This document shows positions 1 to 64,000 of a stretch of 64,000 bases of DNA, piece after piece. Positions within the stretch are counted from its first letter, which is position 1, and each line of letters starts with the position of its first letter. The position numbers were made by a program, and so were the translations under genes. The stretch is from Pseudomonas neustonica (GTDB taxonomy: Bacteria > Pseudomonadota > Gammaproteobacteria > Pseudomonadales > Pseudomonadaceae): the NCBI RefSeq assembly GCF_003797945.1, contig NZ_RKKU01000001.1, forward strand, positions 186,001 to 250,000, in the 5' to 3' direction. The notes under the pieces were generated by a model. It saw nothing but the letters and a program-made list of their open reading frames with translations, did not search any database and was not told where the DNA came from.

Positions 1-1145
1 AACAGCGTCTGCAGCTCGGTACGTTCGCTGCGTGATAGCGGGCGATCGGAGGTTGGCCAACTGCCGACGACCTTGCCGCCGCCCTGAAAGCGCTCCGACA
101 GCAGGCCGATAGCCAGGGCGTAACTGGATGAGTTGTTGTAGCGCATGATGGTGCGGAAGTTGTTCATGACCAGAAAGGCGGGTCCGCGATGGCCAGCGGG
201 CAACAGCAGGGCGGCGCTTTGCTCGTTCAAGCCGGGCGCCAATGGCGCGCCCTTGGCGTCAGTGATACCCAGCTCAGCCCATTGTTGCATGGGTTTGCGG
301 ATGCTGCTGTCGGCCAGAGCGTAGTCGAAACCATCGGGTAGTTTGACTTCCTGCCCCCAGGGCTGCCCGCTTTGCCAGCCGGACTGTTGCAGGTAATGCG
401 CGGCCGATGCCAGGGCGTCGGTGGCACTAAACCAGATGTCACGACGGCCGTCGCCATCGAAATCAACGGCATATTGGTTGTAGGTGGTCGGGATGAATTG
501 GGTTTGGCCCATTGCGCCTGCCCAGGAGCCGAGCATGCGTTCGGGCTCAATGTCACGGTGCTGCAGGATATCCATGGCGCCGAGCAGTTGATCGTGGGCG
601 AAGGTAGGTCGCCGTCCTTCATGCGCCAGTGTAGCCAGGGAGCGAATGACCTGGCGGTTACCCATATTTTGCCCGAAGTTACTTTCCAGGCCCCAGATGG
701 CCGCCAGGATATGGCGGTCTACGCCATAGCGCTGCTCAATACGCGCCAACTGGGCGCGCTGCTCGCCAAGTTTACGCTGTCCGGTAGCAACTCGCTGGCT
801 CGATAGTGCGCTGTCCAGGTAAGCCCAAACCGGCCGCGAAAACTCAGGCTGGCTCTGGTCTGCTTTGATCACATCAGGGTCGGGGGTGACACCAGCGAAG
901 GCACGGTCGAAGAGTTGCGGATCGATTCCCTGCGCCAATGCCTCGACACGAAAGTCGGCGCGCCAGTCGGCAAAGCTACGCGGAATGACAACGGGGTCTA
1001 CCATTACACTGCTGTTTGGCTGGGCGGCGGCCTGGCTCGTCTCAATCTGGGCTTTGATCGGGGTGTCGGCGCAGGCGGTGACGCTGAACAGGCTGGCGCA
1101 GGCGATTAAGTATATGCCGGCGCGGCGTTGGGATGGATGGCGCAT
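1..1145 (-). CDS. mltB: MltB-family lytic murein transglycosylase (3' end outside window)
   Basis: The protein cleaves peptidoglycan glycan strands and is probably anchored to the outer membrane. Reading leftward from the ATG at 1143-1145, the frame stays open for 381 codons and runs off the left edge, so the C-terminus is missing. The N-terminus is a lipoprotein signal with lipobox VTAC and Cys25. The segment AIWGLESNFG places the expected catalytic glutamate at residue 154. It is followed by GAMGQTQFIPTTYNQYAVDFDGDG-type sequence (residues about 180-215), typical of the MltB/SltB1 transglycosylase fold. The next gene, sulP, is divergent. Family assignment is firm; which MltB paralogue it is cannot be settled here. 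Confidence 0.9.
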   Translation of the reverse strand, partial: MRHPSQRRAGIYLIACASLFSVTACADTPIKAQIETSQAAAQPNSSVMVDPVVIPRSFADWRADFRVEALAQGIDPQLFDRAFAGVTPDPDVIKADQSQPEFSRPVWAYLDSALSSQRVATGQRKLGEQRAQLARIEQRYGVDRHILAAIWGLESNFGQNMGNRQVIRSLATLAHEGRRPTFAHDQLLGAMDILQHRDIEPERMLGSWAGAMGQTQFIPTTYNQYAVDFDGDGRRDIWFSATDALASAAHYLQQSGWQSGQPWGQEVKLPDGFDYALADSSIRKPMQQWAELGITDAKGAPLAPGLNEQSAALLLPAGHRGPAFLVMNNFRTIMRYNNSSSYALAIGLLSERFQGGGKVVGSWPTSDRPLSRSERTELQTL

Positions 1146-1520
1146 GTAGTCATTCCTGAAAGCGGTCTGGCACCGGGTCTGGCGCCAAGGTACGGGTGTT
1201 TGCTTTGGAGGATACTGACGTTGGAAGGTTCCTGCCAGCGCTACGCGATAACGTGTGGCGGGGTTGTGCGGTGGTCCGCATGGCGACGCTGTGCTAAAGT
1301 TCGCGGCCTTCTACTCCCAGACTGAATGACGGACAAGCTATGTTTTGCCCAAGCGGCGTTACGCCACCTTAGCCCTCTTTTCAGTGGTGTTCGTTGTTTG
1401 CGTGCGGCGTCCGCGCATCAACACCTTATGCAGCAGCCTTGCAAAGAGTGCGTGTCTATCAGGGCGCCATCGCCCTTGCTGGGCAGTCAATCAGCTATAT
1501 CGAACCGGCAGAAATAATTT
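1146..1520. other. Divergent intergenic region mltB / sulP
   Basis: This 375-base stretch separates two divergent genes and must hold both promoters, but I cannot assign a convincing -35/-10 pair. A short perfect hairpin (AGGGCG, loop CCAT, CGCCCT) lies at 1459-1474, about 50 bases before sulP. Open frames inside it have no ribosome binding site or recognisable protein and are treated as noise. Confidence 0.4.
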
Positions 1521-3149
1521 ATGACTCTGATCGAATCCATTCGCCAACAGTGGTTTTCCAATGTGCGTGGTGACCTGCTCTCAGGTTTAGTGGTAGCGCT
1601 GGCACTTATTCCTGAAGCTATCGCGTTCTCCATTATTGCCGGGGTTGACCCCAAGGTCGGCCTGTACGCCTCATTCTGTATCGCTGTAGTGATTTCCTTT
1701 ACCGGTGGCCGGCCTGGCATGATCTCGGCCGCAACAGGCGCTATGGCGCTCTTGATGGTCACCCTGGTGCGGGATCATGGCTTGGAGTATCTGCTCGCTG
1801 CCTCCATTCTCTGTGGGGTGCTGCAGATAGGCGCTGGTTATTTACGCCTTGGCTCGCTAATGCGTTTTGTCTCGCGTTCAGTCGTAACCGGTTTTGTTAA
1901 CGCCTTGGCTATCTTGATTTTTATGGCGCAGTTGCCAGAGTTGACCAATGTTACCTGGCATGTATATGCCTTGACCGCAGCGGGTCTTGGCCTGATTTAC
2001 GGTCTGCCCTGGTTGGGCAAGTACACTTTTCCAGGTGTTGGCCTTTATGGCTTGATTATTGGTTTCGCACTGGTGATCGGTAGCATAGATGTGCGGGCGG
2101 GTTACGGGGTCGTTTTGATAGGTATCATTCTGGCTACGGTAACCGCGCGCTGGAGCCGAAATATAGTCATTCCTTCGCCGCTGATATGCATTGTGCTGCT
2201 GACGGGCGTTGCCATGTGTTTAGGGCTGGATGTTCGCAGCGTTGGAGATATGGGTGAGCTGCCGGATACCCTGCCGATCTTCCTCTGGCCAGATGTACCC
2301 CTGAATCTGGATACGCTCCTGATAATCTTGCCTTATTCCGCTGCCATGGCCGTGGTCGGCCTGCTCGAATCCATGATGACCGCGACCATCGTTGATGATC
2401 TGACCGATACCAGCAGTGACAAGAACCGGGAGTGCAAGGGGCAGGGGATTGCCAACATCGGCTCGGGCCTGCTCGGCGGTATGGCGGGTTGCGCTATGAT
2501 CGGTCAGTCGGTAATTAACGTGAAGTCTGGCGGGCGTACGCGTTTGTCGTGCTTTGTCGCAGGTGTGGTTTTATTGCTGATGGTGGTATTCGCCAGCGAC
2601 TGGGTTGGCCAGATTCCCATGGCTGCACTGGTTGCTGTGATGATCATGGTTTCCATCGGTACCTTCAGCTGGGACTCGCTGCGTAATCTGCGCAAGCACC
2701 CGCTGTCGACCAATATCGTCATGGTCACCACAGTGCTGGTGGTGGTTGTCACGCATAACCTGGCCTACGGGGTGTTGGCTGGCGTGCTGCTGGCTTCGCT
2801 GTTCTTTGCCAATAAGATTGGCCACTTCTTGTATATCACCAGTGAGGCCAATACCGACGGCACCGAGCGGCGTTATCAGGTGGTCGGGCAGGTGTTTTTC
2901 AGCTCCGCAGACAAGTTCAGCGACAGCTTTGATTTCAAAGAGGTGCTTGATAAGGTGGTGATTGATCTTAGCCGCGCACATTTCTGGGATATTACTGCTG
3001 TGGGAGCGTTGGATAAGGTGGTAATGAAGTTCCGCCGCGAAGGCAGCGAGGTGGAAGTAATAGGTTTGAATGAGGCCAGTGCGACCATCGTTGATCGCTT
3101 TGGTGTGCATGACAAACCCGATGCCGTTGACCGACTGATGGATCACTGA
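1521..3149 (+). CDS. SulP-family anion transporter with C-terminal STAS domain
   Basis: This is a 542-residue inner-membrane secondary transporter of the SulP (SLC26) family; members move sulfate, bicarbonate or other anions, and the substrate cannot be read from sequence. The first 400 or so residues are a series of hydrophobic segments beginning with the family signature around residues 18-52 ([20 protein letters not shown]). Residues from about 425 form a cytoplasmic STAS domain, including [20 protein letters not shown]. No clear Shine-Dalgarno precedes the ATG, but the family N-terminus fits this start. The tandem universal stress protein gene follows 36 bases downstream, and SulP-Usp pairing suggests co-expression. 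Bicarbonate uptake is one possibility but only a guess. Confidence 0.88.
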
Positions 3150-3185
3150 GCCTAACTAACCCGACAGCAACAAGGAGAGCAGCAG

Positions 3186-4049
3186 ATGAGCGAAAGCGAA
3201 GCCAAGGTAGTGGCCTGCATTGATGGCTCCGGCGCTGCGGTTGCCGTGTGCGACTACGCGGCCTGGGCCAGTCAGCGTTTGCAAGCACCGCTTGAGCTAC
3301 TGCATGTATTGGATCACAGTCAGTCGCCAGCCCATGCGGACCTGTCCGGCAACATTGGCTTGGGTAGTCGTGAGCATCTGCTGGTTGAATTGGCCGAGCT
3401 GGATGAAAAGCGTGGGCGGCTGCTGCGTGAGCAAGGTAAAACCATGCTCGAAGCAGCAGCTCAGCGCGTACGTGCCGACGGTGTTGAAGCACCTTTGACG
3501 CGTCAGCGTCACGGCGAGTTGGTCGATACGCTGCGCGAGCTGGAAAGCGATATCCGGCTGCTGGTGATGGGGCGTCAGGGCGAGGTAAGTGACTCTCTGG
3601 CACGCCACGTGGGTAGCCATCTGGAGAGCGTGATACGTACTCTGCATCGTCCCATCCTGGTCACCACGGGCGAGTTCACGGCGCCGCGCAATCTGTTACT
3701 GGCTTATGACAACAGCCCCAGCACCCGCAAGGGTCTGGAAATGCTGGCGGACAGCCCACTCTTTGCCGGGCTGCCAATTCACCTGTTGATGGTCAGTGGC
3801 GATAGCGAAGAGGCCTGGGCCAGCTTGGGCGCCGCACAGCAACGTCTGCAGCAAGCAGGGTTCAGTGTTACCACTGCGGTGCGTACGGGTGAGGTTGAGG
3901 CTGCGCTGCTGGCTTATCAGCGCGAAGAGAGTATCGACCTGATCGTGATGGGCGCCTACGGCCACTCACGTATTCGGCAGTTCCTGGTGGGCAGTACCAC
4001 AACCGGCATGCTGCGCAATACCCAGTGTCCGTTGTTGTTGCTGCGCTGA
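3186..4049 (+). CDS. Tandem-domain universal stress protein (UspA family)
   Basis: This 287-residue cytoplasmic protein contains two UspA folds (about residues 5-150 and 155-287). The second carries a clear ATP-binding signature of the G-2X-G-9X-G-S/T form, in GAYGHSRIRQFLVGST near the C-terminus. The first has a related but looser GRQGEVSDSLARHVGSH. AAGGAG lies just ahead of the ATG. The gene sits directly behind the SulP transporter and probably shares its transcript, which suggests a role in regulating or responding to anion transport. Its precise function is unknown, as for most Usp proteins. Confidence 0.88.
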   Translation: MSESEAKVVACIDGSGAAVAVCDYAAWASQRLQAPLELLHVLDHSQSPAHADLSGNIGLGSREHLLVELAELDEKRGRLLREQGKTMLEAAAQRVRADGVEAPLTRQRHGELVDTLRELESDIRLLVMGRQGEVSDSLARHVGSHLESVIRTLHRPILVTTGEFTAPRNLLLAYDNSPSTRKGLEMLADSPLFAGLPIHLLMVSGDSEEAWASLGAAQQRLQQAGFSVTTAVRTGEVEAALLAYQREESIDLIVMGAYGHSRIRQFLVGSTTTGMLRNTQCPLLLLR

Positions 4050-4078
4050 GTTGTTGCTGATTAGCAGGTGCTGAAGTC

Positions 4079-5107
4079 TCAAAGACTGAGGCGTACGCCT
4101 GCCGCTTCTACCAGAATGCGCGCCAGGCCGTCCCAGGGCGAGCCTTGAGCCTGCCCCTTGATCTGTTCATCAACGGTTTGCGCTGCACCCAGCCACTGCT
4201 CCCAGGCGCCGGCTGGATGGCGATCCAGTGCGCTTTTCATTACCGGTTTGCGTTTATCCCAGATAGGCGGTCGCTGGCTGGAAAACACCTTCTCCAGCGG
4301 AATGCCTCTTGCGCTTTCCTGCGCCATGTTGGCGAGTGTGCGTAATTCACGGGTCAGAGCCCAGAGCACCACAGGCGCCTCAACGCCTTCGCCCCGCAGA
4401 CCCTGCAGAATCCGAACAGCCTGTTGTGGCTGGCCCAGCAACATGGCATCAGACAGGTTGAAAACATCAAAGCGAGCGCTGTCGGCAACCACCTGCTGCA
4501 CGGTGTCGAGATCCAGCTCGCCGCTGGCACAGAAAAGTTTAAGCTTTTCGATTTCCTGAGCGGCGGCGAGCAGGTTGCCCTCCACCCGCGCAGACAAAAG
4601 CTCTAAAGCCTGCGGGCTGGCCTGGATGCCAGCGGCGGCGAGGCGGTCGCGCATCCAGCTGGGTAGCTGATGGGCTTCTATCGGCCACACTTGGACAAAA
4701 CGGGTGTCCGCATGCTCGACCAGCGTCTTGGCCCACTTGCTGCGCAGCGTTGTACCATCCAGTTTTGGCAGGCTAACGAGCAGGGTAGTGTCTGCTGGCG
4801 GCTGCTCCAAGTAGCCTAGCAATGCCTTGGCACCCTGATCGCCCGGCTTGCCACCAGGAATGCGTAGCTCCAGCATGCGTTGCTGGGCGAACAGAGACAG
4901 GCTGTGGCTGGCCTCGTAGAGCTGAGACCAGTCGAAGCTGCGATCAACGTGGAATACCTGGCGTTCTTCGCTACCTGCGTCGCGGCATGCCTTGCGGATA
5001 AGGTCCTCAGACTCGCTGGTCAGCAGCGGATCATCGCCGCTGACGACGTAGACTGGCGCCAGGCCTTCCTTCAGCTGGCGTGGCAGTTGCGCCGCGTTCA
5101 GCTTCAT
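4079..5107 (-). CDS. holA: DNA polymerase III subunit delta
   Basis: HolA is the delta subunit of the clamp-loader complex; it opens the beta sliding clamp during loading onto primed DNA. The 342-residue length is normal. The N-terminal MKLNAAQLPRQLKEGLAPVYVVSGDDPLL is typical of the AAA+-like first domain of gammaproteobacterial HolA. The gene begins 7 bases after the lptE stop, so lptE and holA are cotranscribed behind leuS. This leuS-lptE-holA arrangement is widely conserved in gammaproteobacteria. Confidence 0.95.
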   Translation of the reverse strand: MKLNAAQLPRQLKEGLAPVYVVSGDDPLLTSESEDLIRKACRDAGSEERQVFHVDRSFDWSQLYEASHSLSLFAQQRMLELRIPGGKPGDQGAKALLGYLEQPPADTTLLVSLPKLDGTTLRSKWAKTLVEHADTRFVQVWPIEAHQLPSWMRDRLAAAGIQASPQALELLSARVEGNLLAAAQEIEKLKLFCASGELDLDTVQQVVADSARFDVFNLSDAMLLGQPQQAVRILQGLRGEGVEAPVVLWALTRELRTLANMAQESARGIPLEKVFSSQRPPIWDKRKPVMKSALDRHPAGAWEQWLGAAQTVDEQIKGQAQGSPWDGLARILVEAAGVRLSL

Positions 5108-5114
5108 AAGAGGC

Positions 5115-5663
5115 TCAGCGTGCCTGCTGTTGGTCTAGGGTCTGCTCGCGCGCAGACAGCTCACTTTCGGTCAGACTCGACAGACGAAACAGCAGCTGCC
5201 GTGTCAGGTCGCCGCGCATCTCGCGACGCAGCAGGCTCTCTTCTTCGCTGGTGCCGATGATGTTGTCCTTGTCGTTGACGTAAGTGCGTCGCGTGTCCAG
5301 GGTTTCCGGGCCAATCAGAGCACGGCCCTGGCGGTCGGAGATCACAAAGGTCAAGTCGCTGGTCAGCTCGTACTCGGCAGGCGTCGCCCGGCTGGTGTAG
5401 CTGAGGGCGCGGCGGCCGACAGACTCATCCAGCAGCTGTAACTTATAAGGTGCGGTCGAGGTGACCTGTACACCGTCAATCTCAAGCGCGTCCAGTACTT
5501 GCTGATAGGTCTGCCCGTAGCGGTTACTGGCGGACACGTCGAGTTCACTCAGTTCGACGTTGTCGACGCCGGTTCCGCGCAGCTGAAAGCCGCAGCCGGA
5601 GACGAGCAGAGCCGCGCCGAGCAGGGCGCTGCTCAACAGCAGACGAGGTGTGTTCAGGGACAT
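5115..5663 (-). CDS. lptE: LPS-assembly lipoprotein LptE
   Basis: LptE plugs the LptD outer-membrane barrel and helps place lipopolysaccharide in the outer leaflet. The ATG at 5661-5663 is chosen because GGAGAG sits a few bases upstream and it gives a clean lipoprotein signal (lipobox VSGC, Cys24). A further in-frame ATG six codons upstream lacks these features. The mature start CGFQLRG is diagnostic for LptE. Predicted length is 182 residues. It lies 21 bases after leuS and 7 before holA, consistent with one operon. Confidence 0.94.
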   Translation of the reverse strand: MSLNTPRLLLSSALLGAALLVSGCGFQLRGTGVDNVELSELDVSASNRYGQTYQQVLDALEIDGVQVTSTAPYKLQLLDESVGRRALSYTSRATPAEYELTSDLTFVISDRQGRALIGPETLDTRRTYVNDKDNIIGTSEEESLLRREMRGDLTRQLLFRLSSLTESELSAREQTLDQQQAR

Positions 5664-5684
5664 CTTGGCTCTCCGTTGCATAAT

Positions 5685-8327
<2,643 letters not shown>

Positions 8328-8460
8328 TTAATGGGGCAGGATACACCACCAGGCTTGGCACAGGTAGTCATATGCCATTCGTCGCCGAGCACTTTGCGCG
8401 CGGCGATGCGGGTCTATCATCAGAGGGACATGCTTATCAGCGCGACTCAGGGAGGAGGCG

Positions 8461-8487
8461 ATGAGAGGGCAGTGCGACCACCATTGA
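8461..8487 (+). other. Possible eight-codon leader ORF
   Basis: GGAGGAGG lies just ahead of an ATG at 8461 that opens a frame of only eight codons (MRGQCDHH, then TGA). The stop is immediately followed by GAGGAGGG and the ATG of the next gene at 8500, in the same frame. The two near-perfect Shine-Dalgarno sequences in tandem are plain in the sequence. That the peptide is made or regulates anything is inference. Confidence 0.25.
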
Positions 8488-8499
8488 GGAGGGTAAGGC

Positions 8500-8772
8500 A
8501 TGAGTTGGAGAACGCCTGACGCAGTAGCTAGGCGAGAGCAGGACTGTTCCTACAGTCGCATTCTGCGTCGCCTGGATCAGGCGCTGGATGTAGCGCATAC
8601 CCGTCAATGGCTTGCCGGGTATAGTGGCGACTGTATAGCCGAGCTGGAGCTGCGCGGGCTAAGTCAGGAGGATCTAAAGGTGTTGTGGCAAATACTCTTG
8701 TCGCTGGATGCCTATGTGCCCTTACCGGGTGTTTTGCCGCCTGCGGCGCAACCCGATAACCAGCAACACTAG
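8500..8772 (+). CDS. Hypothetical 90-residue protein
   Basis: I do not recognise a named family. The ATG has a strong GAGGAGGG Shine-Dalgarno, which is the main reason to accept the gene. The protein (MSWRTPDAVARREQDCSYSR...) looks like a compact soluble helical protein without signal peptide or membrane segment. P. aeruginosa also carries small uncharacterised genes between leuS and lnt, so position supports it. Its last 51 bases overlap the 3' end of the convergent lnt gene, so the C-terminal 17 codons are read on both strands. An alternative is that translation is real but the tail is only tolerated read-through. Confidence 0.55.
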   Translation: MSWRTPDAVARREQDCSYSRILRRLDQALDVAHTRQWLAGYSGDCIAELELRGLSQEDLKVLWQILLSLDAYVPLPGVLPPAAQPDNQQH

Positions 8773-10257
8773 TACGACAAGTGCCATCAGAGGGGCGCTC
8801 TGCCAACGGAGGTAGGGCGTCAGGCCCTGCATCGGTTGTACTTCCCCCAGTAGTACTTCTTGCTGAAATTGAGCTATACGTTGACGAATCCGTCCCTGTT
8901 CATCGATCAGAGCGGTGACGCCGTTATTGGTCGCTCGGATCATCCAGCGTTGGCTCTCGATCGCGCGCATCTGGGCCATCTGCAGGTGTTGTAGCGGGCC
9001 AATTGAGCTGCCAAACCAGCTGTCGTTACTGATGGTGATCAGCAGGTCACTTTGCGCCGCCTGCCTGGCGGCAAAGTCGGGATAGACCGCTTCGTAGCAG
9101 ATCAACGGTGCGAGGCGGTAACCGGCCGCCAGCAGCGGGCCCTGGTCCGCCGGACCACGGCTGAAGCTCGACATGGGCAGATTAAAAAAGTCGATCAGAC
9201 CGCGCAGTAGCTCTTCCATGGGAACGAACTCACCAAAGGGCACCAGTTTTTGTTTCAGGTACTCACTTTGCGGTTCGCTGCCGCCGACCATGATGCCGTT
9301 GTAGATTTTCATCCCAGCGGGCTGCATATCGTCTACCGGAATGCCGGTAATCAAGGTACTGCCGCGTTTGGCGAGATTGGCCGCGATACCATCAACAAAA
9401 TACTGGCCCTGACTCTGCAGTACCGGCACGGCGGTCTCTGGCCAGACGACCAGGTCCGTGGCTGGCTGTGCGTAAGTAAGATCACGGTAGAGTGACAGGG
9501 TGTGGGTTATGTAGTCGGGGTCCCACTTCAGCGCTTGCTCTATATTGGCCTGCACCAGATTGACCGTCAGCGGGTCGCCTTTGGACTGGGTCCAGTTCAC
9601 CTGCTGGAGAGCGTAGCCGCCACACCAGAATGCAGCGACCAATAACAGGGCCGCCAGCGCTTGCTTTGGACGGCGCAGCAGCTGCCACTCGCTGAGTAGG
9701 CAGGCGATAAACACGGAGATACCGCCAACCAGCCAAACTCCGCCGACCGGAGCCCAACCATTAAGCCAGGTTTGGGTGTGCGCATAGCCGTGGTACAGCC
9801 AGGGAAAGCCGGTCAAAAACCAGCTGCGGAAGATTTCTTGCGCGACCCAGATAGCAGCAAAGCTCAGGCTGCCAAACCAGGGTCCGTGACTGCGAAAAAA
9901 TCGTACCCAGACCCACGCCATCAGCGCGAAGAATAGCGACAGAATCAGCTCGAGTCCGCCGGTCAGCACGCCAGCCAACAGCGGCGAGGCGTTGCCATGC
10001 AGGTGAATGCTGATGTAGATCCAGGAAACACCGGAGGCAAATAGGCCAAGGCCCCAGGCGCCGCCACGCACTGCTGCCTGCTTGCTGTCGACCTGACATA
10101 GCCCCTGATACAGCAAGGCAACGGAGAGCATGCCCAGCGGCCAAAGATGGTAGGGCGCAAACGACAGCGTACTGAGCGCGCCGGCCAGCATGGCTATCAC
10201 ATGGCCGACCAGGCCGGGGCCGCGCAGTCGGTTCAGCAGAGCGGTTGGCAGATGCAT
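8722..10257 (-). CDS. lnt: Apolipoprotein N-acyltransferase
   Basis: Lnt adds the third acyl chain to the N-terminal cysteine of lipoproteins, the last maturation step in the inner membrane. The 511-residue protein has N-terminal membrane helices (about residues 15-215) and a nitrilase-like periplasmic domain. The expected catalytic triad is visible: Glu274 in VVWPETAVP, Lys337 in KLVPFGEF and Cys387 in PLICYEAVYP. A final membrane helix near residue 485 precedes a basic tail. It follows corC by 18 bases and is probably in the phoH-ybeY-corC-lnt operon, the usual gammaproteobacterial order. Confidence 0.96.
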   Translation of the reverse strand: MHLPTALLNRLRGPGLVGHVIAMLAGALSTLSFAPYHLWPLGMLSVALLYQGLCQVDSKQAAVRGGAWGLGLFASGVSWIYISIHLHGNASPLLAGVLTGGLELILSLFFALMAWVWVRFFRSHGPWFGSLSFAAIWVAQEIFRSWFLTGFPWLYHGYAHTQTWLNGWAPVGGVWLVGGISVFIACLLSEWQLLRRPKQALAALLLVAAFWCGGYALQQVNWTQSKGDPLTVNLVQANIEQALKWDPDYITHTLSLYRDLTYAQPATDLVVWPETAVPVLQSQGQYFVDGIAANLAKRGSTLITGIPVDDMQPAGMKIYNGIMVGGSEPQSEYLKQKLVPFGEFVPMEELLRGLIDFFNLPMSSFSRGPADQGPLLAAGYRLAPLICYEAVYPDFAARQAAQSDLLITISNDSWFGSSIGPLQHLQMAQMRAIESQRWMIRATNNGVTALIDEQGRIRQRIAQFQQEVLLGEVQPMQGLTPYLRWQSAPLMALVVLVLLVIGLRRRRQNTR

Positions 10258-10275
10258 GCCGTTCCTTAGGTAACT

Positions 10276-11115
10276 TTAGGTATTGACCAGTGTGACGCGA
10301 AGCAGATGCACGCGGCGGCTGTCTGCGTTGAGTACGCGCACACGGAAACCGTCCAGCTCCACCACTTCGTTGCGCTTGGGTAAATGGCCAAAGGCATTCA
10401 TGACCAGGCCGCCGACGGTGTCGAATTCTTCATCCGGGAAGCTGGTGTCAAAGTGCTCGTTAAACTCTTCGATGGGAGTCAGACCCTTGACCAGATAGTC
10501 GCCGCTGGGCAGTGGTTTGATTTGACTGTCCTCATCGACGTCATGCTCGTCTTCAATATCACCAACGATCTGTTCAAGCACGTCTTCAATGGTCACTAGT
10601 CCTGAGACGCCGCCGTATTCATCGATCACCACGGCCATGTGGTTACGCGTGGCGCGAAATTCCTTGAGTAGCACATTCAGGCGCTTGGACTCTGGTACAA
10701 AGGTGGCCGGGCGCAGGATGTCCTTGATATTGAACCGCTCCATATTATCTTCGAGCAACAGCGGCAGAAGATCCTTGGCGAGCAATATGCCCAGCACGTC
10801 GTCAATGCTCTCGCCGATGACAGGGAAGCGCGAGTGAGCGGCTTCGATGACTTCCGGCAGAAACTCGCGCGGGGTTTGGGTGGCTTTGATGGTGGTCATC
10901 TGGGAGCGCGGGATCATGATATCCCGTACCTGCATGTCGCTAACCTGCAGGGCGCCTTCGATAATCGACAGGGCCTCAATATCCAGGACTTCGTTAGCGT
11001 GCGCCTCGCGCAGTAGCTCTAGCAGTTCCTGGCGGTTCTTGGGTTCATGGACAAAAGCCTGGACCAGCTTGTCCAGCCAGGACTTCTGTCCATTAGTCGA
11101 TCGGTCTTCGCTCAT
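10276..11115 (-). CDS. corC: CorC/HlyC-type CBS-domain protein
   Basis: This 279-residue cytoplasmic protein has a paired CBS domain (about residues 65-190, starting VRDIMIPRSQM and including VVIDEYGGVSGLVTIEDVLEQIVGDIEDE). A C-terminal CorC_HlyC domain follows (about 200-278). It lacks the membrane domain of larger CNNM/CorC proteins. The family has been linked to magnesium and cobalt efflux. It begins 6 bases after the ybeY stop and is cotranscribed with ybeY and lnt. Confidence 0.92.
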   Translation of the reverse strand: MSEDRSTNGQKSWLDKLVQAFVHEPKNRQELLELLREAHANEVLDIEALSIIEGALQVSDMQVRDIMIPRSQMTTIKATQTPREFLPEVIEAAHSRFPVIGESIDDVLGILLAKDLLPLLLEDNMERFNIKDILRPATFVPESKRLNVLLKEFRATRNHMAVVIDEYGGVSGLVTIEDVLEQIVGDIEDEHDVDEDSQIKPLPSGDYLVKGLTPIEEFNEHFDTSFPDEEFDTVGGLVMNAFGHLPKRNEVVELDGFRVRVLNADSRRVHLLRVTLVNT

Positions 11116-11121
11116 TGATCC

Positions 11122-11580
11122 TTACTCATTATCGTCTAGATAGGGGTCGGCTATGCTCAGCTGTGCCAGCAGTTCGCGTTCCAGGGTTTCCATTTCATCT
11201 GCCTCGGTGTCGTCAATATGGTCATAGCCGAGTAAATGCAAGCAGCCATGTATGACCATATGCGCCCAGTGGGCGTTCAGCGGTTTGCCCTGTTCAGTTG
11301 CCTCGCGGGCAACCACCGGGGCGCAAACGACCAGATCGCCGAGTAGTGGCAGGTCAAGTTCGGGGGGCAGGTCAGCCGGAAAGGAGAGTACGTTGGTGGC
11401 GTAATCCTTGCCGCGATAGGTGTGATTGAGGCTGCGGCCTTCGTCTTCATCGACCAGGCGAATGGTTAGTTCACGGTCGGTACCAGCACCCAGCGCCAGC
11501 CCGACCCAGCGTAAAAAGCTGTCGTCGTCTGGTTGCTCTGGCGCCTCAGAAGCGCGTTGAATATCCAGCTCAATGCTCAT
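11122..11580 (-). CDS. ybeY: Endoribonuclease / rRNA maturation factor YbeY
   Basis: YbeY is a zinc metalloprotein needed for 16S rRNA 3' maturation and ribosome quality control. The zinc motif HGxxHLxGYDH is present as [11 protein letters not shown] near residue 114. I take the ATG at 11578-11580, giving [14 protein letters not shown] and 152 residues, which matches YbeY homologues. An open frame extends 25 codons further upstream but lies inside phoH. The start overlaps the phoH end by 11 bases, so translation is probably coupled. Confidence 0.95.
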
Positions 11581-12598
11581 TTTTGCGCTGCTCATTCTTG
11601 CGTTCTTCGCGCTCGATTTCCTGCAGTACTTCAAAGCGATCGTAGGCTTCCACAATGCGCTGTACCAGTGGGTGGCGCACTACATCTTTGGACAGGAAGT
11701 GGGTGAAGCCGATGCCGGGTACGTCTTTCAGTACCTGAATAACATGGGCGAGCCCCGACTTGGTGCCGCGTGGCAGGTCTACCTGGGTGATGTCGCCGGT
11801 GATGACGGCGGTAGAGCCAAAGCCGATGCGCGTCAGGAACATCTTCATTTGCTCGAGCGTCGTGTTCTGGCTCTCATCAAGAATGATGAAGCTGTTGTTC
11901 AGTGTGCGGCCACGCATATAAGCCAGTGGCGCGACTTCGATGACCTGCTTCTCGATTAGCTTAGTGACCTGTTCAAAGCCAAGCATTTCGTAGAGCGCGT
12001 CGTAAAGGGGGCGCAGGTAGGGATCGATTTTTTGCGCCAGGTCACCGGGCAAAAAGCCAAGCTTCTCGCCAGCTTCTACTGCCGGGCGTACCAGCAGGAT
12101 GCGGCTGATCTGCTCGCGCTCAAGCGCATCTACCGCGCAGGCTACCGCGAGATACGTCTTGCCGGTACCCGCCGGGCCAACACCAAAGTTGATGTCGTGT
12201 TCCAGGATCGAGCGCACATAGCTTTGCTGGTTCGGACCACGCGGCTGAATGGTCATGCGGCGCGTACGCAGAATGACCGGCTTGCCGTCACCGCTCTGGT
12301 TGAGGGCTTCGCTCAGGCTTTCAAGGCCAGACTCCTGCAAAAAAAGATGCACTGTATCTGGGCTCAGGTCCTTGCTGTCACGGGTTTCACGGTACAGCTG
12401 GCGCAGCACGGCTTCGGCGGAGCGGGTGATGGCTTCCTCGCCAATCAGCTCGAAGTGATTGCCGCGATTGCGCACCTCAATGCCGAGGCGCTGCTCGATC
12501 AGGTGGAGATTGTCGTCGAACTGGCCGCAGAGGGCGGCAAAGCGCCGAGGATCGACGGGTTCGATGCTAAAACGATGAATATGTAGAGGTGCGTTCAA
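11570..12598 (-). CDS. phoH: PhoH-family ATPase (YbeZ) with likely TTG start
   Basis: PhoH/YbeZ is a P-loop ATPase related to the helicase core of superfamily 1 and works with YbeY in RNA metabolism. Walker A is visible as [11 protein letters not shown] and Walker B as [10 protein letters not shown]. No ATG fits the family N-terminus, and the conserved start MNAPL.. aligns with a TTG at 12596-12598 (TTG AAC GCA CCT), giving 342 residues. A GGA seven bases upstream is a weak Shine-Dalgarno. The frame remains open upstream, so a longer product cannot be excluded. It heads a phoH-ybeY-corC-lnt run downstream of miaB. Confidence 0.93.
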
Positions 12599-12670
12599 AA
12601 TAGTCCGTAGGTCGCCAGGTGGCTTGGAAGAAACGACAGAATAGCGCGCAATTTGGAGCCTGCAAAGCAC

Positions 12671-12713
12671 TGCCAATGTCTGATGGTCGCAAGCCAGCCA
12701 TCAGACATTGGCA
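12671..12713. promoter_or_regulatory. Perfect 16-bp inverted repeat between miaB and phoH
   Basis: TGCCAATGTCTGATGG at 12671-12686 and its exact reverse complement at 12698-12713 flank an 11-base loop. It begins 29 bases after the miaB stop in transcript direction and ends about 70 bases before the phoH start codon. No U-tract follows on either strand, so it is not a standard intrinsic terminator. It may be an RNA processing or stability hairpin, a Rho-type stop aid, or a protein-binding palindrome. Confidence 0.6.
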
Positions 12714-12742
12714 TATCACTATTGCTTGGCGAGCAGATCGCG

Positions 12743-14083
12743 TTAATGCAGCGTCTCGCTGATCAGAGTGCCGCGCAGGGAGTGGGGCAAGGCTTCGTCG
12801 ATAAGCACGTCAACAAACTGCCCGATCAGTTGCGGGTTGTTGCTGCGGAAATTGACGATGCGGTTGTGCTCGGTGCGGCCCTGCAGCATGCCAGGGTCTT
12901 TTTTCGAGTAGTCGGTCACCAGAATGCGCTGGGTGGTGCCAGCCATGCGGCGGCTGTTCTCGAAGCCCTGCTGGTTGAGGCGGTTCTGCAAAATCTGCAG
13001 TCGCTGCTTCTTGACCTCATCCGGCGTATTGTCCGGCAGGTCGGCAGCCGGTGTCCCCGGGCGCGAGCTGTAGATAAAGGAATACGAGAAATCGAAGCCT
13101 ACATCCTCTACCAATTTCATCGTCTGCTCGAAGTCACGATCGGTTTCGCCAGGGAAGCCGATAATAAAATCGGAGCTGAGAATGATGTCCGGTACGGCGG
13201 CTTTCAGCTTGCGAATCCGCGACTTGTATTCCAGTGCGGTGTGGTTGCGCTTCATGCCGGCCAATACCCGGTCAGAGCCCGATTGCACTGGCAGGTGCAG
13301 GTATTTCACCAGCTCTGGCACTTCGGCATGGGCCTGGATCAGGCTGTCGGAGAATTCCAGTGGGTGCGAGGTGGTGTAGCGAATGCGATCAATGCCATCA
13401 ATCGCGGCAACAACGCGAATCAGATCGGCGAGGTCGGCCACGCTGCCGTCATGGGTCACGCCGCGAAAGCCGTTCACGTTCTGGCCCAGCAGGGTGACTT
13501 CACGCACGCCATTTTCGGCCAGGTGGATTACCTCAGCCAATACATCATCAAAGGGCCGACTGACTTCTTCACCACGGGTGTAGGGCACCACGCAGAAGCT
13601 GCAGTACTTGCTGCAACCTTCCATGATGGAAACAAAGGCGGTGGGGCCATCAACGCGCGGTTCTGGCAGGCGATCGAACTTTTCGATCTCGGGGAAGCTG
13701 ATATCCACCTGCGGCTTGTGCGTGGTGCGCGCGGCGTCAATCATTTCTGGCAAGCGGTGCAACGTCTGCGGGCCAAAGACCACGTCAACGTAGGAGGCAC
13801 GGCTGCGGATCGCATCGCCTTCCTGACTGGCCACGCAACCACCGACGCCGATAATCAAATCGGGGTTCTTTTCTTTCAGTGGGCGCCAACGACCGAGTTG
13901 GGAAAACACCTTTTCCTGTGCCTTCTCGCGGATCGAACAGGTGTTGAGCAGAATGACATCTGCGTCTTCTGCGCGGTCGGTCAGCTCCATTGCCTGGTGC
14001 TCACCGAGCAGGTCTACCATACGAGAACTGTCGTACTCGTTCATTTGGCAACCGTGGGTCTGGATAAAGAGTTTCTTGGCCAT
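12743..14083 (-). CDS. miaB: tRNA-2-methylthio-N6-dimethylallyladenosine synthase
   Basis: MiaB is a radical-SAM enzyme that adds the methylthio group to i6A37 of tRNAs. The ATG at 14081-14083 gives [19 protein letters not shown] and 446 residues, matching the family; more upstream ATGs lie in the likely leader. The three N-terminal cysteines (Cys12 in HGCQMN, Cys49 in [11 protein letters not shown], and one in [11 protein letters not shown] near residue 83) bind the auxiliary cluster. [15 protein letters not shown] is the CxxxCxxC radical-SAM motif. A TRAM domain forms the C-terminus. It is divergent from the DUF1820 gene. Confidence 0.96.
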
Positions 14084-14119
14084 GGGATATGTGCTGAGCA
14101 TCGCTTGAGAAAAGGGGCG

Positions 14120-14125
14120 ATTATA
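14120..14125 (-). promoter_or_regulatory. Candidate -10 element for miaB
   Basis: On the minus strand the bases read TATAAT, a perfect sigma-70 -10 hexamer, about 37 bases ahead of the miaB start codon. The matching -35 position (TAACAA, 17-base spacer) is poor, so this is a plausible but unproven promoter. Confidence 0.4.
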
Positions 14126-14141
14126 CACACAAGCGAGGGCC

Positions 14142-14169
14142 TTTGTTATGCCCCGCGCTGTGCTATGAT
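14142..14169 (+). promoter_or_regulatory. Candidate sigma-70 promoter for DUF1820 gene
   Basis: TTTGTT at 14142-14147 and TATGAT at 14164-14169 are separated by 16 bases and face the gene at 14235. They overlap the divergent miaB promoter candidate. Both hexamers are imperfect. Confidence 0.3.
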
Positions 14170-14234
14170 GCGCGCCCGCTAAACGGCAGCTGCCGTGGCG
14201 TCCACGGTTTTTTAAAGGTTTTGGTCATCCCGCT

Positions 14235-14570
14235 ATGAGTAAAGAAAGTCAGCCGGTCTTTCGGATTATCTTCAACAACCAGGGACAGGTGTTTGAACTC
14301 TACGCACAGCAGATTTTTCAGAGCGAGCTGTGGGGCTTCATGGAGATCGAAGAGTTGATCTTCGGTGAGCGCTCGCAACTGGTGGTCGATCCGGGCGAAG
14401 AAAAGCTAAAAAATCAGTTTGATGGCGTCAAGCGCAGCTTTATTCCAGTGCACTCGATCATTCGTATCGACGAAGTTGAGCGCGTGGGCACGGCCAAGAT
14501 CAGTGAGGCCAAGGGTGATAGTGGTAGCAATGTGATGCATTTTCCGATGCCGCCGCGGTCGGATAGCTGA
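14235..14570 (+). CDS. DUF1820 family protein
   Basis: This 111-residue cytoplasmic protein belongs to the conserved gammaproteobacterial DUF1820 family, recognised from MSKESQPVFRIIFNNQGQVFELYA and the central GFMEIEELIFGE segment. Its function is unknown. Its place next to miaB is conserved in Pseudomonas. The last 25 residues are polar and probably disordered. A short hairpin (TGGGCTT / AAGCCCA, 14613-14631) lies downstream but has no proper T-tract. Confidence 0.88.
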   Translation: MSKESQPVFRIIFNNQGQVFELYAQQIFQSELWGFMEIEELIFGERSQLVVDPGEEKLKNQFDGVKRSFIPVHSIIRIDEVERVGTAKISEAKGDSGSNVMHFPMPPRSDS

Positions 14571-14599
14571 CCAGGCTGGGCGCTAGCTCCACAGGATGG

Positions 14600-15180
14600 A
14601 TACGGTCCAGATTGGGCTTTCTGCAAGCCCAGTAACGTAAAAAAGCTCACGCGACTTTCGGGTTTAGCTACTTTTCCTGCTGTTGGTGAGCATGCCTTTC
14701 GCCTTTTTCCGGCGAGTTACTTTTCTTTGAATGGCCAAAGAAAAGATAACCAAAAGAAATCCACCCAACCAAGCTAGCCTGCGGCTTCTCTGCGTTACGC
14801 GGTGTTGAGCGCGCCTGCGGAACTCGCTTCGCTCAGGCTAGGCGCCCCCAACATTCCTCGGCTCAATCGCTCAACCCCTGCGTTACTCGACAGCTTGGAA
14901 CGGGGATTTATGGCGAGCCACCGCGTGATTTTTGAGTTTGATTGTCTGGCCTGACCTCTTGCGCAAAAGGCCTGTGACTGCACGTACTATCTAATCCCAT
15001 CTGAGCGGGCGAGCAACGCAGCGTACCCGCAGGGCCGCGCAGCTGGGTGCCCTGGGGGATCGCTAAGGGGGCATGGGCAAACATGCCCCCTTGGCTCGCC
15101 TAAAGGCGAAAACGTAAGTGAGTTAAAACACCAGCTTCAAGCATCATGAGCGAGTTTCGTTGGACGTTATGCCAAGCCTA
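14600..15180. repeat. Long non-coding stretch resembling a dispersed intergenic repeat
   Basis: The 626 bases between DUF1820 and the Sel1 gene contain no credible gene. A perfect 10-bp inverted repeat (CTTTTCTTTG, loop AATGGC, CAAAGAAAAG) lies at 14720-14745. It is embedded in a GTTACTTTTCTTTG...CAAAGAAAAG-ATAACCAAAAGAAA context that I recall as a motif repeated in many gammaproteobacterial genomes and often mis-annotated as small ORFs. A second perfect hairpin (AAGGGGGCATG, loop GGCAAA, CATGCCCCCTT) is at 15065-15092. The base composition shifts from that of neighbouring genes. Only one copy is in the window, so repetitiveness is from memory, not shown here. Confidence 0.4.
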
Positions 15181-15196
15181 AACAAGGCGGCGAAGA

Positions 15197-15802
15197 CTAC
15201 TCCAACAATTCCTCAATCTCTTCCGCATTAGACTCAGGCCGCAACTGAGGCTCTTCCGTCTTGAGCGTCCCACTCAACTGCTCTTCCCGAATCTGCGCCA
15301 GATAATCCCGAAACAGCGTACCCAGTACATGGGTGGCGGCACTCATTTCCTGCTGATTCATCTGCAGTGCGACCAGGTCGGCACTGTCCATGGCGGCGTC
15401 ATGGCCGTTAATGGACGCCATTTTCAGAATGACGTAAGCCTGCGGCAGGTTGCGCTGCACCCCTTCACCCTTGAAGTGCATCATGCCGAGGCGGTATTGC
15501 GCGCGGGGTTCGCCTTGAATAGAGGCTTGTTCCAGCCATTGCAGGGCAGTCTCGTAGTTCTGCTCCACGCGCTCGCCACTGAAGTAGAGTTGGCCCAGTT
15601 CGTATTGCGCCTTCATGTCGCCCTTGTCTGCCGCACTGATACAGGTATCGATCGCCAGCTGCAGGCTGTCGTTGTTCACGCGCTCGAAGGCGCAGCGATC
15701 GTTGGCGCTGATCAGTAGTGTATTGTCAGTCTCTGCATTGGCCTGGATGGCGGGCGCGAGCAATAAACCGATCAGTGTGAGCCTTGGCAGCAGGCGGTGC
15801 AT
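15197..15802 (-). CDS. Exported Sel1-repeat (TPR-like) protein
   Basis: This 201-residue protein has a Sec signal peptide (MHRLLPRLTLIGLLLAPAIQ, cleavage likely after ANA near residue 22). Sel1-like repeats follow at about residues 60-135, seen as AQYELGQLYFSGERVEQNYETA and AQYRLGMMHFKGEGVQRNL. Sel1 proteins mediate protein-protein contacts, here in the periplasm. The ATG at 15800-15802 is chosen because it gives the signal peptide and has GAGAGGA upstream. The acidic tail (NAEEIEELLE) is unusual but clean. It follows the membrane-protein gene by 7 bases, at the end of the thiD-thiE-hemL operon. The specific partner is unknown. Confidence 0.82.
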   Translation of the reverse strand: MHRLLPRLTLIGLLLAPAIQANAETDNTLLISANDRCAFERVNNDSLQLAIDTCISAADKGDMKAQYELGQLYFSGERVEQNYETALQWLEQASIQGEPRAQYRLGMMHFKGEGVQRNLPQAYVILKMASINGHDAAMDSADLVALQMNQQEMSAATHVLGTLFRDYLAQIREEQLSGTLKTEEPQLRPESNAEEIEELLE

Positions 15803-15809
15803 GGTGTTT

Positions 15810-16469
15810 TCAGATCCTCTCGGCAGTCGGTTCTTTGGCACTTCGATTAGCGCTATTGTGCGCCTGTTCGCTGAGCAGGCCAACAGTCAGTCCTGCACCT
15901 AGTAGCGCGGGGAATAACCACAGCGCCAGTGCCGAACTGTCGAGGAGGCCAGCCAGTGCCGCCGCGCCGGGGCTAAATAACGGGGCAAGAATGCCGATTG
16001 TGGCGATAATGCCGGCTAATACTGGCCGCAGATCACGGCGTAATATCAGCATGCAGGCAAGTATCAGCAGAGTCAGGCCGATCAGGCTGATGCTCCATTG
16101 ATAGCCGTGTTGCATATCCATGCGACGGGTCAGCTCAAAAGCGGCCATCAGGCCGAGCAGGATGCGCCCCCAGTTTGCGGGCTGCCAACGCAGGCCAAAC
16201 GCCAGGTAGAAGGCGGTCAGGCCCAGCAGTGGCAAGCTGATGCTTTGCGCGGCCAGACCGAGAATCCTTTGGATATGGGTAACAGTTTCACCCAGCGCCA
16301 GGCTGTCCAGAGTCAGCAGCAGACTGCTGGCAGCCGGTAACAGCAGCGCCAGCAAAGACGCGGTGACAGCGCCGCGAGCGTTCTCGTGCAACCTGTTGCG
16401 GCGTTGCCATAACCATAGGCTGAGCCCTAGCAGGGCTGCGCTCAGCAGCCCGTATAGCAAACTCATCAT
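15810..16469 (-). CDS. Hypothetical polytopic membrane protein
   Basis: This 219-residue protein has six or seven hydrophobic segments (for example [18 protein letters not shown] at the N-terminus and [19 protein letters not shown] near residue 185) separated by short basic loops. I recognise no family. Its ATG overlaps the hemL stop as ATGA, so it is translationally coupled to hemL. A similarly placed membrane gene next to hemL exists in Pseudomonas as far as I recall. Any link to tetrapyrrole synthesis is guesswork. Confidence 0.7.
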
Positions 16470-17752
16470 AAGGCGGCGAAGGCCTTCTCGGCCGCGTCCA
16501 GGGTGAGCTGCAGCTCGGCATCGCCATGGGCGATGGAAGTAAATCCGGCCTCGAAAGCGCTGGGCGCCAAATACACGCCACCGTCCAGCATCAGGTGGAA
16601 GAACCGCTTGAAGCGTTCACCGTCGCTGGTCATAACGTCATCGAAGGTAACGATCTTGTCTGCGTCAGAAAAGTACAGACCAAACATACCACCGGCCTGG
16701 GTCGTGACGAAGGGCACGCCAGCGGCGTCAGCCCGTTGTTGCAAACCAGCCAGCAGGCGGCTGGTGTAATCGGTCAGCTCATCGTGGAAGCCGTCGCGGC
16801 TGATCAGTTTGAGCGTAGTCAGACCCGCCGCCATGGCCAGTGGGTTGCCGGACAGAGTGCCAGCCTGATAAACCGGACCGAGCGGCGCGATCTGTTCCAT
16901 CACTTCGCGTTTGCCGCCGAAGCAGCCGACCGGCATGCCGCCGCCGATAATCTTGCCGAAAGTAGTCAGGTCCGGTTTAACGCCGTAGAGCGCCTGCGCG
17001 CCGCCAAGGGCCACCCGGAAGCCGGTCATTACTTCATCAAAAATCAGCACTACGCCGTGCTCGTCACAGGCGTCGCGCAGACCTTGCAGGAAGCCCGGCG
17101 CTGGCGGCACACAGTTCATATTGCCTGCTACGGGCTCAACAATGATGCAGGCGACATCTTTACCGACCTCGGCCAGGGTTTCGCGCACTGCGTCGATGTT
17201 GTTGAAGGGCAGGGTGAGCGTGTGCTTGGCAAAAGCGGCGGGTACACCGGCGGAATTGGGCACGCCTTGGGTCAGTGCGCCGGACCCAGCCTTGACCAGC
17301 AGGCTGTCGGAGTGGCCGTGGTAGCAGCCCTCAAACTTGATGATGCTATCGCGGCCGGTGTAGCCCCGCGCCAGCCGGATGGCGCTCATGGTGGCTTCGG
17401 TACCGGAGCTGACCATGCGCACCATATCCATGGAGGGCACCAGCGCGCAGACCAGATCGGCCATTTCGGTTTCCATCGCTGTTGGCGCGCCATAGGACAG
17501 ACCATGCTGTAACTGATTGCGCACGGCATCCAGGACGTCCGGATGGCTGTGGCCCAGAATCATCGGGCCCCAGGAGCCGACATAGTCAACGTAGCGCTTG
17601 TCGTCTTCGTCAGTAACGTAGGCACCTTCGGCGTGCTTGAAAAACAGCGGCGTACCGCCGACGCTTTTAAAGGCGCGCACCGGCGAGTTGACGCCGCCTG
17701 GGATGTGTTTCTGGGCGCTGGCAAACAGGGATTCGGAACGGGACTGAGACAT
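16466..17752 (-). CDS. hemL: Glutamate-1-semialdehyde 2,1-aminomutase
   Basis: HemL converts glutamate-1-semialdehyde to 5-aminolevulinate using PLP, the last step of the C5 pathway to heme. The 428-residue protein carries the PLP-lysine context [19 protein letters not shown] near residue 270, plus the aminotransferase segments [20 protein letters not shown] and [12 protein letters not shown]. The start at 17752 ([14 protein letters not shown]) has GAGAGAG upstream; a TTG five codons earlier is less likely. It follows thiE closely and couples to the next membrane gene. Confidence 0.97.
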
Positions 17753-17763
17753 GGTGAACTCTC

Positions 17764-18393
17764 TCAACAGGCATTAATGAGTTGGCTGAAATTGCTGGCA
17801 CGCTGTTGCACGGCGCCAGCATCAGAAGCGCCGAACAGGCCGTTGATCACGGCCAGGTAGTCGGCGCCGGCGCCGAGTAGTTGCGGCGCGTTGTGCAGGG
17901 TGATGCCGCCGATAGCAATGATCGGCAGGGTGAAGCGTTGGCGCGCCTGCTGCAGCAGTACGGGTGTGGCTGCTGGGGCGCCGGGTTTGGTGACCGACTG
18001 AAAGAAGCGGCCAAAGGCAATATAGCTGGCGCCTGCGTTGACGGCCTGGTCGGCTAGCTCAAGGCTGGCGTGACAGGTGGCGCCAATCAACGCCTGCGAA
18101 CCAAGCTGCTGACGTGCTTCATGCAGTGAGCCATCTTCCTGACCCAGGTGCAAACCAACGCCAAGGCGGCTGGCCAGCGCCAGGTCATCGTTGATTATCA
18201 ATTGGCAGTCATAGCGCTTGCACACTTGCGCCAGCTGGCTGGCTTCGTCCAGCCGGCGGCCCCGATCACCTGATTTATCACGGTATTGCAACCAGCGAGC
18301 ACCGCCTTGTAGCGCGGCTTCGACAAAAGGCAGCAGCTTGCCATTGGCCAGCAGTGCGCTGTCAGTAATGGCATACAGGCCGCGTTGGCTCAC
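17764..18393 (-). CDS. thiE: Thiamine-phosphate synthase
   Basis: ThiE joins HMP-pyrophosphate and the thiazole phosphate to make thiamine phosphate. The start is taken as the GTG at 18391-18393 ([15 protein letters not shown]), whose last two bases begin the thiD TGA in a GTGA overlap; upstream sequence in this frame does not resemble ThiE. The 209-residue protein shows the family segments LQYRDKSGD (residues about 35-43), [16 protein letters not shown]-like [15 protein letters not shown] and YIAFGRFF. thiD, thiE and hemL form a tightly packed operon. Confidence 0.95.
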
Positions 18394-19190
18394 GAGCAGA
18401 AGTCCAACGGCAGGCGGCGCGGCACGTATTGGCCGTGGCCCGGTTTTTCGGCGTCGCGCAGGGTGCGCCAGGTGTAGTCGAGCGCTGACCTGACAGCGCT
18501 GACCAGATCTTCGCCGAGAGCCAAGCGGCCACTCAGGGCACTGGCTAGTGTGCAGCCGGAGCCATGATAGCTGCCGGGCAGGCGCGCGCAGGTAAAGTCG
18601 TGTTGGCTGCCGTCCTTGCAGTACAAACGGTTGTGAATGTCGGCTTCGTCGCCATGGCCACCGGTGATCAGCAGGTTCTGGCAGTAGGGCAGCAGTTTGG
18701 CTGCGCACTCATCGGCGCTGCCTGTAGGCAGCTCAGCGAGAATGCGTGCTTCGGGCAGATTCGGGGTAGCGATCAAGGCGAGCGGCAGCAGGCGTTCACG
18801 CATGGCAAAACCGACATCCTCTTTACCCAGTGATCCGCCGCCACCGGCGCGTAGTACCGGGTCGCAGACCAAAGGCAAGCCCGGGTTGGCCTGCATGATC
18901 TCGATAATGGTATCGACCATGCCGACACTCCCCAGCATCCCCAGCTTGACGGCAGAGACGGGCATGTCGCTGAGTACGGCATGGGCTTGGGCCAGTACCC
19001 ATTCGCGATCAAGCACGCGGAAGTCTGTGACATCGACGGTGTTTTGCACCGTGAGTGCGGTCACGGCTGGCGCAGCGTGACAGCCTTGGGCCAGCAGCGC
19101 TTCGATGTCAGCCTGCAAGCCGGCGCCGCCGCTCGGGTCATGGCCGGACAGGCAGAGAACGACCGGCTTGAAGGGATTGGGTTGTGGCAT
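18390..19190 (-). CDS. thiD: Hydroxymethylpyrimidine/phosphomethylpyrimidine kinase
   Basis: ThiD phosphorylates HMP and HMP-P for thiamine synthesis. The 266-residue ribokinase-fold protein shows [18 protein letters not shown] near the N-terminus and a [11 protein letters not shown] anion-hole/catalytic region near residue 218 within [14 protein letters not shown]. Length is normal. GGAATCC lies upstream of the ATG. It is the first gene of thiD-thiE-hemL-membrane protein. I looked for a TPP riboswitch upstream and did not find its conserved elements. Confidence 0.95.
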
Positions 19191-19224
19191 CTATCTGGAT
19201 TCCAACTCGTTGGCTATGCATTGG

Positions 19225-19260
19225 GCAGGGCTTGCGGCATGCGTGCGGCACAAGCCCTGC
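19225..19260. promoter_or_regulatory. Perfect 10-bp hairpin upstream of thiD
   Basis: GCAGGGCTTG at 19225-19234 pairs exactly with CAAGCCCTGC at 19251-19260 across a 16-base loop. It lies between the DUF1835 gene and thiD, both read leftward, about 35 bases before the thiD start. It lacks a T-tract. It may separate the two transcripts or modulate thiD. Confidence 0.4.
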
Positions 19261-19315
19261 GAAACAGTGCGCTAGCTTATCATCTCAGACCGCTGTCGGG
19301 CAGCGGTGCGACGTC

Positions 19316-20584
19316 TCAGCGGTGGTGATAATGCAGTTGCTGTTGTGCGGCGTCGTAGCGCCAATGCGGCTGCGCGGGTGTTAATTTGACTCCGCCAACC
19401 CAATAGCCGCTGGCGCGGGCGGCAAAGCCATCAGCCTCGCCAAGCAGCACCGCCTGGCCTTTCGCGGTGAGGCGTAGCGGACGTTGTGGCCAGTCTGGCT
19501 GGTGGTCGTCGATTTGCAGCAGCGGTGTGTCGCCGAGCAGCAGCGGCTGTAATAGCCACCAGAACATCATATCGCCAAGGTAGGGCAGCGGCTCGTGCGT
19601 GACCATCAGCTCACGAAAGACCTGCCCGACGGTCAGCGACTCGCTTTGCTGAACAATCTGCAGTGTTAGTCGCTCGGTCAGGCCCAAGCCATCGTGCTGG
19701 CCAGGCAACTGCTGCAAATGCCGCTCCAGCGCCTTGCCCAGCATGGGTAACGCGGGTGTGCCCTGTTTTATCAGCCGTAACAGGGCTTGCGGACTTGGCG
19801 CAGTCAGTGCGTGCCAAGCTTGCGTACCCAGTTCCAGCAACGCATCACTGACTGGTTGGCGCTGTGGCCACAGCCAACTGAGCAGGTCGGGTGCCAACTG
19901 GCCAATACCGATGAAGCGTTTTACGCCTGGAATCTGGTCGACGGCAACGAGTTCGATTTTTGCTGTTGGTTTTAGCTGCTGTAATTGCTGCAGTAGATAC
20001 GCAAGGATCAACTGGTCGTAGCTGTCGTGCTCAAACCAGAGCACGATGCGTTGGTAATGACCCAGCTGCTGCAGACACTGGTAGCTCTTTTGTTGGCGTG
20101 CGAGCGCATCGGCGGGCGCCAGATCAAAGGCCTCAGCGAGAAAGTCAGCGCGTTCGCGTAAAAGCGCTTCAGGTGCCTGGTCGCTGAGCGGGCCGATGCA
20201 GTAGGGATCGGAAAATTCCAGAAAGTCGCCATTGAAGCCGGCGATAGTAAGACTGTGCTGAATATCACTGCCGCAGCGGATGTGCAGAGTACGCAAATCC
20301 TGGTCACCGTGGCGCAGCAGTTTGCGGCTGGCATGATCAAGACTATCGATATGCGCTTTCAATTTGGGCCAGCTGCTGAAGCCGGCTTCGCGGGCGATCA
20401 CCAACTGGGCTTCGGCCAAACGCAGTGCTTCGCTGCGCGGCGGTAACCAACGGCTGATGCGCAACAACGCTTCGTTGTCGCCCGCTTTGAGCGCTTTCAG
20501 CAGCTCTTTGGCGCGCTTGCGCTGCTGTTCGAGGTTGATGCGGCCGTGACTAATCGGGTTGCTTGGTGCTTTGGTCGTGGACAT
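19316..20584 (-). CDS. DUF1835 domain-containing protein
   Basis: This 422-residue soluble protein has a DUF1835 domain recognisable around residues 95-215 (LHIRCGSDIQHSLTIAGFNGDFLEFSDPYCIGPL and later IVLWFEHDSYDQLILAYLL). A basic helical N-terminus (EQQRKRAKELLKALKAGD, residues about 19-36) precedes it, and a C-terminal domain of the DUF3658-like kind follows. Function is unknown. In this family the histidine and aspartate of WFEHDSYDQ are strongly conserved. It appears monocistronic. Confidence 0.8.
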   Translation of the reverse strand: MSTTKAPSNPISHGRINLEQQRKRAKELLKALKAGDNEALLRISRWLPPRSEALRLAEAQLVIAREAGFSSWPKLKAHIDSLDHASRKLLRHGDQDLRTLHIRCGSDIQHSLTIAGFNGDFLEFSDPYCIGPLSDQAPEALLRERADFLAEAFDLAPADALARQQKSYQCLQQLGHYQRIVLWFEHDSYDQLILAYLLQQLQQLKPTAKIELVAVDQIPGVKRFIGIGQLAPDLLSWLWPQRQPVSDALLELGTQAWHALTAPSPQALLRLIKQGTPALPMLGKALERHLQQLPGQHDGLGLTERLTLQIVQQSESLTVGQVFRELMVTHEPLPYLGDMMFWWLLQPLLLGDTPLLQIDDHQPDWPQRPLRLTAKGQAVLLGEADGFAARASGYWVGGVKLTPAQPHWRYDAAQQQLHYHHR

Positions 20585-20822
20585 ACGATTCCCTTATCGG
20601 GCCTGTGTCCGCCAGGCAGGCTGGGTGTCGTATGAATAAACAGGTGTTGGGTACAGCGGGCGCAGCCCTTTCCGCGAACGGGGACGCCAATCGGCGTGTG
20701 TTGCAGATGTTCACTGCTTGTCTGCCGGTTGTCAATGATGTCGCCTGTGGCGCCTTATAAGCTTGTTGACTTACACTGGTCCAACAATGAACACCTGACT
20801 AAATCGATAATAAGGGTGCTAC

Positions 20823-21245
20823 ATGAAAGCGATAGATCAATGGTTCGACGAGTACGGCGAAAGCCATCTCAACCCCGTCAACAAGTTGCTGCACTGGATC
20901 TGCGTCCCGCTGATCACCTTTAGTGTGCTGGGCATTCTGTGGGCGATTCATCCCTGGGTATCCATGCTTGCGGTAGCTGCGGCTCTGGCCTTTTACCTTA
21001 CGCTCTCATGGCGCATTGCTGCTGTGATGCTAGTGATCTCGCTCTTGATGTTGTTGATTTTGAGCATGATGACCTACGTGTTCTGGCCCTGCGTAGCCGT
21101 CTTTGTAGTGGCTTGGGTTGGCCAGTTCATTGGTCATCATCTGGAAGGTAAAAAACCGTCTTTTTTCAAGGATGTACAGTTCCTGCTGATCGGCCCAATC
21201 TGGCTGTTGGGGTTTGTGTTTCGTCTGTTTGGCTTGCGTTGCTAA
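20823..21245 (+). CDS. Mpo1/DUF962-family membrane protein
   Basis: This 140-residue protein with four hydrophobic segments matches the DUF962 (YGL010w/Mpo1) family. The opening FDEYGESHLNPVNKLLHWICVPL and GQFIGHHLEGKKPSFFKDVQFLLIGPIWLL near residue 100 are the family hallmarks, including the conserved histidines (H15, H24 and the GHH pair). Yeast Mpo1 is an iron-dependent dioxygenase of 2-hydroxy fatty acids; whether this protein has that activity is inferred from family only. It converges on rluE, with only seven bases between the stops. Confidence 0.85.
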   Translation: MKAIDQWFDEYGESHLNPVNKLLHWICVPLITFSVLGILWAIHPWVSMLAVAAALAFYLTLSWRIAAVMLVISLLMLLILSMMTYVFWPCVAVFVVAWVGQFIGHHLEGKKPSFFKDVQFLLIGPIWLLGFVFRLFGLRC

Positions 21246-21252
21246 CATTTTA

Positions 21253-21882
21253 TCAGGTGGTAATTGCCAGCTCTCGCCATTGGCCGGGCTGCAACTCACC
21301 TAGCTGCCAATCGCCAATACTGACGCGTACCAGCCTCAGTGTCGGCAAGCCTACGGCGGCAGTCATGCGTCGAACCTGGCGATTGCGTCCCTCACGAATC
21401 GTGATTGCCAGCCAATGGGTCGGAATGCTTTTGCGGAAGCGCACCGGCGGATTGCGAGGCCAGAGGGTGGGTTCGGCAATGGCTTCAACGTCAGCGGGGC
21501 GGGTGGGGCCGTCATTCAGCACGGGTCCGGCGCGTAATTGGTCAAGCTGCTCTGGCGTCGGCTCGCCCTCTACCTGAACCCAATAGGTTTTTGCCAGTTT
21601 GTGCTTGGGATCGGTAATGCGTGCCTGCAATTGTCCGTCGTTGGTCAGCAATAACAGACCTTCGCTATCACGATCCAGGCGTCCGGCCGGGTAAACCCCG
21701 TGCAGGTCAATAAAATCCTTGAGTGTTGCCCGCCCCTGTCCATCGGTAAACTGCGTTAACACGTCAAAAGGTTTGTTCAGCGCAATCAACTGCGGATTGG
21801 CAGGCGGTGGCGCGGGCTGGCGTCGCGGCTTGCTGTTAGCCTTCTGGTGTGGGCGTTTTGCTGGAAGAGGGCGTTGGGCCAT
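21253..21882 (-). CDS. rluE: 23S rRNA pseudouridine(2457) synthase-type enzyme
   Basis: The 209-residue RluE/RsuA-family protein isomerises uridine to pseudouridine in rRNA. The catalytic aspartate lies in [16 protein letters not shown] near residue 81. The RluE-like features are a basic N-terminal tail with no S4 domain and the C-terminal [25 protein letters not shown]. The ATG at 21880-21882 is preferred over an ATG 14 codons upstream that lies against the thioesterase stop. It is the last gene of the leftward TetR-acyl-CoA dehydrogenase-thioesterase run. Confidence 0.92.
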
Positions 21883-21901
21883 GCAATCTAACCTTGTGTA
21901 A

Positions 21902-22348
21902 TCAGCGCGGCTGGGTGTCGGCAATAGGCATAACGGCGAGGGTCACAGTTGCTTTGCTGAACAAGCGTTTTTTGCCGTCTGCCCATGCAAAGACCTCTGC
22001 TTCGACCACGCAGATCTGTTTTCCGGGCTTGAGGACCTCCGCGCGGCATAACAGGGTAGCGCAAAGTGCGGGGCGTAGCAGGTTGACTTTGAACTCCACA
22101 CTTAGCACGCCGAATCCGTCAGGGATCAAGGTCGCTGCTGCTGCGCCAGCGCTATGGTCGGCGAGGGTGGTTTGCACCCCGGCATGTACGAAGCCGTTCT
22201 GCTGGCTGTGGCGTGGCAGGATTTGCAGCTCTGCCTCAACCCAACCGGGCCCGCAGGCGGTCGGGCGAATACCCAGATCATTGATGAAGGCGGCCTTGGC
22301 GAAGCCTGCCTGTACACGAGCGTCGATATCTTGCTGTGCTAGCGTCAT
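21902..22348 (-). CDS. PaaI-type hotdog thioesterase
   Basis: This 148-residue protein has the PaaI-like hotdog pattern, with [26 protein letters not shown] spanning residues about 49-74. The [10 protein letters not shown] segment contains the helix and acidic residue characteristic of acyl-CoA thioesterases. It starts three bases after the stop of the acyl-CoA dehydrogenase gene, so it probably hydrolyses acyl-CoA in the same TetR-controlled pathway. The exact substrate is unknown. Confidence 0.85.
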
Positions 22349-22351
22349 GCC

Positions 22352-24007
22352 TTACTCCTGAAAACCGGCTGGTGTGGAGCGCGCAATCAGCGCCGCTAGG
22401 TTCAGGCCGCGTGGCAGCGTCCCGTAGGCTTGACCATGCTGGCCCAGACGGCTAGCGATAAAGGCGTCGGAGACGCTGCTGTTGCCTGCCTCAAGTAATA
22501 GTTTGGCCTGTAGCGCGGTAGCGACGTCTTCGGTCAGTTGGCGTGCGCGGTGCTGAATTTCATCGGTGTCACCGAACTGTTGCTTGAGTTGCTCAATTTG
22601 TTGCTTTAGCACTGCCGAGCCGTGCCCGTCGCCCAGTTCGGCAAATAACACATCAAGTACGCCTGGCTCTTTGGATAGGGCGCGCAGCACGTCCAGGCAC
22701 TGCACATTGCCGGAGCCTTCCCAGATCGAGTTGACCGGTGCTTCGCGGTACAGGCGCGGCAGTATGCTGTCCTCCACATAACCGGTGCCGCCCAGGCATT
22801 CCTGTGCCTCGTTGATCATGCCCGGTGCGCGTTTGCAGATCCAGTATTTGCCAATTGCTGTTACCAGGCGTGCGAACTTGTCTTCCTGTTCGTCATGTAC
22901 GGAGTCGAGCGCCTTGCCCATGCGCATGGTCAGTGCCAGCGCCGCTTCGCTCTCCAGTGCCAGATCGGCGAGTACGTTCTGCATCAGCGGCTGCTCATTG
23001 AGTACGCGGGTGCCGACCATGCGGTGCGCGCAGTGGTGCGCTGCCTGGGTGAGTGCCTGACGCATCAGCGAGCTGGAGCCGATCATGCAGTCGAAGCGAG
23101 TCAGTGAGACCATTTCAATAATAGTGGGCACGCCGCGGCCCTCCGCGCCGACCATCCAGGCCAGTGCACCGCGAAACTCGACTTCGCTGGAGGCGTTGGC
23201 CCAGTTGCCCAGTTTGTTTTTCAGGCGCTGAATATAAAATTCATTACGCGAGCCGTCCGGGCGGTGGCGTGGCAGCAGAAAACAGCTCAATCCCTTGTCG
23301 GTCTGGGCCAGCGTCAGGAAGGCGTCGCACATAGGCGCCGAGCAAAACCATTTGTGGCCGACCAGTTCGTAGGCTTGGCCGGGACCGCCGACGCCCACGG
23401 GATAGGCGCGGGTGGTATTGGCGCGTACGTCGGTACCGCCCTGTTTCTCGGTCATGGCCATGCCGATAGTAGCGCCGGTTTTTTGCTCGACTGGCAGATT
23501 GCGTGGGTCGTATTGGCGCGAGAGTATTTTCGGCAGCCAGTGCTCTGCCAGGTCGGGCTGTAGACGCAGCGCGGGCACACAGGCGTAAGTCATGGTCATG
23601 GGGCAGCTAGTGCCGGCCTCGGCCTGATTATGCAGGTACATGGTGGCCGCGCGCGCCACTTGGGCGCCGGGGCGCGGGTCAGTCCAGGGCGCACTGGTCA
23701 CTCCTGCGCCAATGCCGGCAGCCATCAACTCATGGTAAGCGGGATGAAACTCAACCAGGTCAATGCGGTGCCCGCAGCGGTCATGGCTCTTGAATACCGG
23801 CTTGTTCTCGTTGGCTAGAAAACCGGCCTGCATCAGGCTGCTGCCCGCTAGCTGGCCGTACGTGTTTAGCGCTGCGTCTGCCCATTCGCCCTGATAGCGT
23901 TTGACCCACTCCTGCAGCGGCAGGTCATCGCGGTACAGGTTGATAGCGCTGAGTGGCGGTACCTGGTTGGTGACGTCGTGGGTTTCGGCATAGTGATGTA
24001 GGTTCAT
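22352..24007 (-). CDS. AidB-type acyl-CoA dehydrogenase
   Basis: This 551-residue FAD-dependent acyl-CoA dehydrogenase is of the AidB class. It has the N-terminal extension (ETHDVTNQVPPLSAINLYRDD), the flavin-binding MAMTEKQGGTDVRANTT segment near residue 200, and NEAQECLGGTGYVEDSILPRLYRE near residue 420. E. coli AidB is linked to alkylation stress; many Pseudomonas homologues instead serve fatty-acid metabolism. The ATG at 24005-24007 overlaps the TetR stop as ATGA, so the regulator and dehydrogenase are translationally coupled. The downstream thioesterase supports a lipid role. Confidence 0.9.
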   Translation of the reverse strand: MNLHHYAETHDVTNQVPPLSAINLYRDDLPLQEWVKRYQGEWADAALNTYGQLAGSSLMQAGFLANENKPVFKSHDRCGHRIDLVEFHPAYHELMAAGIGAGVTSAPWTDPRPGAQVARAATMYLHNQAEAGTSCPMTMTYACVPALRLQPDLAEHWLPKILSRQYDPRNLPVEQKTGATIGMAMTEKQGGTDVRANTTRAYPVGVGGPGQAYELVGHKWFCSAPMCDAFLTLAQTDKGLSCFLLPRHRPDGSRNEFYIQRLKNKLGNWANASSEVEFRGALAWMVGAEGRGVPTIIEMVSLTRFDCMIGSSSLMRQALTQAAHHCAHRMVGTRVLNEQPLMQNVLADLALESEAALALTMRMGKALDSVHDEQEDKFARLVTAIGKYWICKRAPGMINEAQECLGGTGYVEDSILPRLYREAPVNSIWEGSGNVQCLDVLRALSKEPGVLDVLFAELGDGHGSAVLKQQIEQLKQQFGDTDEIQHRARQLTEDVATALQAKLLLEAGNSSVSDAFIASRLGQHGQAYGTLPRGLNLAALIARSTPAGFQE

Positions 24008-24645
24008 TGCGGTAGGTCCTTCGCACCGAGTGCGCGTAGACAAAAACGGGTGATGGTGCGCGTTACGGCTGCCAGCGTTTCAGTGGGTAAGCCGCTTTCC
24101 CGGTCGGCGCGTGCTTGTGGCGAGAGTGGGCCAACGAGTGACTCGGCGACAGCGCCGACCAGGCAGGCTGCGGTGAGCGGGATGTTTTCAACCACAAAGC
24201 TGCCGTCTGCAACACCGTCTTTCAGCAGCTCGCCGTAGATGGTGGCGTAGGCCTGACGGTAATAAAGGCGCTGTGTTTCCACTTCTTCTTCGGCGGGCTC
24301 GGCAATCAAGGCGTAAGCCAGTTGGCGGCTATGCCAGGCTCTGGCGGCAAACTGCGCGATGCCATTGCGCAGGCGGTCATGCGCCAAGCCAGGCGCAAGA
24401 AACTGCTCTTTGAGCGTATTGAGCTCAATGCGGGTAGCCTTTACAAAGACCTCGGCTGTCAGCGCGCCTTTGCCGGGGAAGTGCCGGTACAGGCTGCCGG
24501 TGGCAATGCCAGCAGCGCGGGCCAGTCCGCTCATGGTCAGGGCGCCGAAGCCACTGTCTGCGACCTGCTGCAGGGCGCAGTTGAGTATGTGCTCGCGGGT
24601 GACTTCGTCACGCTCGAGGCGGGTGGCGGTGGTACGATAAACCAT
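24004..24645 (-). CDS. TetR-family transcriptional regulator
   Basis: This 213-residue repressor has an N-terminal helix-turn-helix (about residues 18-60; MSGLARAAGIATGSLYRHFPGKGAL). The ligand domain behind it is variable and does not reveal the effector; an acyl-CoA is plausible given the downstream acyl-CoA dehydrogenase and thioesterase. The gene is first in the operon. Two near-identical palindromes lie just upstream of its start, strongly suggesting autorepression of the whole operon. Confidence 0.92.
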   Translation of the reverse strand: MVYRTTATRLERDEVTREHILNCALQQVADSGFGALTMSGLARAAGIATGSLYRHFPGKGALTAEVFVKATRIELNTLKEQFLAPGLAHDRLRNGIAQFAARAWHSRQLAYALIAEPAEEEVETQRLYYRQAYATIYGELLKDGVADGSFVVENIPLTAACLVGAVAESLVGPLSPQARADRESGLPTETLAAVTRTITRFCLRALGAKDLPQ

Positions 24646-24649
24646 AAGC

Positions 24650-24691
24650 TGAATCCGGATTCATTATTTGTTTATAGTGAATCAGGATTCA
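24650..24691. promoter_or_regulatory. Twin TetR-operator palindromes
   Basis: TGAATCCGGATTCA (24650-24663) is a perfect 14-base palindrome, and TGAATCAGGATTCA (24678-24691) is the same site with one base changed. Their starts are 28 bases apart, with an AT-rich 14-base spacer between. The first begins five bases upstream of the tetR-type start codon, so bound repressor would block transcription of tetR, the acyl-CoA dehydrogenase and the thioesterase. Binding is inferred from position and symmetry. Confidence 0.75.
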
Positions 24692-24780
24692 GGCTTTGAT
24701 GCAGGCGGTAAAATGGTCAGACTCAGTGGCGTTCTGGTCGTTGGTGCTGGGTCGACAGGGAGAGGGTGAGCGGCAGTGTC

Positions 24781-24978
24781 TCAGCCAATAACACCGATCA
24801 CCACTTCCTTGATCACAAAGGCGATAACGCCCAGGCCCAGAACTGAAAACAGGACGAAAGTGCCGTAGCGTCCGGCCTTTGATTTTTTTGCCAGATCCCA
24901 GACGATAAAACCCATAAAAGCGACCAGGGCAAAGATCATGACTGGCATGGCCAGGGCTTCAAATTGTTGGTAGGTCAT
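24781..24978 (-). CDS. DUF2788 small membrane protein
   Basis: This 65-residue protein has two hydrophobic segments (about residues 12-28 and 41-62) around a basic loop KKSKAGRYG, matching the DUF2788 family of Pseudomonas and relatives. Function is unknown. It appears to be a single gene. Confidence 0.82.
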   Translation of the reverse strand: MTYQQFEALAMPVMIFALVAFMGFIVWDLAKKSKAGRYGTFVLFSVLGLGVIAFVIKEVVIGVIG

Positions 24979-25050
24979 GGGGCATGCTCCAGACAGTGAA
25001 AAAGGGCGCCCAGTATAACGGCTCTGGTTGGCATGCGCGCGAGTCGGTAA

Positions 25051-25539
25051 TTAGTTCAGGCCAAGATGCTTCAATGGCAGTTCGGTGCTGGCCAGTACTT
25101 GGCTGAGTACAAAGCTGGAGCGCACGCTTGATACGCCTTCGATCCGCGTGAGCGTGCCTAGCAGCAGTTGCTGATAGTGCTCCATATCCGGTACCACCAC
25201 GCGTAGGTGGTAGTCGGCATCCATGCCGGTTACCAGGCAGCAGTCGAGCACTTCCGGGCAGTCGCGAATAGTCTTCTCAAACCCGGCAAAGCGTTCAGGG
25301 GTATGCCGGTCCATGCCGATCATGACGAAGGCAGTCAGTTTTAGGCCGAGCATGGTTGGATCGAGCAGAGCGACCTGTTTTTTGATCAGTCCGCTGTCTT
25401 CCAGCTGCTTCACCCGGCGTGAGCATGGCGAGGGCGATAGGCCGATGCGTTCGGCTAGCTCCTGATTGCTGATACGAGCGTCCTGCTGTAACGCGGCCAA
25501 AATCTTCAAGTCGTAGCGATCAAGGTTGACGGAATTCAT
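25051..25539 (-). CDS. Lrp/AsnC-family transcriptional regulator
   Basis: This 162-residue protein has an N-terminal winged HTH (LDRYDLKILAALQQDARISNQELAERIGLSPSPCSRRVKQLE) and a C-terminal RAM ligand-binding domain (about residues 70-150, with GMDADYHLRVVVPDMEHYQQLL). Such regulators usually sense an amino acid. The target is unclear because no divergent metabolic gene sits upstream. The promoter region 5' to it is very AT-rich (25545-25625), typical for an Lrp-type autoregulated gene. Confidence 0.92.
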   Translation of the reverse strand: MNSVNLDRYDLKILAALQQDARISNQELAERIGLSPSPCSRRVKQLEDSGLIKKQVALLDPTMLGLKLTAFVMIGMDRHTPERFAGFEKTIRDCPEVLDCCLVTGMDADYHLRVVVPDMEHYQQLLLGTLTRIEGVSSVRSSFVLSQVLASTELPLKHLGLN

Positions 25540-25639
25540 GGTTTTTTACCTTATTGCGCATTTATCGCTATTTTTAGGTTTTTATTGCTGTTAAGGCAAG
25601 TATTTATGCAATATTAGAAAAGTTATTTCGCTCTTGTCG

Positions 25640-25842
25640 GCTTACTATAGTCAACAGTTTCAGCCAGAACCGATCGTCCAACCGGCTCGCTTATCCGGCG
25701 AGTTGGGGCAAGATCACCTACCAGGTGTGCTGCCAATCGGTTACCCAGCCCACAAGGCACGGGAATAAGGCAACATCCCATCAGGATGCAGGAGGACGCA
25801 TAAAAAAGGCGAGCTACCTTTCTCGGTGGCTCGCCTTTTTTT
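25640..25842 (+). ncRNA. Candidate small RNA in the Lrp-cation efflux gap
   Basis: The 315-base gap between the Lrp gene and the cation-efflux gene has no credible ORF. Reading rightward it contains a bulged hairpin (CCAAC-bulge-TCGC with GCGAGTTGG, about 25679-25707), a small CATCC/GGATG hairpin and several GGA motifs (one GGAGGA near 25790). It ends in a strong intrinsic terminator with eight Ts. The 5' end is a guess. The alternative is that the terminator simply serves the leftward efflux gene and the rest is spacer. Confidence 0.25.
25802..25842. terminator. Bidirectional intrinsic terminator
   Basis: GGCGAGCTACC pairs with GGTGGCTCGCC (11 bp, one G-U) around a six-base loop. It is followed by eight Ts on the plus strand and, read the other way, six Ts on the minus strand. 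It lies 13 bases beyond the stop of the leftward cation-efflux gene, which it surely terminates. Confidence 0.85.
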
Positions 25843-25854
25843 TGCCTGCTTTGC

Positions 25855-26736
25855 TTAGGCAGGGTCTTTGTGCACCAGCACGTCTGCTTGCGGGTAGCGC
25901 TCAATGATGGCTAATCGCACCTGCTCGCCGCGCGCGTGCGCATCCGCCAAGGTTAGCGTAGCGGGCAGCTCAAGATGCAGCTGCATGAACCAGTGGTGGC
26001 CCGACTGGCGAGTGCGCAGATCGTGCACATCGATGACGTCGGGCACCGCGCGGGCGATGGCCAGCGAGGCTGCACGCACGTCGTCCGGCAGTTCGTGATC
26101 CATCAGTATCGCAATGGCTTCCAGGCCGATGCGCACGGCGCCATAGCCGATGAATACCGCAATGCCCAGTCCGAATAGAGCATCTGCGCGCTGAATGCCG
26201 AAGTGCGCCAATAGTAAGGCGGCGATAATGCTGACGTTAAGTATCAGGTCTGAGCGGTAATGCAACGAGTCTGCGCTGATGGCGGTGGAATGGGTGCGTT
26301 TGATTACGTGTTGCTGGATTGCCAGTAGGCCGAGTGTTGCGACAATGGAAAATACCATGACGGCGATGCCAGCCCAGGCGGTCTCAAGCGGTTGGGGGTG
26401 CAGCAGCCGGTTGATACCTTGCAGCAGCACCAGAACCGCAGAGCCGGTAATGAAGGCCGATTGCGCCAGCCCGGCCAGCGCTTCCGCCTTGCCGTGCCCG
26501 AAGCGATGCTCTTTATCCGCCGGCTTCAGCGCGTAGCCGACGGCAAACAGATTGATGATGGAGGCACCCGCGTCCATCAATGAGTCGATTAACCCCGCCA
26601 GCAGACTGACCGAGCCTGACATCAGCCAGACTCCACTCTTCAGCGCTATAAGCACCAGTGCAACGATGACCGAAGCACGTGTAGCCAGCCTGAGTAGGCG
26701 AGCGCGTTCGGTTGCATCGTGGGTTTGCTCTGTCAT
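25855..26736 (-). CDS. Cation diffusion facilitator (FieF-like) metal efflux protein
   Basis: This 293-residue CDF transporter exports divalent metals such as Zn2+ or Fe2+ in exchange for protons. Membrane segments cover about residues 17-205. The metal-site motifs LIDSLMDAG near residue 47 and DSLHYRSDL near residue 155 match the D-xxx-D pattern of the FieF/YiiP group, and the C-terminal cytoplasmic domain (about 210-293) contains the HDLRTRQSGHHWFMQLHLEL segment. Its ATG overlaps the stop of the upstream lipoprotein gene by one base (TGATG). The metal cannot be fixed from sequence. Confidence 0.9.
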   Translation of the reverse strand: MTEQTHDATERARLLRLATRASVIVALVLIALKSGVWLMSGSVSLLAGLIDSLMDAGASIINLFAVGYALKPADKEHRFGHGKAEALAGLAQSAFITGSAVLVLLQGINRLLHPQPLETAWAGIAVMVFSIVATLGLLAIQQHVIKRTHSTAISADSLHYRSDLILNVSIIAALLLAHFGIQRADALFGLGIAVFIGYGAVRIGLEAIAILMDHELPDDVRAASLAIARAVPDVIDVHDLRTRQSGHHWFMQLHLELPATLTLADAHARGEQVRLAIIERYPQADVLVHKDPA

Positions 26737-27146
26737 CAGGCGCGCGGTGTGCTGTGCAGCATGGCGATATGGCTGGGCAGTGGCTGTCGGCTTTCCTCGG
26801 CCTGCTCAACTGGCAGATCCAGGTTCAGTTCCTGGCGAATGATCGCCTGAAGTTTGGCCTTGTCGACCTTGCCATCGGCATCGATAGCGGGCTGCAGTTG
26901 TTCCGGTTCCAGGCTGTAGCGCGCGTCAGGCAGGTATATGGCGCCGGTAGCGAAGTCGACAGCAAAGGCGATTACACCAGGAATGATATAGAACAGCAGG
27001 CCAATACCGTTGAGAATCGCCACGCCGGGATCGATTTCTCCACTGATCTGGCCGCGGCGCTCCGGATAAAACACGGTACCGCAGGCGCTAAGTTGGGTGA
27101 TGACAGTAGTGGCAAGCAGAATGCTGGCTAGGGGCTTGAGACGCAT
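26736..27146 (-). CDS. Hypothetical lipoprotein
   Basis: The 136-residue product starts at the ATG 27144-27146, preceded by AGGAG. It has a lipoprotein signal ending in LSAC, so the mature protein begins CGTVFYPERRGQISGEIDPG. It continues with a hydrophobic stretch (LNGIGLLFYIIPGVIAFAVDF) and a polar C-terminus. Pseudomonas genomes carry similar small lipoproteins of unknown function. It is translationally coupled to the cation-efflux gene. Confidence 0.75.
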   Translation of the reverse strand: MRLKPLASILLATTVITQLSACGTVFYPERRGQISGEIDPGVAILNGIGLLFYIIPGVIAFAVDFATGAIYLPDARYSLEPEQLQPAIDADGKVDKAKLQAIIRQELNLDLPVEQAEESRQPLPSHIAMLHSTPRA

Positions 27147-27318
27147 GACTGCGGGACTCCTGAAAGCAGTGAGGGAATCGGTAGGTGCTATTTTCCAGGC
27201 CACGGCAAACACGGCGTTCTGTGCGATGCTCTGGTTGTGCATAGCATATCTGCGCCTTGGGCTGACTGAAAGCCCGTAAGCCGTATAATGCGGCCTCTAT
27301 TTTCGGTACGGTTTAGCC

Positions 27319-29853
27319 ATGAGCGAATTACCCGTCACGCAGATTCTGCCTGAGTTATTGCAGGCATTGGAGTATAGCCCCTCGGCGGTGCTGCAGGCGC
27401 CCCCCGGCGCGGGTAAAACCACGCTTGTGCCTTTGGCGCTGTTGGACGTGGATTGGCTGGCAGGGCAGAAGATTATATTGCTTGAGCCGCGCCGGCTGGC
27501 AGCACGCGCTGCGGCGGAGCGCTTGGCTGATTTGCTGGGTGAGCCGGTGGGGCAGACTGTGGGCTATCGTATTCGGCTCGACAGCAAGGTCAGTGCGGCC
27601 ACCCGCATTGAGGTCGTAACCGAAGGTATTTTGCAGCGCCAGTTGCAGTCGGACCCCGAGTTGCCTGGGGTGGGCATAGTGATCTTCGATGAATTCCATG
27701 AGCGCAGCCTGGATGCTGACTTGGGGCTCGCGCTCTGCGTTCAGACCCAGCAATACCTGCGCGATGAGTACCCCCTGCGTTTGTTGGTGATGTCGGCCAC
27801 ACTGGACGCTGACGCGGTCAGTCAGCTATTGGATGATGCGCCGGTGATAACCAGTATGGGTCGTCAGTATCCGGTGACGGTGAACTACGGTACCCCCTGG
27901 GAGCCGCGCCAGTTTATTGAGCCGCTGGTTTGTCAGACGGTGATGCAGGCGCTGGACGACGAGCACGGCAGCGTACTGGTGTTTTTACCGGGCACGGCGG
28001 AGATCCGCCGAGTGCAGGCGCAGTTGGAGCAAAGCCTGAACGGTCGTGCGGATGTGCTCTTGACGCCGCTCTACGGTGAGCTGGATTTCGGCACTCAGCG
28101 ACAAGCGATTCAACCGGCCCCGGCGGGTCAGCGCAAGGTGGTGCTGGCAACCGCTATTGCGGAAACCAGTTTGACCATCGAGGGGATTCGGGTGGTGGTG
28201 GACGCTGGTTTATCGCGCGAGGCTGCCTTTGATCCACAATCGGGTATGACCGGCTTGCATACTCGCCGGGTGTCGCGTGCAGCAGCAGAGCAGCGTGCAG
28301 GCCGAGCGGGCCGTCTGGAGCCCGGTGTTTGTTACCGGTTGTGGTCGGCACAGCAGCATGAGCAACTGGCGGCGCAACGCGAACCGGAAATAAAACAGGC
28401 TGATTTGGCGCCGCTTGCATTGCAGTTGGCGCATTGGGGCGTGCAAGACGTCAGCGAGCTGGTGTGGCTCGATCCGCCACCCGCTGCGGCGCTGCAGCAA
28501 GGCAGAGACTTGCTGCAGCGGCTCGGTGCCTTGCAGCTGTCTGCACAGGGCTGGCAGTTAACCCCGCACGGTGAGACGCTGACACGCTTGCCTATGCACC
28601 CGCGGCTGGCACATATGCTGGTTGAAGGGCAGCGTCTGGGCCTGGGTCAGTTGGCGGCCAGACTGGCTGCAGTGGTTGATGAGCGCGATTTGCTGCGCCG
28701 CGCACAGAGCGCGGATATCAGCCGCCGCGTGGCCCTGTTTGACGATCCACGTGGCGCGGATGCTGACCGTAACGCGTTGCAGCGGGCGCGCAAGCTGGCA
28801 ACACAGTGGCAAGCATTGCTCAAGCGACTCCCGGTTACCTCGCCGGTCAATGATGCGCAGGATGAAAAGTGGATTGGTGTGCTGCTGGCGCTGGCTTACC
28901 CGGATCGCATAGCGCAGCGTCGGGGGGAGTCCGGCACTGAATACCGTCTGGCCAATGGCCGGGCGGCCGCGTTTATGGAGCCGGACTCGCTGCAGCAGTG
29001 CAACTGGTTGGCGATCACCGCGCTCGGCGGTCAGGCCAGTCAGCGTAATGCGCGCATTTTCATGGCGGCGGAGCTGGATGTGCCTGCCTTACTTGCAGTG
29101 CAGCCCGGCCTGCTTAGTCAGCGTGAAACCCTGTCCTGGGATGCGCGTACAGAATCCTTGCTGGCCGAACGGCAGGAACGTATCGGTGAGTTGGTCTGGC
29201 AACGCGCAGCATTAGCGCAGATCGATCCGCAGCAACGTCAGCGCGCGCTCTGTGATGTCGTGCGTCGGCAAGGGATCAACCTGCTGCCGTGGACGCCAGC
29301 GCTGCGCCAGTGGCAGGCGCGTATCGGTTTGTTGCGTGCCCTCGATCTGGCTGAAAAGGGTGATAGTGCCTGGCCGGATCTTGCTGATCAGACGTTGTTG
29401 GACACCCTGGAAGACTGGCTCGCGCCCCATTTAAACAAGATCACCCGCTTGGCTCATTTCGCCCAGCTGGAGTTGGCCAATATTCTTCTTGGGCTCTTGC
29501 CCTGGCCCTTGCCCCAGCAATTGGAGGAGCAAGCCCCGACCCATTGGACGGTGCCCACGGGGTCACGTATTCGTATTGATTACAGCGAAACGCCGCCAAG
29601 TCTCTCGGTACGCTTGCAGGAGCTGTTTGGCAGCGCCGACACACCGCGCATTGCGCGCGGCCGCCAGGCGCTGAAGTTACAGTTATTGTCGCCCGCGCAG
29701 CGCCCTGTGCAGGTCACTCAGGATCTGGTCGGCTTCTGGCATGGCAGTTATGCCGAGGTAAAGAAGGACCTGAAAGGCCGCTACCCCAAGCATTATTGGC
29801 CGGACGATCCGTTGCAGGCCGAGCCCACCAGACGCGCAAAGCCGCGCAAGTAA
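27319..29853 (+). CDS. hrpB: ATP-dependent helicase HrpB
   Basis: HrpB is a DEAH/DExH-box RNA-helicase-type ATPase whose in vivo role is unclear. The 844-residue protein shows Walker A QAPPGAGKTTLVPLALL near residue 30, motif II DEFHER near residue 118, motif III MSATLD and motif VI EQRAGRAGRLEPG. The HA2 domain and HrpB-specific C-terminal region end at WPDDPLQAEPTRRAKPRK. Length is normal. The gene stands alone between divergent and downstream neighbours. Confidence 0.96.
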   Translation: MSELPVTQILPELLQALEYSPSAVLQAPPGAGKTTLVPLALLDVDWLAGQKIILLEPRRLAARAAAERLADLLGEPVGQTVGYRIRLDSKVSAATRIEVVTEGILQRQLQSDPELPGVGIVIFDEFHERSLDADLGLALCVQTQQYLRDEYPLRLLVMSATLDADAVSQLLDDAPVITSMGRQYPVTVNYGTPWEPRQFIEPLVCQTVMQALDDEHGSVLVFLPGTAEIRRVQAQLEQSLNGRADVLLTPLYGELDFGTQRQAIQPAPAGQRKVVLATAIAETSLTIEGIRVVVDAGLSREAAFDPQSGMTGLHTRRVSRAAAEQRAGRAGRLEPGVCYRLWSAQQHEQLAAQREPEIKQADLAPLALQLAHWGVQDVSELVWLDPPPAAALQQGRDLLQRLGALQLSAQGWQLTPHGETLTRLPMHPRLAHMLVEGQRLGLGQLAARLAAVVDERDLLRRAQSADISRRVALFDDPRGADADRNALQRARKLATQWQALLKRLPVTSPVNDAQDEKWIGVLLALAYPDRIAQRRGESGTEYRLANGRAAAFMEPDSLQQCNWLAITALGGQASQRNARIFMAAELDVPALLAVQPGLLSQRETLSWDARTESLLAERQERIGELVWQRAALAQIDPQQRQRALCDVVRRQGINLLPWTPALRQWQARIGLLRALDLAEKGDSAWPDLADQTLLDTLEDWLAPHLNKITRLAHFAQLELANILLGLLPWPLPQQLEEQAPTHWTVPTGSRIRIDYSETPPSLSVRLQELFGSADTPRIARGRQALKLQLLSPAQRPVQVTQDLVGFWHGSYAEVKKDLKGRYPKHYWPDDPLQAEPTRRAKPRK

Positions 29854-29891
29854 ATATTCCCCTGGCGTTCGCCGTACCTGCTGCTTTTACT

Positions 29892-29910
29892 ATCGGGCCA
29901 GCAGCCCGAT
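29892..29910. terminator. Short hairpin downstream of hrpB
   Basis: ATCGGGC and GCCCGAT form a perfect 7-bp stem with a five-base loop, 39 bases after the hrpB stop. No T-tract follows, so terminator function is uncertain. Confidence 0.3.
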
Positions 29911-30064
29911 TGAGTACTGCGCCGCCTGTCCTTTGTTGCGCGGAAAAAGCACTAGTTTGCTGACGTTGCTGCACCCTTGTTATGTGCTTGATCAATCGTC
30001 TGGTTGACCCGCTTGTCGCTGTGCTTACAATGCCCACTTTGCGCAGACCGCCCCGGAGTAGACG

Positions 30065-31081
30065 ATGGACAACACCAGCCAGATTCTTGAACGTAGTGCC
30101 GAGTTGTTTAGCGGCCAGCGCCTGCTGCTGGTCAATCCCGCAGCAGATACCCTGACTCGTAGTCTGGCGGCGGACTGGACGCTATGGAGCTGGGATTTTT
30201 CGGTCGCGCACGGCCTGGCCAACCAGTTGCCTGCAGACAAGCTGGTATTTTCTCACCTGTGCCCTGCGGTGGATGCGCTGGATGCTGCCATTCTGGTGAT
30301 GCCCAAGGCGATAGAGCGGGCGGAATACGCGTTGGCGCAGATGGCACCGTTGCTGGCCGCTGGTAAGCCGCTTTATCTGGTGGGTGAGAAGAAAGGCGGG
30401 GTCACGCGTGCCGAGCGATTGTTGAGCCAGTTCGGCGCGCGGCCGGAAAAGCTCGATTCGGCGCGGCATTGTCAGCTGTGGCGCGTCGTCGTTGACCGGG
30501 TCGCAAAACCCTTCAATCTGCAAGACTGGCAACAGCATTACACGCTGGAATTGGCTGACCAGAAGATTGACTTGCTCAGTCTGCCCGGCGTATTCAGCCA
30601 CGGCCGGCTGGACGAGGGTAGCGAGTTGCTGCTTGAAGAGCATTCAGCGTTGCGCGGCAAGGTGCTGGATTTCGGCTGCGGTTCCGGCGTGCTTTCTATC
30701 GCGTTGGCTCGTCGCAACCCGGATTGTCAGTTTGAGCTGGTGGATGTTGATGCGCTGGCCATTTATTGCGCCGAGCAATCGCTCAAACTCAATGACGTTG
30801 AGGCGCAGGTTTATGCCTCTGATGGGTTGAGTGAAGTGCACGGTCGTTATACGTCGGTTATCAGCAACCCGCCGTTTCATACCGGCATCCGCCAGGACAC
30901 CAGTATCGCTGAGCGCTTTTTCAGTCAGGTGACGCGTAATTTGCAGCCACGCGGTGAGTTACGGATTGTGGCCAACGGTTTCCTGCGTTACCCGCCATTG
31001 ATCGAGCAGCATATTGGTCCCTGTCAGGTGTTACGCGAGAACAACCGCTTCAAGGTCTACTCTGCGGTGGTGCCGGGCTGA
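30065..31081 (+). CDS. rsmC: 16S rRNA guanine-1207 N2-methyltransferase
   Basis: RsmC methylates G1207 of 16S rRNA in the 30S subunit. The 338-residue protein has the duplicated architecture of RsmC. A degenerate N-terminal methyltransferase fold (about 1-165) precedes the catalytic half, which shows VLDFGCGSGVLSIALARR (SAM motif I, near residue 200) and SNPPFHTG (NPPF motif IV, near residue 268). No clear Shine-Dalgarno is seen, only CCGGAG at 30054-30059. Confidence 0.95.
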   Translation: MDNTSQILERSAELFSGQRLLLVNPAADTLTRSLAADWTLWSWDFSVAHGLANQLPADKLVFSHLCPAVDALDAAILVMPKAIERAEYALAQMAPLLAAGKPLYLVGEKKGGVTRAERLLSQFGARPEKLDSARHCQLWRVVVDRVAKPFNLQDWQQHYTLELADQKIDLLSLPGVFSHGRLDEGSELLLEEHSALRGKVLDFGCGSGVLSIALARRNPDCQFELVDVDALAIYCAEQSLKLNDVEAQVYASDGLSEVHGRYTSVISNPPFHTGIRQDTSIAERFFSQVTRNLQPRGELRIVANGFLRYPPLIEQHIGPCQVLRENNRFKVYSAVVPG

Positions 31082-31088
31082 TTTGTAG

Positions 31089-31117
31089 TTGCCTGGTGTT
31101 GGCGATACTGGTAAATT
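31089..31117 (+). promoter_or_regulatory. Candidate sigma-70 promoter for riboswitch-UPF0016 transcript
   Basis: TTGCCT (31089-31094) and TAAATT (31112-31117) are separated by exactly 17 bases. Transcription would begin near 31124, right at the 5' edge of the riboswitch-like sequence, which supports the assignment. Confidence 0.5.
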
Positions 31118-31124
31118 TGCTGCT

Positions 31125-31258
31125 GTCTTAGGGGAGTAGTCTCTCCGGAAGCCTGTCTTCCATTGGCGAACGTCAACATAATTGATCCGCAGATCATGGC
31201 GTTCGCAAACCTCAGTCGCCTGGCGCGACACGGGTTTGACGAGACCTATGACATACGA
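31125..31258 (+). promoter_or_regulatory. yybP-ykoY (manganese) riboswitch
   Basis: The leader contains the conserved pieces of the yybP-ykoY motif in order: CTTAGGGGAGTAG at 31127-31139, CGTCAACATA at 31171-31180, and GACGAGACCTATG near 31238-31250. Complementary bases between them (GGCGAAC and GTTCGC) form the internal arms. This class binds Mn2+ and activates genes for Mn2+ efflux. It sits directly ahead of a UPF0016 gene, a usual target. The motif match is by eye; a covariance search would settle it. Confidence 0.88.
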
Positions 31259-31267
31259 ACACCAGCC

Positions 31268-31313
31268 GAGGGCGGGGGTGTCTGTATGTCATTGGTATGT
31301 CTGACCCGCCCTC
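31268..31313 (+). promoter_or_regulatory. Expression-platform hairpin of the Mn riboswitch
   Basis: GAGGGCGGG (31268-31276) pairs perfectly with CCCGCCCTC (31305-31313), leaving the TTTGGA and GTG start of the downstream gene just outside. The stem follows the riboswitch core directly. It is the natural candidate for the switch that controls termination or access to the ribosome binding site; the mode is inferred. Confidence 0.5.
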
Positions 31314-31326
31314 CTTTGGAACCTCC

Positions 31327-31899
31327 GTGGAAGCTTTTTTTGTATCAACCGGGATTGTCTCGCTGGCAGAGATCGGCGACAAAACCCAACTGCTGGCGCT
31401 CTTGCTGGCTGCCCGTTTTCGTCGTCCCTGGCCCATTATCTGGGGCATTCTTGTTGCTACCGTGGTCAACCATGCCCTTGCCGGTGCGGTGGGACAGGTG
31501 GTGGCCGATATGCTCAGTTCGCAATGGCAGCACGGCCTGCTGGCAATCTCCTTTCTGGCTGTGGCGGCCTGGACGTTGGTGCCGGATAAACTGGATGAAG
31601 ACGAGGCGCCACCGATAGGAAAATACGGCGCCTTCATGGCAACCCTGGTGGCATTTTTCCTTGCTGAAATGGGCGACAAGACACAAATTGCGACTGTGGT
31701 TCTGGCCGCGCAGTTTGATGCCTACATCTGGGTGGTAATGGGTACGACGCTGGGTATGCTACTGGCTAATGTGCCGGTAGTGTTATTGGGCAACGCGGCG
31801 GCCGACAAGTTGCCGCTGGCCTGGATTCGCCGGGTAACGGCGTTCGCCTTCCTGTTGCTGGGTCTGTACGCCGCCTGGTTGTTTATTCAGGCAGGTTGA
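31327..31899 (+). CDS. UPF0016/GDT1-family manganese exporter
   Basis: This 190-residue inner-membrane protein of the UPF0016 (TMEM165/GDT1, MneA) family probably exports Mn2+. Both signature repeats are present: AEIGDKTQLLALLL near residue 15 and AEMGDKTQIATVVL near residue 120. I prefer the GTG at 31327 (VEAFFVSTGIVSLAEIGDKTQ), which matches the family N-terminus and has GGA six bases upstream. An ATG at 31297 would place the start inside the riboswitch hairpin and has no Shine-Dalgarno. Control by the Mn2+ riboswitch upstream fits the role. Confidence 0.9.
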   Translation: MEAFFVSTGIVSLAEIGDKTQLLALLLAARFRRPWPIIWGILVATVVNHALAGAVGQVVADMLSSQWQHGLLAISFLAVAAWTLVPDKLDEDEAPPIGKYGAFMATLVAFFLAEMGDKTQIATVVLAAQFDAYIWVVMGTTLGMLLANVPVVLLGNAAADKLPLAWIRRVTAFAFLLLGLYAAWLFIQAG

Positions 31900-31918
31900 A
31901 GGGCGAGCTGGACTCGTA

Positions 31919-32863
31919 TCAATCGAGTCCGCACACCGCACGATTACGGCCTCTTTGCTTGGCCAGATACAGGTTGCGATCCACCGCGTCGATAAAGGCG
32001 CGGGGATCGTCTTTCTGGCTTGGTACTATGCTGCCCAACCCCATGCTGATGGTCAGTATCTGGCTGACCTCTGAGGCATTATGTGCGATCTGTTCCTTGA
32101 AGATCAGATTACGGCAGCGCTCGGCGACCAGCTCTGCAGCATGAGCGTCGGTTTCAGGTAACACCAGAATGAACTCTTCTCCGCCATAGCGAGCGAAAAA
32201 ATCCCGTGAGCGAGCCGCGGCAGTATTCAGTGCCTTGGCTACCCGCTTGAGGCTATCATCACCTTTGATGTGTCCATAATGATCGTTGTATTGCTTGAAG
32301 TAGTCGATATCTATCATGACTACCGACAATGGCTGGCCTGTGCGCCGGGCGTTCGTCCACTCCAGCTGTAAAATAGAGTCAAACATGCGGCGGTTGGCAA
32401 CGCCGGTTAGGCCATCCTTGAATGAAAGCTCTTCCAGTTCCTTCTGCAGGTTGAGTAGCTTTTCTTCGTTCTTTTTGCGCTCACTGATATCGAACATGAA
32501 GCCAATCAGCGATTCGACTTCGCCGTCGTCGTTGCGAACCACATGCACGACATCACGGATCCAGACATAGTTGCCGTCGCTCGTTAGCGCTCGGTAGTCG
32601 GCCTCATGGTCAATGCCGGACTGGGATTGAGACACGCAGAAGTTGACTACCCACTCGCGATCTTCGGGGTGCATGCGATCAGACCAGTCGTTCACGCTCA
32701 GCCAGCTATCCTGGGACCAGCCCAGCAGTGATTCTATCTGCGGGCCGATATAGGCAAATGCCATGGTTTCCCAATCAATTTTCCAGGGAATGGCCTTGGT
32801 CGATTCCAGCAGTGTTTTATAAACCGCGCTGTCCTGCTCTATCTCTCGGGCTATGTCTTTCAT
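31919..32863 (-). CDS. PAS-GGDEF diguanylate cyclase
   Basis: This 314-residue cytoplasmic protein makes the second messenger cyclic di-GMP. A PAS/PAC sensor domain spans about residues 15-132 (FAYIGPQIESLLGWSQDSW to GFMFDISERKKNEE). A GGDEF domain follows, with the active-site motif GGEEF at 227-231. The inhibitory I-site RxxD (RSRD, 218-221) is five residues upstream, so feedback inhibition is expected. No membrane segment is visible. It converges with the UPF0016 gene. Confidence 0.92.
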   Translation of the reverse strand: MKDIAREIEQDSAVYKTLLESTKAIPWKIDWETMAFAYIGPQIESLLGWSQDSWLSVNDWSDRMHPEDREWVVNFCVSQSQSGIDHEADYRALTSDGNYVWIRDVVHVVRNDDGEVESLIGFMFDISERKKNEEKLLNLQKELEELSFKDGLTGVANRRMFDSILQLEWTNARRTGQPLSVVMIDIDYFKQYNDHYGHIKGDDSLKRVAKALNTAAARSRDFFARYGGEEFILVLPETDAHAAELVAERCRNLIFKEQIAHNASEVSQILTISMGLGSIVPSQKDDPRAFIDAVDRNLYLAKQRGRNRAVCGLD

Positions 32864-33048
32864 AATCCTTCAACTCTGTTTGTTGACGTGCCAGAGTGCA
32901 GGGCTCAGCCATTTCCTTGGCATTCAGGGCTGATCCGCTACGGGCAAGATCACTGTTGCGAACTGTGCGTTAGCGCACGGAATCACTATAACCTTTTGTT
33001 TTAGACCCTGATCGGGGTGGTTGTAAAGCCCGACATGCAGGATATTGC

Positions 33049-34347
33049 TCAGGCTTGGCCGCCGGCACGTTGATATAAGGCCATCAACTGTGTTGGTTCA
33101 TCGTAGACAATACGCTCGCCGGCACGCAGTTCACGTCGCATGAGACGCACCATTTGCTCCAGCACCTCGGCCGAGAAAACACTGGAAGGCCGCCCGGTCA
33201 CCTCGCTCAAACGCCCGGCTATCACGTCTGGATCGCTTACCACCGGGCAGATACGATAGCCGTAGCTACCGCCGATAGCCTCGGGTACCAGGTCCATGAA
33301 GCGGTCCGGGCGTTGGCGGAAAAAACTCAATGGCAGGCGATAGGCATTGTGGCCCAGGATCGGCAGATCATCCGGAACCTGTTGCTCCTCATCCATGATT
33401 TGCAAGCTGGTTGCCAAAGGCATCAGTTGATCCAGCTGGTAGTTGCTCTGCATGTGCTGGTTACCGACGCGCACCAGATTGGCGATGAGCTCACCCAGTG
33501 ACGCATGGCCAATAATGGCTGCACGCTTGGGCAGGCCTCCCCAGGCACCGTCGGCGCCTCTTAGCAGCGCTTCCAGTACTGAGGCATTTTCAAAACCGCC
33601 GCCTGCGTGCATGTGCACCAGCAACTTCAATGGCGGGGGAATGACGCAACGAATAGCCTCGACGAAGGCGCCAACCTGAAAGGGCAGGTAGGTACCACGA
33701 TCGTCTTCGATGCTGATGCCTTCTATGGGTTGCTGGGCCAGCATGGCGAAAACGGCGCAGGCGCTGTCCGGGTTTTCAGCCAGTGCGTCGCAGCCATCCA
33801 CTACGTTGATCAGTATCCGTGGGGCGCCGCCATGATCTCCGCGGATATTTTCCTGTAGCCATTGAATGCTGGCAGGCAAACTCCGCAGCAAGGTAACCAT
33901 GTCGTATTGCCCCGCCATGCCGTCTTTGCTCAGGTAGATCTCGTGCAGTGTGTTGGGTACCGCGTAGTCGCGTAGCTTGAGCATGGAGGCAGACGGGGTG
34001 AAGTGACCCTGCGCATCCACCAGGCCGATATCGGTAAAGGCGTAACAACCGGTGGTGTCGATGTGGTGATCACGCAGGTAAAGCATAAAGTCGTCGTCGA
34101 CTTCTAGCTCGTCGGGCATTGAGTAGTCGAGGGTGCCGAGCAGGATTTTATCGAAACCAAACGCACGTATTTTCGGCAGAATCGCCAGCTTGTCCGCCAG
34201 CGTTTGCCCAACGCGCGCACCAACTGGATTTTCTCTCAGGGATAGATCGATGAAGAAGGGGGTTAGTGCGCGCAGTTGCTCTATTTTGTCTTGTGCGCCA
34301 GTGAGAATGGAATCTATCTTGTTTTTAGTAGCGGGGTTCAGTGCCAT
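33049..34347 (-). CDS. Divergent DRE-TIM metallolyase-like protein
   Basis: This 432-residue protein begins at the ATG 34345-34347, with AGGA upstream. I do not recognise a named enzyme. It resembles the HMG-CoA lyase/homocitrate synthase (DRE-TIM) barrel. FFIDLSLREN near residue 32 corresponds to the usual D-x-TLRDG strand, FGFDKILLGTLDY to the 'GxDEIExG' strand, and LVHMHAGGGFENASVLEALLRGADGAWGGL near residue 245 to the HTHND metal-ligand strand with the NSLAALEAGA helix. The HxH pair is kept, but the TLRDG and HND motifs are altered. The substrate is unknown. Its neighbours are the STAS-type gene upstream and a diguanylate cyclase downstream. Confidence 0.6.
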   Translation of the reverse strand: MALNPATKNKIDSILTGAQDKIEQLRALTPFFIDLSLRENPVGARVGQTLADKLAILPKIRAFGFDKILLGTLDYSMPDELEVDDDFMLYLRDHHIDTTGCYAFTDIGLVDAQGHFTPSASMLKLRDYAVPNTLHEIYLSKDGMAGQYDMVTLLRSLPASIQWLQENIRGDHGGAPRILINVVDGCDALAENPDSACAVFAMLAQQPIEGISIEDDRGTYLPFQVGAFVEAIRCVIPPPLKLLVHMHAGGGFENASVLEALLRGADGAWGGLPKRAAIIGHASLGELIANLVRVGNQHMQSNYQLDQLMPLATSLQIMDEEQQVPDDLPILGHNAYRLPLSFFRQRPDRFMDLVPEAIGGSYGYRICPVVSDPDVIAGRLSEVTGRPSSVFSAEVLEQMVRLMRRELRAGERIVYDEPTQLMALYQRAGGQA

Positions 34348-34454
34348 GTTTGATCCTGTCCTTGGATGATCTTTTGCACTGTATAGCATGTTTACATGTC
34401 AGCTTCGAGTTAGCTCACGCAGTGGGGAGCGCTATCGGTTATGGCCGTATTTAC

Positions 34455-35051
34455 TCAAGTGTCCAAGATCCAGCGCTGGGCATCTGCCAATTGGTCAAAA
34501 CCAAAGGATTTGATTTCGGCTGCGACAAGGTGTGATCCCAGCGTCTCTGCCACATTACCCAGGTTGGAGTCGCTGGTAACGGCAATGCGCTTAATCTTGC
34601 GGTGGTGATCCTGGATGAAGGTAAGGTGTGAAATCATGGCGCTGAGGGAGTCCCAGCCCGGGAATGAGTGGACATGAATAATCATGCCATTTAAGCCGCC
34701 GTGTAGTTCGATGAAAGGGTCAACAGCGGCGCGTACGCGGCGGAAATCCTCTTCGCTCAGAGTGCCCTGTGGTTCCAATACAACAATGGCGTTCTCGGGA
34801 TCAAGCGTAATGCTGAGCATGCGGCTATCCTCGTTTTGGTTTCGGCGGATCTGGCCGCCGTCGGTAGTGTCTTCAAAGGCCTCGGCACTGAGCTGCTGCT
34901 GGATGCTTGAGGAAAAATTCATGACCCAGCGGTTGTAGGGATTTATTCGACCACCTTGGTAATCCAGTTGCTCACTGCTGTGGTAATGAATGCTGTAGCG
35001 CTTGGCTGAGTACGGAATCTCGATGGTAGCTTGATAATCGCGTAGCTGCAT
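34455..35051 (-). CDS. STAS/SpoIIAA-like protein with extra N-terminal domain
   Basis: The 198-residue frame joins an unrecognised N-terminal domain (residues 1-60; YSAKRYSIHYHSSEQLDYQGG) to a SpoIIAA-like STAS domain. The STAS part (residues 78-198) starts MLSITLDPENAIVVLEPQG and contains LNGMIIHVHSFPGWDSLSAM. STAS-only relatives usually start at that MLSIT methionine. Here that internal ATG (34818-34820) has CGAGGA a proper distance upstream, so a second, STAS-only product of 121 residues is likely. The gene lies 100 bases after the ArsA-type ATPase and 107 before the metallolyase-like gene. Function is unknown. Confidence 0.65.
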   Translation of the reverse strand: MQLRDYQATIEIPYSAKRYSIHYHSSEQLDYQGGRINPYNRWVMNFSSSIQQQLSAEAFEDTTDGGQIRRNQNEDSRMLSITLDPENAIVVLEPQGTLSEEDFRRVRAAVDPFIELHGGLNGMIIHVHSFPGWDSLSAMISHLTFIQDHHRKIKRIAVTSDSNLGNVAETLGSHLVAAEIKSFGFDQLADAQRWILDT

Positions 35052-35151
35052 CCTGGCATGAATCAGCCCCGGCGCTATTAGCTCGCGTACTTCATGGCTG
35101 TTCCCTTTCAGTAGATTGTGTCTGCGCGCTGTGCCACGGGCCTAACGTAAT

Positions 35152-36180
35152 TTAGAACCCCTGCGCGGCTAATTGTTCGGCAATCTGCTGCAGTATTTCT
35201 ATCCCCTGTACGTCGGTTTCCAGCCAGGGCAGTTGTGGACGTGGCAAATGGCCCAATTCCTGATCTATACGTTGCAGGTAGGTTGCTTCCTGCTCACGTC
35301 GGCGTTGCAAAAAATGGCCGTCTGCGGTGTCAGGTATTACCCGGTTGACCAGCGCTGCAACCACCGGAATATCGACAGACTGCAGCGTGCTGATTGCCCG
35401 CGCTGTCTCCAGTATAGGCAAGCGTTCTGGTGTCAGTACAAAAAGGAACCCGCTTTGCTGGTGGTCCTTTAGCACCCGTCTGGCCTGATGGAACAAGCGT
35501 CGCCGACTAAGTAGCGTTTCGGCGACATCGCGGGTTTTGCGATCAAACTCGCTTAGCGCATCATCTTGTGGGTTATCAAAGGGGCTATCGATATCGCGGC
35601 CACGCTTGGGCGTCAGATGCTGCAGCACTTTGCCCAGTTCTTCGGATTTTCGATTATGGCTCAGCAGGCCATCAGTCCAGGCGGCCATGGCTTCAGGTAG
35701 CGTGAGCAGGCGCAAGGTGTGGCCGGTGGGTGCAGTATCAAAAATGATCACGTCGTAATCAGGTTGCGGGCTATTGATTAGACGAGCGATGCGCTCGAGT
35801 AGCGCAGCTTCCTGCGTGCCTGGAGATTGACGGGTCAATTTGAGCTGCCTTTCCAGCTCCGGCAGCATTTCGGCACTGGCGAACTGACGCATCTGCGCAG
35901 TGACTCGCGCCAGATGTGCTTCCACCTCAGCGTCCGGGTCTATCTCCATCGCGTCGAGGTTGAGCATTAGTCGACGCGGGTGGTCGTTTAGTTGAGTCGC
36001 AAAGACATCGCCCAGGCTATGGGCCGGGTCAGTGGAAACGATCAAGCAGCGTTTGCCGCGCGTTGCTGCCAGCACTGCCAGGGCGGCGGAAACGGTGGTT
36101 TTACCAACTCCGCCTTTACCGCCCACCCAAATCAGGCGGCGGTCAAGCAGATCAAAGCGTGGGGGTGTAATAACAGGCAC
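35152..36180 (-). CDS. ArsA/Get3-type ATPase
   Basis: This 342-residue protein has one ArsA-type nucleotide-binding domain. The deviant Walker A GGKGGVGKTT is at residues 20-29, the switch I-like VSTDPAHSLGDVF near residue 49, and IIFDTAPTGHTLRLL near residue 150. Members couple ATP hydrolysis to arsenite efflux or to targeting of tail-anchored proteins. No arsB, arsR or arsC is nearby, so an arsenic role is doubtful. It begins at a GTG six bases after the cory-CC-star-like gene, with a poor Shine-Dalgarno, so it is probably translationally coupled. The cstA operon context suggests a role with CstA or the small CC protein. Confidence 0.88.
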   Translation of the reverse strand: MPVITPPRFDLLDRRLIWVGGKGGVGKTTVSAALAVLAATRGKRCLIVSTDPAHSLGDVFATQLNDHPRRLMLNLDAMEIDPDAEVEAHLARVTAQMRQFASAEMLPELERQLKLTRQSPGTQEAALLERIARLINSPQPDYDVIIFDTAPTGHTLRLLTLPEAMAAWTDGLLSHNRKSEELGKVLQHLTPKRGRDIDSPFDNPQDDALSEFDRKTRDVAETLLSRRRLFHQARRVLKDHQQSGFLFVLTPERLPILETARAISTLQSVDIPVVAALVNRVIPDTADGHFLQRRREQEATYLQRIDQELGHLPRPQLPWLETDVQGIEILQQIAEQLAAQGF

Positions 36181-36186
36181 TCCAGA

Positions 36187-36471
36187 TTAGCAGCAGCGGA
36201 AATGGTCCAAGGGCGAGTGTTCCATACCCATACGCCGATGCCAGTCATGGAAGCGCTGCAGCAATAGCGGTTGCAGCTCCAGGGTGTAATAGCTGGCCGG
36301 GTTGGGTACGCCCATCATTTCCGAGAAGACCAGCAGCATAAAGAGATCATCTTCATCACGCCTGGCACGGGCGATGGCGCCGCGATAGCGAGTACTGTAC
36401 GTCTCCTCAAGAAAAAAGCGCGCCTTACCAAACCAGGCGCGCCACTCTCCGGCTTTCTGATCACGTGGCAT
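36187..36471 (-). CDS. Cory-CC-star-like small protein ending in Cys-Cys
   Basis: This 94-residue protein has a tryptophan/arginine-rich start (WRAWFGKARFFLEETYSTRYRGA), a central hydrophobic patch (DDLFMLLVFSEMMGVPNPASYYT) and ends exactly in HFRCC. I recall NCBI naming a family 'cory-CC-star' for this terminal CC; that name is from memory and was not searched. The start overlaps the cstA end by 11 bases and the ArsA-type gene follows after 6, so the three are translated together. The terminal CC pair could bind metal or thiols. Function unknown. Confidence 0.72.
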   Translation of the reverse strand: MPRDQKAGEWRAWFGKARFFLEETYSTRYRGAIARARRDEDDLFMLLVFSEMMGVPNPASYYTLELQPLLLQRFHDWHRRMGMEHSPLDHFRCC

Positions 36472-38143
36472 TGTTGTCCTCGGTGGCAGCCAGTGCGCGA
36501 TGGCGCTTCAGGGCCGAGGCACACTCCATGGCAACCAGGATGGCGGCAATCAACACCACAATATCCAGAAACAGCAGGAAGTAGTTTTCCTGCTCATAAA
36601 AAGTGCGCAATTGAGTGACCAGGGCAACGACGGTCATGATCAGCAGGAAGCACAGTGGTGCCAGCGTGTACCACATGGGGCGTCTGAGGTGCACCAGCAT
36701 CACGGTGATGACCAGTAGCGTTAGCCCGGCGAGCAGCTGATTGGTGGTGCCGAATAATGGCCAGATGATCATCCCGCCGGATCCGTCGGCACCTGCGCCA
36801 AAGGCCAGTAGCATGCAGCTACCAACGGCCAGCAGGGTGGCAACCAGTGGTTTTTTCATCCACTCCTGATTATAAATTTCGCCCCACTCCTGGAAAATAT
36901 AGCGCTGCAGGCGTAGGCCGGTATCCATGGTCGTGCCAGCGAAGAGTGCAGCCATCACAGTCAGCAGAGTTGCAGCAGTCACCTGCGGTAAGCCCAGGCC
37001 GTTATGGATGATATAGGCGCCGCCCTCAACGAAGGCGGTCACGCCACCCTGGCCGAAGGCTGAATACATCGCTTGCCAATCCGTCAGGCTAGCGAAGCCA
37101 GCTGTGGCGACCAGTATCGCCGCGAGGGACAGGCAGCCCTCGCCGATGGCGCCAAAGTAACCGACAAAACGGGCATCGGTTTCCTTGTTTAGCTGCTTGG
37201 AGGTGGTGCCGGATGCGACCAGGCCATGGAAGCCGGAGATAGCACCGCAGGCGATAGTCACAAAGAGCAACGGTATTATCGAAGGTGTTCCGGGTGGCAC
37301 GGCGTCGTTGAACATGGGCGCAACCATGGTCGGATTCAGCAGCAGGATGGCGCCGTAAAGGATCAACAAACCAACAAAGAGTTGCAGGCCGTTAATGTAA
37401 TCGCGCGGTTGTAGCAGCATCCAGACGGGCAGAATAGATGCGACACCCGCGTAAACAAACAACAGCACAATCCAGACTGCGTTGCCTGATATACCAGCTA
37501 CTTCTGCTGGCATTTGAATAGGTACGGAGGGGCCGGCGAAGATCAATGCATAGAGCGCCACCACGCCGATGACCGATACGCTAACCAGGTTGATAATGCG
37601 CCGGTAAATCAACTGGCCAACTATCAGGGCTACGCCAATCGCCCCCCACACGGGTAGCACCGCAGTCGGGAATTTCATCATGAGCTTGGCGATGACAACG
37701 GCGAATACCGCGTTGACCATCAGCAGTACCAGGAAGATGACGATCATGAATATGCTGCGAGCGCGCTTACCCACTACATCGCCGGTCAGCGAGCCGACCG
37801 AGCGCGCTCTGTTGCGCACGCTGGCCCAGATGGCACCCATATCGTGAACGCCAGCGAAGAAAATGGTCCCGCATACCACCCACATAAAGGCGGGCGCCCA
37901 GCCCCAGATAACGGCGATGGCTGGGCCGACAATAGGGGCAGCGCCGGCTACGGAGGTGAAGTGGTGGCCCCAGAGTACGAATTTGTTGGTGGGTACAAAG
38001 TCGATACCATCTTCAAATTCGTGCGCTGGTGTTAGAAAGTCAGGATCCAGCCGGTAGATTTTTTCCGCAATGAACTTGGAGTAGATGAAGTACCCCAGCG
38101 TCATTATGGCTAACCCCACCAACAACAGTATTACAGCGCTCAT
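36461..38143 (-). CDS. cstA: Carbon starvation protein CstA family transporter
   Basis: This 560-residue protein has many membrane helices and belongs to the CstA family (peptide/pyruvate transporters). The N-terminal FVPTNKFVLWGHHFTSVAGAAPIVGPAIAVIWGW (residues about 50-83) is the family signature. It is shorter than E. coli CstA and BtsT (about 700 residues) because loops and the C-terminus are reduced. GGGAG lies ahead of the ATG. It is first in the cstA/cory-CC-star-like/ArsA operon. Pyruvate or peptide uptake is likely; the substrate is unproven. Confidence 0.9.
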   Translation of the reverse strand: MSAVILLLVGLAIMTLGYFIYSKFIAEKIYRLDPDFLTPAHEFEDGIDFVPTNKFVLWGHHFTSVAGAAPIVGPAIAVIWGWAPAFMWVVCGTIFFAGVHDMGAIWASVRNRARSVGSLTGDVVGKRARSIFMIVIFLVLLMVNAVFAVVIAKLMMKFPTAVLPVWGAIGVALIVGQLIYRRIINLVSVSVIGVVALYALIFAGPSVPIQMPAEVAGISGNAVWIVLLFVYAGVASILPVWMLLQPRDYINGLQLFVGLLILYGAILLLNPTMVAPMFNDAVPPGTPSIIPLLFVTIACGAISGFHGLVASGTTSKQLNKETDARFVGYFGAIGEGCLSLAAILVATAGFASLTDWQAMYSAFGQGGVTAFVEGGAYIIHNGLGLPQVTAATLLTVMAALFAGTTMDTGLRLQRYIFQEWGEIYNQEWMKKPLVATLLAVGSCMLLAFGAGADGSGGMIIWPLFGTTNQLLAGLTLLVITVMLVHLRRPMWYTLAPLCFLLIMTVVALVTQLRTFYEQENYFLLFLDIVVLIAAILVAMECASALKRHRALAATEDNNAT

Positions 38144-38300
38144 GCAAGACTCCCGTTTTTTTATTTTGACGGAAATGGGCGAACCAAGCGTTTACAGTCT
38201 CGATTAACTATAGACGAGGCGATCCTGAAGGGTAGCGGGCTACGAGAATTAAAACGATGGCTCTGTGACTAAAGTCTAAAATCGTGGTTATGAGCGGTAT

Positions 38301-38552
38301 TCACGATACGTTGCCACAGGGCTTTTGGTCTCTAACGATTCGGGTAGTTGCGGCTGGGTTTGCCGCTAGCAGTGCTGCAGGACGGGTCGGGCGTGCGACA
38401 AGACCGCCGCCACAATTGGGACAGAGCCATCGCAACCGGTGTTTGGCGCATTCGCGGCAAAAAGTGCATTCAAAGGAGCAGATAAGTGCATCTGTCGCAC
38501 TGGGCGGCAGATCCTTGTTGCAACACTCGCAGCTAGGGCGTAGTTCCAGCAT
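38301..38552 (-). CDS. DUF1272 zinc-ribbon protein
   Basis: This 83-residue protein matches DUF1272: LELRPSCECCNKDLPPSATDALICSFECTFCRECA and a second LCPNCGGGL motif. Four CxxC-type pairs probably bind zinc. The C-terminal 25 residues are variable. Its function is unknown, and it sits ahead of the cstA operon in the same direction with 157 bases between. Confidence 0.85.
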   Translation of the reverse strand: MLELRPSCECCNKDLPPSATDALICSFECTFCRECAKHRLRWLCPNCGGGLVARPTRPAALLAANPAATTRIVRDQKPCGNVS

Positions 38553-38734
38553 GGCAAATACCGTTCAGATGAACTCAGTGCAGTAGACAGCAGTCTAGCT
38601 GTGTAACGCGTTTGTATTCACCAGACTTTTCGTTCAGGCATTCGCACGCACGTATCAAGCCTGGTTAAAGGTGAAAGCCGCCACTGGGGCGTGTACGCTA
38701 TGGCCATTAACAATGACTCGGAGTGAGACAGTTC

Positions 38735-39379
38735 ATGACTAATTTACATGTTGATATCGTATCTGATATCGCCTGCCCCTGGTGTGCTATCGGTTATGCT
38801 CGCCTGGAACAAGCCATGGCTACTCTTGCCGGTGAGCTGGAGCTGGATATTGAATGGCACGCCTTTGAGTTGAACCCCAATCCTGAGAGCAAACCGCAAC
38901 CCATTCTGCAGGCTTTGAGCCGTAAATATGGCCGTAGCGAAGCAGAAATGGAAGCGGCTCAGGCCAATATGATAGAGGTTGCCACGGGGCTGGGTTTGAA
39001 TTTCAGCAAAATGCAGGAGCGCTATACCGCCAATACGTTCAATGGCCATCGATTGGTCAAATGGGCGGCAGAGCAGGGCAAGCAGACCGCGATGAAGCAG
39101 GCGCTGTTTGATGCCTATTTTGGCCATGCAGAAAATGTAGAAGATACCGAAGTGTTGCTGCGCTGCGTGGAATCCATTGGATTGGATACCGAGGCTGCGC
39201 AGCAGGTTTTGGACTCCGACGCCTTTGCTGATGCTGTACGCAGTGACGAAGCGCGTTATCAGCAGGCGGGTGTCTCGTCAGTACCTGCTTTTATCGTGAA
39301 CAATCAGTACCTGATTTCCGGCGCGCAGGAGCCAGCCTATCTGGTTGAGGCCTTGCGCGAGATTGCGCAGCAGAAATAG
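38735..39379 (+). CDS. FrnE-like DsbA-family oxidoreductase
   Basis: This 214-residue cytoplasmic thioredoxin-fold protein has the active-site CPWC at residues 15-18 (VSDIACPWCAIG) with an inserted helical domain and the cis-proline loop SSVPAFIVNN near residue 190. Related FrnE and 2-hydroxychromene isomerase proteins use this fold. The ATG at 38735 has GGAG eleven bases upstream; a GTG four codons earlier is less likely. No signal peptide is present. Substrate unknown. Confidence 0.9.
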   Translation: MTNLHVDIVSDIACPWCAIGYARLEQAMATLAGELELDIEWHAFELNPNPESKPQPILQALSRKYGRSEAEMEAAQANMIEVATGLGLNFSKMQERYTANTFNGHRLVKWAAEQGKQTAMKQALFDAYFGHAENVEDTEVLLRCVESIGLDTEAAQQVLDSDAFADAVRSDEARYQQAGVSSVPAFIVNNQYLISGAQEPAYLVEALREIAQQK

Positions 39380-39393
39380 GCGGGCCCCCCGGC

Positions 39394-39828
39394 CTAATCG
39401 GCTGTTTTTCTGACCGCTGCTTCATTACCCGGCCAGCCGGGGTACTGAGGCAAGTCATCAGTAATCTGGTGCCAGCTCGCTTTATTGTCGGTAAAGATAT
39501 GTGCCTGTGGCTGCGCATCGGTCAAGCCTTCCAGGGCGCCCAATGGAATGCCCAGAACCTGCGGGCGGTCACGATATGTACTAATCAGAGGTGAGCCGCA
39601 GGTACGGCAAAAGTAGCGGGTGACGTTGTCCGACGAGTCGAAGCGCGACAGTTGATTTTCACCGCTGAGCCATTGGAACTGATCGATATGGATGGACGCT
39701 CGGGTGCGGAAGGCGGCGCCATGCCAACGTCGGCACTTGCTGCAATGGCAGTTGAAAATAGGGCCCAGCGACCCCGTTATGCGATATTGCACTGCTTCGC
39801 AGAGGCACTTGCCATGTATTGCGCTCAT
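39394..39828 (-). CDS. GFA family zinc protein
   Basis: This 144-residue protein belongs to the GFA (glutathione-dependent formaldehyde-activating enzyme-like, DUF636) family. The cysteine pattern is complete: KCLCEAVQY, NCHCSKCRRWHGAAF and FCRTCGSPL, which bind zinc. The ATG at 39826-39828 has AAGGAG six bases upstream; an ATG six codons earlier is not needed. The catalytic role of such proteins is often unproven. It converges with the FrnE-like gene (14-base gap). Confidence 0.88.
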   Translation of the reverse strand: MSAIHGKCLCEAVQYRITGSLGPIFNCHCSKCRRWHGAAFRTRASIHIDQFQWLSGENQLSRFDSSDNVTRYFCRTCGSPLISTYRDRPQVLGIPLGALEGLTDAQPQAHIFTDNKASWHQITDDLPQYPGWPGNEAAVRKTAD

Positions 39829-39884
39829 AGCCTGCTCCTTTTCCATGATGTGGGCTAATTGATCAATTTTCTCCAGCTGGCTTT

Positions 39885-40406
39885 CTAGGCCTTGGCGATA
39901 GGATTATCTTGTGCAGTAAGTCGCCGCTCCGCTTCACTTGCAGCCAGACGCAGCACTACTTCCTGTTGGAATGCGGCCGAGGGTTCAACTCTGTTGGGCG
40001 GGAATAGCATGGCGTAGCCGTTACGCAGCAACGCCAGCGGCGTGAAAATCAGTCCAAAAGGTATACCCCACCAGCCAGCCAGTAACGACAATCCGAAATC
40101 GCTTCCCTGTTTTTTTAGTGCACAGGTGCGGCAGCATAGGAGGGTATGACTGCCATGCCGGGTAAACAGTACGAACGACATGACGTAGTGGGACTTGTAA
40201 AGATCAATACCGCCGCGTTTATCGCATTGGGGGCAAGGTCCGCGAAACAGGGTCTGAGCTGCACGTACGCGATCTGCTTCCGGCATACTCGCCGCCAGCA
40301 TCACTACCTGGCCTTGCGCTAAGCAGTCCTTGTTGCAGAAGCGAAAGCCCTCTTGGTGGACCCCGCCCAGCAGAATGGTTTTTTTGCAGTATGCACAACT
40401 TGCCAT
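39885..40406 (-). CDS. Zinc-ribbon membrane protein, function unknown
   Basis: This 173-residue protein starts at the ATG 40404-40406 with AAGGA upstream. It has an N-terminal zinc-finger-like MASCAYCKKTILLGG followed by FCNKDC, a second ribbon in GPCPQCDKRGGIDLYKS and CCRTCALKKQ, then a hydrophobic segment (SLLAGWWGIPFGLIFTPLALL, residues about 105-127). The tail is polar. I recognise no characterised family. It is divergent from chrA. Confidence 0.7.
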   Translation of the reverse strand: MASCAYCKKTILLGGVHQEGFRFCNKDCLAQGQVVMLAASMPEADRVRAAQTLFRGPCPQCDKRGGIDLYKSHYVMSFVLFTRHGSHTLLCCRTCALKKQGSDFGLSLLAGWWGIPFGLIFTPLALLRNGYAMLFPPNRVEPSAAFQQEVVLRLAASEAERRLTAQDNPIAKA

Positions 40407-40805
40407 CGTTTTTATCCTTGTTGATTGGCTGTCTGAGGCTTTGATCTTGTTATGCTTTTGTAATGACCGGACGCTATCGAGAACAGTTATTCGCACGCCT
40501 ACACTTCATGCTCGCAGCAGAATCACCATTGTGGTTCTGCAATCGGTGCGCGCGAATGCCGGCAACAGGCCGGGTCAGTAGATAGCAGGAAGGCAACGTG
40601 TCGGGGCATCCATGCCGCAAGGAAGGGCCGCGAGGCAGTGCCTGCGTTAGCAGAATAATGCCTGCGGTCAGGCGTTTCGCCTAGCCCAAAATAGGGTTTT
40701 TAATATTGCAATGATGTTGCAACCTTCGCTTGTCATACTCAGGTATTGAGTTAACCCGTTTGAATATATCCTTATGATAAGCGCCCAACAGCAGTGCCAG
40801 AGAAG
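40407..40805. other. Divergent intergenic region before chrA
   Basis: No gene is supported here. A near-perfect 10-bp hairpin (GCAGAATCAC / GTGGTTCTGC, one wobble, loop CATT) lies at 40518-40541, and GCCTG/CAGGC repeats near 40661-40674. Promoter elements for chrA cannot be fixed; an AT-rich tract lies at 40695-40785. I see no chrB-like regulator gene. Confidence 0.35.
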
Positions 40806-42158
40806 ATGACTGACAAGCAGGCATTGGCCGCACCAGCCGCTGCAGCACCCGCTGCGCCTTTCTATCAAGCCATGCTGTTCTGGTTGAAACTGGGCTTCAT
40901 CAGTTTCGGTGGCCCGGCTGGACAAATTGCGCTCATGCATGAAGAGCTGGTTGATAAGCGCCGCTGGATTTCCGAGCGGCGTTTTCTGCATGCGCTCAAT
41001 TACTGCATGATGCTGCCTGGCCCGGAGGCGCAGCAGCTTGCTACTTATCTGGGGTGGTTGCTTCACCGTACCTGGGGCGGTGTTGTGGCCGGTTTGTTGT
41101 TTATCTTGCCTTCGCTGGTCCTGCTGATTCTGCTGGCCTGGGTGTATATCGCTTATGGCGATTTGCCCTGGGTGGCGGGGGTGTTTTACGGCATTAAACC
41201 GGCGATTACCGTGGTGGTGTTTCAGGCGGCCTGGCGCATTGGTGGGCGCGTACTGAAGAACCACTGGTTGTGGGCGATTGCGCTGAGCGCCTTTGTGGCG
41301 ATTTTTGTGTTGCGGCTGCCGTTTCCACTAATTGTCCTGGGAGCAGGTGTGGTCGGATATCTCGGCGGACGGCTGCGGCCCGAGCTCTTTCAGCCGGGTG
41401 GGGCAATGCCAGTGCAACCGCTGGATCACAGGCCGGCGCTAATTGATGACGCGACGCCAACGCCCGAACATGCACGGTTCAAGTGGTCCTCACTGTTGTG
41501 CTTGCTGGTAGTTGGTGCGCTGCTCTGGTTGCTGCCGATGGCACTATTGATCGCCTGCTATGGCTGGGGTGGTGAGCTGACGCAGATGGGCTGGTTTTTC
41601 ACCAAGACGGCGCTGTTGACCTTCGGTGGCGCATACGCTGTGCTGCCCTACGTTTTTCAGGGCGCAGTTGAACAGCATGGCTGGGTCACGCCGGCGCAAA
41701 TGATTGATGGGTTGGCACTGGGTGAAAGCACGCCCGGGCCGCTTATTATGGTGGTGACCTTCGTGGCTTTTGTTGGTGGCTATGTGTTGCAGGTGTTTGG
41801 TCAGGAACAAGCTTTTCTGGCGGGCGTCACAGCAGCCATATTGGTCACCTGGTTCACCTTTTTGCCGTCGTTCCTGTTCATCCTTGGCGGCGGGCCGTTG
41901 GTTGAGTCGACTCACAACAAGCTGTCATTCACGGCCCCGTTGACCGGCGTAACGGCGGCAGTTGTGGGTGTTATCGTTAATCTTGCCTTGTTTTTTGCCT
42001 GGCACGTATTTTGGCCAGAGGGATTCACTAGTGGCCTTGATGTTGGCTCTCTGGTGATTGCGGGCGTGGCAATCCTGCTGTTGTTTGCTGCAAAGTGGTC
42101 GGTATTGAAGACGTTGGCTTGTTGCGCGCTAATGGGGCTGTTGATTAGCCTCTGGTAG
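40806..42158 (+). CDS. chrA: Chromate transporter ChrA
   Basis: This 450-residue ChrA protein has both CHR halves. The first shows FGGPAGQIALMHEELV (residues about 35-50) and the second FTKTALLTFGGAYAVLPYVFQGAVEQHGWVT (about 265-295) followed by LALGESTPGPLIMV. It effluxes chromate by a proton or sulfate linked mechanism. The ATG at 40806 gives a soluble, alanine-rich start before the first helix; a GTG at 40794 is an alternative. No chromate-responsive regulator is nearby. Confidence 0.9.
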   Translation: MTDKQALAAPAAAAPAAPFYQAMLFWLKLGFISFGGPAGQIALMHEELVDKRRWISERRFLHALNYCMMLPGPEAQQLATYLGWLLHRTWGGVVAGLLFILPSLVLLILLAWVYIAYGDLPWVAGVFYGIKPAITVVVFQAAWRIGGRVLKNHWLWAIALSAFVAIFVLRLPFPLIVLGAGVVGYLGGRLRPELFQPGGAMPVQPLDHRPALIDDATPTPEHARFKWSSLLCLLVVGALLWLLPMALLIACYGWGGELTQMGWFFTKTALLTFGGAYAVLPYVFQGAVEQHGWVTPAQMIDGLALGESTPGPLIMVVTFVAFVGGYVLQVFGQEQAFLAGVTAAILVTWFTFLPSFLFILGGGPLVESTHNKLSFTAPLTGVTAAVVGVIVNLALFFAWHVFWPEGFTSGLDVGSLVIAGVAILLLFAAKWSVLKTLACCALMGLLISLW

Positions 42159-42197
42159 CCGCGCTCTGCTGAACGCGGCGTCCTACTTGGGCGGCGT

Positions 42198-42857
42198 CTA
42201 TCGGGATGCTGTAATAGTGGCTGGCCCGGTAAAGCGGCGCATTAACGCTTTGAGCAAAACGCCATATAGTGGCAAAAACAGTAGCAGGCTGATGCCGAGC
42301 TTGATGGCGTAATCGATGGTCGCAATCTCGACCCAGTGGGTAGCCATAAACTCGTTGCTGCTGCGCCAGAAGGCGACCGAGAAGAACGCGAAGGTGTCAG
42401 CCAGGTTGCCCAGTACCGTCGATAGACTGGGCGCAATCCACCAGCGTTTGGATTGGCGCAGTCGGTCGAATACCTGGATATCCAGCAATTGGCCGATCAC
42501 GTAAGCGACAAAGCTGGCCAGCGATATGCGCAGCACGAAATCATTAAACGAGAGCAGTGACTCAACGCCGCGATAACTGCCTTCCTGAAATAACACCGAT
42601 ATGGCGTAAGAAACCACCAGTGCGGGCAGCATGACGCGGGCTATCACCTTGCGCGCAGCGCTTTTACCCAGCAGGCGCACGGTTAAATCGGTGGCGAGAA
42701 AGATAAAGGGAAAGCTAAAGGCACCCCAGGTTGTGTGGTAGCCGAATAGGGTGATGGGCAACTGCACCAGATAATTGCTGGCAATAATAATGGCAATATG
42801 GAAAGCGATCAGCAACGCCAAGGCTTGCCGCCGGCGCGCGGAGGGGAGGGTCGTCAT
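42198..42857 (-). CDS. yhhQ: Queuosine precursor transporter (YhhQ family)
   Basis: This 219-residue inner-membrane protein imports preQ0/preQ1-type deazapurines for queuosine tRNA modification. Family features are ASNYLVQLPITLFGYHTTWGAFSFPFIFLATDL (residues 25-58) and LLDIQVFDRLRQSKRWW in the central loop, with six or so helices. I checked the leader for a preQ1 riboswitch and found no convincing one. Confidence 0.9.
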   Translation of the reverse strand: MTTLPSARRRQALALLIAFHIAIIIASNYLVQLPITLFGYHTTWGAFSFPFIFLATDLTVRLLGKSAARKVIARVMLPALVVSYAISVLFQEGSYRGVESLLSFNDFVLRISLASFVAYVIGQLLDIQVFDRLRQSKRWWIAPSLSTVLGNLADTFAFFSVAFWRSSNEFMATHWVEIATIDYAIKLGISLLLFLPLYGVLLKALMRRFTGPATITASR

Positions 42858-43044
42858 CTTGTATCCTTTTTACGGGTTCGGAAGCCGCTGCCTCCGCCGT
42901 TGTTTGTAAATGGGGTTAGGGAACCCATGCTGGTCGGAATGACCTTGAGCGGCGCATATTCTAATGATTTCTCAATAGACAGCCAGAATTTTCCCTGACA
43001 ACAGATGAACGGCGTCTTACGAAATCGTATTTAGGCGTCAGAAG

Positions 43045-43068
43045 GCCGGGCGCCCTTGGGAGCCCGGC
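43045..43068 (-). terminator. Hairpin after the M48 protease gene
   Basis: GCCGGGC and GCCCGGC form a perfect 7-bp stem with a ten-base loop, starting 9 bases after the protease stop. The 3' flank reads CTTCT, a weak U-rich run. Confidence 0.4.
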
Positions 43069-43076
43069 GACAGCCT

Positions 43077-43883
43077 TTACTTATTGGCCCGGTACAGAGG
43101 CTCGACGCTTGGCGCAGCGGCGCGCAGTGCTTCTATACGGCCAGCAGAGGAGGGGTGAGTGCTCATGAATGCGGGCGGCGCACCCTGCGAAGCAGCTGAC
43201 ATTTTCTGCCACAGGCTAACCGCTGCATCCGGGTTGTAGCCTGCGCGCGCTGCCAGTTCAAGACCGATTAGGTCAGCTTCGCTCTCATTGCTGCGGCTAT
43301 TGGGTAATGTCAGGCCATATTGAACCGCCATCTGAGCGGCTTGTTGGCTGCCAGAACCCAAGCCGAGCAACGCACCTGCCAGCTGCGTGCCCATTTGTGT
43401 GGCGTAGGCACGTGACATAGCCTCGCGGCCATGCTCGCGCAGGGCGTGAGCAATCTCGTGGCCCATGATTTGGGCGATTTCGTCATCGGTTAGATTGAGC
43501 TGGTCGATAATGCCCGAGTAGAACAGGATCTTGCCGCCGGGTGCACAGCTGGCATTAAGCATGTCATCCTTGATCAGATTCACCTCCCAGTCCCATTGCG
43601 CCGCATCGGGACGAAAGTAAGTGGCTTCTGCTGTCAGGTCGTCGGCTATTTTGCGCAGTCGACGAACGGTCGCGGCATTAGTGTTCAACACCCCGGCCTT
43701 CTTGGCTTCCGCCAAGGTCTCGTCATATGACTTGGCTGCCATCTCATTCACTTCTTCACTCGACAGACCGCTCATCATGTACTGGGTTCGGTTTACCCCT
43801 ACATTACCGCCTTGGGTGGTTTGTACGCTTTGGCAACCTGTTACGGCTATAACCCCTACACACAGCAGAAAACGCAATCGCAT
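43077..43883 (-). CDS. M48-family metalloprotease lipoprotein (LoiP/YggG-like)
   Basis: This 268-residue outer-membrane lipoprotein protease has lipobox VTGC with Cys17. The zinc motif HEIAH is at residues 142-146, and the third ligand glutamate lies in ESEADLIGLELAAR near residue 207. It resembles E. coli LoiP and BepA-type envelope quality-control proteases but lacks the TPR region of BepA. The small entericidin gene lies 59 bases upstream in the same direction, so they may share a transcript. Confidence 0.9.
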   Translation of the reverse strand: MRLRFLLCVGVIAVTGCQSVQTTQGGNVGVNRTQYMMSGLSSEEVNEMAAKSYDETLAEAKKAGVLNTNAATVRRLRKIADDLTAEATYFRPDAAQWDWEVNLIKDDMLNASCAPGGKILFYSGIIDQLNLTDDEIAQIMGHEIAHALREHGREAMSRAYATQMGTQLAGALLGLGSGSQQAAQMAVQYGLTLPNSRSNESEADLIGLELAARAGYNPDAAVSLWQKMSAASQGAPPAFMSTHPSSAGRIEALRAAAPSVEPLYRANK

Positions 43884-43942
43884 GGTTCTTTAATCCTTGG
43901 AGGAACTGGGCGTGGCGAATGACCGCCACGCTGCTTTGGTTC

Positions 43943-44074
43943 TTATCGATCAGCAGAGTTTTCTATGCCGTCGCCTACCTTTTGCACATCCTTGCCAAAT
44001 CCCTCAACCGTATTGCAGCCAGAGAGAACAGCTAGACCGAACAGTGTTGCTATGATCACAAGCGTCTTTTTCAT
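43943..44074 (-). CDS. Entericidin A/B-family small lipoprotein
   Basis: This 43-residue gene is easily missed. The ATG at 44072-44074 reads MKKTLVIIATLFGLAVLSGC, with lipobox LSGC and Cys20, then NTVEGFGKDVQKVGDGIE to the TAA at 43943-43945. The signal plus GKDVQKVGDGIE tail is typical of the EcnA/EcnB family, whose E. coli pair acts as an antidote/toxin in stationary phase. Only one copy is present here. GGAG lies 10 bases upstream. It precedes the M48 protease gene. Confidence 0.9.
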   Translation of the reverse strand: MKKTLVIIATLFGLAVLSGCNTVEGFGKDVQKVGDGIENSADR

Positions 44075-44301
44075 TACGTTGTATCTCCAGGATTATCGGA
44101 TGCAAATAAGAACCCGAATCTTTAATTTAGCAGAGCAGCAGGCAGTACTTGAATAATTTATGCAACTGATGGCTGGCCGGGCTAAGGTGAATTGAGGCGG
44201 GAACGGCGATGCCTAATCACGGTGAAGCGCGCGGTTGTATTTTGACTATTATCAGTTTCAGGCAATTTGACCGTATTAAAGCGCTAATGTCATCACGGGA
44301 C
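44075..44301. other. Intergenic region ahead of chemoreceptor gene
   Basis: Together with the sigma-28 site, 309 bases separate the entericidin gene from the chemoreceptor. The part before the promoter is AT-rich and shows no gene. The divergent entericidin/M48 promoter should lie near 44080-44160 but I cannot assign hexamers. Confidence 0.35.
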
Positions 44302-44328
44302 TGAAGTTTATTTGTCGTTCGCCGATAT
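44302..44328 (+). promoter_or_regulatory. Sigma-28 (FliA) type promoter for chemoreceptor
   Basis: TGAAGTTT (44302-44309), an 11-base spacer, and GCCGATAT (44321-44328) match the flagellar sigma-28 consensus TAAAGTTT-N11-GCCGATAA at 14 of 16 positions with exact spacing. It faces the methyl-accepting chemotaxis gene that starts at 44384. Confidence 0.8.
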
Positions 44329-44383
44329 AATAAGAAGCCCCTCAAGAGGGCACCCTTATTCTGCCGTTAAGCCGAGGTAATTA

Positions 44384-46519
44384 ATGAAATTCAAGTCCAT
44401 TCAGCTATCCATCGCAGTGCTTGCTGGAGCTTGTCTGTTCATCGCAGTCGGGGTCATGACCCTGTACTCGGTCTATTCATCCGAGCGCAGTCAGGCCTAC
44501 GTTCAGGGGCGCAGCGAACAGCTGCTTGAGGGGTTGGTAAAGGATCGTCTGCTATCCATTGCCAATGGCGAGCGATCACGTATTCAGCGCCGCCTGGAAT
44601 ATCCCATCGCGGTTGCCCAGCAGGTAGCCAATCTCAACGCGATGTTGGGTGAGATACAGCCTGACGGTATGCCTTCGTTGATGATGGGTCGTGAAGAAAT
44701 GACGCGCGTGCTCCGTATGACCTTGGCAGAGAATCCCGATCTGTGGGATGTCTATGTCGGTTGGGAGCCGAATTCGCTCGATGAAATGGATGAGTTTTAC
44801 CGAGGGATAGAAACCGATGGCTATGACGGTAGCGGCCGTTATATGCCGGTCTGGTTTCGAGGTGAGGGTGGCGAGCTTGAGCTTGAACCCCTGGGTGACA
44901 TGGAGAGTACAACGCTGCTTGATAGCGGTGTTCGCACCGGCGAGTATTACTTGTGCACGAGGGAAACGCTTAAACCCTGCGTGATTGATCCTGCCTCCTA
45001 TGAAATGGGTGGCAAGCAAGTATTGCTGTCATCGTTCACCGTACCCATCATCGTCGACGGTGAGTTCAAGGGCGCGGCCGGCGCCGATTTGGCCATGGAC
45101 TTTCTGCAGAATATGTTGACCGAGAGCGACAGTGAACTGTACGACGGTCAGGGCGATCAGGCGCTGGTCAGCGACAAGGGGCGTCTGGTTGCTTACACGG
45201 GTACCGATGCTCGTCCGGGTGATCGTGCCGATACTGTGCTCGATCAGCACGAGCTGGCGAATATGGCATCCCTTGGTGATGAGCCCATTTACGATATCGA
45301 CGAGGAGGGTGGGCATATCGAGTTGATCATGCCGATCACCTTTGGTGACAGCAATACGCGTTGGTCCCTGTTGATCACGCTGCCACTGGAAGCGGTTATG
45401 GCTGATCTCGACGCGCTCAACGCAGAGCTAAAGGATCAGCGCGTTGCCTCGGCAGTATGGCTGGCGGTGATCGGGTTTCTGGTTGCGCTGGTTGGGCTGG
45501 TCGTTATGGTCTTCGTTGCTTATGGTCTTGCCAAGCCTGCGCGCAGACTGGTCTCCATGCTGGATGATATTGCCAAGGGGGATGGCGACTTGACCAAGCG
45601 GCTTGAGGTCGATCGTGCGGATGAGTTGGGCGCCATTGCCAGCGGTTTCAATGCTTTCCTGGACAAGTTGCAAGGCATGATTCGCGAAGTGGTCGGCTCC
45701 GTGCAGCAGGTTACTGACGCCTCCGAGCACACCGCTGATATTGCCATGCGGACCAATGATGGCGTTCAACGCCAGCTCAGTGAAATCGATCTGGTCGCTA
45801 CCGCTGTTACAGAGATGACAGCTACTGCGCAGGATGTGGCGCGCAATGCGTCGCAGGCAGCCAGTGCGGCCCATAACGCAGATGGCTCGGCGACGCACGG
45901 CCGCGAGGTAGTCAAGGCGACCTCCGACACCATCATGGCGCTCTCTCAGGATATTCAGCGCGCTGTTGAAAGCGTGCGCTCGCTGGAGCGTGATAGTGAG
46001 AATATCACCGGTATTCTGGACACCATCCGCGGTATTGCAGAGCAGACCAACCTATTGGCTCTGAACGCTGCAATCGAGGCTGCTCGCGCCGGTGAGCAAG
46101 GGCGTGGCTTCGCGGTGGTTGCCGATGAGGTGCGTAACCTGGCCCAGAAAACGCAGAGCTCGACGGCTGAAATTCAGACCATGATCGAGCAGTTGCAGAA
46201 TGGCACCAAGGAAACGGTAAAAGTGATGGAGCAGAGCCGGTCGCGGACCGACCAGAGTGTGCTGCAGGCCGAAGAGGCAGATGCTGCACTGACCTCAATC
46301 ACGCAAGCGGTATCGGTCATCAACGATATGAACAATCAGATCGCCAGCGCTGCTGAAGAGCAAAGCGCGGTAGCTGAAGACATCAATCGCAATGTCATGA
46401 CCATCGATACCGTTGCCAAGTCGGTTGCCAAAGGGGCTGATGAAGCATCTGAGGCCAGTGCGTCACTGACCAAGCTGGCCGAGCATCAGCGTCGTCTGAT
46501 CAATCAGTTCAAGGTCTGA
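44384..46519 (+). CDS. Methyl-accepting chemotaxis protein with dCache sensor
   Basis: This 711-residue receptor has a membrane anchor (residues about 7-29). A large periplasmic double Cache domain follows (about 30-345), including [23 protein letters not shown] and [33 protein letters not shown] second helix (about 355-382), HAMP (about 383-435) and a signalling domain complete it; the hairpin tip is [20 protein letters not shown]. The ligand is not evident; dCache receptors often bind amino acids or polyamines. GAGG precedes the ATG. It is under a sigma-28 promoter, implying a motile cell. Confidence 0.93.
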
Positions 46520-47154
46520 ATCGGGCCACTGGGGTTGCAGCAATGCGGCCCCTTGGTTTCTGGGCTGCTGACCGCGCTCGCAACCGGGTGGATCATTTCT
46601 ACCTGGGCGTCAGCATTGAGTAATAAGGGTTGTAGTGCACTGACCGGCGTTGCCTCTGCGAGCCATATTGACTGTTCGCCGCTGTTGAGTGCCACCGGCA
46701 TGCGTTCAGCCAGCGTGGCTGGCAGTCCTTTGGATGGCACCGTTATCAGTGCGCAGCTATCCCAGTAGTGCTCTTTATCCAGTTGATAACGCTCCCAAAT
46801 GCCCGCCAAAGCCAAGCCACCCTCGCGACGACGCAAATACCAGGGGTGCTTGCGCGAGCCGTTATTTTTCCAGAGATAGTAACCGTTGATCGGGATCAGG
46901 CAGCGCCGTTTGGCAAACGCTTGCTTGAACATAGGCTTTTCGTGCAGAAACTCGGCCCTGGCGTTGAAGCTGGCGCGGCTCAGATCCTTGAGCCATCCAG
47001 GCGTGAGGTTCCATAACACCGGCACGCATTCCAAGCGGCCCTGCTGCTTACGCAGGATCAAGACACGGCCACCTGGGGGCAGATTCCAGTCAGGCTTCCA
47101 GTCGGTCGGAGTGCTTGCATGCGGAGGGGTGAACTGGGCAAGGCGTCCAGTCAT
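46504..47154 (-). CDS. SRAP-family protein with degenerate active site
   Basis: This 216-residue protein has the SRAP (YedK/HMCES) fold, recognised from [29 protein letters not shown] and LAERMPVAL. In active SRAP proteins residue 2 is the cysteine that crosslinks abasic sites, the middle motif is GFYEW, and the last is H-x-RMP. Here residue 2 is Thr (MTGRLAQF), the Glu is Leu94 and the His is Ala149, while Asn64 is kept. Abasic-site crosslinking is therefore not expected. It overlaps the DUF2007 stop as ATGA, and its 3' end overlaps the convergent chemoreceptor gene by 16 bases. Confidence 0.88.
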
Positions 47155-47411
47155 TGGTTTACCGGGTCTGATGAAAGGCTATTAACGTTCTCTTCAAACG
47201 GACTGGCAGCCAGGTAGTCATTGATCAGTTGGCTGGCGCGCTGGGCATCCTCGTCAGTCAGCCAAAGAGCGAGCAGGTCTTGTGCTGGCAGGTCCCCTAC
47301 CGCACCTTGCAGGTATTGGCCGCTGATATGGCAGCTGATGTGGTGATCAGCCAGCATACTCTGCAGCAGCGTGGCCTCGGTCATATCCAGTGGACGGTAA
47401 ACGCACTGCAT
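47151..47411 (-). CDS. DUF2007 putative signal-transducing protein
   Basis: This 86-residue protein matches DUF2007: RPLDMTEATLLQSMLADHHISCHISGQYLQG and a DEDAQRASQLINDYL end. The family has a ferredoxin/GlnB-like fold with no clear job. It lies between the CPXCG-motif gene (2-base gap) and the SRAP-like gene (ATGA overlap), so the three form a small operon. Confidence 0.85.
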   Translation of the reverse strand: MQCVYRPLDMTEATLLQSMLADHHISCHISGQYLQGAVGDLPAQDLLALWLTDEDAQRASQLINDYLAASPFEENVNSLSSDPVNQ

Positions 47412-47413
47412 GC

Positions 47414-47608
47414 TTAATCCTGTTCGCGGCGCAGATCGACATGGTAGTCGTCCTGCTCGTGGTCAATCCACAAGCTAACGTGGATAGGTTGGCAGCAGAC
47501 CTCACAGTCTTCTATATAGCTTTGAGTGCCGCTGGCGATATCGAGTAGTAGCACAATAGGTTCGCCGCAATGCGGGCAGGCGAGGGTGGCTTCTTCTAGG
47601 GCCTGCAA
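47414..47608 (-). CDS. CPXCG-motif cysteine-rich protein
   Basis: This 64-residue protein has two CxxC pairs, CPHCGEPI near residue 11 and CEVCCQPI near residue 35, probably binding one zinc. The rest (QSYIEDCEVCCQPIHVSLWI) matches the CPXCG-motif small-protein family. Function unknown. It is first of the three-gene run ending in the SRAP-like gene. Confidence 0.87.
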   Translation of the reverse strand: MQALEEATLACPHCGEPIVLLLDIASGTQSYIEDCEVCCQPIHVSLWIDHEQDDYHVDLRREQD

Positions 47609-47723
47609 GGTAATGGCTCCGCTGTTTTAAATGTGACAGCCAGTGTAGCCCCATCGTCAATTTGGCGAAACCGCTGCGCACATCGCATAATGCGCGGCCA
47701 ACGCAAATGAGATTGAGGAATAC

Positions 47724-48872
47724 ATGGGCGAGTTTGATGCTATTCGGCCGTATAACGACGCTGAGGTGCCTGCTGTAATGGAGCGCCTATTGGGCGACCA
47801 GGAGCTGATGCGGATGCTGGCTGCATATCGTTTTCCGCTACTGGCACGCTGGTTTCCGGGTGTGGTGCGGCGCGCGGTGCAGTTTGCTCTGCGGCGCGAG
47901 GCAAGGGGTATCCAGTGTGTTGATACCTTGCAGCACAAGCTGGAGCCCTACCTTGATCGTGTGATCGAAAGCAGCACTCTCAACGTTACCTACAGTGGCC
48001 TCGACAATTTGCGCCAAGGTCAGGCTTACCTGTTTCTGGCCAATCATCGTGATATCGTGATGGACCCGGCCTTCGTTAACTACGCCCTTTACCATACCGG
48101 CCATCCAACTCCGCGGCTGGCCATTGGTGACAATTTACTTCAGCGCCCCTTCGTTGCCGACCTGATGCGGTTAAACAAGTGTTTTATCGTGCGCCGTTCA
48201 CTGACCGGGCGCCGAGAGAAGTTGCAGGCTTATCAAATGATGTCCGCTTATATCAGTCATTCACTGGCAGAAAGCGAATCAATCTGGATTGCGCAGTCTG
48301 AAGGACGTGCGAAGGATGGGCTGGATGAGACTGATCCGGCGATCATAAAAATGTTTTGTATGAGCCGCAAGGGAGAAGAATTTGGTCCGTTGATTCGCTC
48401 TCTGAATCTGGTGCCCGTGTCCATTGCCTACGAATGGGATCCTTGTGACCTGTTGAAAGCTCGTGAATTGGAGCAGAAGGCGCGGCTGGGTGAGTATCAC
48501 AAGGAGCCAGGCGAGGACGACAGATCTATCGCTATGGGGCTGACGGGCTACAAAGGGCGTGTGCATGTTGCGTTTGGTGAGCCGCTGCAGGACGACTACG
48601 CTGATGCCAAGGCAGTAGCGCGAGCAGTGGATAAACAGATTCTGACGAATTACCGACTATCGCCAAGCAATTATTTGGCGATAGAGCAGCAGGGCCAGAT
48701 TCCCGCGCAAGTGGCTGCCTGGCGTAATGACTTCACTCCGACTGAGGTTGCCGCAGAAGAGCAACGTTTTAAGACCAGACTGGCTGCCTGCCCGAGTGAT
48801 CAACGTGCTTACTGGCTGTTGCAGTATGCCAATCCGGTCCACAGTCGCCTGCGAGTCTTAGAGCATCAATAG
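47724..48872 (+). CDS. PlsC-domain acyltransferase
   Basis: This 382-residue protein has a lysophosphatidic-acid-acyltransferase (PlsC) domain with the HX4D motif as NHRDIVMDP near residue 109 and a downstream EGRAKDG segment near residue 192. It would acylate a glycerophosphate or related lipid. The N-terminal 85 residues and the long C-terminal part place it in a Pseudomonas-type PlsC subgroup distinct from housekeeping PlsC. No signal peptide is visible. It is monocistronic. Confidence 0.82.
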   Translation: MGEFDAIRPYNDAEVPAVMERLLGDQELMRMLAAYRFPLLARWFPGVVRRAVQFALRREARGIQCVDTLQHKLEPYLDRVIESSTLNVTYSGLDNLRQGQAYLFLANHRDIVMDPAFVNYALYHTGHPTPRLAIGDNLLQRPFVADLMRLNKCFIVRRSLTGRREKLQAYQMMSAYISHSLAESESIWIAQSEGRAKDGLDETDPAIIKMFCMSRKGEEFGPLIRSLNLVPVSIAYEWDPCDLLKARELEQKARLGEYHKEPGEDDRSIAMGLTGYKGRVHVAFGEPLQDDYADAKAVARAVDKQILTNYRLSPSNYLAIEQQGQIPAQVAAWRNDFTPTEVAAEEQRFKTRLAACPSDQRAYWLLQYANPVHSRLRVLEHQ

Positions 48873-48900
48873 TCGTGCGCCAGATGATCGGAGCAGCCTA

Positions 48901-49179
48901 TTAGAGCTGGGTGCTAATCAAACTCAATAGCAGTCCGAGTGCAAGGGATGCGCCGCCAACTCGGTAGAAAAGGCGGTCTGCGCGCCGCGAAGCATTTTCA
49001 TCGCTGTCGATAGCCAGATTCTGTGGCGTTGCAGTCATACGGTTGGCGCGGCTCGCCCCACGGAGTTGGGTAGCGAGCCACAACCAGCTGCCATTGGCGG
49101 AAAAGAAGAGCGCCAGGCTATTTATCGTAAGTGCGGGGTGCGCAAGATAATACAGCCATGCTGCCTGTAAGGGAGACAT
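48901..49179 (-). CDS. Small membrane protein
   Basis: This 92-residue protein has hydrophobic segments near residues 5-33 and 73-90 around a polar loop. GGAGG lies eight bases before the ATG, supporting translation. I recognise no family. It converges with the PlsC-type gene. Confidence 0.55.
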   Translation of the reverse strand: MSPLQAAWLYYLAHPALTINSLALFFSANGSWLWLATQLRGASRANRMTATPQNLAIDSDENASRRADRLFYRVGGASLALGLLLSLISTQL

Positions 49180-49517
49180 GCTGAAACCTCCGTAAAGCGG
49201 AATCGGTAACCTGCGGCTTGGTGACGGTAATGGCGGTTCTTGCTTTCCGTACAGTCCTTGCCTGTCTATTCTTATGGTTATGGAGAGTTACGGCGATACC
49301 CAAATGGGATGGTATGGTGATAAGTGTTTGCTATACCACCTGTGTATAAAGAAGCGCCATTTTAGGTTATTTGGCGATTTAATTCGACCAGGGCACTAGC
49401 GTTCCCGATCAATGGTCATAGATGCCGCTAGCGTGAAATGGCCGATTTGCTGCAAGCTGCGCAACCCGTCATTTTGCAGCGGGCGTGATCATTTACACCC
49501 AACTTGAGGTTATTGAT
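49180..49517. other. Intergenic region before glycine-zipper lipoprotein
   Basis: These 338 bases between divergent genes hold no credible ORF. The tract is AT-richer in the middle (49325-49385), which should contain promoters. No strong hexamer pair, repeat or known regulator site stands out. Confidence 0.3.
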
Positions 49518-49979
49518 ATGAACAGACAACTGGTGACAACCCTGCTGCTTGGCGCGATCTTGACGCTGGGTGGTTGCGCTTCCTCGTTGACCGGAGATAC
49601 CTACAGCAGGGACGATGCCCGCGCGCCACAGATTGTGCGCATGGGGACTGTGGAGTCTGTACGCTTAGTGAAGATTGAAGGCACAAAAACAGCGATTGGG
49701 CCGATTGCCGGTGCGGCCATCGGTGGCGTCGCTGGCAGTGGTGTAGGTGGCGGTAGTGGTCGGGCGATCGCTTCCATTGTAGGCGCATTGGCTGGTGGTA
49801 TGGCCGGGGCCGCAGCGGAAGAGGGTATTACGCGTACTCAGGGCGTCGAAATTACGGTCACGGAGGATTCTGGTCAGACTCGGGCTTATGTGCAGGCCGT
49901 GCAGGAAGGCGTTAGCTTTGCCGCGGGTGACCGGGTACGAGTCATGACAGTTAACGGTGAGTCGCGCGTCGTTAAGTAA
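49518..49979 (+). CDS. Glycine-zipper outer-membrane lipoprotein (SlyB-like)
   Basis: This 153-residue lipoprotein has lipobox LGGC (signal MNRQLVTTLLLGAILTLGGC). A glycine-zipper pair of helices lies at about residues 65-108 (IGPIAGAAIGGVAGSGVGG and IASIVGALAGGMAGAAAEEG), then a beta-rich tail. It resembles SlyB/Pcp-type lipoproteins that stabilise the outer membrane. TGAGG lies upstream of the ATG at 49518; an ATG 11 codons earlier is less suitable because the signal would be too long. Confidence 0.88.
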   Translation: MNRQLVTTLLLGAILTLGGCASSLTGDTYSRDDARAPQIVRMGTVESVRLVKIEGTKTAIGPIAGAAIGGVAGSGVGGGSGRAIASIVGALAGGMAGAAAEEGITRTQGVEITVTEDSGQTRAYVQAVQEGVSFAAGDRVRVMTVNGESRVVK

Positions 49980-49997
49980 ATCGGGTTTCTTACCCAG

Positions 49998-50022
49998 GCC
50001 TGCCGGCTTTGTGCCGGCAGGC
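49998..50022 (+). terminator. Strong hairpin terminator after the SlyB-like gene
   Basis: GCCTGCCGGC and GCCGGCAGGC form a perfect 10-bp stem with loop TTTGT, starting 19 bases after the stop and followed by TACGCATTTTG. The T-run is short, so termination may be partial or assisted. Confidence 0.6.
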
Positions 50023-50228
50023 TACGCATTTTGTAACGCAATGCGCTGTATTCGATTCCCGCTGCAAAGGTTCAGACATTTATACTATTGGCCTTTGCTG
50101 GTGCATTGCGATGCCTCTGCCACTGCCATGATAGTCTGTGCATTCAGACTAGACCGCACGGGTCTGCTGCGTCAGGCGTGGGCAAGACCGGTAATAGCCT
50201 TTTTGGCCATAGATGGAGTAAGTCCTGC

Positions 50229-53021
50229 ATGACCCTGGCGCTTATCGTCATTCTTCCTCTGATCGGCAGCCTCCTGCCGCTATTGTTCAATAAGCATGGT
50301 CGCTCGCTGTGCGCTAGTATGACCATGCTGGCCCCCGTTCTGGGTATGATCCTGCTGTGGCAACAGGCGTCAGCAGTATTCGCTGGCGAGACCATAGTGC
50401 AGACATGGCGTTGGCTTGACGTGCTGGGTTTGCATATCAGCTTTCGGCTTGATGGGCTTAGCTTCCTTTTCGCGCTGATGATTTTAGGCATTGGTCTCCT
50501 GGTCATCCTTTACGCGCGTTACTATCTGGCAAAAAAAGACCCCATGGGCCGGTTTTTTGCCTACCTGCTGCTATTTATGTCGGCCATGTTGGGCGTAGTG
50601 CTGTCAGAGAACCTGCTGCTGATGATGTTCTTCTGGGAGATGACCAGCCTCTCTTCCTTCTTGCTCATTGGCTATTGGTCGCACTCGACTGACGCCCGCA
50701 AAGGCGCCCGTATGGCGTTGGCGGTCACGGGCGCAGGCGGGCTCGCCCTGCTGGCGGGGGTCTTGCTGATCGGCCAGGTGGTGGGTAGTTATCAGTTAAC
50801 TGATGTATTTGCTTCTGGTGACCTGCTTCGTGATCACGCGCTTTATCCGGTCATATTGGTATTGGTGCTGCTGGGCGTGTTTACCAAGTCGGCACAGTTT
50901 CCTTTTCACTTTTGGCTGCCGCATGCGATGGCAGCGCCGACGCCAGTTTCGGCTTATCTCCACTCCGCAACCATGGTCAAAGCGGGTGTTTTTCTCTTGG
51001 CCCGGCTCTATCCGGCGCTGTCCGATACCGACCTATGGTTTTATCTAGTCAGCAGTGCAGGCATGGCGACTTTGCTGGTCGGCGCCTGTACAGCGTTGTT
51101 TCAGCACGACCTCAAGGGGCTGCTGGCCTATTCGACGATCAGCCATTTGGGTCTAATCACGCTGTTGTTTGGTCTGGACTCGCGTTTGGCCGCGGTAGCC
51201 GGCGTTTTTCATATTATTAACCACGCTACCTTCAAAGCTTCGCTATTCATGGCAGCAGGCATTATTGACCATGAAACGGGTACGCGTGACATGCGGCGCA
51301 TCAACGGTCTGCTGCGGTTTATGCCGCACACGGCGACGCTGGCCATGGTTGCTGCGTCAGCAATGGCGGGTGTGCCACTACTCAATGGCTTTTTGAGCAA
51401 GGAGATGTTCTTCAGCGAAACGCTGGATACGCACATGCTCGGCAGCTTTAGCTGGCTGATTCCGCTGGGCGCGACCTTGGGTGGGGTGTTCTCCGTCGCC
51501 TATTCGCTGCGCTTTATTCACGATGTGTTCTTTAATGGTAAACCTGTCAATTTGCCCAAGTACCCTCCGCACGAGCCGCCGCGTTATATGAAAGTGCCGG
51601 TAGAGATTCTGGTGGCCATGTGTCTGCTGGTCGGGCTGGCACCAGGGCTTACTGTCGCAGGCCTGCTTTCGGTCGCAGCACAGGCAACGGTTGGCGGTGA
51701 ATTGCCGGAGTATAGTCTTGCGATCTGGCACGGCTTTAACCTGCCGTTGCTGATGAGTTTTGTCGCTCTGGTTGTGGGTGTACTTGTCTACGCGGCGCGC
51801 GCGCCTTTGTTTGCCTGGTATGCACGCCAGCGCGAGTTGGACGCTAAGCTGGTGTTTGAACGCATGGTGCAGGCGGCTGTGCGCGGTGCTGGCCAGTTCA
51901 CGCTGCTGTTGGAAAATGGATCGCTGCAGCGCTACCTGGCCTGCCTGCTGGGTGCGGCACTCATCGTCAGTGGCTATTGGCTGTTCCGACTGCCGAGCTT
52001 GCAAGGCAACGTAGCCATGACACCCATTGACGGTACTAGCCTTGCGGTGGCTTTGATCATGTCTGTTGCCGCGTTGTGCACTGTTTTCTGGCACCGCAAG
52101 CGACTGGTATCGCTGACGATGCTCAGTGTTGTTGGTCTTGGTGTGGTGCTTGCCTTTGCTCGCTTTGCCGCGCCAGATCTGGCCCTCACGCAAATATCGG
52201 TTGAAGTGGTCACCATAGTGTTGTTGATGTTGGCGCTGTTCTTCTTGCCCGCGCGCTCACCGCGCGAGTCCTCCCCGTTGCGGCGTGGCAGAGATGTGTT
52301 GCTGGCACTCATGTGTGGGGGGCTGGTAGCGGCATTGGCCTTTGCCGTCATGACGCGTCCCTACGACAGCATCGCCAGTTTCTTCTTGCAGAACAGTTTG
52401 ACTGGCGGCGGTGGTACCAACGTAGTCAATGTGATCCTGGTCGACTTCCGTGGCTTTGACACTATGGGCGAGATTACCGTGCTGGCGATTGCAGCCATTG
52501 GTATTTATGCGCTGATAGATGGTCTGCGTCTCCGTCTGCCGGGTGGTGATAGTTTGGGTAAGCCTTGGGCAACCCGTGGCGAGCAACTGATGCTGGTGAA
52601 CCTGTCGCGGGTCTTGCTACCACTAGCGCTGCTGATATCGGTATTTATATTCCTGCGTGGCCACAACCTGCCGGGTGGTGGCTTTATCGCTGGCCTGATT
52701 ACCGCCGTCGCCTTGATTCTGCAATACGTTGCCAGTGGCGAGGAATGGACATCAGAGCGTTGGCCGGTCAATTACCATTATCTGGCTGCTGCCGGTGTGT
52801 TGATTGCAGCAGCGACCGGCTTTGGCAGTCTGTTCTTCGGCTATCCCTTCCTGACCAGCGCCTTTGATCACTTCCATATTCCGTTGATAGGAGACATCGA
52901 GCTGGCAACTGCGATGCTGTTTGATCTGGGTGTTTACTTGACCGTAGTGGGTGCCACTTTGTTGATACTCGCGAATCTGGGCAAGTTGTCACAGATGCCG
53001 TTGCGAAGGGGGGATTTCTGA
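50229..53021 (+). CDS. mrpA: Mrp antiporter subunit A fused to B
   Basis: This 930-residue membrane protein is the main subunit of the Mrp/Mnh/Pha Na+(K+)/H+ antiporter, related to respiratory complex I NuoL. The ATG at 50229 has GGAG ten bases upstream. The core shows the NuoL-like [20 protein letters not shown] and [29 protein letters not shown] segments. From about residue 780 it continues into an MrpB-like domain ([17 protein letters not shown] and [25 protein letters not shown]), so A and B are one chain, as in other Pseudomonas. It starts a six-gene operon. Confidence 0.95.
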
Positions 53022-53347
53022 TGGAGCTGATGTATGCACTGCTAATTGGCCTGCTGACCAGTTGCGGGGTGTTCCTCATGCTGCGCGCACGGACCTTCCC
53101 GGTGGTGATAGGGCTGACCCTGCTGAGCTATGCGGTCAACCTGTTTCTGTTTGCCATGGGCCGCATTGGTGAAGCGGTGCCTGCGGTATTGGGTGAGCGA
53201 GTGGACTATGCGGACCCACTGCCACAGGCATTGGTGCTGACGGCTATTGTGATCGGTTTTGCTATGACCGCCTTTGCGCTGGTCCTATCCCTGCGAGCGC
53301 AGGGTGAGTTGGACAGTGATCACGTTGATGGTAAGGGAGATCGTTGA
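53021..53347 (+). CDS. mrpC: Mrp antiporter subunit C
   Basis: This 108-residue NuoK-like subunit has three membrane helices; ALLIGLLTSCGVFLMLRARTFPVVIGLTLLSYAVNLFLFAMG matches MrpC. Its ATG overlaps the end of the A subunit by one base (TGATG). Confidence 0.94.
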   Translation: MELMYALLIGLLTSCGVFLMLRARTFPVVIGLTLLSYAVNLFLFAMGRIGEAVPAVLGERVDYADPLPQALVLTAIVIGFAMTAFALVLSLRAQGELDSDHVDGKGDR

Positions 53348-54858
53348 TGACTCATCTGCCGATCCTACCCATTGTGTTGCCTATGGTGGTGGGCGCTGTG
53401 CTGCTGCTAATGCGTGGTAGCATGAATTTTAAACGTGGCGTCAGTCTGCTGGCGACCTTTCTGCAGTTGCCGTTGGCAATCATGTTGCTCCTGCGTGCCA
53501 GCGAGGGGACGCTGGTTTACACCTTGGGCAACTGGGCACCGCCCTTTGGTATTGTGTTGGTGGTTGATCGCCTCAGTGCGCTCATGCTGTTCATAACCGC
53601 TGTGCTCGCCTTTTGTGCGCTGTTGTTTTCACTGCGCGGCGATGACGCTGCAGGGCGCAATTTTCATCCGCTGTTTCAGTTTCAGTTGATGGGGATTACC
53701 GGCGCCTTTCTGACTGGCGACCTGTTCAATCTTTTTGTATTTTTCGAGATTCTGCTGATCGCCTCCTATGCGCTTTTGCTGCATGGTGCGGGGTCCGCGC
53801 GAGTGCGCGCAGGCTTGCACTATGTGCTCTTGAATCTGACTGGGTCAGCTTTGTTTCTGATTGCAGTCGGTACCCTGTATGGGGTGCTAGGAACGCTTAA
53901 TATGGCTGATCTGGCGATTCGCGTCAGCCAGCTATCGCCAGAGGAGCAGCCTCTGGTGGGCGCCGCAGGCATGCTGTTATTGGTGGTCTTCGGTTTGAAA
54001 ACAGCGATGTTCCCGCTCTATTTCTGGCTGCCGCGTGCCTATTCGGCAGCCAGTGCCCCGGTCGGTGCGCTATTCGCCATTATGACCAAGGTTGGTCTGT
54101 ATTCGATCCTGCGGGTTTACACGCTTATCTTCGGTGAGCAGGCCGATAGCCTGGCATTTATGGTTAATGAGTGGCTTTGGCCACTAGCGCTGGTAACGCT
54201 GTTGCTTGGCGCACTGGGCGCATTGGCTGCAGCCACGCTCTCGGGACTGATTGCTTACCTGGTGGTGCTCTCGGTTGGCACCATGCTCGCGGGGCTGGCG
54301 ATTGGCACGCCTGAAGCCCTGCGGGCCACGCTATTCTATTTGATGCACTCGACCTGGATTACCGGGGCCTTCTTTTTGTTCGCCGGCGTGCTGCAACGTG
54401 TCCGCGGGCCGCGCTACGCTGCGCGTCTGATTGCCGGACCAGCCTTGCCGTACCCAATGCTGCTGGGTGGCGTGTTCTTTTTGGCTGCGATGTCGATTGT
54501 CGGTATGCCGCCGTTGTCCGGCTTTATCGGTAAGCTGTTGCTGCTTAGTGCCGTGGGCACCGGGCAGCAGGCTGCCTGGTTATATCCGGTCGTGCTGGGA
54601 GCCGGGTTCTTGAGCCTTGTTGCCTTGAGCCGCGCGGGTACCACGCTGTTCTGGCGTCAAACTGAGGCAGCTGCGTCGGCTGAGCCGATCGATGCGCTGC
54701 GCATGACGGCGGTACTGCTGTTATTGCTGGCCAGTCCGGCGCTGGTGATCTTTGCCGAGCCGGTACTGGCCTACCTGGCTGCTACCGCAGATCAGCTGCT
54801 GGCGCCGCAAAACTACATTGATGCGGTTATGTCCATCACTCCGGAGGCCAGTCCATGA
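53344..54858 (+). CDS. mrpD: Mrp antiporter subunit D
   Basis: This 504-residue NuoM/N-like subunit is the second proton-channel-type protein. GDLFNLFVFFEILLIASYALLLHG near residue 130 and MFPLYFWLPRAYSAASAPVGALFAIMTKVG near residue 225 are diagnostic. Start and end both overlap neighbours by four bases (ATGA), giving coupling through the operon. Confidence 0.95.
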   Translation: MMTHLPILPIVLPMVVGAVLLLMRGSMNFKRGVSLLATFLQLPLAIMLLLRASEGTLVYTLGNWAPPFGIVLVVDRLSALMLFITAVLAFCALLFSLRGDDAAGRNFHPLFQFQLMGITGAFLTGDLFNLFVFFEILLIASYALLLHGAGSARVRAGLHYVLLNLTGSALFLIAVGTLYGVLGTLNMADLAIRVSQLSPEEQPLVGAAGMLLLVVFGLKTAMFPLYFWLPRAYSAASAPVGALFAIMTKVGLYSILRVYTLIFGEQADSLAFMVNEWLWPLALVTLLLGALGALAAATLSGLIAYLVVLSVGTMLAGLAIGTPEALRATLFYLMHSTWITGAFFLFAGVLQRVRGPRYAARLIAGPALPYPMLLGGVFFLAAMSIVGMPPLSGFIGKLLLLSAVGTGQQAAWLYPVVLGAGFLSLVALSRAGTTLFWRQTEAAASAEPIDALRMTAVLLLLLASPALVIFAEPVLAYLAATADQLLAPQNYIDAVMSITPEASP

Positions 54859-55361
54859 GCTTTTTCAAGCGCATCCTGCCGCACCCCTGGCTGAGTCTGT
54901 CGCTGTTGGTTGGCTGGCAATTGCTGATGAATGCGGTATCGGCAGGTAGCCTGATAATGGGCGCCTTTCTCGCCCTGGTCATTCCCTTGATGACCAATGT
55001 GTTCTGGCCTAACCCGCCAAGCAACTGCCGGGTCGATCGATTGCTGCTGTTTGTGTGCCGCGTGTTTGCCGATATTGTGCTGGCCAACCTTCAGGTAGCC
55101 AAACTGATTCTCGGCCCGCGCCGCGAGTTGCGCCCGGCTTTTGTCGAGTATCCACTGAGTTTGCAGCACGAATTTTCTATCAGCGTGCTGGCCAGCACAA
55201 TTTCGCTGACACCGGGCACGGTCTCGGCTGACATCAGCGAAGATCGCAAGACGCTGCTGATACATGGGCTGGATGTGGGTGATGAGGAGGCGATGATTGA
55301 GCATATTCGACGCCGCTATGAGCAACCGATCAAGGAGGTGTTCGAATGCTCCAGGCCGTAA
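54855..55361 (+). CDS. mrpE: Mrp antiporter subunit E
   Basis: This 168-residue subunit has two N-terminal helices, then a cytoplasmic MrpE domain with VASTISLTPGTVS-type sequence (ASTISLTPGTVSADISEDRK near residue 115). It overlaps D by four bases and F by sixteen. Confidence 0.93.
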   Translation: MSFFKRILPHPWLSLSLLVGWQLLMNAVSAGSLIMGAFLALVIPLMTNVFWPNPPSNCRVDRLLLFVCRVFADIVLANLQVAKLILGPRRELRPAFVEYPLSLQHEFSISVLASTISLTPGTVSADISEDRKTLLIHGLDVGDEEAMIEHIRRRYEQPIKEVFECSRP

Positions 55362-55615
55362 TTCTATTCTGCCTAGGCATCATGAGTGTTGCCTTGCTGC
55401 TGACCTTTGTTCGCCTGATCAAGGGGCCTGATCTGCCGGACCGCATACTGGCCATGGATACCCTGTATATCAACGGTATTGCGCTGATCATGCTGTTTGG
55501 TTTGTATCTGGACTCCAACCTGTTTTTTGAAGCCGCGTTGTTGATCGCCGTCATGGGGTTTATCAGCACGGTCGCGATTGCCAAGCACCTGATGCGCGGC
55601 AATATTATTGAGTAA
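55346..55615 (+). CDS. mrpF: Mrp antiporter subunit F
   Basis: This 89-residue protein with three helices has the conserved VRLIKGPDLPDRILAMDTLYINGIALI segment. The ATG at 55346 has AAGGAGG upstream, inside the end of E, so the 16-base overlap is real and strongly initiated. Confidence 0.94.
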   Translation: MLQAVILFCLGIMSVALLLTFVRLIKGPDLPDRILAMDTLYINGIALIMLFGLYLDSNLFFEAALLIAVMGFISTVAIAKHLMRGNIIE

Positions 55616-55624
55616 GGAAAGATT

Positions 55625-55963
55625 ATGAGTGGACCAAGCTGGGTCGAGTGGCTGATTGCAGCCTTGCTGCTAACCGGTAGCCTGTTCGCGCTGATTGGCT
55701 CTATCGGGTTGGTCAAGCTGCCGGACTTCTTTATGCGTCTGCATGGTCCGACGAAGGCGACCACATTGGGTGTAGGGGCGCTGGTTATTGGCTCCATGCT
55801 GTATTTTTCGCAGCAGACTGGCGAGCCTAGCCTACACGAGCTCTTGATTACCTTTTTCCTGTTTTTAACTGCGCCGGTCAGCGCACATATGCTGGCTAAA
55901 GCCGCCATGCATGAAAAACTGCGGCGTGAACCGCGAACTCGCGGCGAGCCTTGGGATCAGTGA
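55625..55963 (+). CDS. mrpG: Mrp antiporter subunit G
   Basis: This 112-residue last subunit has GSIGLVKLPDFFMRLHGPTKATTLGVG near residue 28, typical of MrpG. It follows F by nine bases and ends the operon. The group-2 gene order AB-C-D-E-F-G is complete, so the antiporter should be functional for Na+ or K+ export and pH homeostasis. Confidence 0.95.
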   Translation: MSGPSWVEWLIAALLLTGSLFALIGSIGLVKLPDFFMRLHGPTKATTLGVGALVIGSMLYFSQQTGEPSLHELLITFFLFLTAPVSAHMLAKAAMHEKLRREPRTRGEPWDQ

Positions 55964-56151
55964 GCTCCTGCCCTTAGAGCAACGCCAATCTGTGGCGGTA
56001 TTTAGCGCCTGAACGGGCTCGTGAGATTGTCTGGTCTGGTTGGCTAGAGCGCAAAGTACTGGCAGCGCAGGGCTTGGCGTACGTTAAGAGTACGCAATGC
56101 CTGGGTGCTGCTAAGTTGTGAAAGGCTTTTTACTACTTACTACAGCAGACC

Positions 56152-56187
56152 TGGCCTGCAAAAGCGACGTACTGCTATTGCAGGCCA
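56152..56187. terminator. Hairpin between mrpG and the OmpA-family gene
   Basis: TGGCCTGCAA pairs exactly with TTGCAGGCCA across 16 bases. It lies 13 bases past the leftward OmpA-family stop and about 190 after mrpG, so it could serve convergent transcripts. There is no T-tract. Confidence 0.4.
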
Positions 56188-56199
56188 GAAGGGCTCATA

Positions 56200-56754
56200 T
56201 CAAGGCGCAAGGGCCAGATTCGAGAAGCCGCCACGGGGGGTGATTTCGATTTCTACCCGACGGTTCAGATCGCGACCTTCCTGGGTGCTGTTATCTGCCC
56301 GGGGTTGATCCTCGCCCAAACTCTTCAGCTGCATGTTGGTACGACGAACGCCGCCCAGTTGCAGTACGCTGGCAACAGCCTGGGCGCGCTCAAGGCTGAG
56401 TTGCTCGTTTACGTCGTCTGCGCCGACATCGTCGCTGAAGCCAATAACGGCAATATTGCTATCAGTCGCTGTGCGCAGAACCTTGGCGACACGTGACAAA
56501 GGCACCAGGCCTGAGGGTAGTAGCAAGGTCCGCTTGGGATGGAAGTTATTTTTGACCGGTATTACCAGACGAATCTGCTCACCGGTATTGTGAATCTCGT
56601 AATGCTCTTCCAAGGCAATGACGGTGAGCTCAGCCATATGCTCCTGGGCCCATGGGGTCGCCTCGGGCTGAGGTGCTGGGGCGGGTTTGCTGGTGGAGCA
56701 GGCAGTAAGGGTTATTGCGACAGTGCTCAGTATGGCGGCAGAGATCATCTTCAT
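56200..56754 (-). CDS. OmpA-family lipoprotein
   Basis: This 184-residue lipoprotein starts at the ATG 56752-56754 (GGAAG upstream; another ATG two codons later is possible), with lipobox LTAC. A proline-rich linker (KPAPAPQPEATPWAQ) follows. The C-terminal OmpA peptidoglycan-binding domain (about residues 75-180) contains IGFSDDVGADDVNEQLSLERAQAVASVL and DLNRRVEIEI. It probably ties the outer membrane to peptidoglycan in the Pal/OmpA manner. Confidence 0.85.
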   Translation of the reverse strand: MKMISAAILSTVAITLTACSTSKPAPAPQPEATPWAQEHMAELTVIALEEHYEIHNTGEQIRLVIPVKNNFHPKRTLLLPSGLVPLSRVAKVLRTATDSNIAVIGFSDDVGADDVNEQLSLERAQAVASVLQLGGVRRTNMQLKSLGEDQPRADNSTQEGRDLNRRVEIEITPRGGFSNLALAP

Positions 56755-56927
56755 TATTGTGCTTCCAACAGTGTTTTCCGACAAAGTGATACCAGGGAAC
56801 CAAACCCGCCAATCTGAATCGCATGCGGGTGAATGGGGCACAGAGTACCATTGCCAATCGCATTTGTGATCTGCCGTATGTCATGATTTTGGCGGCATCA
56901 CCTATTTTACGCTGAGGAGTTCACATA

Positions 56928-57578
56928 TTGAGTGCTTTCTTGTGTCAGAGCGCGCGTATTACGCTGGCCACGGCGGTGTTGTTGACGTCGGGTTGTAGCT
57001 TGTTGAGTGATCGTTGGGCGGGGGGGCAGCAGCGCCTGAGTGGCCTTCTTGAACAGAGCGAAAGCGGGTTTGTACTACGCCAGTGCGGCCGCGACAACGC
57101 ACAAGCGGTAAGTGCCAACGATAGGCTCGATGAGCTGTTCGCACAATCAGCACAACCAGGACAGACAGCGATTTTTGTCGACTTGCTGGGGCGGGTTGAT
57201 AGCGCCGGGCGAGTTCGGTCTGACGAGGTGCTGCGCATGCAGTCGCACGGCCGGGGTTGTGCTGATCGCAGTGCTGATGCGGCGCAGTGGGTCGCGGTGC
57301 AAAGCAAGCCAGCCTGGCGTGTCAGTCTTGCGGCGAATGGTCTGACGCGCAATGATGCCGAGCGATCTTACTCGCCTCAGCCCGTAGTGAGCGAGCAGTT
57401 GCCAGATGGTTCGCTGAGCGCTCGTGGGCTGGAGGACGCTGGTATTGAGTTATGGCTTTATCCGCAAGCCTGTCAGGACGCGATTACTGGTGATTATTTT
57501 CATATGAGCGCCACTTTGCTGCTTAATGGTGAACGCTATCAGGGTTGTGCCTATCAGGGGCGCCAGACGGCTCCCTGA
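56928..57578 (+). CDS. Hypothetical lipoprotein with COG3650-like C-terminus
   Basis: This 216-residue protein starts at a TTG (56928-56930) nine bases after GAGGAG. The signal has lipobox TSGC and Cys23. The C-terminal segment GIELWLYPQACQDAITGDYFHMSATLLLNGERYQGCAY recalls the COG3650-type periplasmic domain; the rest is unrecognised. It lies divergent from the OmpA-family gene, with 173 bases between. Function unknown. Confidence 0.65.
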   Translation: MSAFLCQSARITLATAVLLTSGCSLLSDRWAGGQQRLSGLLEQSESGFVLRQCGRDNAQAVSANDRLDELFAQSAQPGQTAIFVDLLGRVDSAGRVRSDEVLRMQSHGRGCADRSADAAQWVAVQSKPAWRVSLAANGLTRNDAERSYSPQPVVSEQLPDGSLSARGLEDAGIELWLYPQACQDAITGDYFHMSATLLLNGERYQGCAYQGRQTAP

Positions 57579-57588
57579 CAGTCTGGGG

Positions 57589-58290
57589 CTAGCCGCCGAG
57601 ATAGGCCTTGCGCACATCGGGGTTGGCTAATAGTGCTTCGCCAGTGTCCTGCATGACGATATGGCCGTGCTCCATCACGTAACCCCGGTCGGCGAGCTTA
57701 AGCGCCTGATTGGCATTTTGCTCGACCAGGAAGATGGTGACGCCCTGCTGGCGCAGCTGCTCGATAATATCGAAAATCTGCTGGATAATGATAGGTGCCA
57801 GCCCGAGCGACGGCTCATCGAGTAGCAAGAGCCGTGGTTTGCTCATTAGTGCACGCCCGATTGCCAGCATTTGCTGCTCACCACCTGACATGGTGCCTGC
57901 GCGCTGTTGATAGCGTTCTTTCAAGCGCGGAAACAAGGTTAGCGTGGTGTCCAGTTGCTCTTGCAGTTCTTCCTTGGCGGTAAAAAACCCACCCATGCTC
58001 AGGTTCTCCTCCACCGTGAGCCGTGAAAATACCCGCCGGCCTTCCGGTACTATGGCGATATCCTTGCGCATGATTTCGGCGGTGGTTAGACCGGTCAGTT
58101 CATCGCCATCGTAGCGGATGCTCCCCGTGCTGGCGTGGGGGTCGCCGCACAGGGTCATCAGCAGGGTTGTCTTGCCCGCACCATTGGCACCGATAAGGGT
58201 GACGATTTCGCCGCGTTGAACCTCAAGGTTCACCTCGTGTAGCGCCTGGATCTTGCCGTAGTGGGTTGATACGTTCTTCATGTACAGCAT
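57589..58290 (-). CDS. braG: Branched-chain amino acid ABC transporter ATP-binding protein BraG/LivF
   Basis: This 233-residue ATPase has Walker A GANGAGKTTLLM near residue 38, the ABC signature TMSGGEQQMLAIGRAL near residue 137, Walker B RLLLLDEPSLGLAP and the LivF-type end LANPDVRKAYLGG. The ATG at 58290 matches the P. aeruginosa BraG start; a start 15 codons upstream would overlap the upstream LivG gene. It energises import of leucine, isoleucine and valine together with BraF. Confidence 0.96.
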   Translation of the reverse strand: MLYMKNVSTHYGKIQALHEVNLEVQRGEIVTLIGANGAGKTTLLMTLCGDPHASTGSIRYDGDELTGLTTAEIMRKDIAIVPEGRRVFSRLTVEENLSMGGFFTAKEELQEQLDTTLTLFPRLKERYQQRAGTMSGGEQQMLAIGRALMSKPRLLLLDEPSLGLAPIIIQQIFDIIEQLRQQGVTIFLVEQNANQALKLADRGYVMEHGHIVMQDTGEALLANPDVRKAYLGG

Positions 58291-58303
58291 GGTTGGCAAT
58301 TCC

Positions 58304-59071
58304 TCAGGTTTCACCCAGGTAAGCTTTGATGACATCCGGATTCTGCTTGATTTCTTCCGGCGTGCCGGCAGCCAAAGGCCTGCCCTGGTTGATTACAACG
58401 ATCTTGTCGGAAATGCTCATCACCAGTTTCATGTCATGCTCAATCAGCAATACCGTGAGTTGATGGTTGTCGCGTAGCTCGGCGATCAACGCCTTCAGAT
58501 CGTCGGTTTCCCGTGGGTTCAGGCCAGCTGCAGGCTCATCCAGCATCAACAGCTTGGGCTGGGTAACCATGCAACGTGCTATCTCCAGACGTCGTTGCTG
58601 GCCGTAGGCGAGGGTGTTGGCCTCGCGATTGGCGAACTCGTGTAAGTCAACGCGCTCCAGCCAGTAGGCCGCGCGCTCCATTGCTTCGCGTTCACTGCGG
58701 CGATAGCTTGGCGTTTTGAACAGCCCGGCCAGCATACTGGTGTTCATATGCTGGTGCTGGGCTACCAGCAGGTTCTCGACTACGGTCATTTCCTTGAACA
58801 GCCGAACATGCTGGAACGTTCGAATCATGCCGCGGCGCGCTACCCTAAAACCCGGCAAGCCTTGAATTTCCTGCCCATCAAACACGATCTTGCCGCCGCT
58901 CGGCTTGTAGAAGCCGGTAAGGCAGTTGAAGACCGTTGTTTTACCGGCGCCGTTGGGGCCAATCATAGAGACGATTTGTCCCGGTTCAACACTCAACTCT
59001 ACACCGTCCACGGCCAACAGGCCGCCGAAGCGCATGGTCAAACCGGATACTTCCAATAGCGGCCGGCTCAT
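58304..59071 (-). CDS. braF: Branched-chain amino acid ABC transporter ATP-binding protein BraF/LivG
   Basis: This 255-residue ATPase has Walker [13 protein letters not shown] near residue 37, the signature [15 protein letters not shown] and Walker [15 protein letters not shown] followed by the LivG-type [12 protein letters not shown]. It overlaps livM by four bases at its start and precedes livF. Confidence 0.96.
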
Positions 59072-60327
59072 GTGCGCAACTCCAGGTGCGGACGGTTCAT
59101 TGGCAGCAGCCCTTGGGGGCGCCAGATCATCATCAGCACCATCATCAAACCAAACAGCAACATGCGGTACTCGTTAAACTCACGGGCCATCTCCGGCAGG
59201 ATGGTCATGATGATGGCAGCCAGAATGACGCCGATCTGTGACCCCATGCCGCCCAGCACCACAATGGCGAGGATGATGGCAGACTCGATAAAGGTGAAGG
59301 ATTCCGGGCTGATAAAGCCCTGTCGTGCAGCAAAGAAACAACCGGCAAAACCGGCGAAGCTGGCACCTATGGTGAAAGCGCTGAGTTTTACCGCGGTAGG
59401 GTTGATGCCCAGCGCGCGGCAGGCAATCTCATCCTCACGCAGAGCTTCCCAGGCACGGCCAATCGGCATGCGCAGCAAGCGATTGATTACGAACAGGGTG
59501 ATCAGCACGAGCAGGAGCGCGAGCAGATAGAGAAACATGACCCGGTGCTCAGAACTGTAATCGATACCTACAAAGTCGTGGAAGCTCTGCATGCCCTCGC
59601 TGGCCTTGCGGCTGAATTCAAGTCCGAAGAGCGTAGGCTTGGGGATGCCGCCGATGCCATTGGGGCCGTTGGTTAGCCAGGTCATATTATTCAGCAGAAT
59701 GCGAATGATCTCGCCGAAGCCCAGGGTAACAATGGCCAGATAGTCTCCTCGCAGGCGCAGTACCGGAAAGCCGAGCAGGAAGCCGAATAGGGCGGCGAGT
59801 AAGCCGGCGGAAATCAGACCGGTCCAGAAGCCGATATCAAAATACATCGCGAGCAGGGCATAACCATAGGCACCCACCGCGTAAAAGCCGACATAACCCA
59901 GATCCAGCAGGCCAGCCAGACCAACCACGATGTTGAGCCCCAAGCCAAGCATCACGTAGATCAATACCAGCGTCGCCAGGTCAGTACCGCCTCGGTTGGA
60001 GATGAAGGGCCACAGGATGGCGAGCGCGATCAAAAAGCACCAGAACAACTGACGCAGTACGGGTTTTTTGCTGGCTTCAACCAGCTGTGTCGGCGTTTTT
60101 GGCATGCCTGGCATGCTCTGCCATAGCCTGGCCAGGTGGTCGCGGAACAGGTTGTAGAAAAAGATGAAGGTGGCGGCAATCGCGATCTTCCAATACACGT
60201 CAGGGCCAGCGCCAACCAGGGATAAGTTGGTGCCGTCCTGATCGAGTCTCACGCCCATCAGCAATCCAGAAAGAACTACGACGACGACGGCGGAAATGAC
60301 CGCCGGTTTCAAATTGGCGCGAATCAT
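59068..60327 (-). CDS. braE: Branched-chain amino acid ABC transporter permease BraE/LivM
   Basis: This 419-residue permease is of the LivM type, longer than LivH. It contains [33 protein letters not shown] near residue 130 and [26 protein letters not shown] near residue 295, the loop that contacts the ATPase. Stop and start overlap its neighbours by four bases. Confidence 0.95.
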
Positions 60328-61250
60328 ACTTTCTCTACCTCCGGGCGGCCAAGAATGCCACTGGGGCGGAACAGTAGAATCAGGATCAGCAGCCCAAAGG
60401 CCACCACGTCCTTGTACTCGGTGCTGAAGTAACCCGCAGTGATGGCCTCGGTAACACCAAGCAACAGGCCGCCCAATACGGCGCCGGGAATACTGCCGAT
60501 GCCGCCCAGTACAGCGGCGGTGAAGGCTTTAAGGCCCGCCATGAAGCCGATGTAGGGGTTGATCACGCCGTAGTACATGCCGAGCAGCACACCGGCAATG
60601 GCTGCCAGTGCAGCGCCGATGACAAAGGTCAGCGCGATGATGCCGTTGGTATTGATACCCAACAGGTTGGTCATTTTCAGGTCTTCAGCGCAGGCGCGAC
60701 AGGCACGGCCCATGCGCGAGCGGGAGATGAACAGGGTTAGCAACACCATGCTCACCAGCGTGACCGCAAAAATGATCATCTGCATATAGGACAGGCTGGC
60801 GTGGAAGGCATCCTGCGGGCCAATGTCGATACCGCCGGTGATCAGGCTGGGCATCGCAATGTCACGCGAGCCTTGGGCTATACGCACCAGGTTCTGCAGG
60901 AAAATAGACATGCCGATCGCTGAAATAAGCGGGATCAGGCGGTTGCCGCCACGCAGCGGGCGGTAGGCGACACGCTCGATACTGTAGCCATAGGCACTGG
61001 TGACCACCATGCTGATGACGAAGGCAGCAAAAATCAGCAGCGGTACCGACTCAATACCGAACATCGCCAGCGCGGCAATAACGATAAAGGCGATATAGCT
61101 GCCAATCATGTAAATCTCGCCGTGGGCGAAGTTGATCATGCCAATGATGCCGTACACCATGGTGTAGCCAATGGCGATCAGGGCATAGGTACTACCGACG
61201 GTAAGTCCGTTCAGTAGCTGTTGAATGAAATAATAGAGGGACTCTGGCAT
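60324..61250 (-). CDS. braD: Branched-chain amino acid ABC transporter permease BraD/LivH
   Basis: This 308-residue permease has the family segment [37 protein letters not shown] near the start. I choose the ATG at 61248-61250 ([10 protein letters not shown]), which matches BraD homologues; an ATG two codons upstream is equally possible. The segment [20 protein letters not shown] is the ATPase-contact loop. An intrinsic terminator upstream separates it from the binding-protein gene. Confidence 0.94.
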
Positions 61251-61315
61251 AGCCATGACACCGAAAATACAAGATGAGCAATGCTGGTCCGCAAAGACAG
61301 GCATCAACAAAAAAA

Positions 61316-61347
61316 CCGGGCCTGTCAGCTAAGCTGAGCAGGCCCGG
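61316..61347 (-). terminator. Intrinsic terminator between braC and braD
   Basis: Read leftward, CCGGGCCTG and CAGGCCCGG form a perfect 9-bp stem followed by seven Ts. It lies 11 bases past the braC stop. It should make most transcripts end after the binding-protein gene, with read-through for the transporter genes. Confidence 0.87.
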
Positions 61348-61358
61348 AGTTAATTCAC

Positions 61359-62486
61359 TTACTCGGTCAGTGCAGTTTTGCTGGCGTCAGAGTGCCATTC
61401 ATAGACCACGAAGTTGAAGTCTTTCAGATCGCCTTTCTCGTCGAAAGCAAGAGTGCCCGTCGGAGTGTCGAAGTTGTTGCTTCGCAGCGCCGCAGCGACG
61501 GCTTCGGTGTCGGTGCTATCGGCCAGCTTGATACCATCGGCAATGACCTGCACTGCTGCGTAAGCCGGGAATACGAAGGGACCGGAAGGGTCTTCGTTCT
61601 TGGCTTTGAAGGCTTGTACCAGGTCAGCGTTCCTGGGGTCTTCGTCAAAGGCTTTCGGCAGGGTGACCAGCAGACCTTCGGAGGCTTCACCGGCGATGGC
61701 AGAGATGTCGGTGTTACCTACGCCTTCAGGCCCCATGAAACGCACATCCAGACCTTGCTCGGATGCCTGGCGCAGAATCAGGCCAAGCTCTGGGTGGTAG
61801 CCACCGTAGTAAACAAAATCGACATCGGCCTGGCGCAGCTTGGCGATGAGCGCAGAGAAGTCCTTGTCACCCGCGGTGATGCCTTCAAACAGGGGTACGT
61901 CGATGCCGGCTTCAGTCAGCACGTCACGCACTGCGGTCGCGATACCTTCACCGTACTGTTGTTTGTCATGGATGACGGCAACTTTGTTTGGCTTTATCTG
62001 TTCAACAATATATTTGCCAGCAGTCGGGCCCTGCAGGCTGTCCAGACCAATGGTGCGAAATACCAGGTTGTAGCCGCGATCGGTGATCTCGGGGCTGGTG
62101 GAGGCTGCGGTAATCATCAGGATGCCTTCATCTTCATAGATGTCGGAAGCAGGCTGAGTAGAACTGGAGCAAAGGTGACCAACGACAAAGCTGATGCCAT
62201 CGTTAACGATACGGTTGGCGACGGCGACAGCCTGTTTGGGGTCGCAGGCGTCATCAAAAACCACACCTTCCAGCTGGCTGCCATTCACGCCGCCTGCCAT
62301 GTTTATCTGCTCGATGGCCATTTTGGCACCGATGAACTGCATGTCACCGTACTGTGCTACGGGACCGGTAACCGGGCCTGCCAGCGCAATCTTGATCGTA
62401 TCAGCTGCCAGCGAGTAGCTGCTGGCACCGACCAGTGTCGCCGCGGCGATAATTTGGGACAGTGCTTTTTTGTGTGCCATTTTCAT
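61359..62486 (-). CDS. braC: Branched-chain amino acid binding protein BraC/LivJ
   Basis: This 375-residue periplasmic protein has a Sec signal (MKMAHKKALSQIIAAATLVG; cleavage after SLAA) and the Leu/Ile/Val-binding type I fold, seen in IKIALAGPVTGPVAQYGDMQ and FDDACDPKQAVAVANRIVND. It delivers leucine, isoleucine and valine to BraDEFG. Expression well above the permease genes is expected because of the terminator that follows it. Confidence 0.95.
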   Translation of the reverse strand: MKMAHKKALSQIIAAATLVGASSYSLAADTIKIALAGPVTGPVAQYGDMQFIGAKMAIEQINMAGGVNGSQLEGVVFDDACDPKQAVAVANRIVNDGISFVVGHLCSSSTQPASDIYEDEGILMITAASTSPEITDRGYNLVFRTIGLDSLQGPTAGKYIVEQIKPNKVAVIHDKQQYGEGIATAVRDVLTEAGIDVPLFEGITAGDKDFSALIAKLRQADVDFVYYGGYHPELGLILRQASEQGLDVRFMGPEGVGNTDISAIAGEASEGLLVTLPKAFDEDPRNADLVQAFKAKNEDPSGPFVFPAYAAVQVIADGIKLADSTDTEAVAAALRSNNFDTPTGTLAFDEKGDLKDFNFVVYEWHSDASKTALTE

Positions 62487-62778
62487 AGTATCTGCTCACT
62501 TATATTGTTATGCCGAATTAGTCTTGGCCTGTTCCTGCTTGTCCGGGTACGCAGCCTGATCAGAACTGTACCGGAGCAGTTTAGCAATCGCTACTATTAC
62601 AGGGAATCGGCCGTTGTCGATTTATGGGTCAATGTCCTTTAACTGCAACATTGTGTCTGTATAGCGACATACTGTGTGACAGATTAGGTTGTTTTTGGCG
62701 ACATTGCCGACGATGTCTTGCATGTCAGCCGCAGCTGGCTACCATGCAGCTTTTTGATAGAGGAAAGGAATTAGCCTG

Positions 62779-63084
62779 ATGACCCTGTCTGACGAAGCCT
62801 ACGCGGCTATTCTTGGTGCCACTGGCAATATTGAATGGAAAACCCTCGAGCCTCACTTTGCGCGTGGCGATTTGCTGATGGTCGCCCCGGATCTTGATCT
62901 GGTGCAGGCGGCTGCGGCGATGATGGAAGACAACAGCGAGCAGATAAAAGGCTGGATGGATGCCAGGCAGTTGCAGTTGGCGACCGATGCACAAGCGGCA
63001 GACTGGGCTGAGCGAGAGCCTGACAATTTGTGGGCGGTGGTTATTCGGCCTTGGGTCTTGGTGCAGGAGCGGGTTGAGAGCTGA
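62779..63084 (+). CDS. DUF2288 family protein
   Basis: This 101-residue cytoplasmic protein matches DUF2288: IEWKTLEPHFARGDLLMVAPDLDLVQAAAAMMEDN (residues about 18-53) and LWAVVIRPWVLVQ at the end. Function unknown. AGGAAAGGAA lies 10-20 bases before the ATG. Confidence 0.87.
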   Translation: MTLSDEAYAAILGATGNIEWKTLEPHFARGDLLMVAPDLDLVQAAAAMMEDNSEQIKGWMDARQLQLATDAQAADWAEREPDNLWAVVIRPWVLVQERVES

Positions 63085-63179
63085 CCAATTTTTTGCTCCT
63101 GAGTATTTCTGAAGCATGGTTTTATTCGGTTGGCTTTTTCTGACTGCGGTCACTCAAATACTGATAATCAGTTTGGGAT

Positions 63180-63203
63180 CGGTTTCGCCTAGCGGCGAAA
63201 CCG
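63180..63203. terminator. Perfect 10-bp hairpin between DUF2288 and phnE
   Basis: CGGTTTCGCC and GGCGAAACCG pair exactly with loop TAGC. It lies 96 bases after the DUF2288 stop and 82 past the leftward phnE stop. No proper T-tract follows on either side. Confidence 0.45.
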
Positions 63204-63285
63204 TTATCTAGCTAACGCATGATGGTTGAGATAATACTCGGAGCAAGCTTCGTTCAGGCCTTGGCAGACAGAGTCAGACGCCAGT

Positions 63286-64000
63286 TCACCCCAATCTCGC
63301 CCGCAACCACCCGCTCAACGCATCCACCAACAACACCATCGCCAGCATAGCCAGAATCACACTCATCGCTTTGGATTGCTGAAACAGGCTGAGTGTGACG
63401 TGCAGCATCTGCCCCAAACCACCAGCGCCCACAAAGCCCAATACCGCGGCCATACGAATATTGTTTTCCCAGCGATACAGGGTGTAAGCCAGCCACTGGG
63501 GTATGACGCCCGGCAGGGTGCCGTAGAGAAAAGCGGTGGTGGCGGAGGCACCTGCTGCGCGCAAGGCATTGGCCGGCTCGGGTGGGGTGTTTTCCAGCGC
63601 TTCGGCGAAGAGCCTGCCGAGTACGCCCGTGGTATGCAGGGCGATGGCCAGGGTACCGGCAAAAGGGCCCAGTCCTGCTGCCAACACCATCAGTGCAGCC
63701 CAAACCAGCTCCGGCACAGAGCGCAGCGCATTAAGCAGCAGGCGGCAGAGGGCTTTTGCCATATTGCCCAGTCGGCCTGCTGCCAGCAGGCTAAATAGCG
63801 CCCCAAAGAACGCGGCCAGCAGGGTGCCGATAGCTGAGATCGCCAAGGTCTCAAGCGTGCCTTGCCACAGTTTGTTGAGCCAGCCTGCGGAGGTGTTGGG
63901 TGGGAAGAAAGAGCCTGCATAGTCCAGCATCTGTGCGCGACTATCAGTGCTGAACAGGCTGGCAAAGTCCAATTGCAGATAAGCAAAAGAGGCTACCACT
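63286..64000 (-). CDS. phnE: PhnE-type phosphonate/phosphite ABC permease (5' end outside window)
   Basis: The visible 238 codons encode a membrane permease of the PhnE family. WQGTLETLAISAIGTLLAA, the EAA-like loop LENTPPEPANALRAAGASA near residue 150 of this fragment, and RWENNIRMAAVLGFVGAGGLG are characteristic. The frame stays open to the right edge, and the first GTG there is not preceded by a ribosome site. The start therefore lies beyond 64000. A substrate-binding protein and ATPase gene would be expected to the right. Confidence 0.9.
   Translation of the reverse strand, partial: VVASFAYLQLDFASLFSTDSRAQMLDYAGSFFPPNTSAGWLNKLWQGTLETLAISAIGTLLAAFFGALFSLLAAGRLGNMAKALCRLLLNALRSVPELVWAALMVLAAGLGPFAGTLAIALHTTGVLGRLFAEALENTPPEPANALRAAGASATTAFLYGTLPGVIPQWLAYTLYRWENNIRMAAVLGFVGAGGLGQMLHVTLSLFQQSKAMSVILAMLAMVLLVDALSGWLRARLG

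Follow-up and report, generated by a model that had tools for sequence, protein, structure and literature searches.

The SRAP proteins YedK and HMCES, which crosslink to abasic-site (AP) DNA, are the closest described relatives of the gene considered here. In the available sections of two papers, the cysteine at position 2 is called absolutely conserved (PMC3765255) or invariant (PMC9436759) in SRAP proteins, and the stable thiazolidine crosslink of Escherichia coli YedK is stated to require Cys2, with Glu105 driving Schiff-base formation and His160 aiding ring opening (PMC9436759). The available part of the same source describes only a modest defect for the N75A mutant, and less crosslinking with undisrupted DNA binding for YedK active-site mutants (PMC9436759). 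It also records both Schiff-base formation and AP-DNA cleavage by the C2A protein, and adds that E105Q, introduced into C2A, brings the lyase rate constant down to 0.002 from 0.05 and Schiff-base formation down to 0.2 from 1.7 (PMC9436759). Protein-DNA crosslinking and SOS response are among the GO terms given for one annotated canonical SRAP record.

In this study, we analyzed an SRAP gene found in a window of 64,000 nucleotides from Pseudomonas neustonica, together with its relatives in Halopseudomonas, other Pseudomonadales and bacteria outside the order. A search of the open literature, in which few subscription papers were covered, returned no report of this SRAP lineage lacking the catalytic residues.

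The altered SRAP gene and its neighbours

The features of the locus are listed in Table 1. The reading frame begins with an ATG at 47154-47152, has the N-terminus MTGRLAQ and ends with a stop codon whose last base is 46504. It matches the Pfam SRAP profile (PF02586) with an E-value of 8.6e-44 and 150.1 bits, against a curated cut-off of 27.1. The initial annotation had claimed the loss of three catalytic residues, and both the translation and the alignment bore this out: the cysteine required at position 2 of an active YedK/HMCES-type crosslinker is a threonine, and the residues corresponding to Glu105 and His160 are leucine and alanine. The two nearest orthologues, L026 (90% identical) and L037 (86%), share the Thr2, Leu and Ala states, and the start motif [M/V][T/S/A]GR is found in 36/36 Halopseudomonas rows; a sequencing error or a wrongly chosen start was thus rejected.

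Table 1. Coordinates of the SRAP gene, its catalytic-position codons and the adjoining genes
Feature	Coordinates	Strand	Basis
Putative SRAP pseudoenzyme, 216 aa (Thr2, Asn64, Leu94 and Ala149 at the four catalytic positions)	46504..47154	minus	
Thr2 codon (Cys2 in canonical SRAP)	47149..47151	minus	sequence and alignment
Asn64 codon (YedK Asn75)	46963..46965	minus	sequence and alignment
Leu94 codon in GYYLW (YedK Glu105; GFYEW-type motif)	46873..46875	minus	sequence and alignment
Ala149 codon in AERMP (YedK His160; HxRMP-type motif)	46708..46710	minus	sequence and alignment
DUF2007 protein, 86 aa	47151..47411	minus	PF09413, E 1e-11
CPXCG cysteine-rich protein, 64 aa, TTG start	47414..47608	minus	Cys_rich_CPXG PF14255, E 2.1e-20
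plsC-like acyltransferase, divergent, synteny marker	47724..48872	plus	
Methyl-accepting chemotaxis protein, convergent	44384..46519	plus	named from its sequence

The DUF2007 and CPXCG proteins previously proposed as operon partners were both confirmed by Pfam, with the DUF2007 stop codon running into the start of the SRAP gene at 47151-47154. We take the CPXCG protein to be a zinc ribbon; sequence searches returned no informative solved relative for either partner. The operon is adjoined by no SOS polymerase or repair genes, its neighbourhood consisting of DUF2007, CPXCG, the acyltransferase and the chemotaxis receptor, and a search for exact matches to CTGTN8ACAG, the pattern that we used for the LexA box, gave zero hits within the window. 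A chemotaxis-receptor gene stands beside the SRAP gene at 31/36 Halopseudomonas loci; in the window their 3' ends share 16 bases (46504-46519), and a similar arrangement was seen in L069-L073.

The plsC-like neighbour was present at 36/36 Halopseudomonas loci, at 67/68 loci of other Pseudomonadaceae and at 8/8 loci of the family f8. DUF2007 was found at 23/36, 64/68 and 8/8 of these loci, respectively, and CPXCG at 32/36, 52/68 and 0/8. Since 13 of the 36 Halopseudomonas loci yielded no DUF2007, and four of these no CPXCG either, DUF2007 is not essential to the role of the SRAP protein. At several of the loci without DUF2007 the CPXCG gene directly abuts the SRAP gene, the partner having been lost within the genus.

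Conservation of the gene and loss of the catalytic set in Halopseudomonas

The altered SRAP gene was identified in 36 of the 37 Halopseudomonas genomes searched (that of the window included), and the sole exception is a genome that is 81% complete. None of the 36 altered proteins has the catalytic Cys, Glu or His. A scan of named genomes recovered 26 loci, the records being Halopseudomonas, related or unclassified. Nine loci without a recognised SRAP start or belonging to other SRAP types (L058-L060, L062-L067) were left out before counting, as were duplicates of genomes already included (L068-L095, L098, L161, L165, L224-L227); L139, the one row of family f37 (MAGR), was also excluded from the counts.

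A second SRAP gene on another contig of the same genome as the window (G000:C27) is canonical, with MCGR, GWYEW and HDR intact. It had been proposed that a conserved clade of altered proteins stands beside a canonical MCGR paralogue in the same genomes. The conserved clade was recovered and so was the canonical copy of this genome, but a canonical partner accompanies the altered gene in only 12 of the 36 genomes, whose canonical copies in the paired charge comparison all carry the Cys, Asn, Glu and His; in the other 24, G030 among them, no complete second SRAP was found at an E-value of 0.001. Two further kinds of match were noted among the loci left out. L067 (G030:C43:35794-35976) is a 60-position match to the SRAP C-terminus inside a long reading frame whose start presumably encodes a transposase, and an intact altered SRAP gene lies elsewhere in G030. 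L059, L060 and L063, all from one Halopseudomonas genome (G015), have CSHYEAP in place of MCGR at the N-terminus and EPDW near the Glu motif, and from these motifs look like another divergent SRAP subfamily.

To describe the pattern of loss, the 36 rows were compared with 79 rows of the canonical type (E. coli YedK, 52 sequences of the genomes sampled and 26 loci outside the order), taking the 21 columns in which one residue occurs in at least 93% of the canonical rows, start Met excluded; this cut-off was picked only after the table had been seen. Fifteen of the 21 columns are unchanged in 36/36 Halopseudomonas rows and two are partly kept (Ala76 27/36, Val208 20/36). At only four columns do most Halopseudomonas rows depart from the canonical residue, namely Cys2 (79/79 in canonical rows, 0/36 here; S23 T9 A4), Glu105 (0/36; L19 V7 I4 M3 S1 G1 A1), His160 (0/36; G24 A7 S4 T1) and Asn75 (5/36; S30 N5 T1). 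Lowering the cut-off to 90% adds four columns, of which Gly102 (36/36) and Gln114 (31/36) are kept and Gly62 (0/36; N31 K4 R1) and Arg77 (13/36; Q12 N6 K5) are lost, and the loss is therefore not limited to the four catalytic residues; raising it to 95% leaves 17 columns, with only Cys2 and Glu105 lost. As judged from the aligned columns, residue loss is centred on the catalytic site and extends to Gly62 and Arg77 in the pocket or channel, which is evidence against an unchanged pocket. Ala100 is replaced by Val or Ile in 36/36 Halopseudomonas rows, and this residue could form a pocket plug with Leu, Val or Ile at position 105. We take Arg4, Pro40, Trp67, Arg77 and Arg162 to be non-catalytic residues of the DNA-binding channel, and Arg77 to be a likely DNA contact; apart from Arg77, all are present in 36/36 rows.

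The median dN/dS was 0.197 and the maximum 0.43 among the 408 of 630 Halopseudomonas pairs that were kept (dS 0.05-1.5), 61 of the 216 positions are invariant in the genus and no internal stops occur in its SRAP matches. The proposal of an intact gene held by constraint rather than in decay thus agrees with the data, and a pseudogene was rejected on the presence in 36/37 genomes and the dN/dS values. Positions 94 (Glu105) and 149 (His160) fall in the 87th and 73rd percentiles of entropy. On a tree of 94 rows, residue 2 has changed 13 times or more, always among C, S, T and A, and by parsimony Glu was lost no fewer than two times and the state of residue 2 switched between Cys and not-Cys no fewer than five times. 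Met1 is normally removed before Cys, Ser, Thr or Ala, so that a small residue 2 permits Met1 removal and the exposed N-terminal amine may still be important; the assigned start is Val (GTG) in 14/36 rows. A new active site built from the conserved Cys85, Cys134 or Cys205 was also considered and rejected, as no replacement nucleophile was evident; Cys85 occurs in 64/79 and Cys205 in 16/79 canonical rows as well.

An AlphaFold model of the protein, made with 94 diverse alignment rows, had a pLDDT of 95.8 and a pTM of 0.92. Foldseek matched this predicted model to 21 PDB chains at E<=0.001, the best being YedK crosslinked to AP-DNA (E 5.4e-17) and others including HMCES-DNA complexes. In the VIA comparison of the model, 15 SRAP entries scored Z values of 19-26 with 186-207 residues aligned (24-26 for the YedK and HMCES entries), and the next row scored 2.5. 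The protein is accordingly predicted to keep the SRAP fold. Of the earlier statement that the fold and the Asn are both retained, the predicted fold stands; the Asn is present in this protein but is Ser or Thr in 31/36 Halopseudomonas rows.

The core net charge of the altered proteins averages +5.6 (2 to 9, n=36), compared with -3.7 for the genus's own canonical proteins (n=15). Wherever a genome has both types, the altered protein is the more basic of the two (12/12 genomes; Wilcoxon p 0.0005, phylogeny ignored). The charge shift is support and not proof, since a mildly basic core (mean +2.3, n=26) is also seen in canonical SRAPs from outside the order.

Related genes in other families and their phylogeny

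In other Pseudomonadaceae the gene was read at 68 loci, drawn from 106 non-Halopseudomonas genomes, the remainder of which had weaker, unlisted, canonical-only or no matches; no SRAP of any type was found in 7 of 119 Pseudomonadaceae genomes. Given how widely these loci share the plsC-like, DUF2007 and CPXCG neighbours, they are counterparts of the Halopseudomonas locus by position. Describing the altered gene simply as a paralogue is therefore only half right: a canonical copy exists, but the altered gene is the positional counterpart of the same-locus SRAP gene of Pseudomonadaceae. Unlike the Halopseudomonas proteins, the same-locus proteins retain Glu105 in 68/68; Cys2 is present in 31/68 (otherwise S27 T10), position 75 is His or Gln, and the six residues before position 160 are deleted in 68/68, with an aligned His in 4/68.

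Eight loci were read in f8, from nine genomes with matches. They resemble Halopseudomonas in their DUF2007 and plsC-like neighbours (8/8) and in the replacement of the His, and differ from it in having Cys2 and Asn75 in 8/8, Asp (4) or Gln (4) in place of Glu105, and no CPXCG found. The 17 loci of f36, which we guess to be Halomonadaceae, are like Halopseudomonas in having lost all four catalytic residues (Ala/Thr2, Cys75, Val/Ile/Leu/Ala105, Thr/Ser/Gly160) and unlike it in keeping Arg77 and Gly62 in 17/17; none of DUF2007, CPXCG and the plsC-like gene was found within about 1.5 kb of any of them. Outside the order, Cys2 is present in 26/26 loci read, these being the best-scoring ones from 113 genomes with matches. 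Across the four divergent groups, Arg4, Pro40, Trp61, Trp67, Glu79, Arg95, Trp106, Arg162, Pro164 and Trp175 show no variation (129/129 rows). On these alignments, the SRAP active sites of Pseudomonadales appear to be eroded to differing extents by family.

Halopseudomonas, the other Pseudomonadaceae, f36 and f8 each formed one group in both trees reconstructed. In the first tree, whose bootstrap had not settled and which included L139 (as did its topology test), divergent and canonical rows were split with 95/87 and Halopseudomonas grouped with f36 with 91/80 (not starred). The second tree was built from 94 rows with another alignment, the five pocket columns blanked and L139 excluded. In it no branch set the canonical rows apart from all others (such a split occurred in 34% of bootstrap trees), so that one common origin for the divergent groups is not firmly supported. 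Grouping Halopseudomonas with the Pseudomonadaceae gene of the same locus was not rejected in the first test (p-AU 0.30), and with the second data set this clade lay 2.5 log units above the free tree (p-AU 0.65). We follow synteny and take the Halopseudomonas gene as the positional counterpart of that Pseudomonadaceae gene, the sequence trees being compatible with more than one sister group.

A mobile origin was also considered and rejected, as all matches among plasmids (1647 records) and phages (51 records) were below 60% identity and the one plasmid copy inspected was canonical. The SRAP protein had no match in an anti-phage library, and two PHROGs families of unknown function were matched. 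One unverified Bacteriophage sp. record from human faeces (L254, MT836019.1) contains an SRAP of Pseudomonas type, the N-terminal portion of which lies outside the reading frame, and this stretch is probably bacterial rather than phage DNA.

Possible roles and comparison with known SRAP proteins

The retained SRAP profile, the predicted fold and ten conserved non-catalytic residues, combined with the lost catalytic set, make the altered protein a probable conserved pseudoenzyme. Without Cys2, Glu105 and His160 no stable thiazolidine crosslink is expected, judging from the YedK mutants in the available part of that source, and since YedK active-site mutants still bind DNA, the altered protein may still bind it as well (PMC9436759). 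We put at about one half the probability that it binds single-stranded DNA or single-strand/double-strand junctions without crosslinking. It would then be a reversible, non-covalent binder that possibly still recognises abasic sites and would shield the site or hand it over instead of trapping it, with a basic surface in place of covalent capture, and it would have originated from Pseudomonadales SRAP genes whose active sites were eroded variably by family. Points against this role are the drift of Gly62 and Arg77, the Val or Ile at position 100, the mildly basic canonical SRAPs outside the order, the lack of an exact LexA-box match in the window and the non-repair genes around the operon.

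It is possible, and we would not call it far-fetched, that the fold was instead repurposed away from DNA as an adaptor or regulatory subunit working with DUF2007 and CPXCG, the conserved residues serving folding only. The codon overlap between the DUF2007 and SRAP genes, the frequent presence of DUF2007 at the loci and the drift of Arg77 are consistent with such a subunit, and residues such as Trp19, Trp105, Trp131 and Asn180, invariant in Halopseudomonas and rare elsewhere, could form a new surface. Against it, the SRAP gene persists at the 13 Halopseudomonas loci without DUF2007, including those also without CPXCG, the f36 genes stand apart from these neighbours at 17/17 loci, and Arg4 and Arg162 are unchanged in every row of the four groups. 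Some chemistry might also survive, the free amine of Thr, Ser or Ala2 forming a reversible Schiff base in a weak AP lyase or a transient holder of AP sites. The restriction of residue 2 to C, S, T and A argues for this, as does the activity of YedK C2A in the available part of the source, but Glu105 is lost in Halopseudomonas and E105Q slows precisely that C2A chemistry (PMC9436759). Position 94 is moreover among the more variable ones, so we think residual chemistry rather unlikely here; it fits the other Pseudomonadaceae better, since they keep Glu105 in 68/68 while carrying Ser or Thr2 in 37/68. That the gene is a relic, a decaying repair gene retained by chance or by its place in the operon, would agree with the eroded active site, the GTG starts and the Pseudomonadaceae genomes devoid of SRAP. 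The near-universal presence in the genus, with its one exception in an incomplete genome, the low dN/dS, the invariant positions and the absence of internal stops all speak against a relic, which we hold to be very improbable.

A bolder extension of non-covalent DNA binding, which we offer tentatively, is that an irreversible suicide crosslinker of AP sites was turned into a reversible, multi-turnover sensor of DNA lesions or junctions with DUF2007 and CPXCG as signalling partners. If this were true, f8, the other Pseudomonadaceae and Halopseudomonas would represent graded losses, and the change from covalent to non-covalent action could be traced stepwise. These proteins are candidate natural separation-of-function variants with which SRAP roles other than crosslinking can be probed, and they advise caution, as a crosslinking annotation should not be transferred to SRAP relatives by homology alone.

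Compared with the known systems, the altered protein is like YedK and HMCES in its Pfam profile and its predicted fold over 186-207 residues, and ten YedK residues (Gly3, Arg4, Pro40, Trp61, Trp67, Glu79, Arg95, Trp106, Arg162 and Pro164) occur in 36/36 Halopseudomonas rows. It differs from them in being without Cys2, Glu105 and His160, in having Asn75 mostly replaced across the genus and in the drift of Gly62 and Arg77, and unlike the SOS-type SRAP operons its gene does not lie beside SOS polymerase genes. A gene that is near-universal in the sampled genomes of its genus and under constraint, yet has lost Cys2 along with the other catalytic residues, stands against the absolutely conserved or invariant Cys2 described in the available sections of the SRAP literature.
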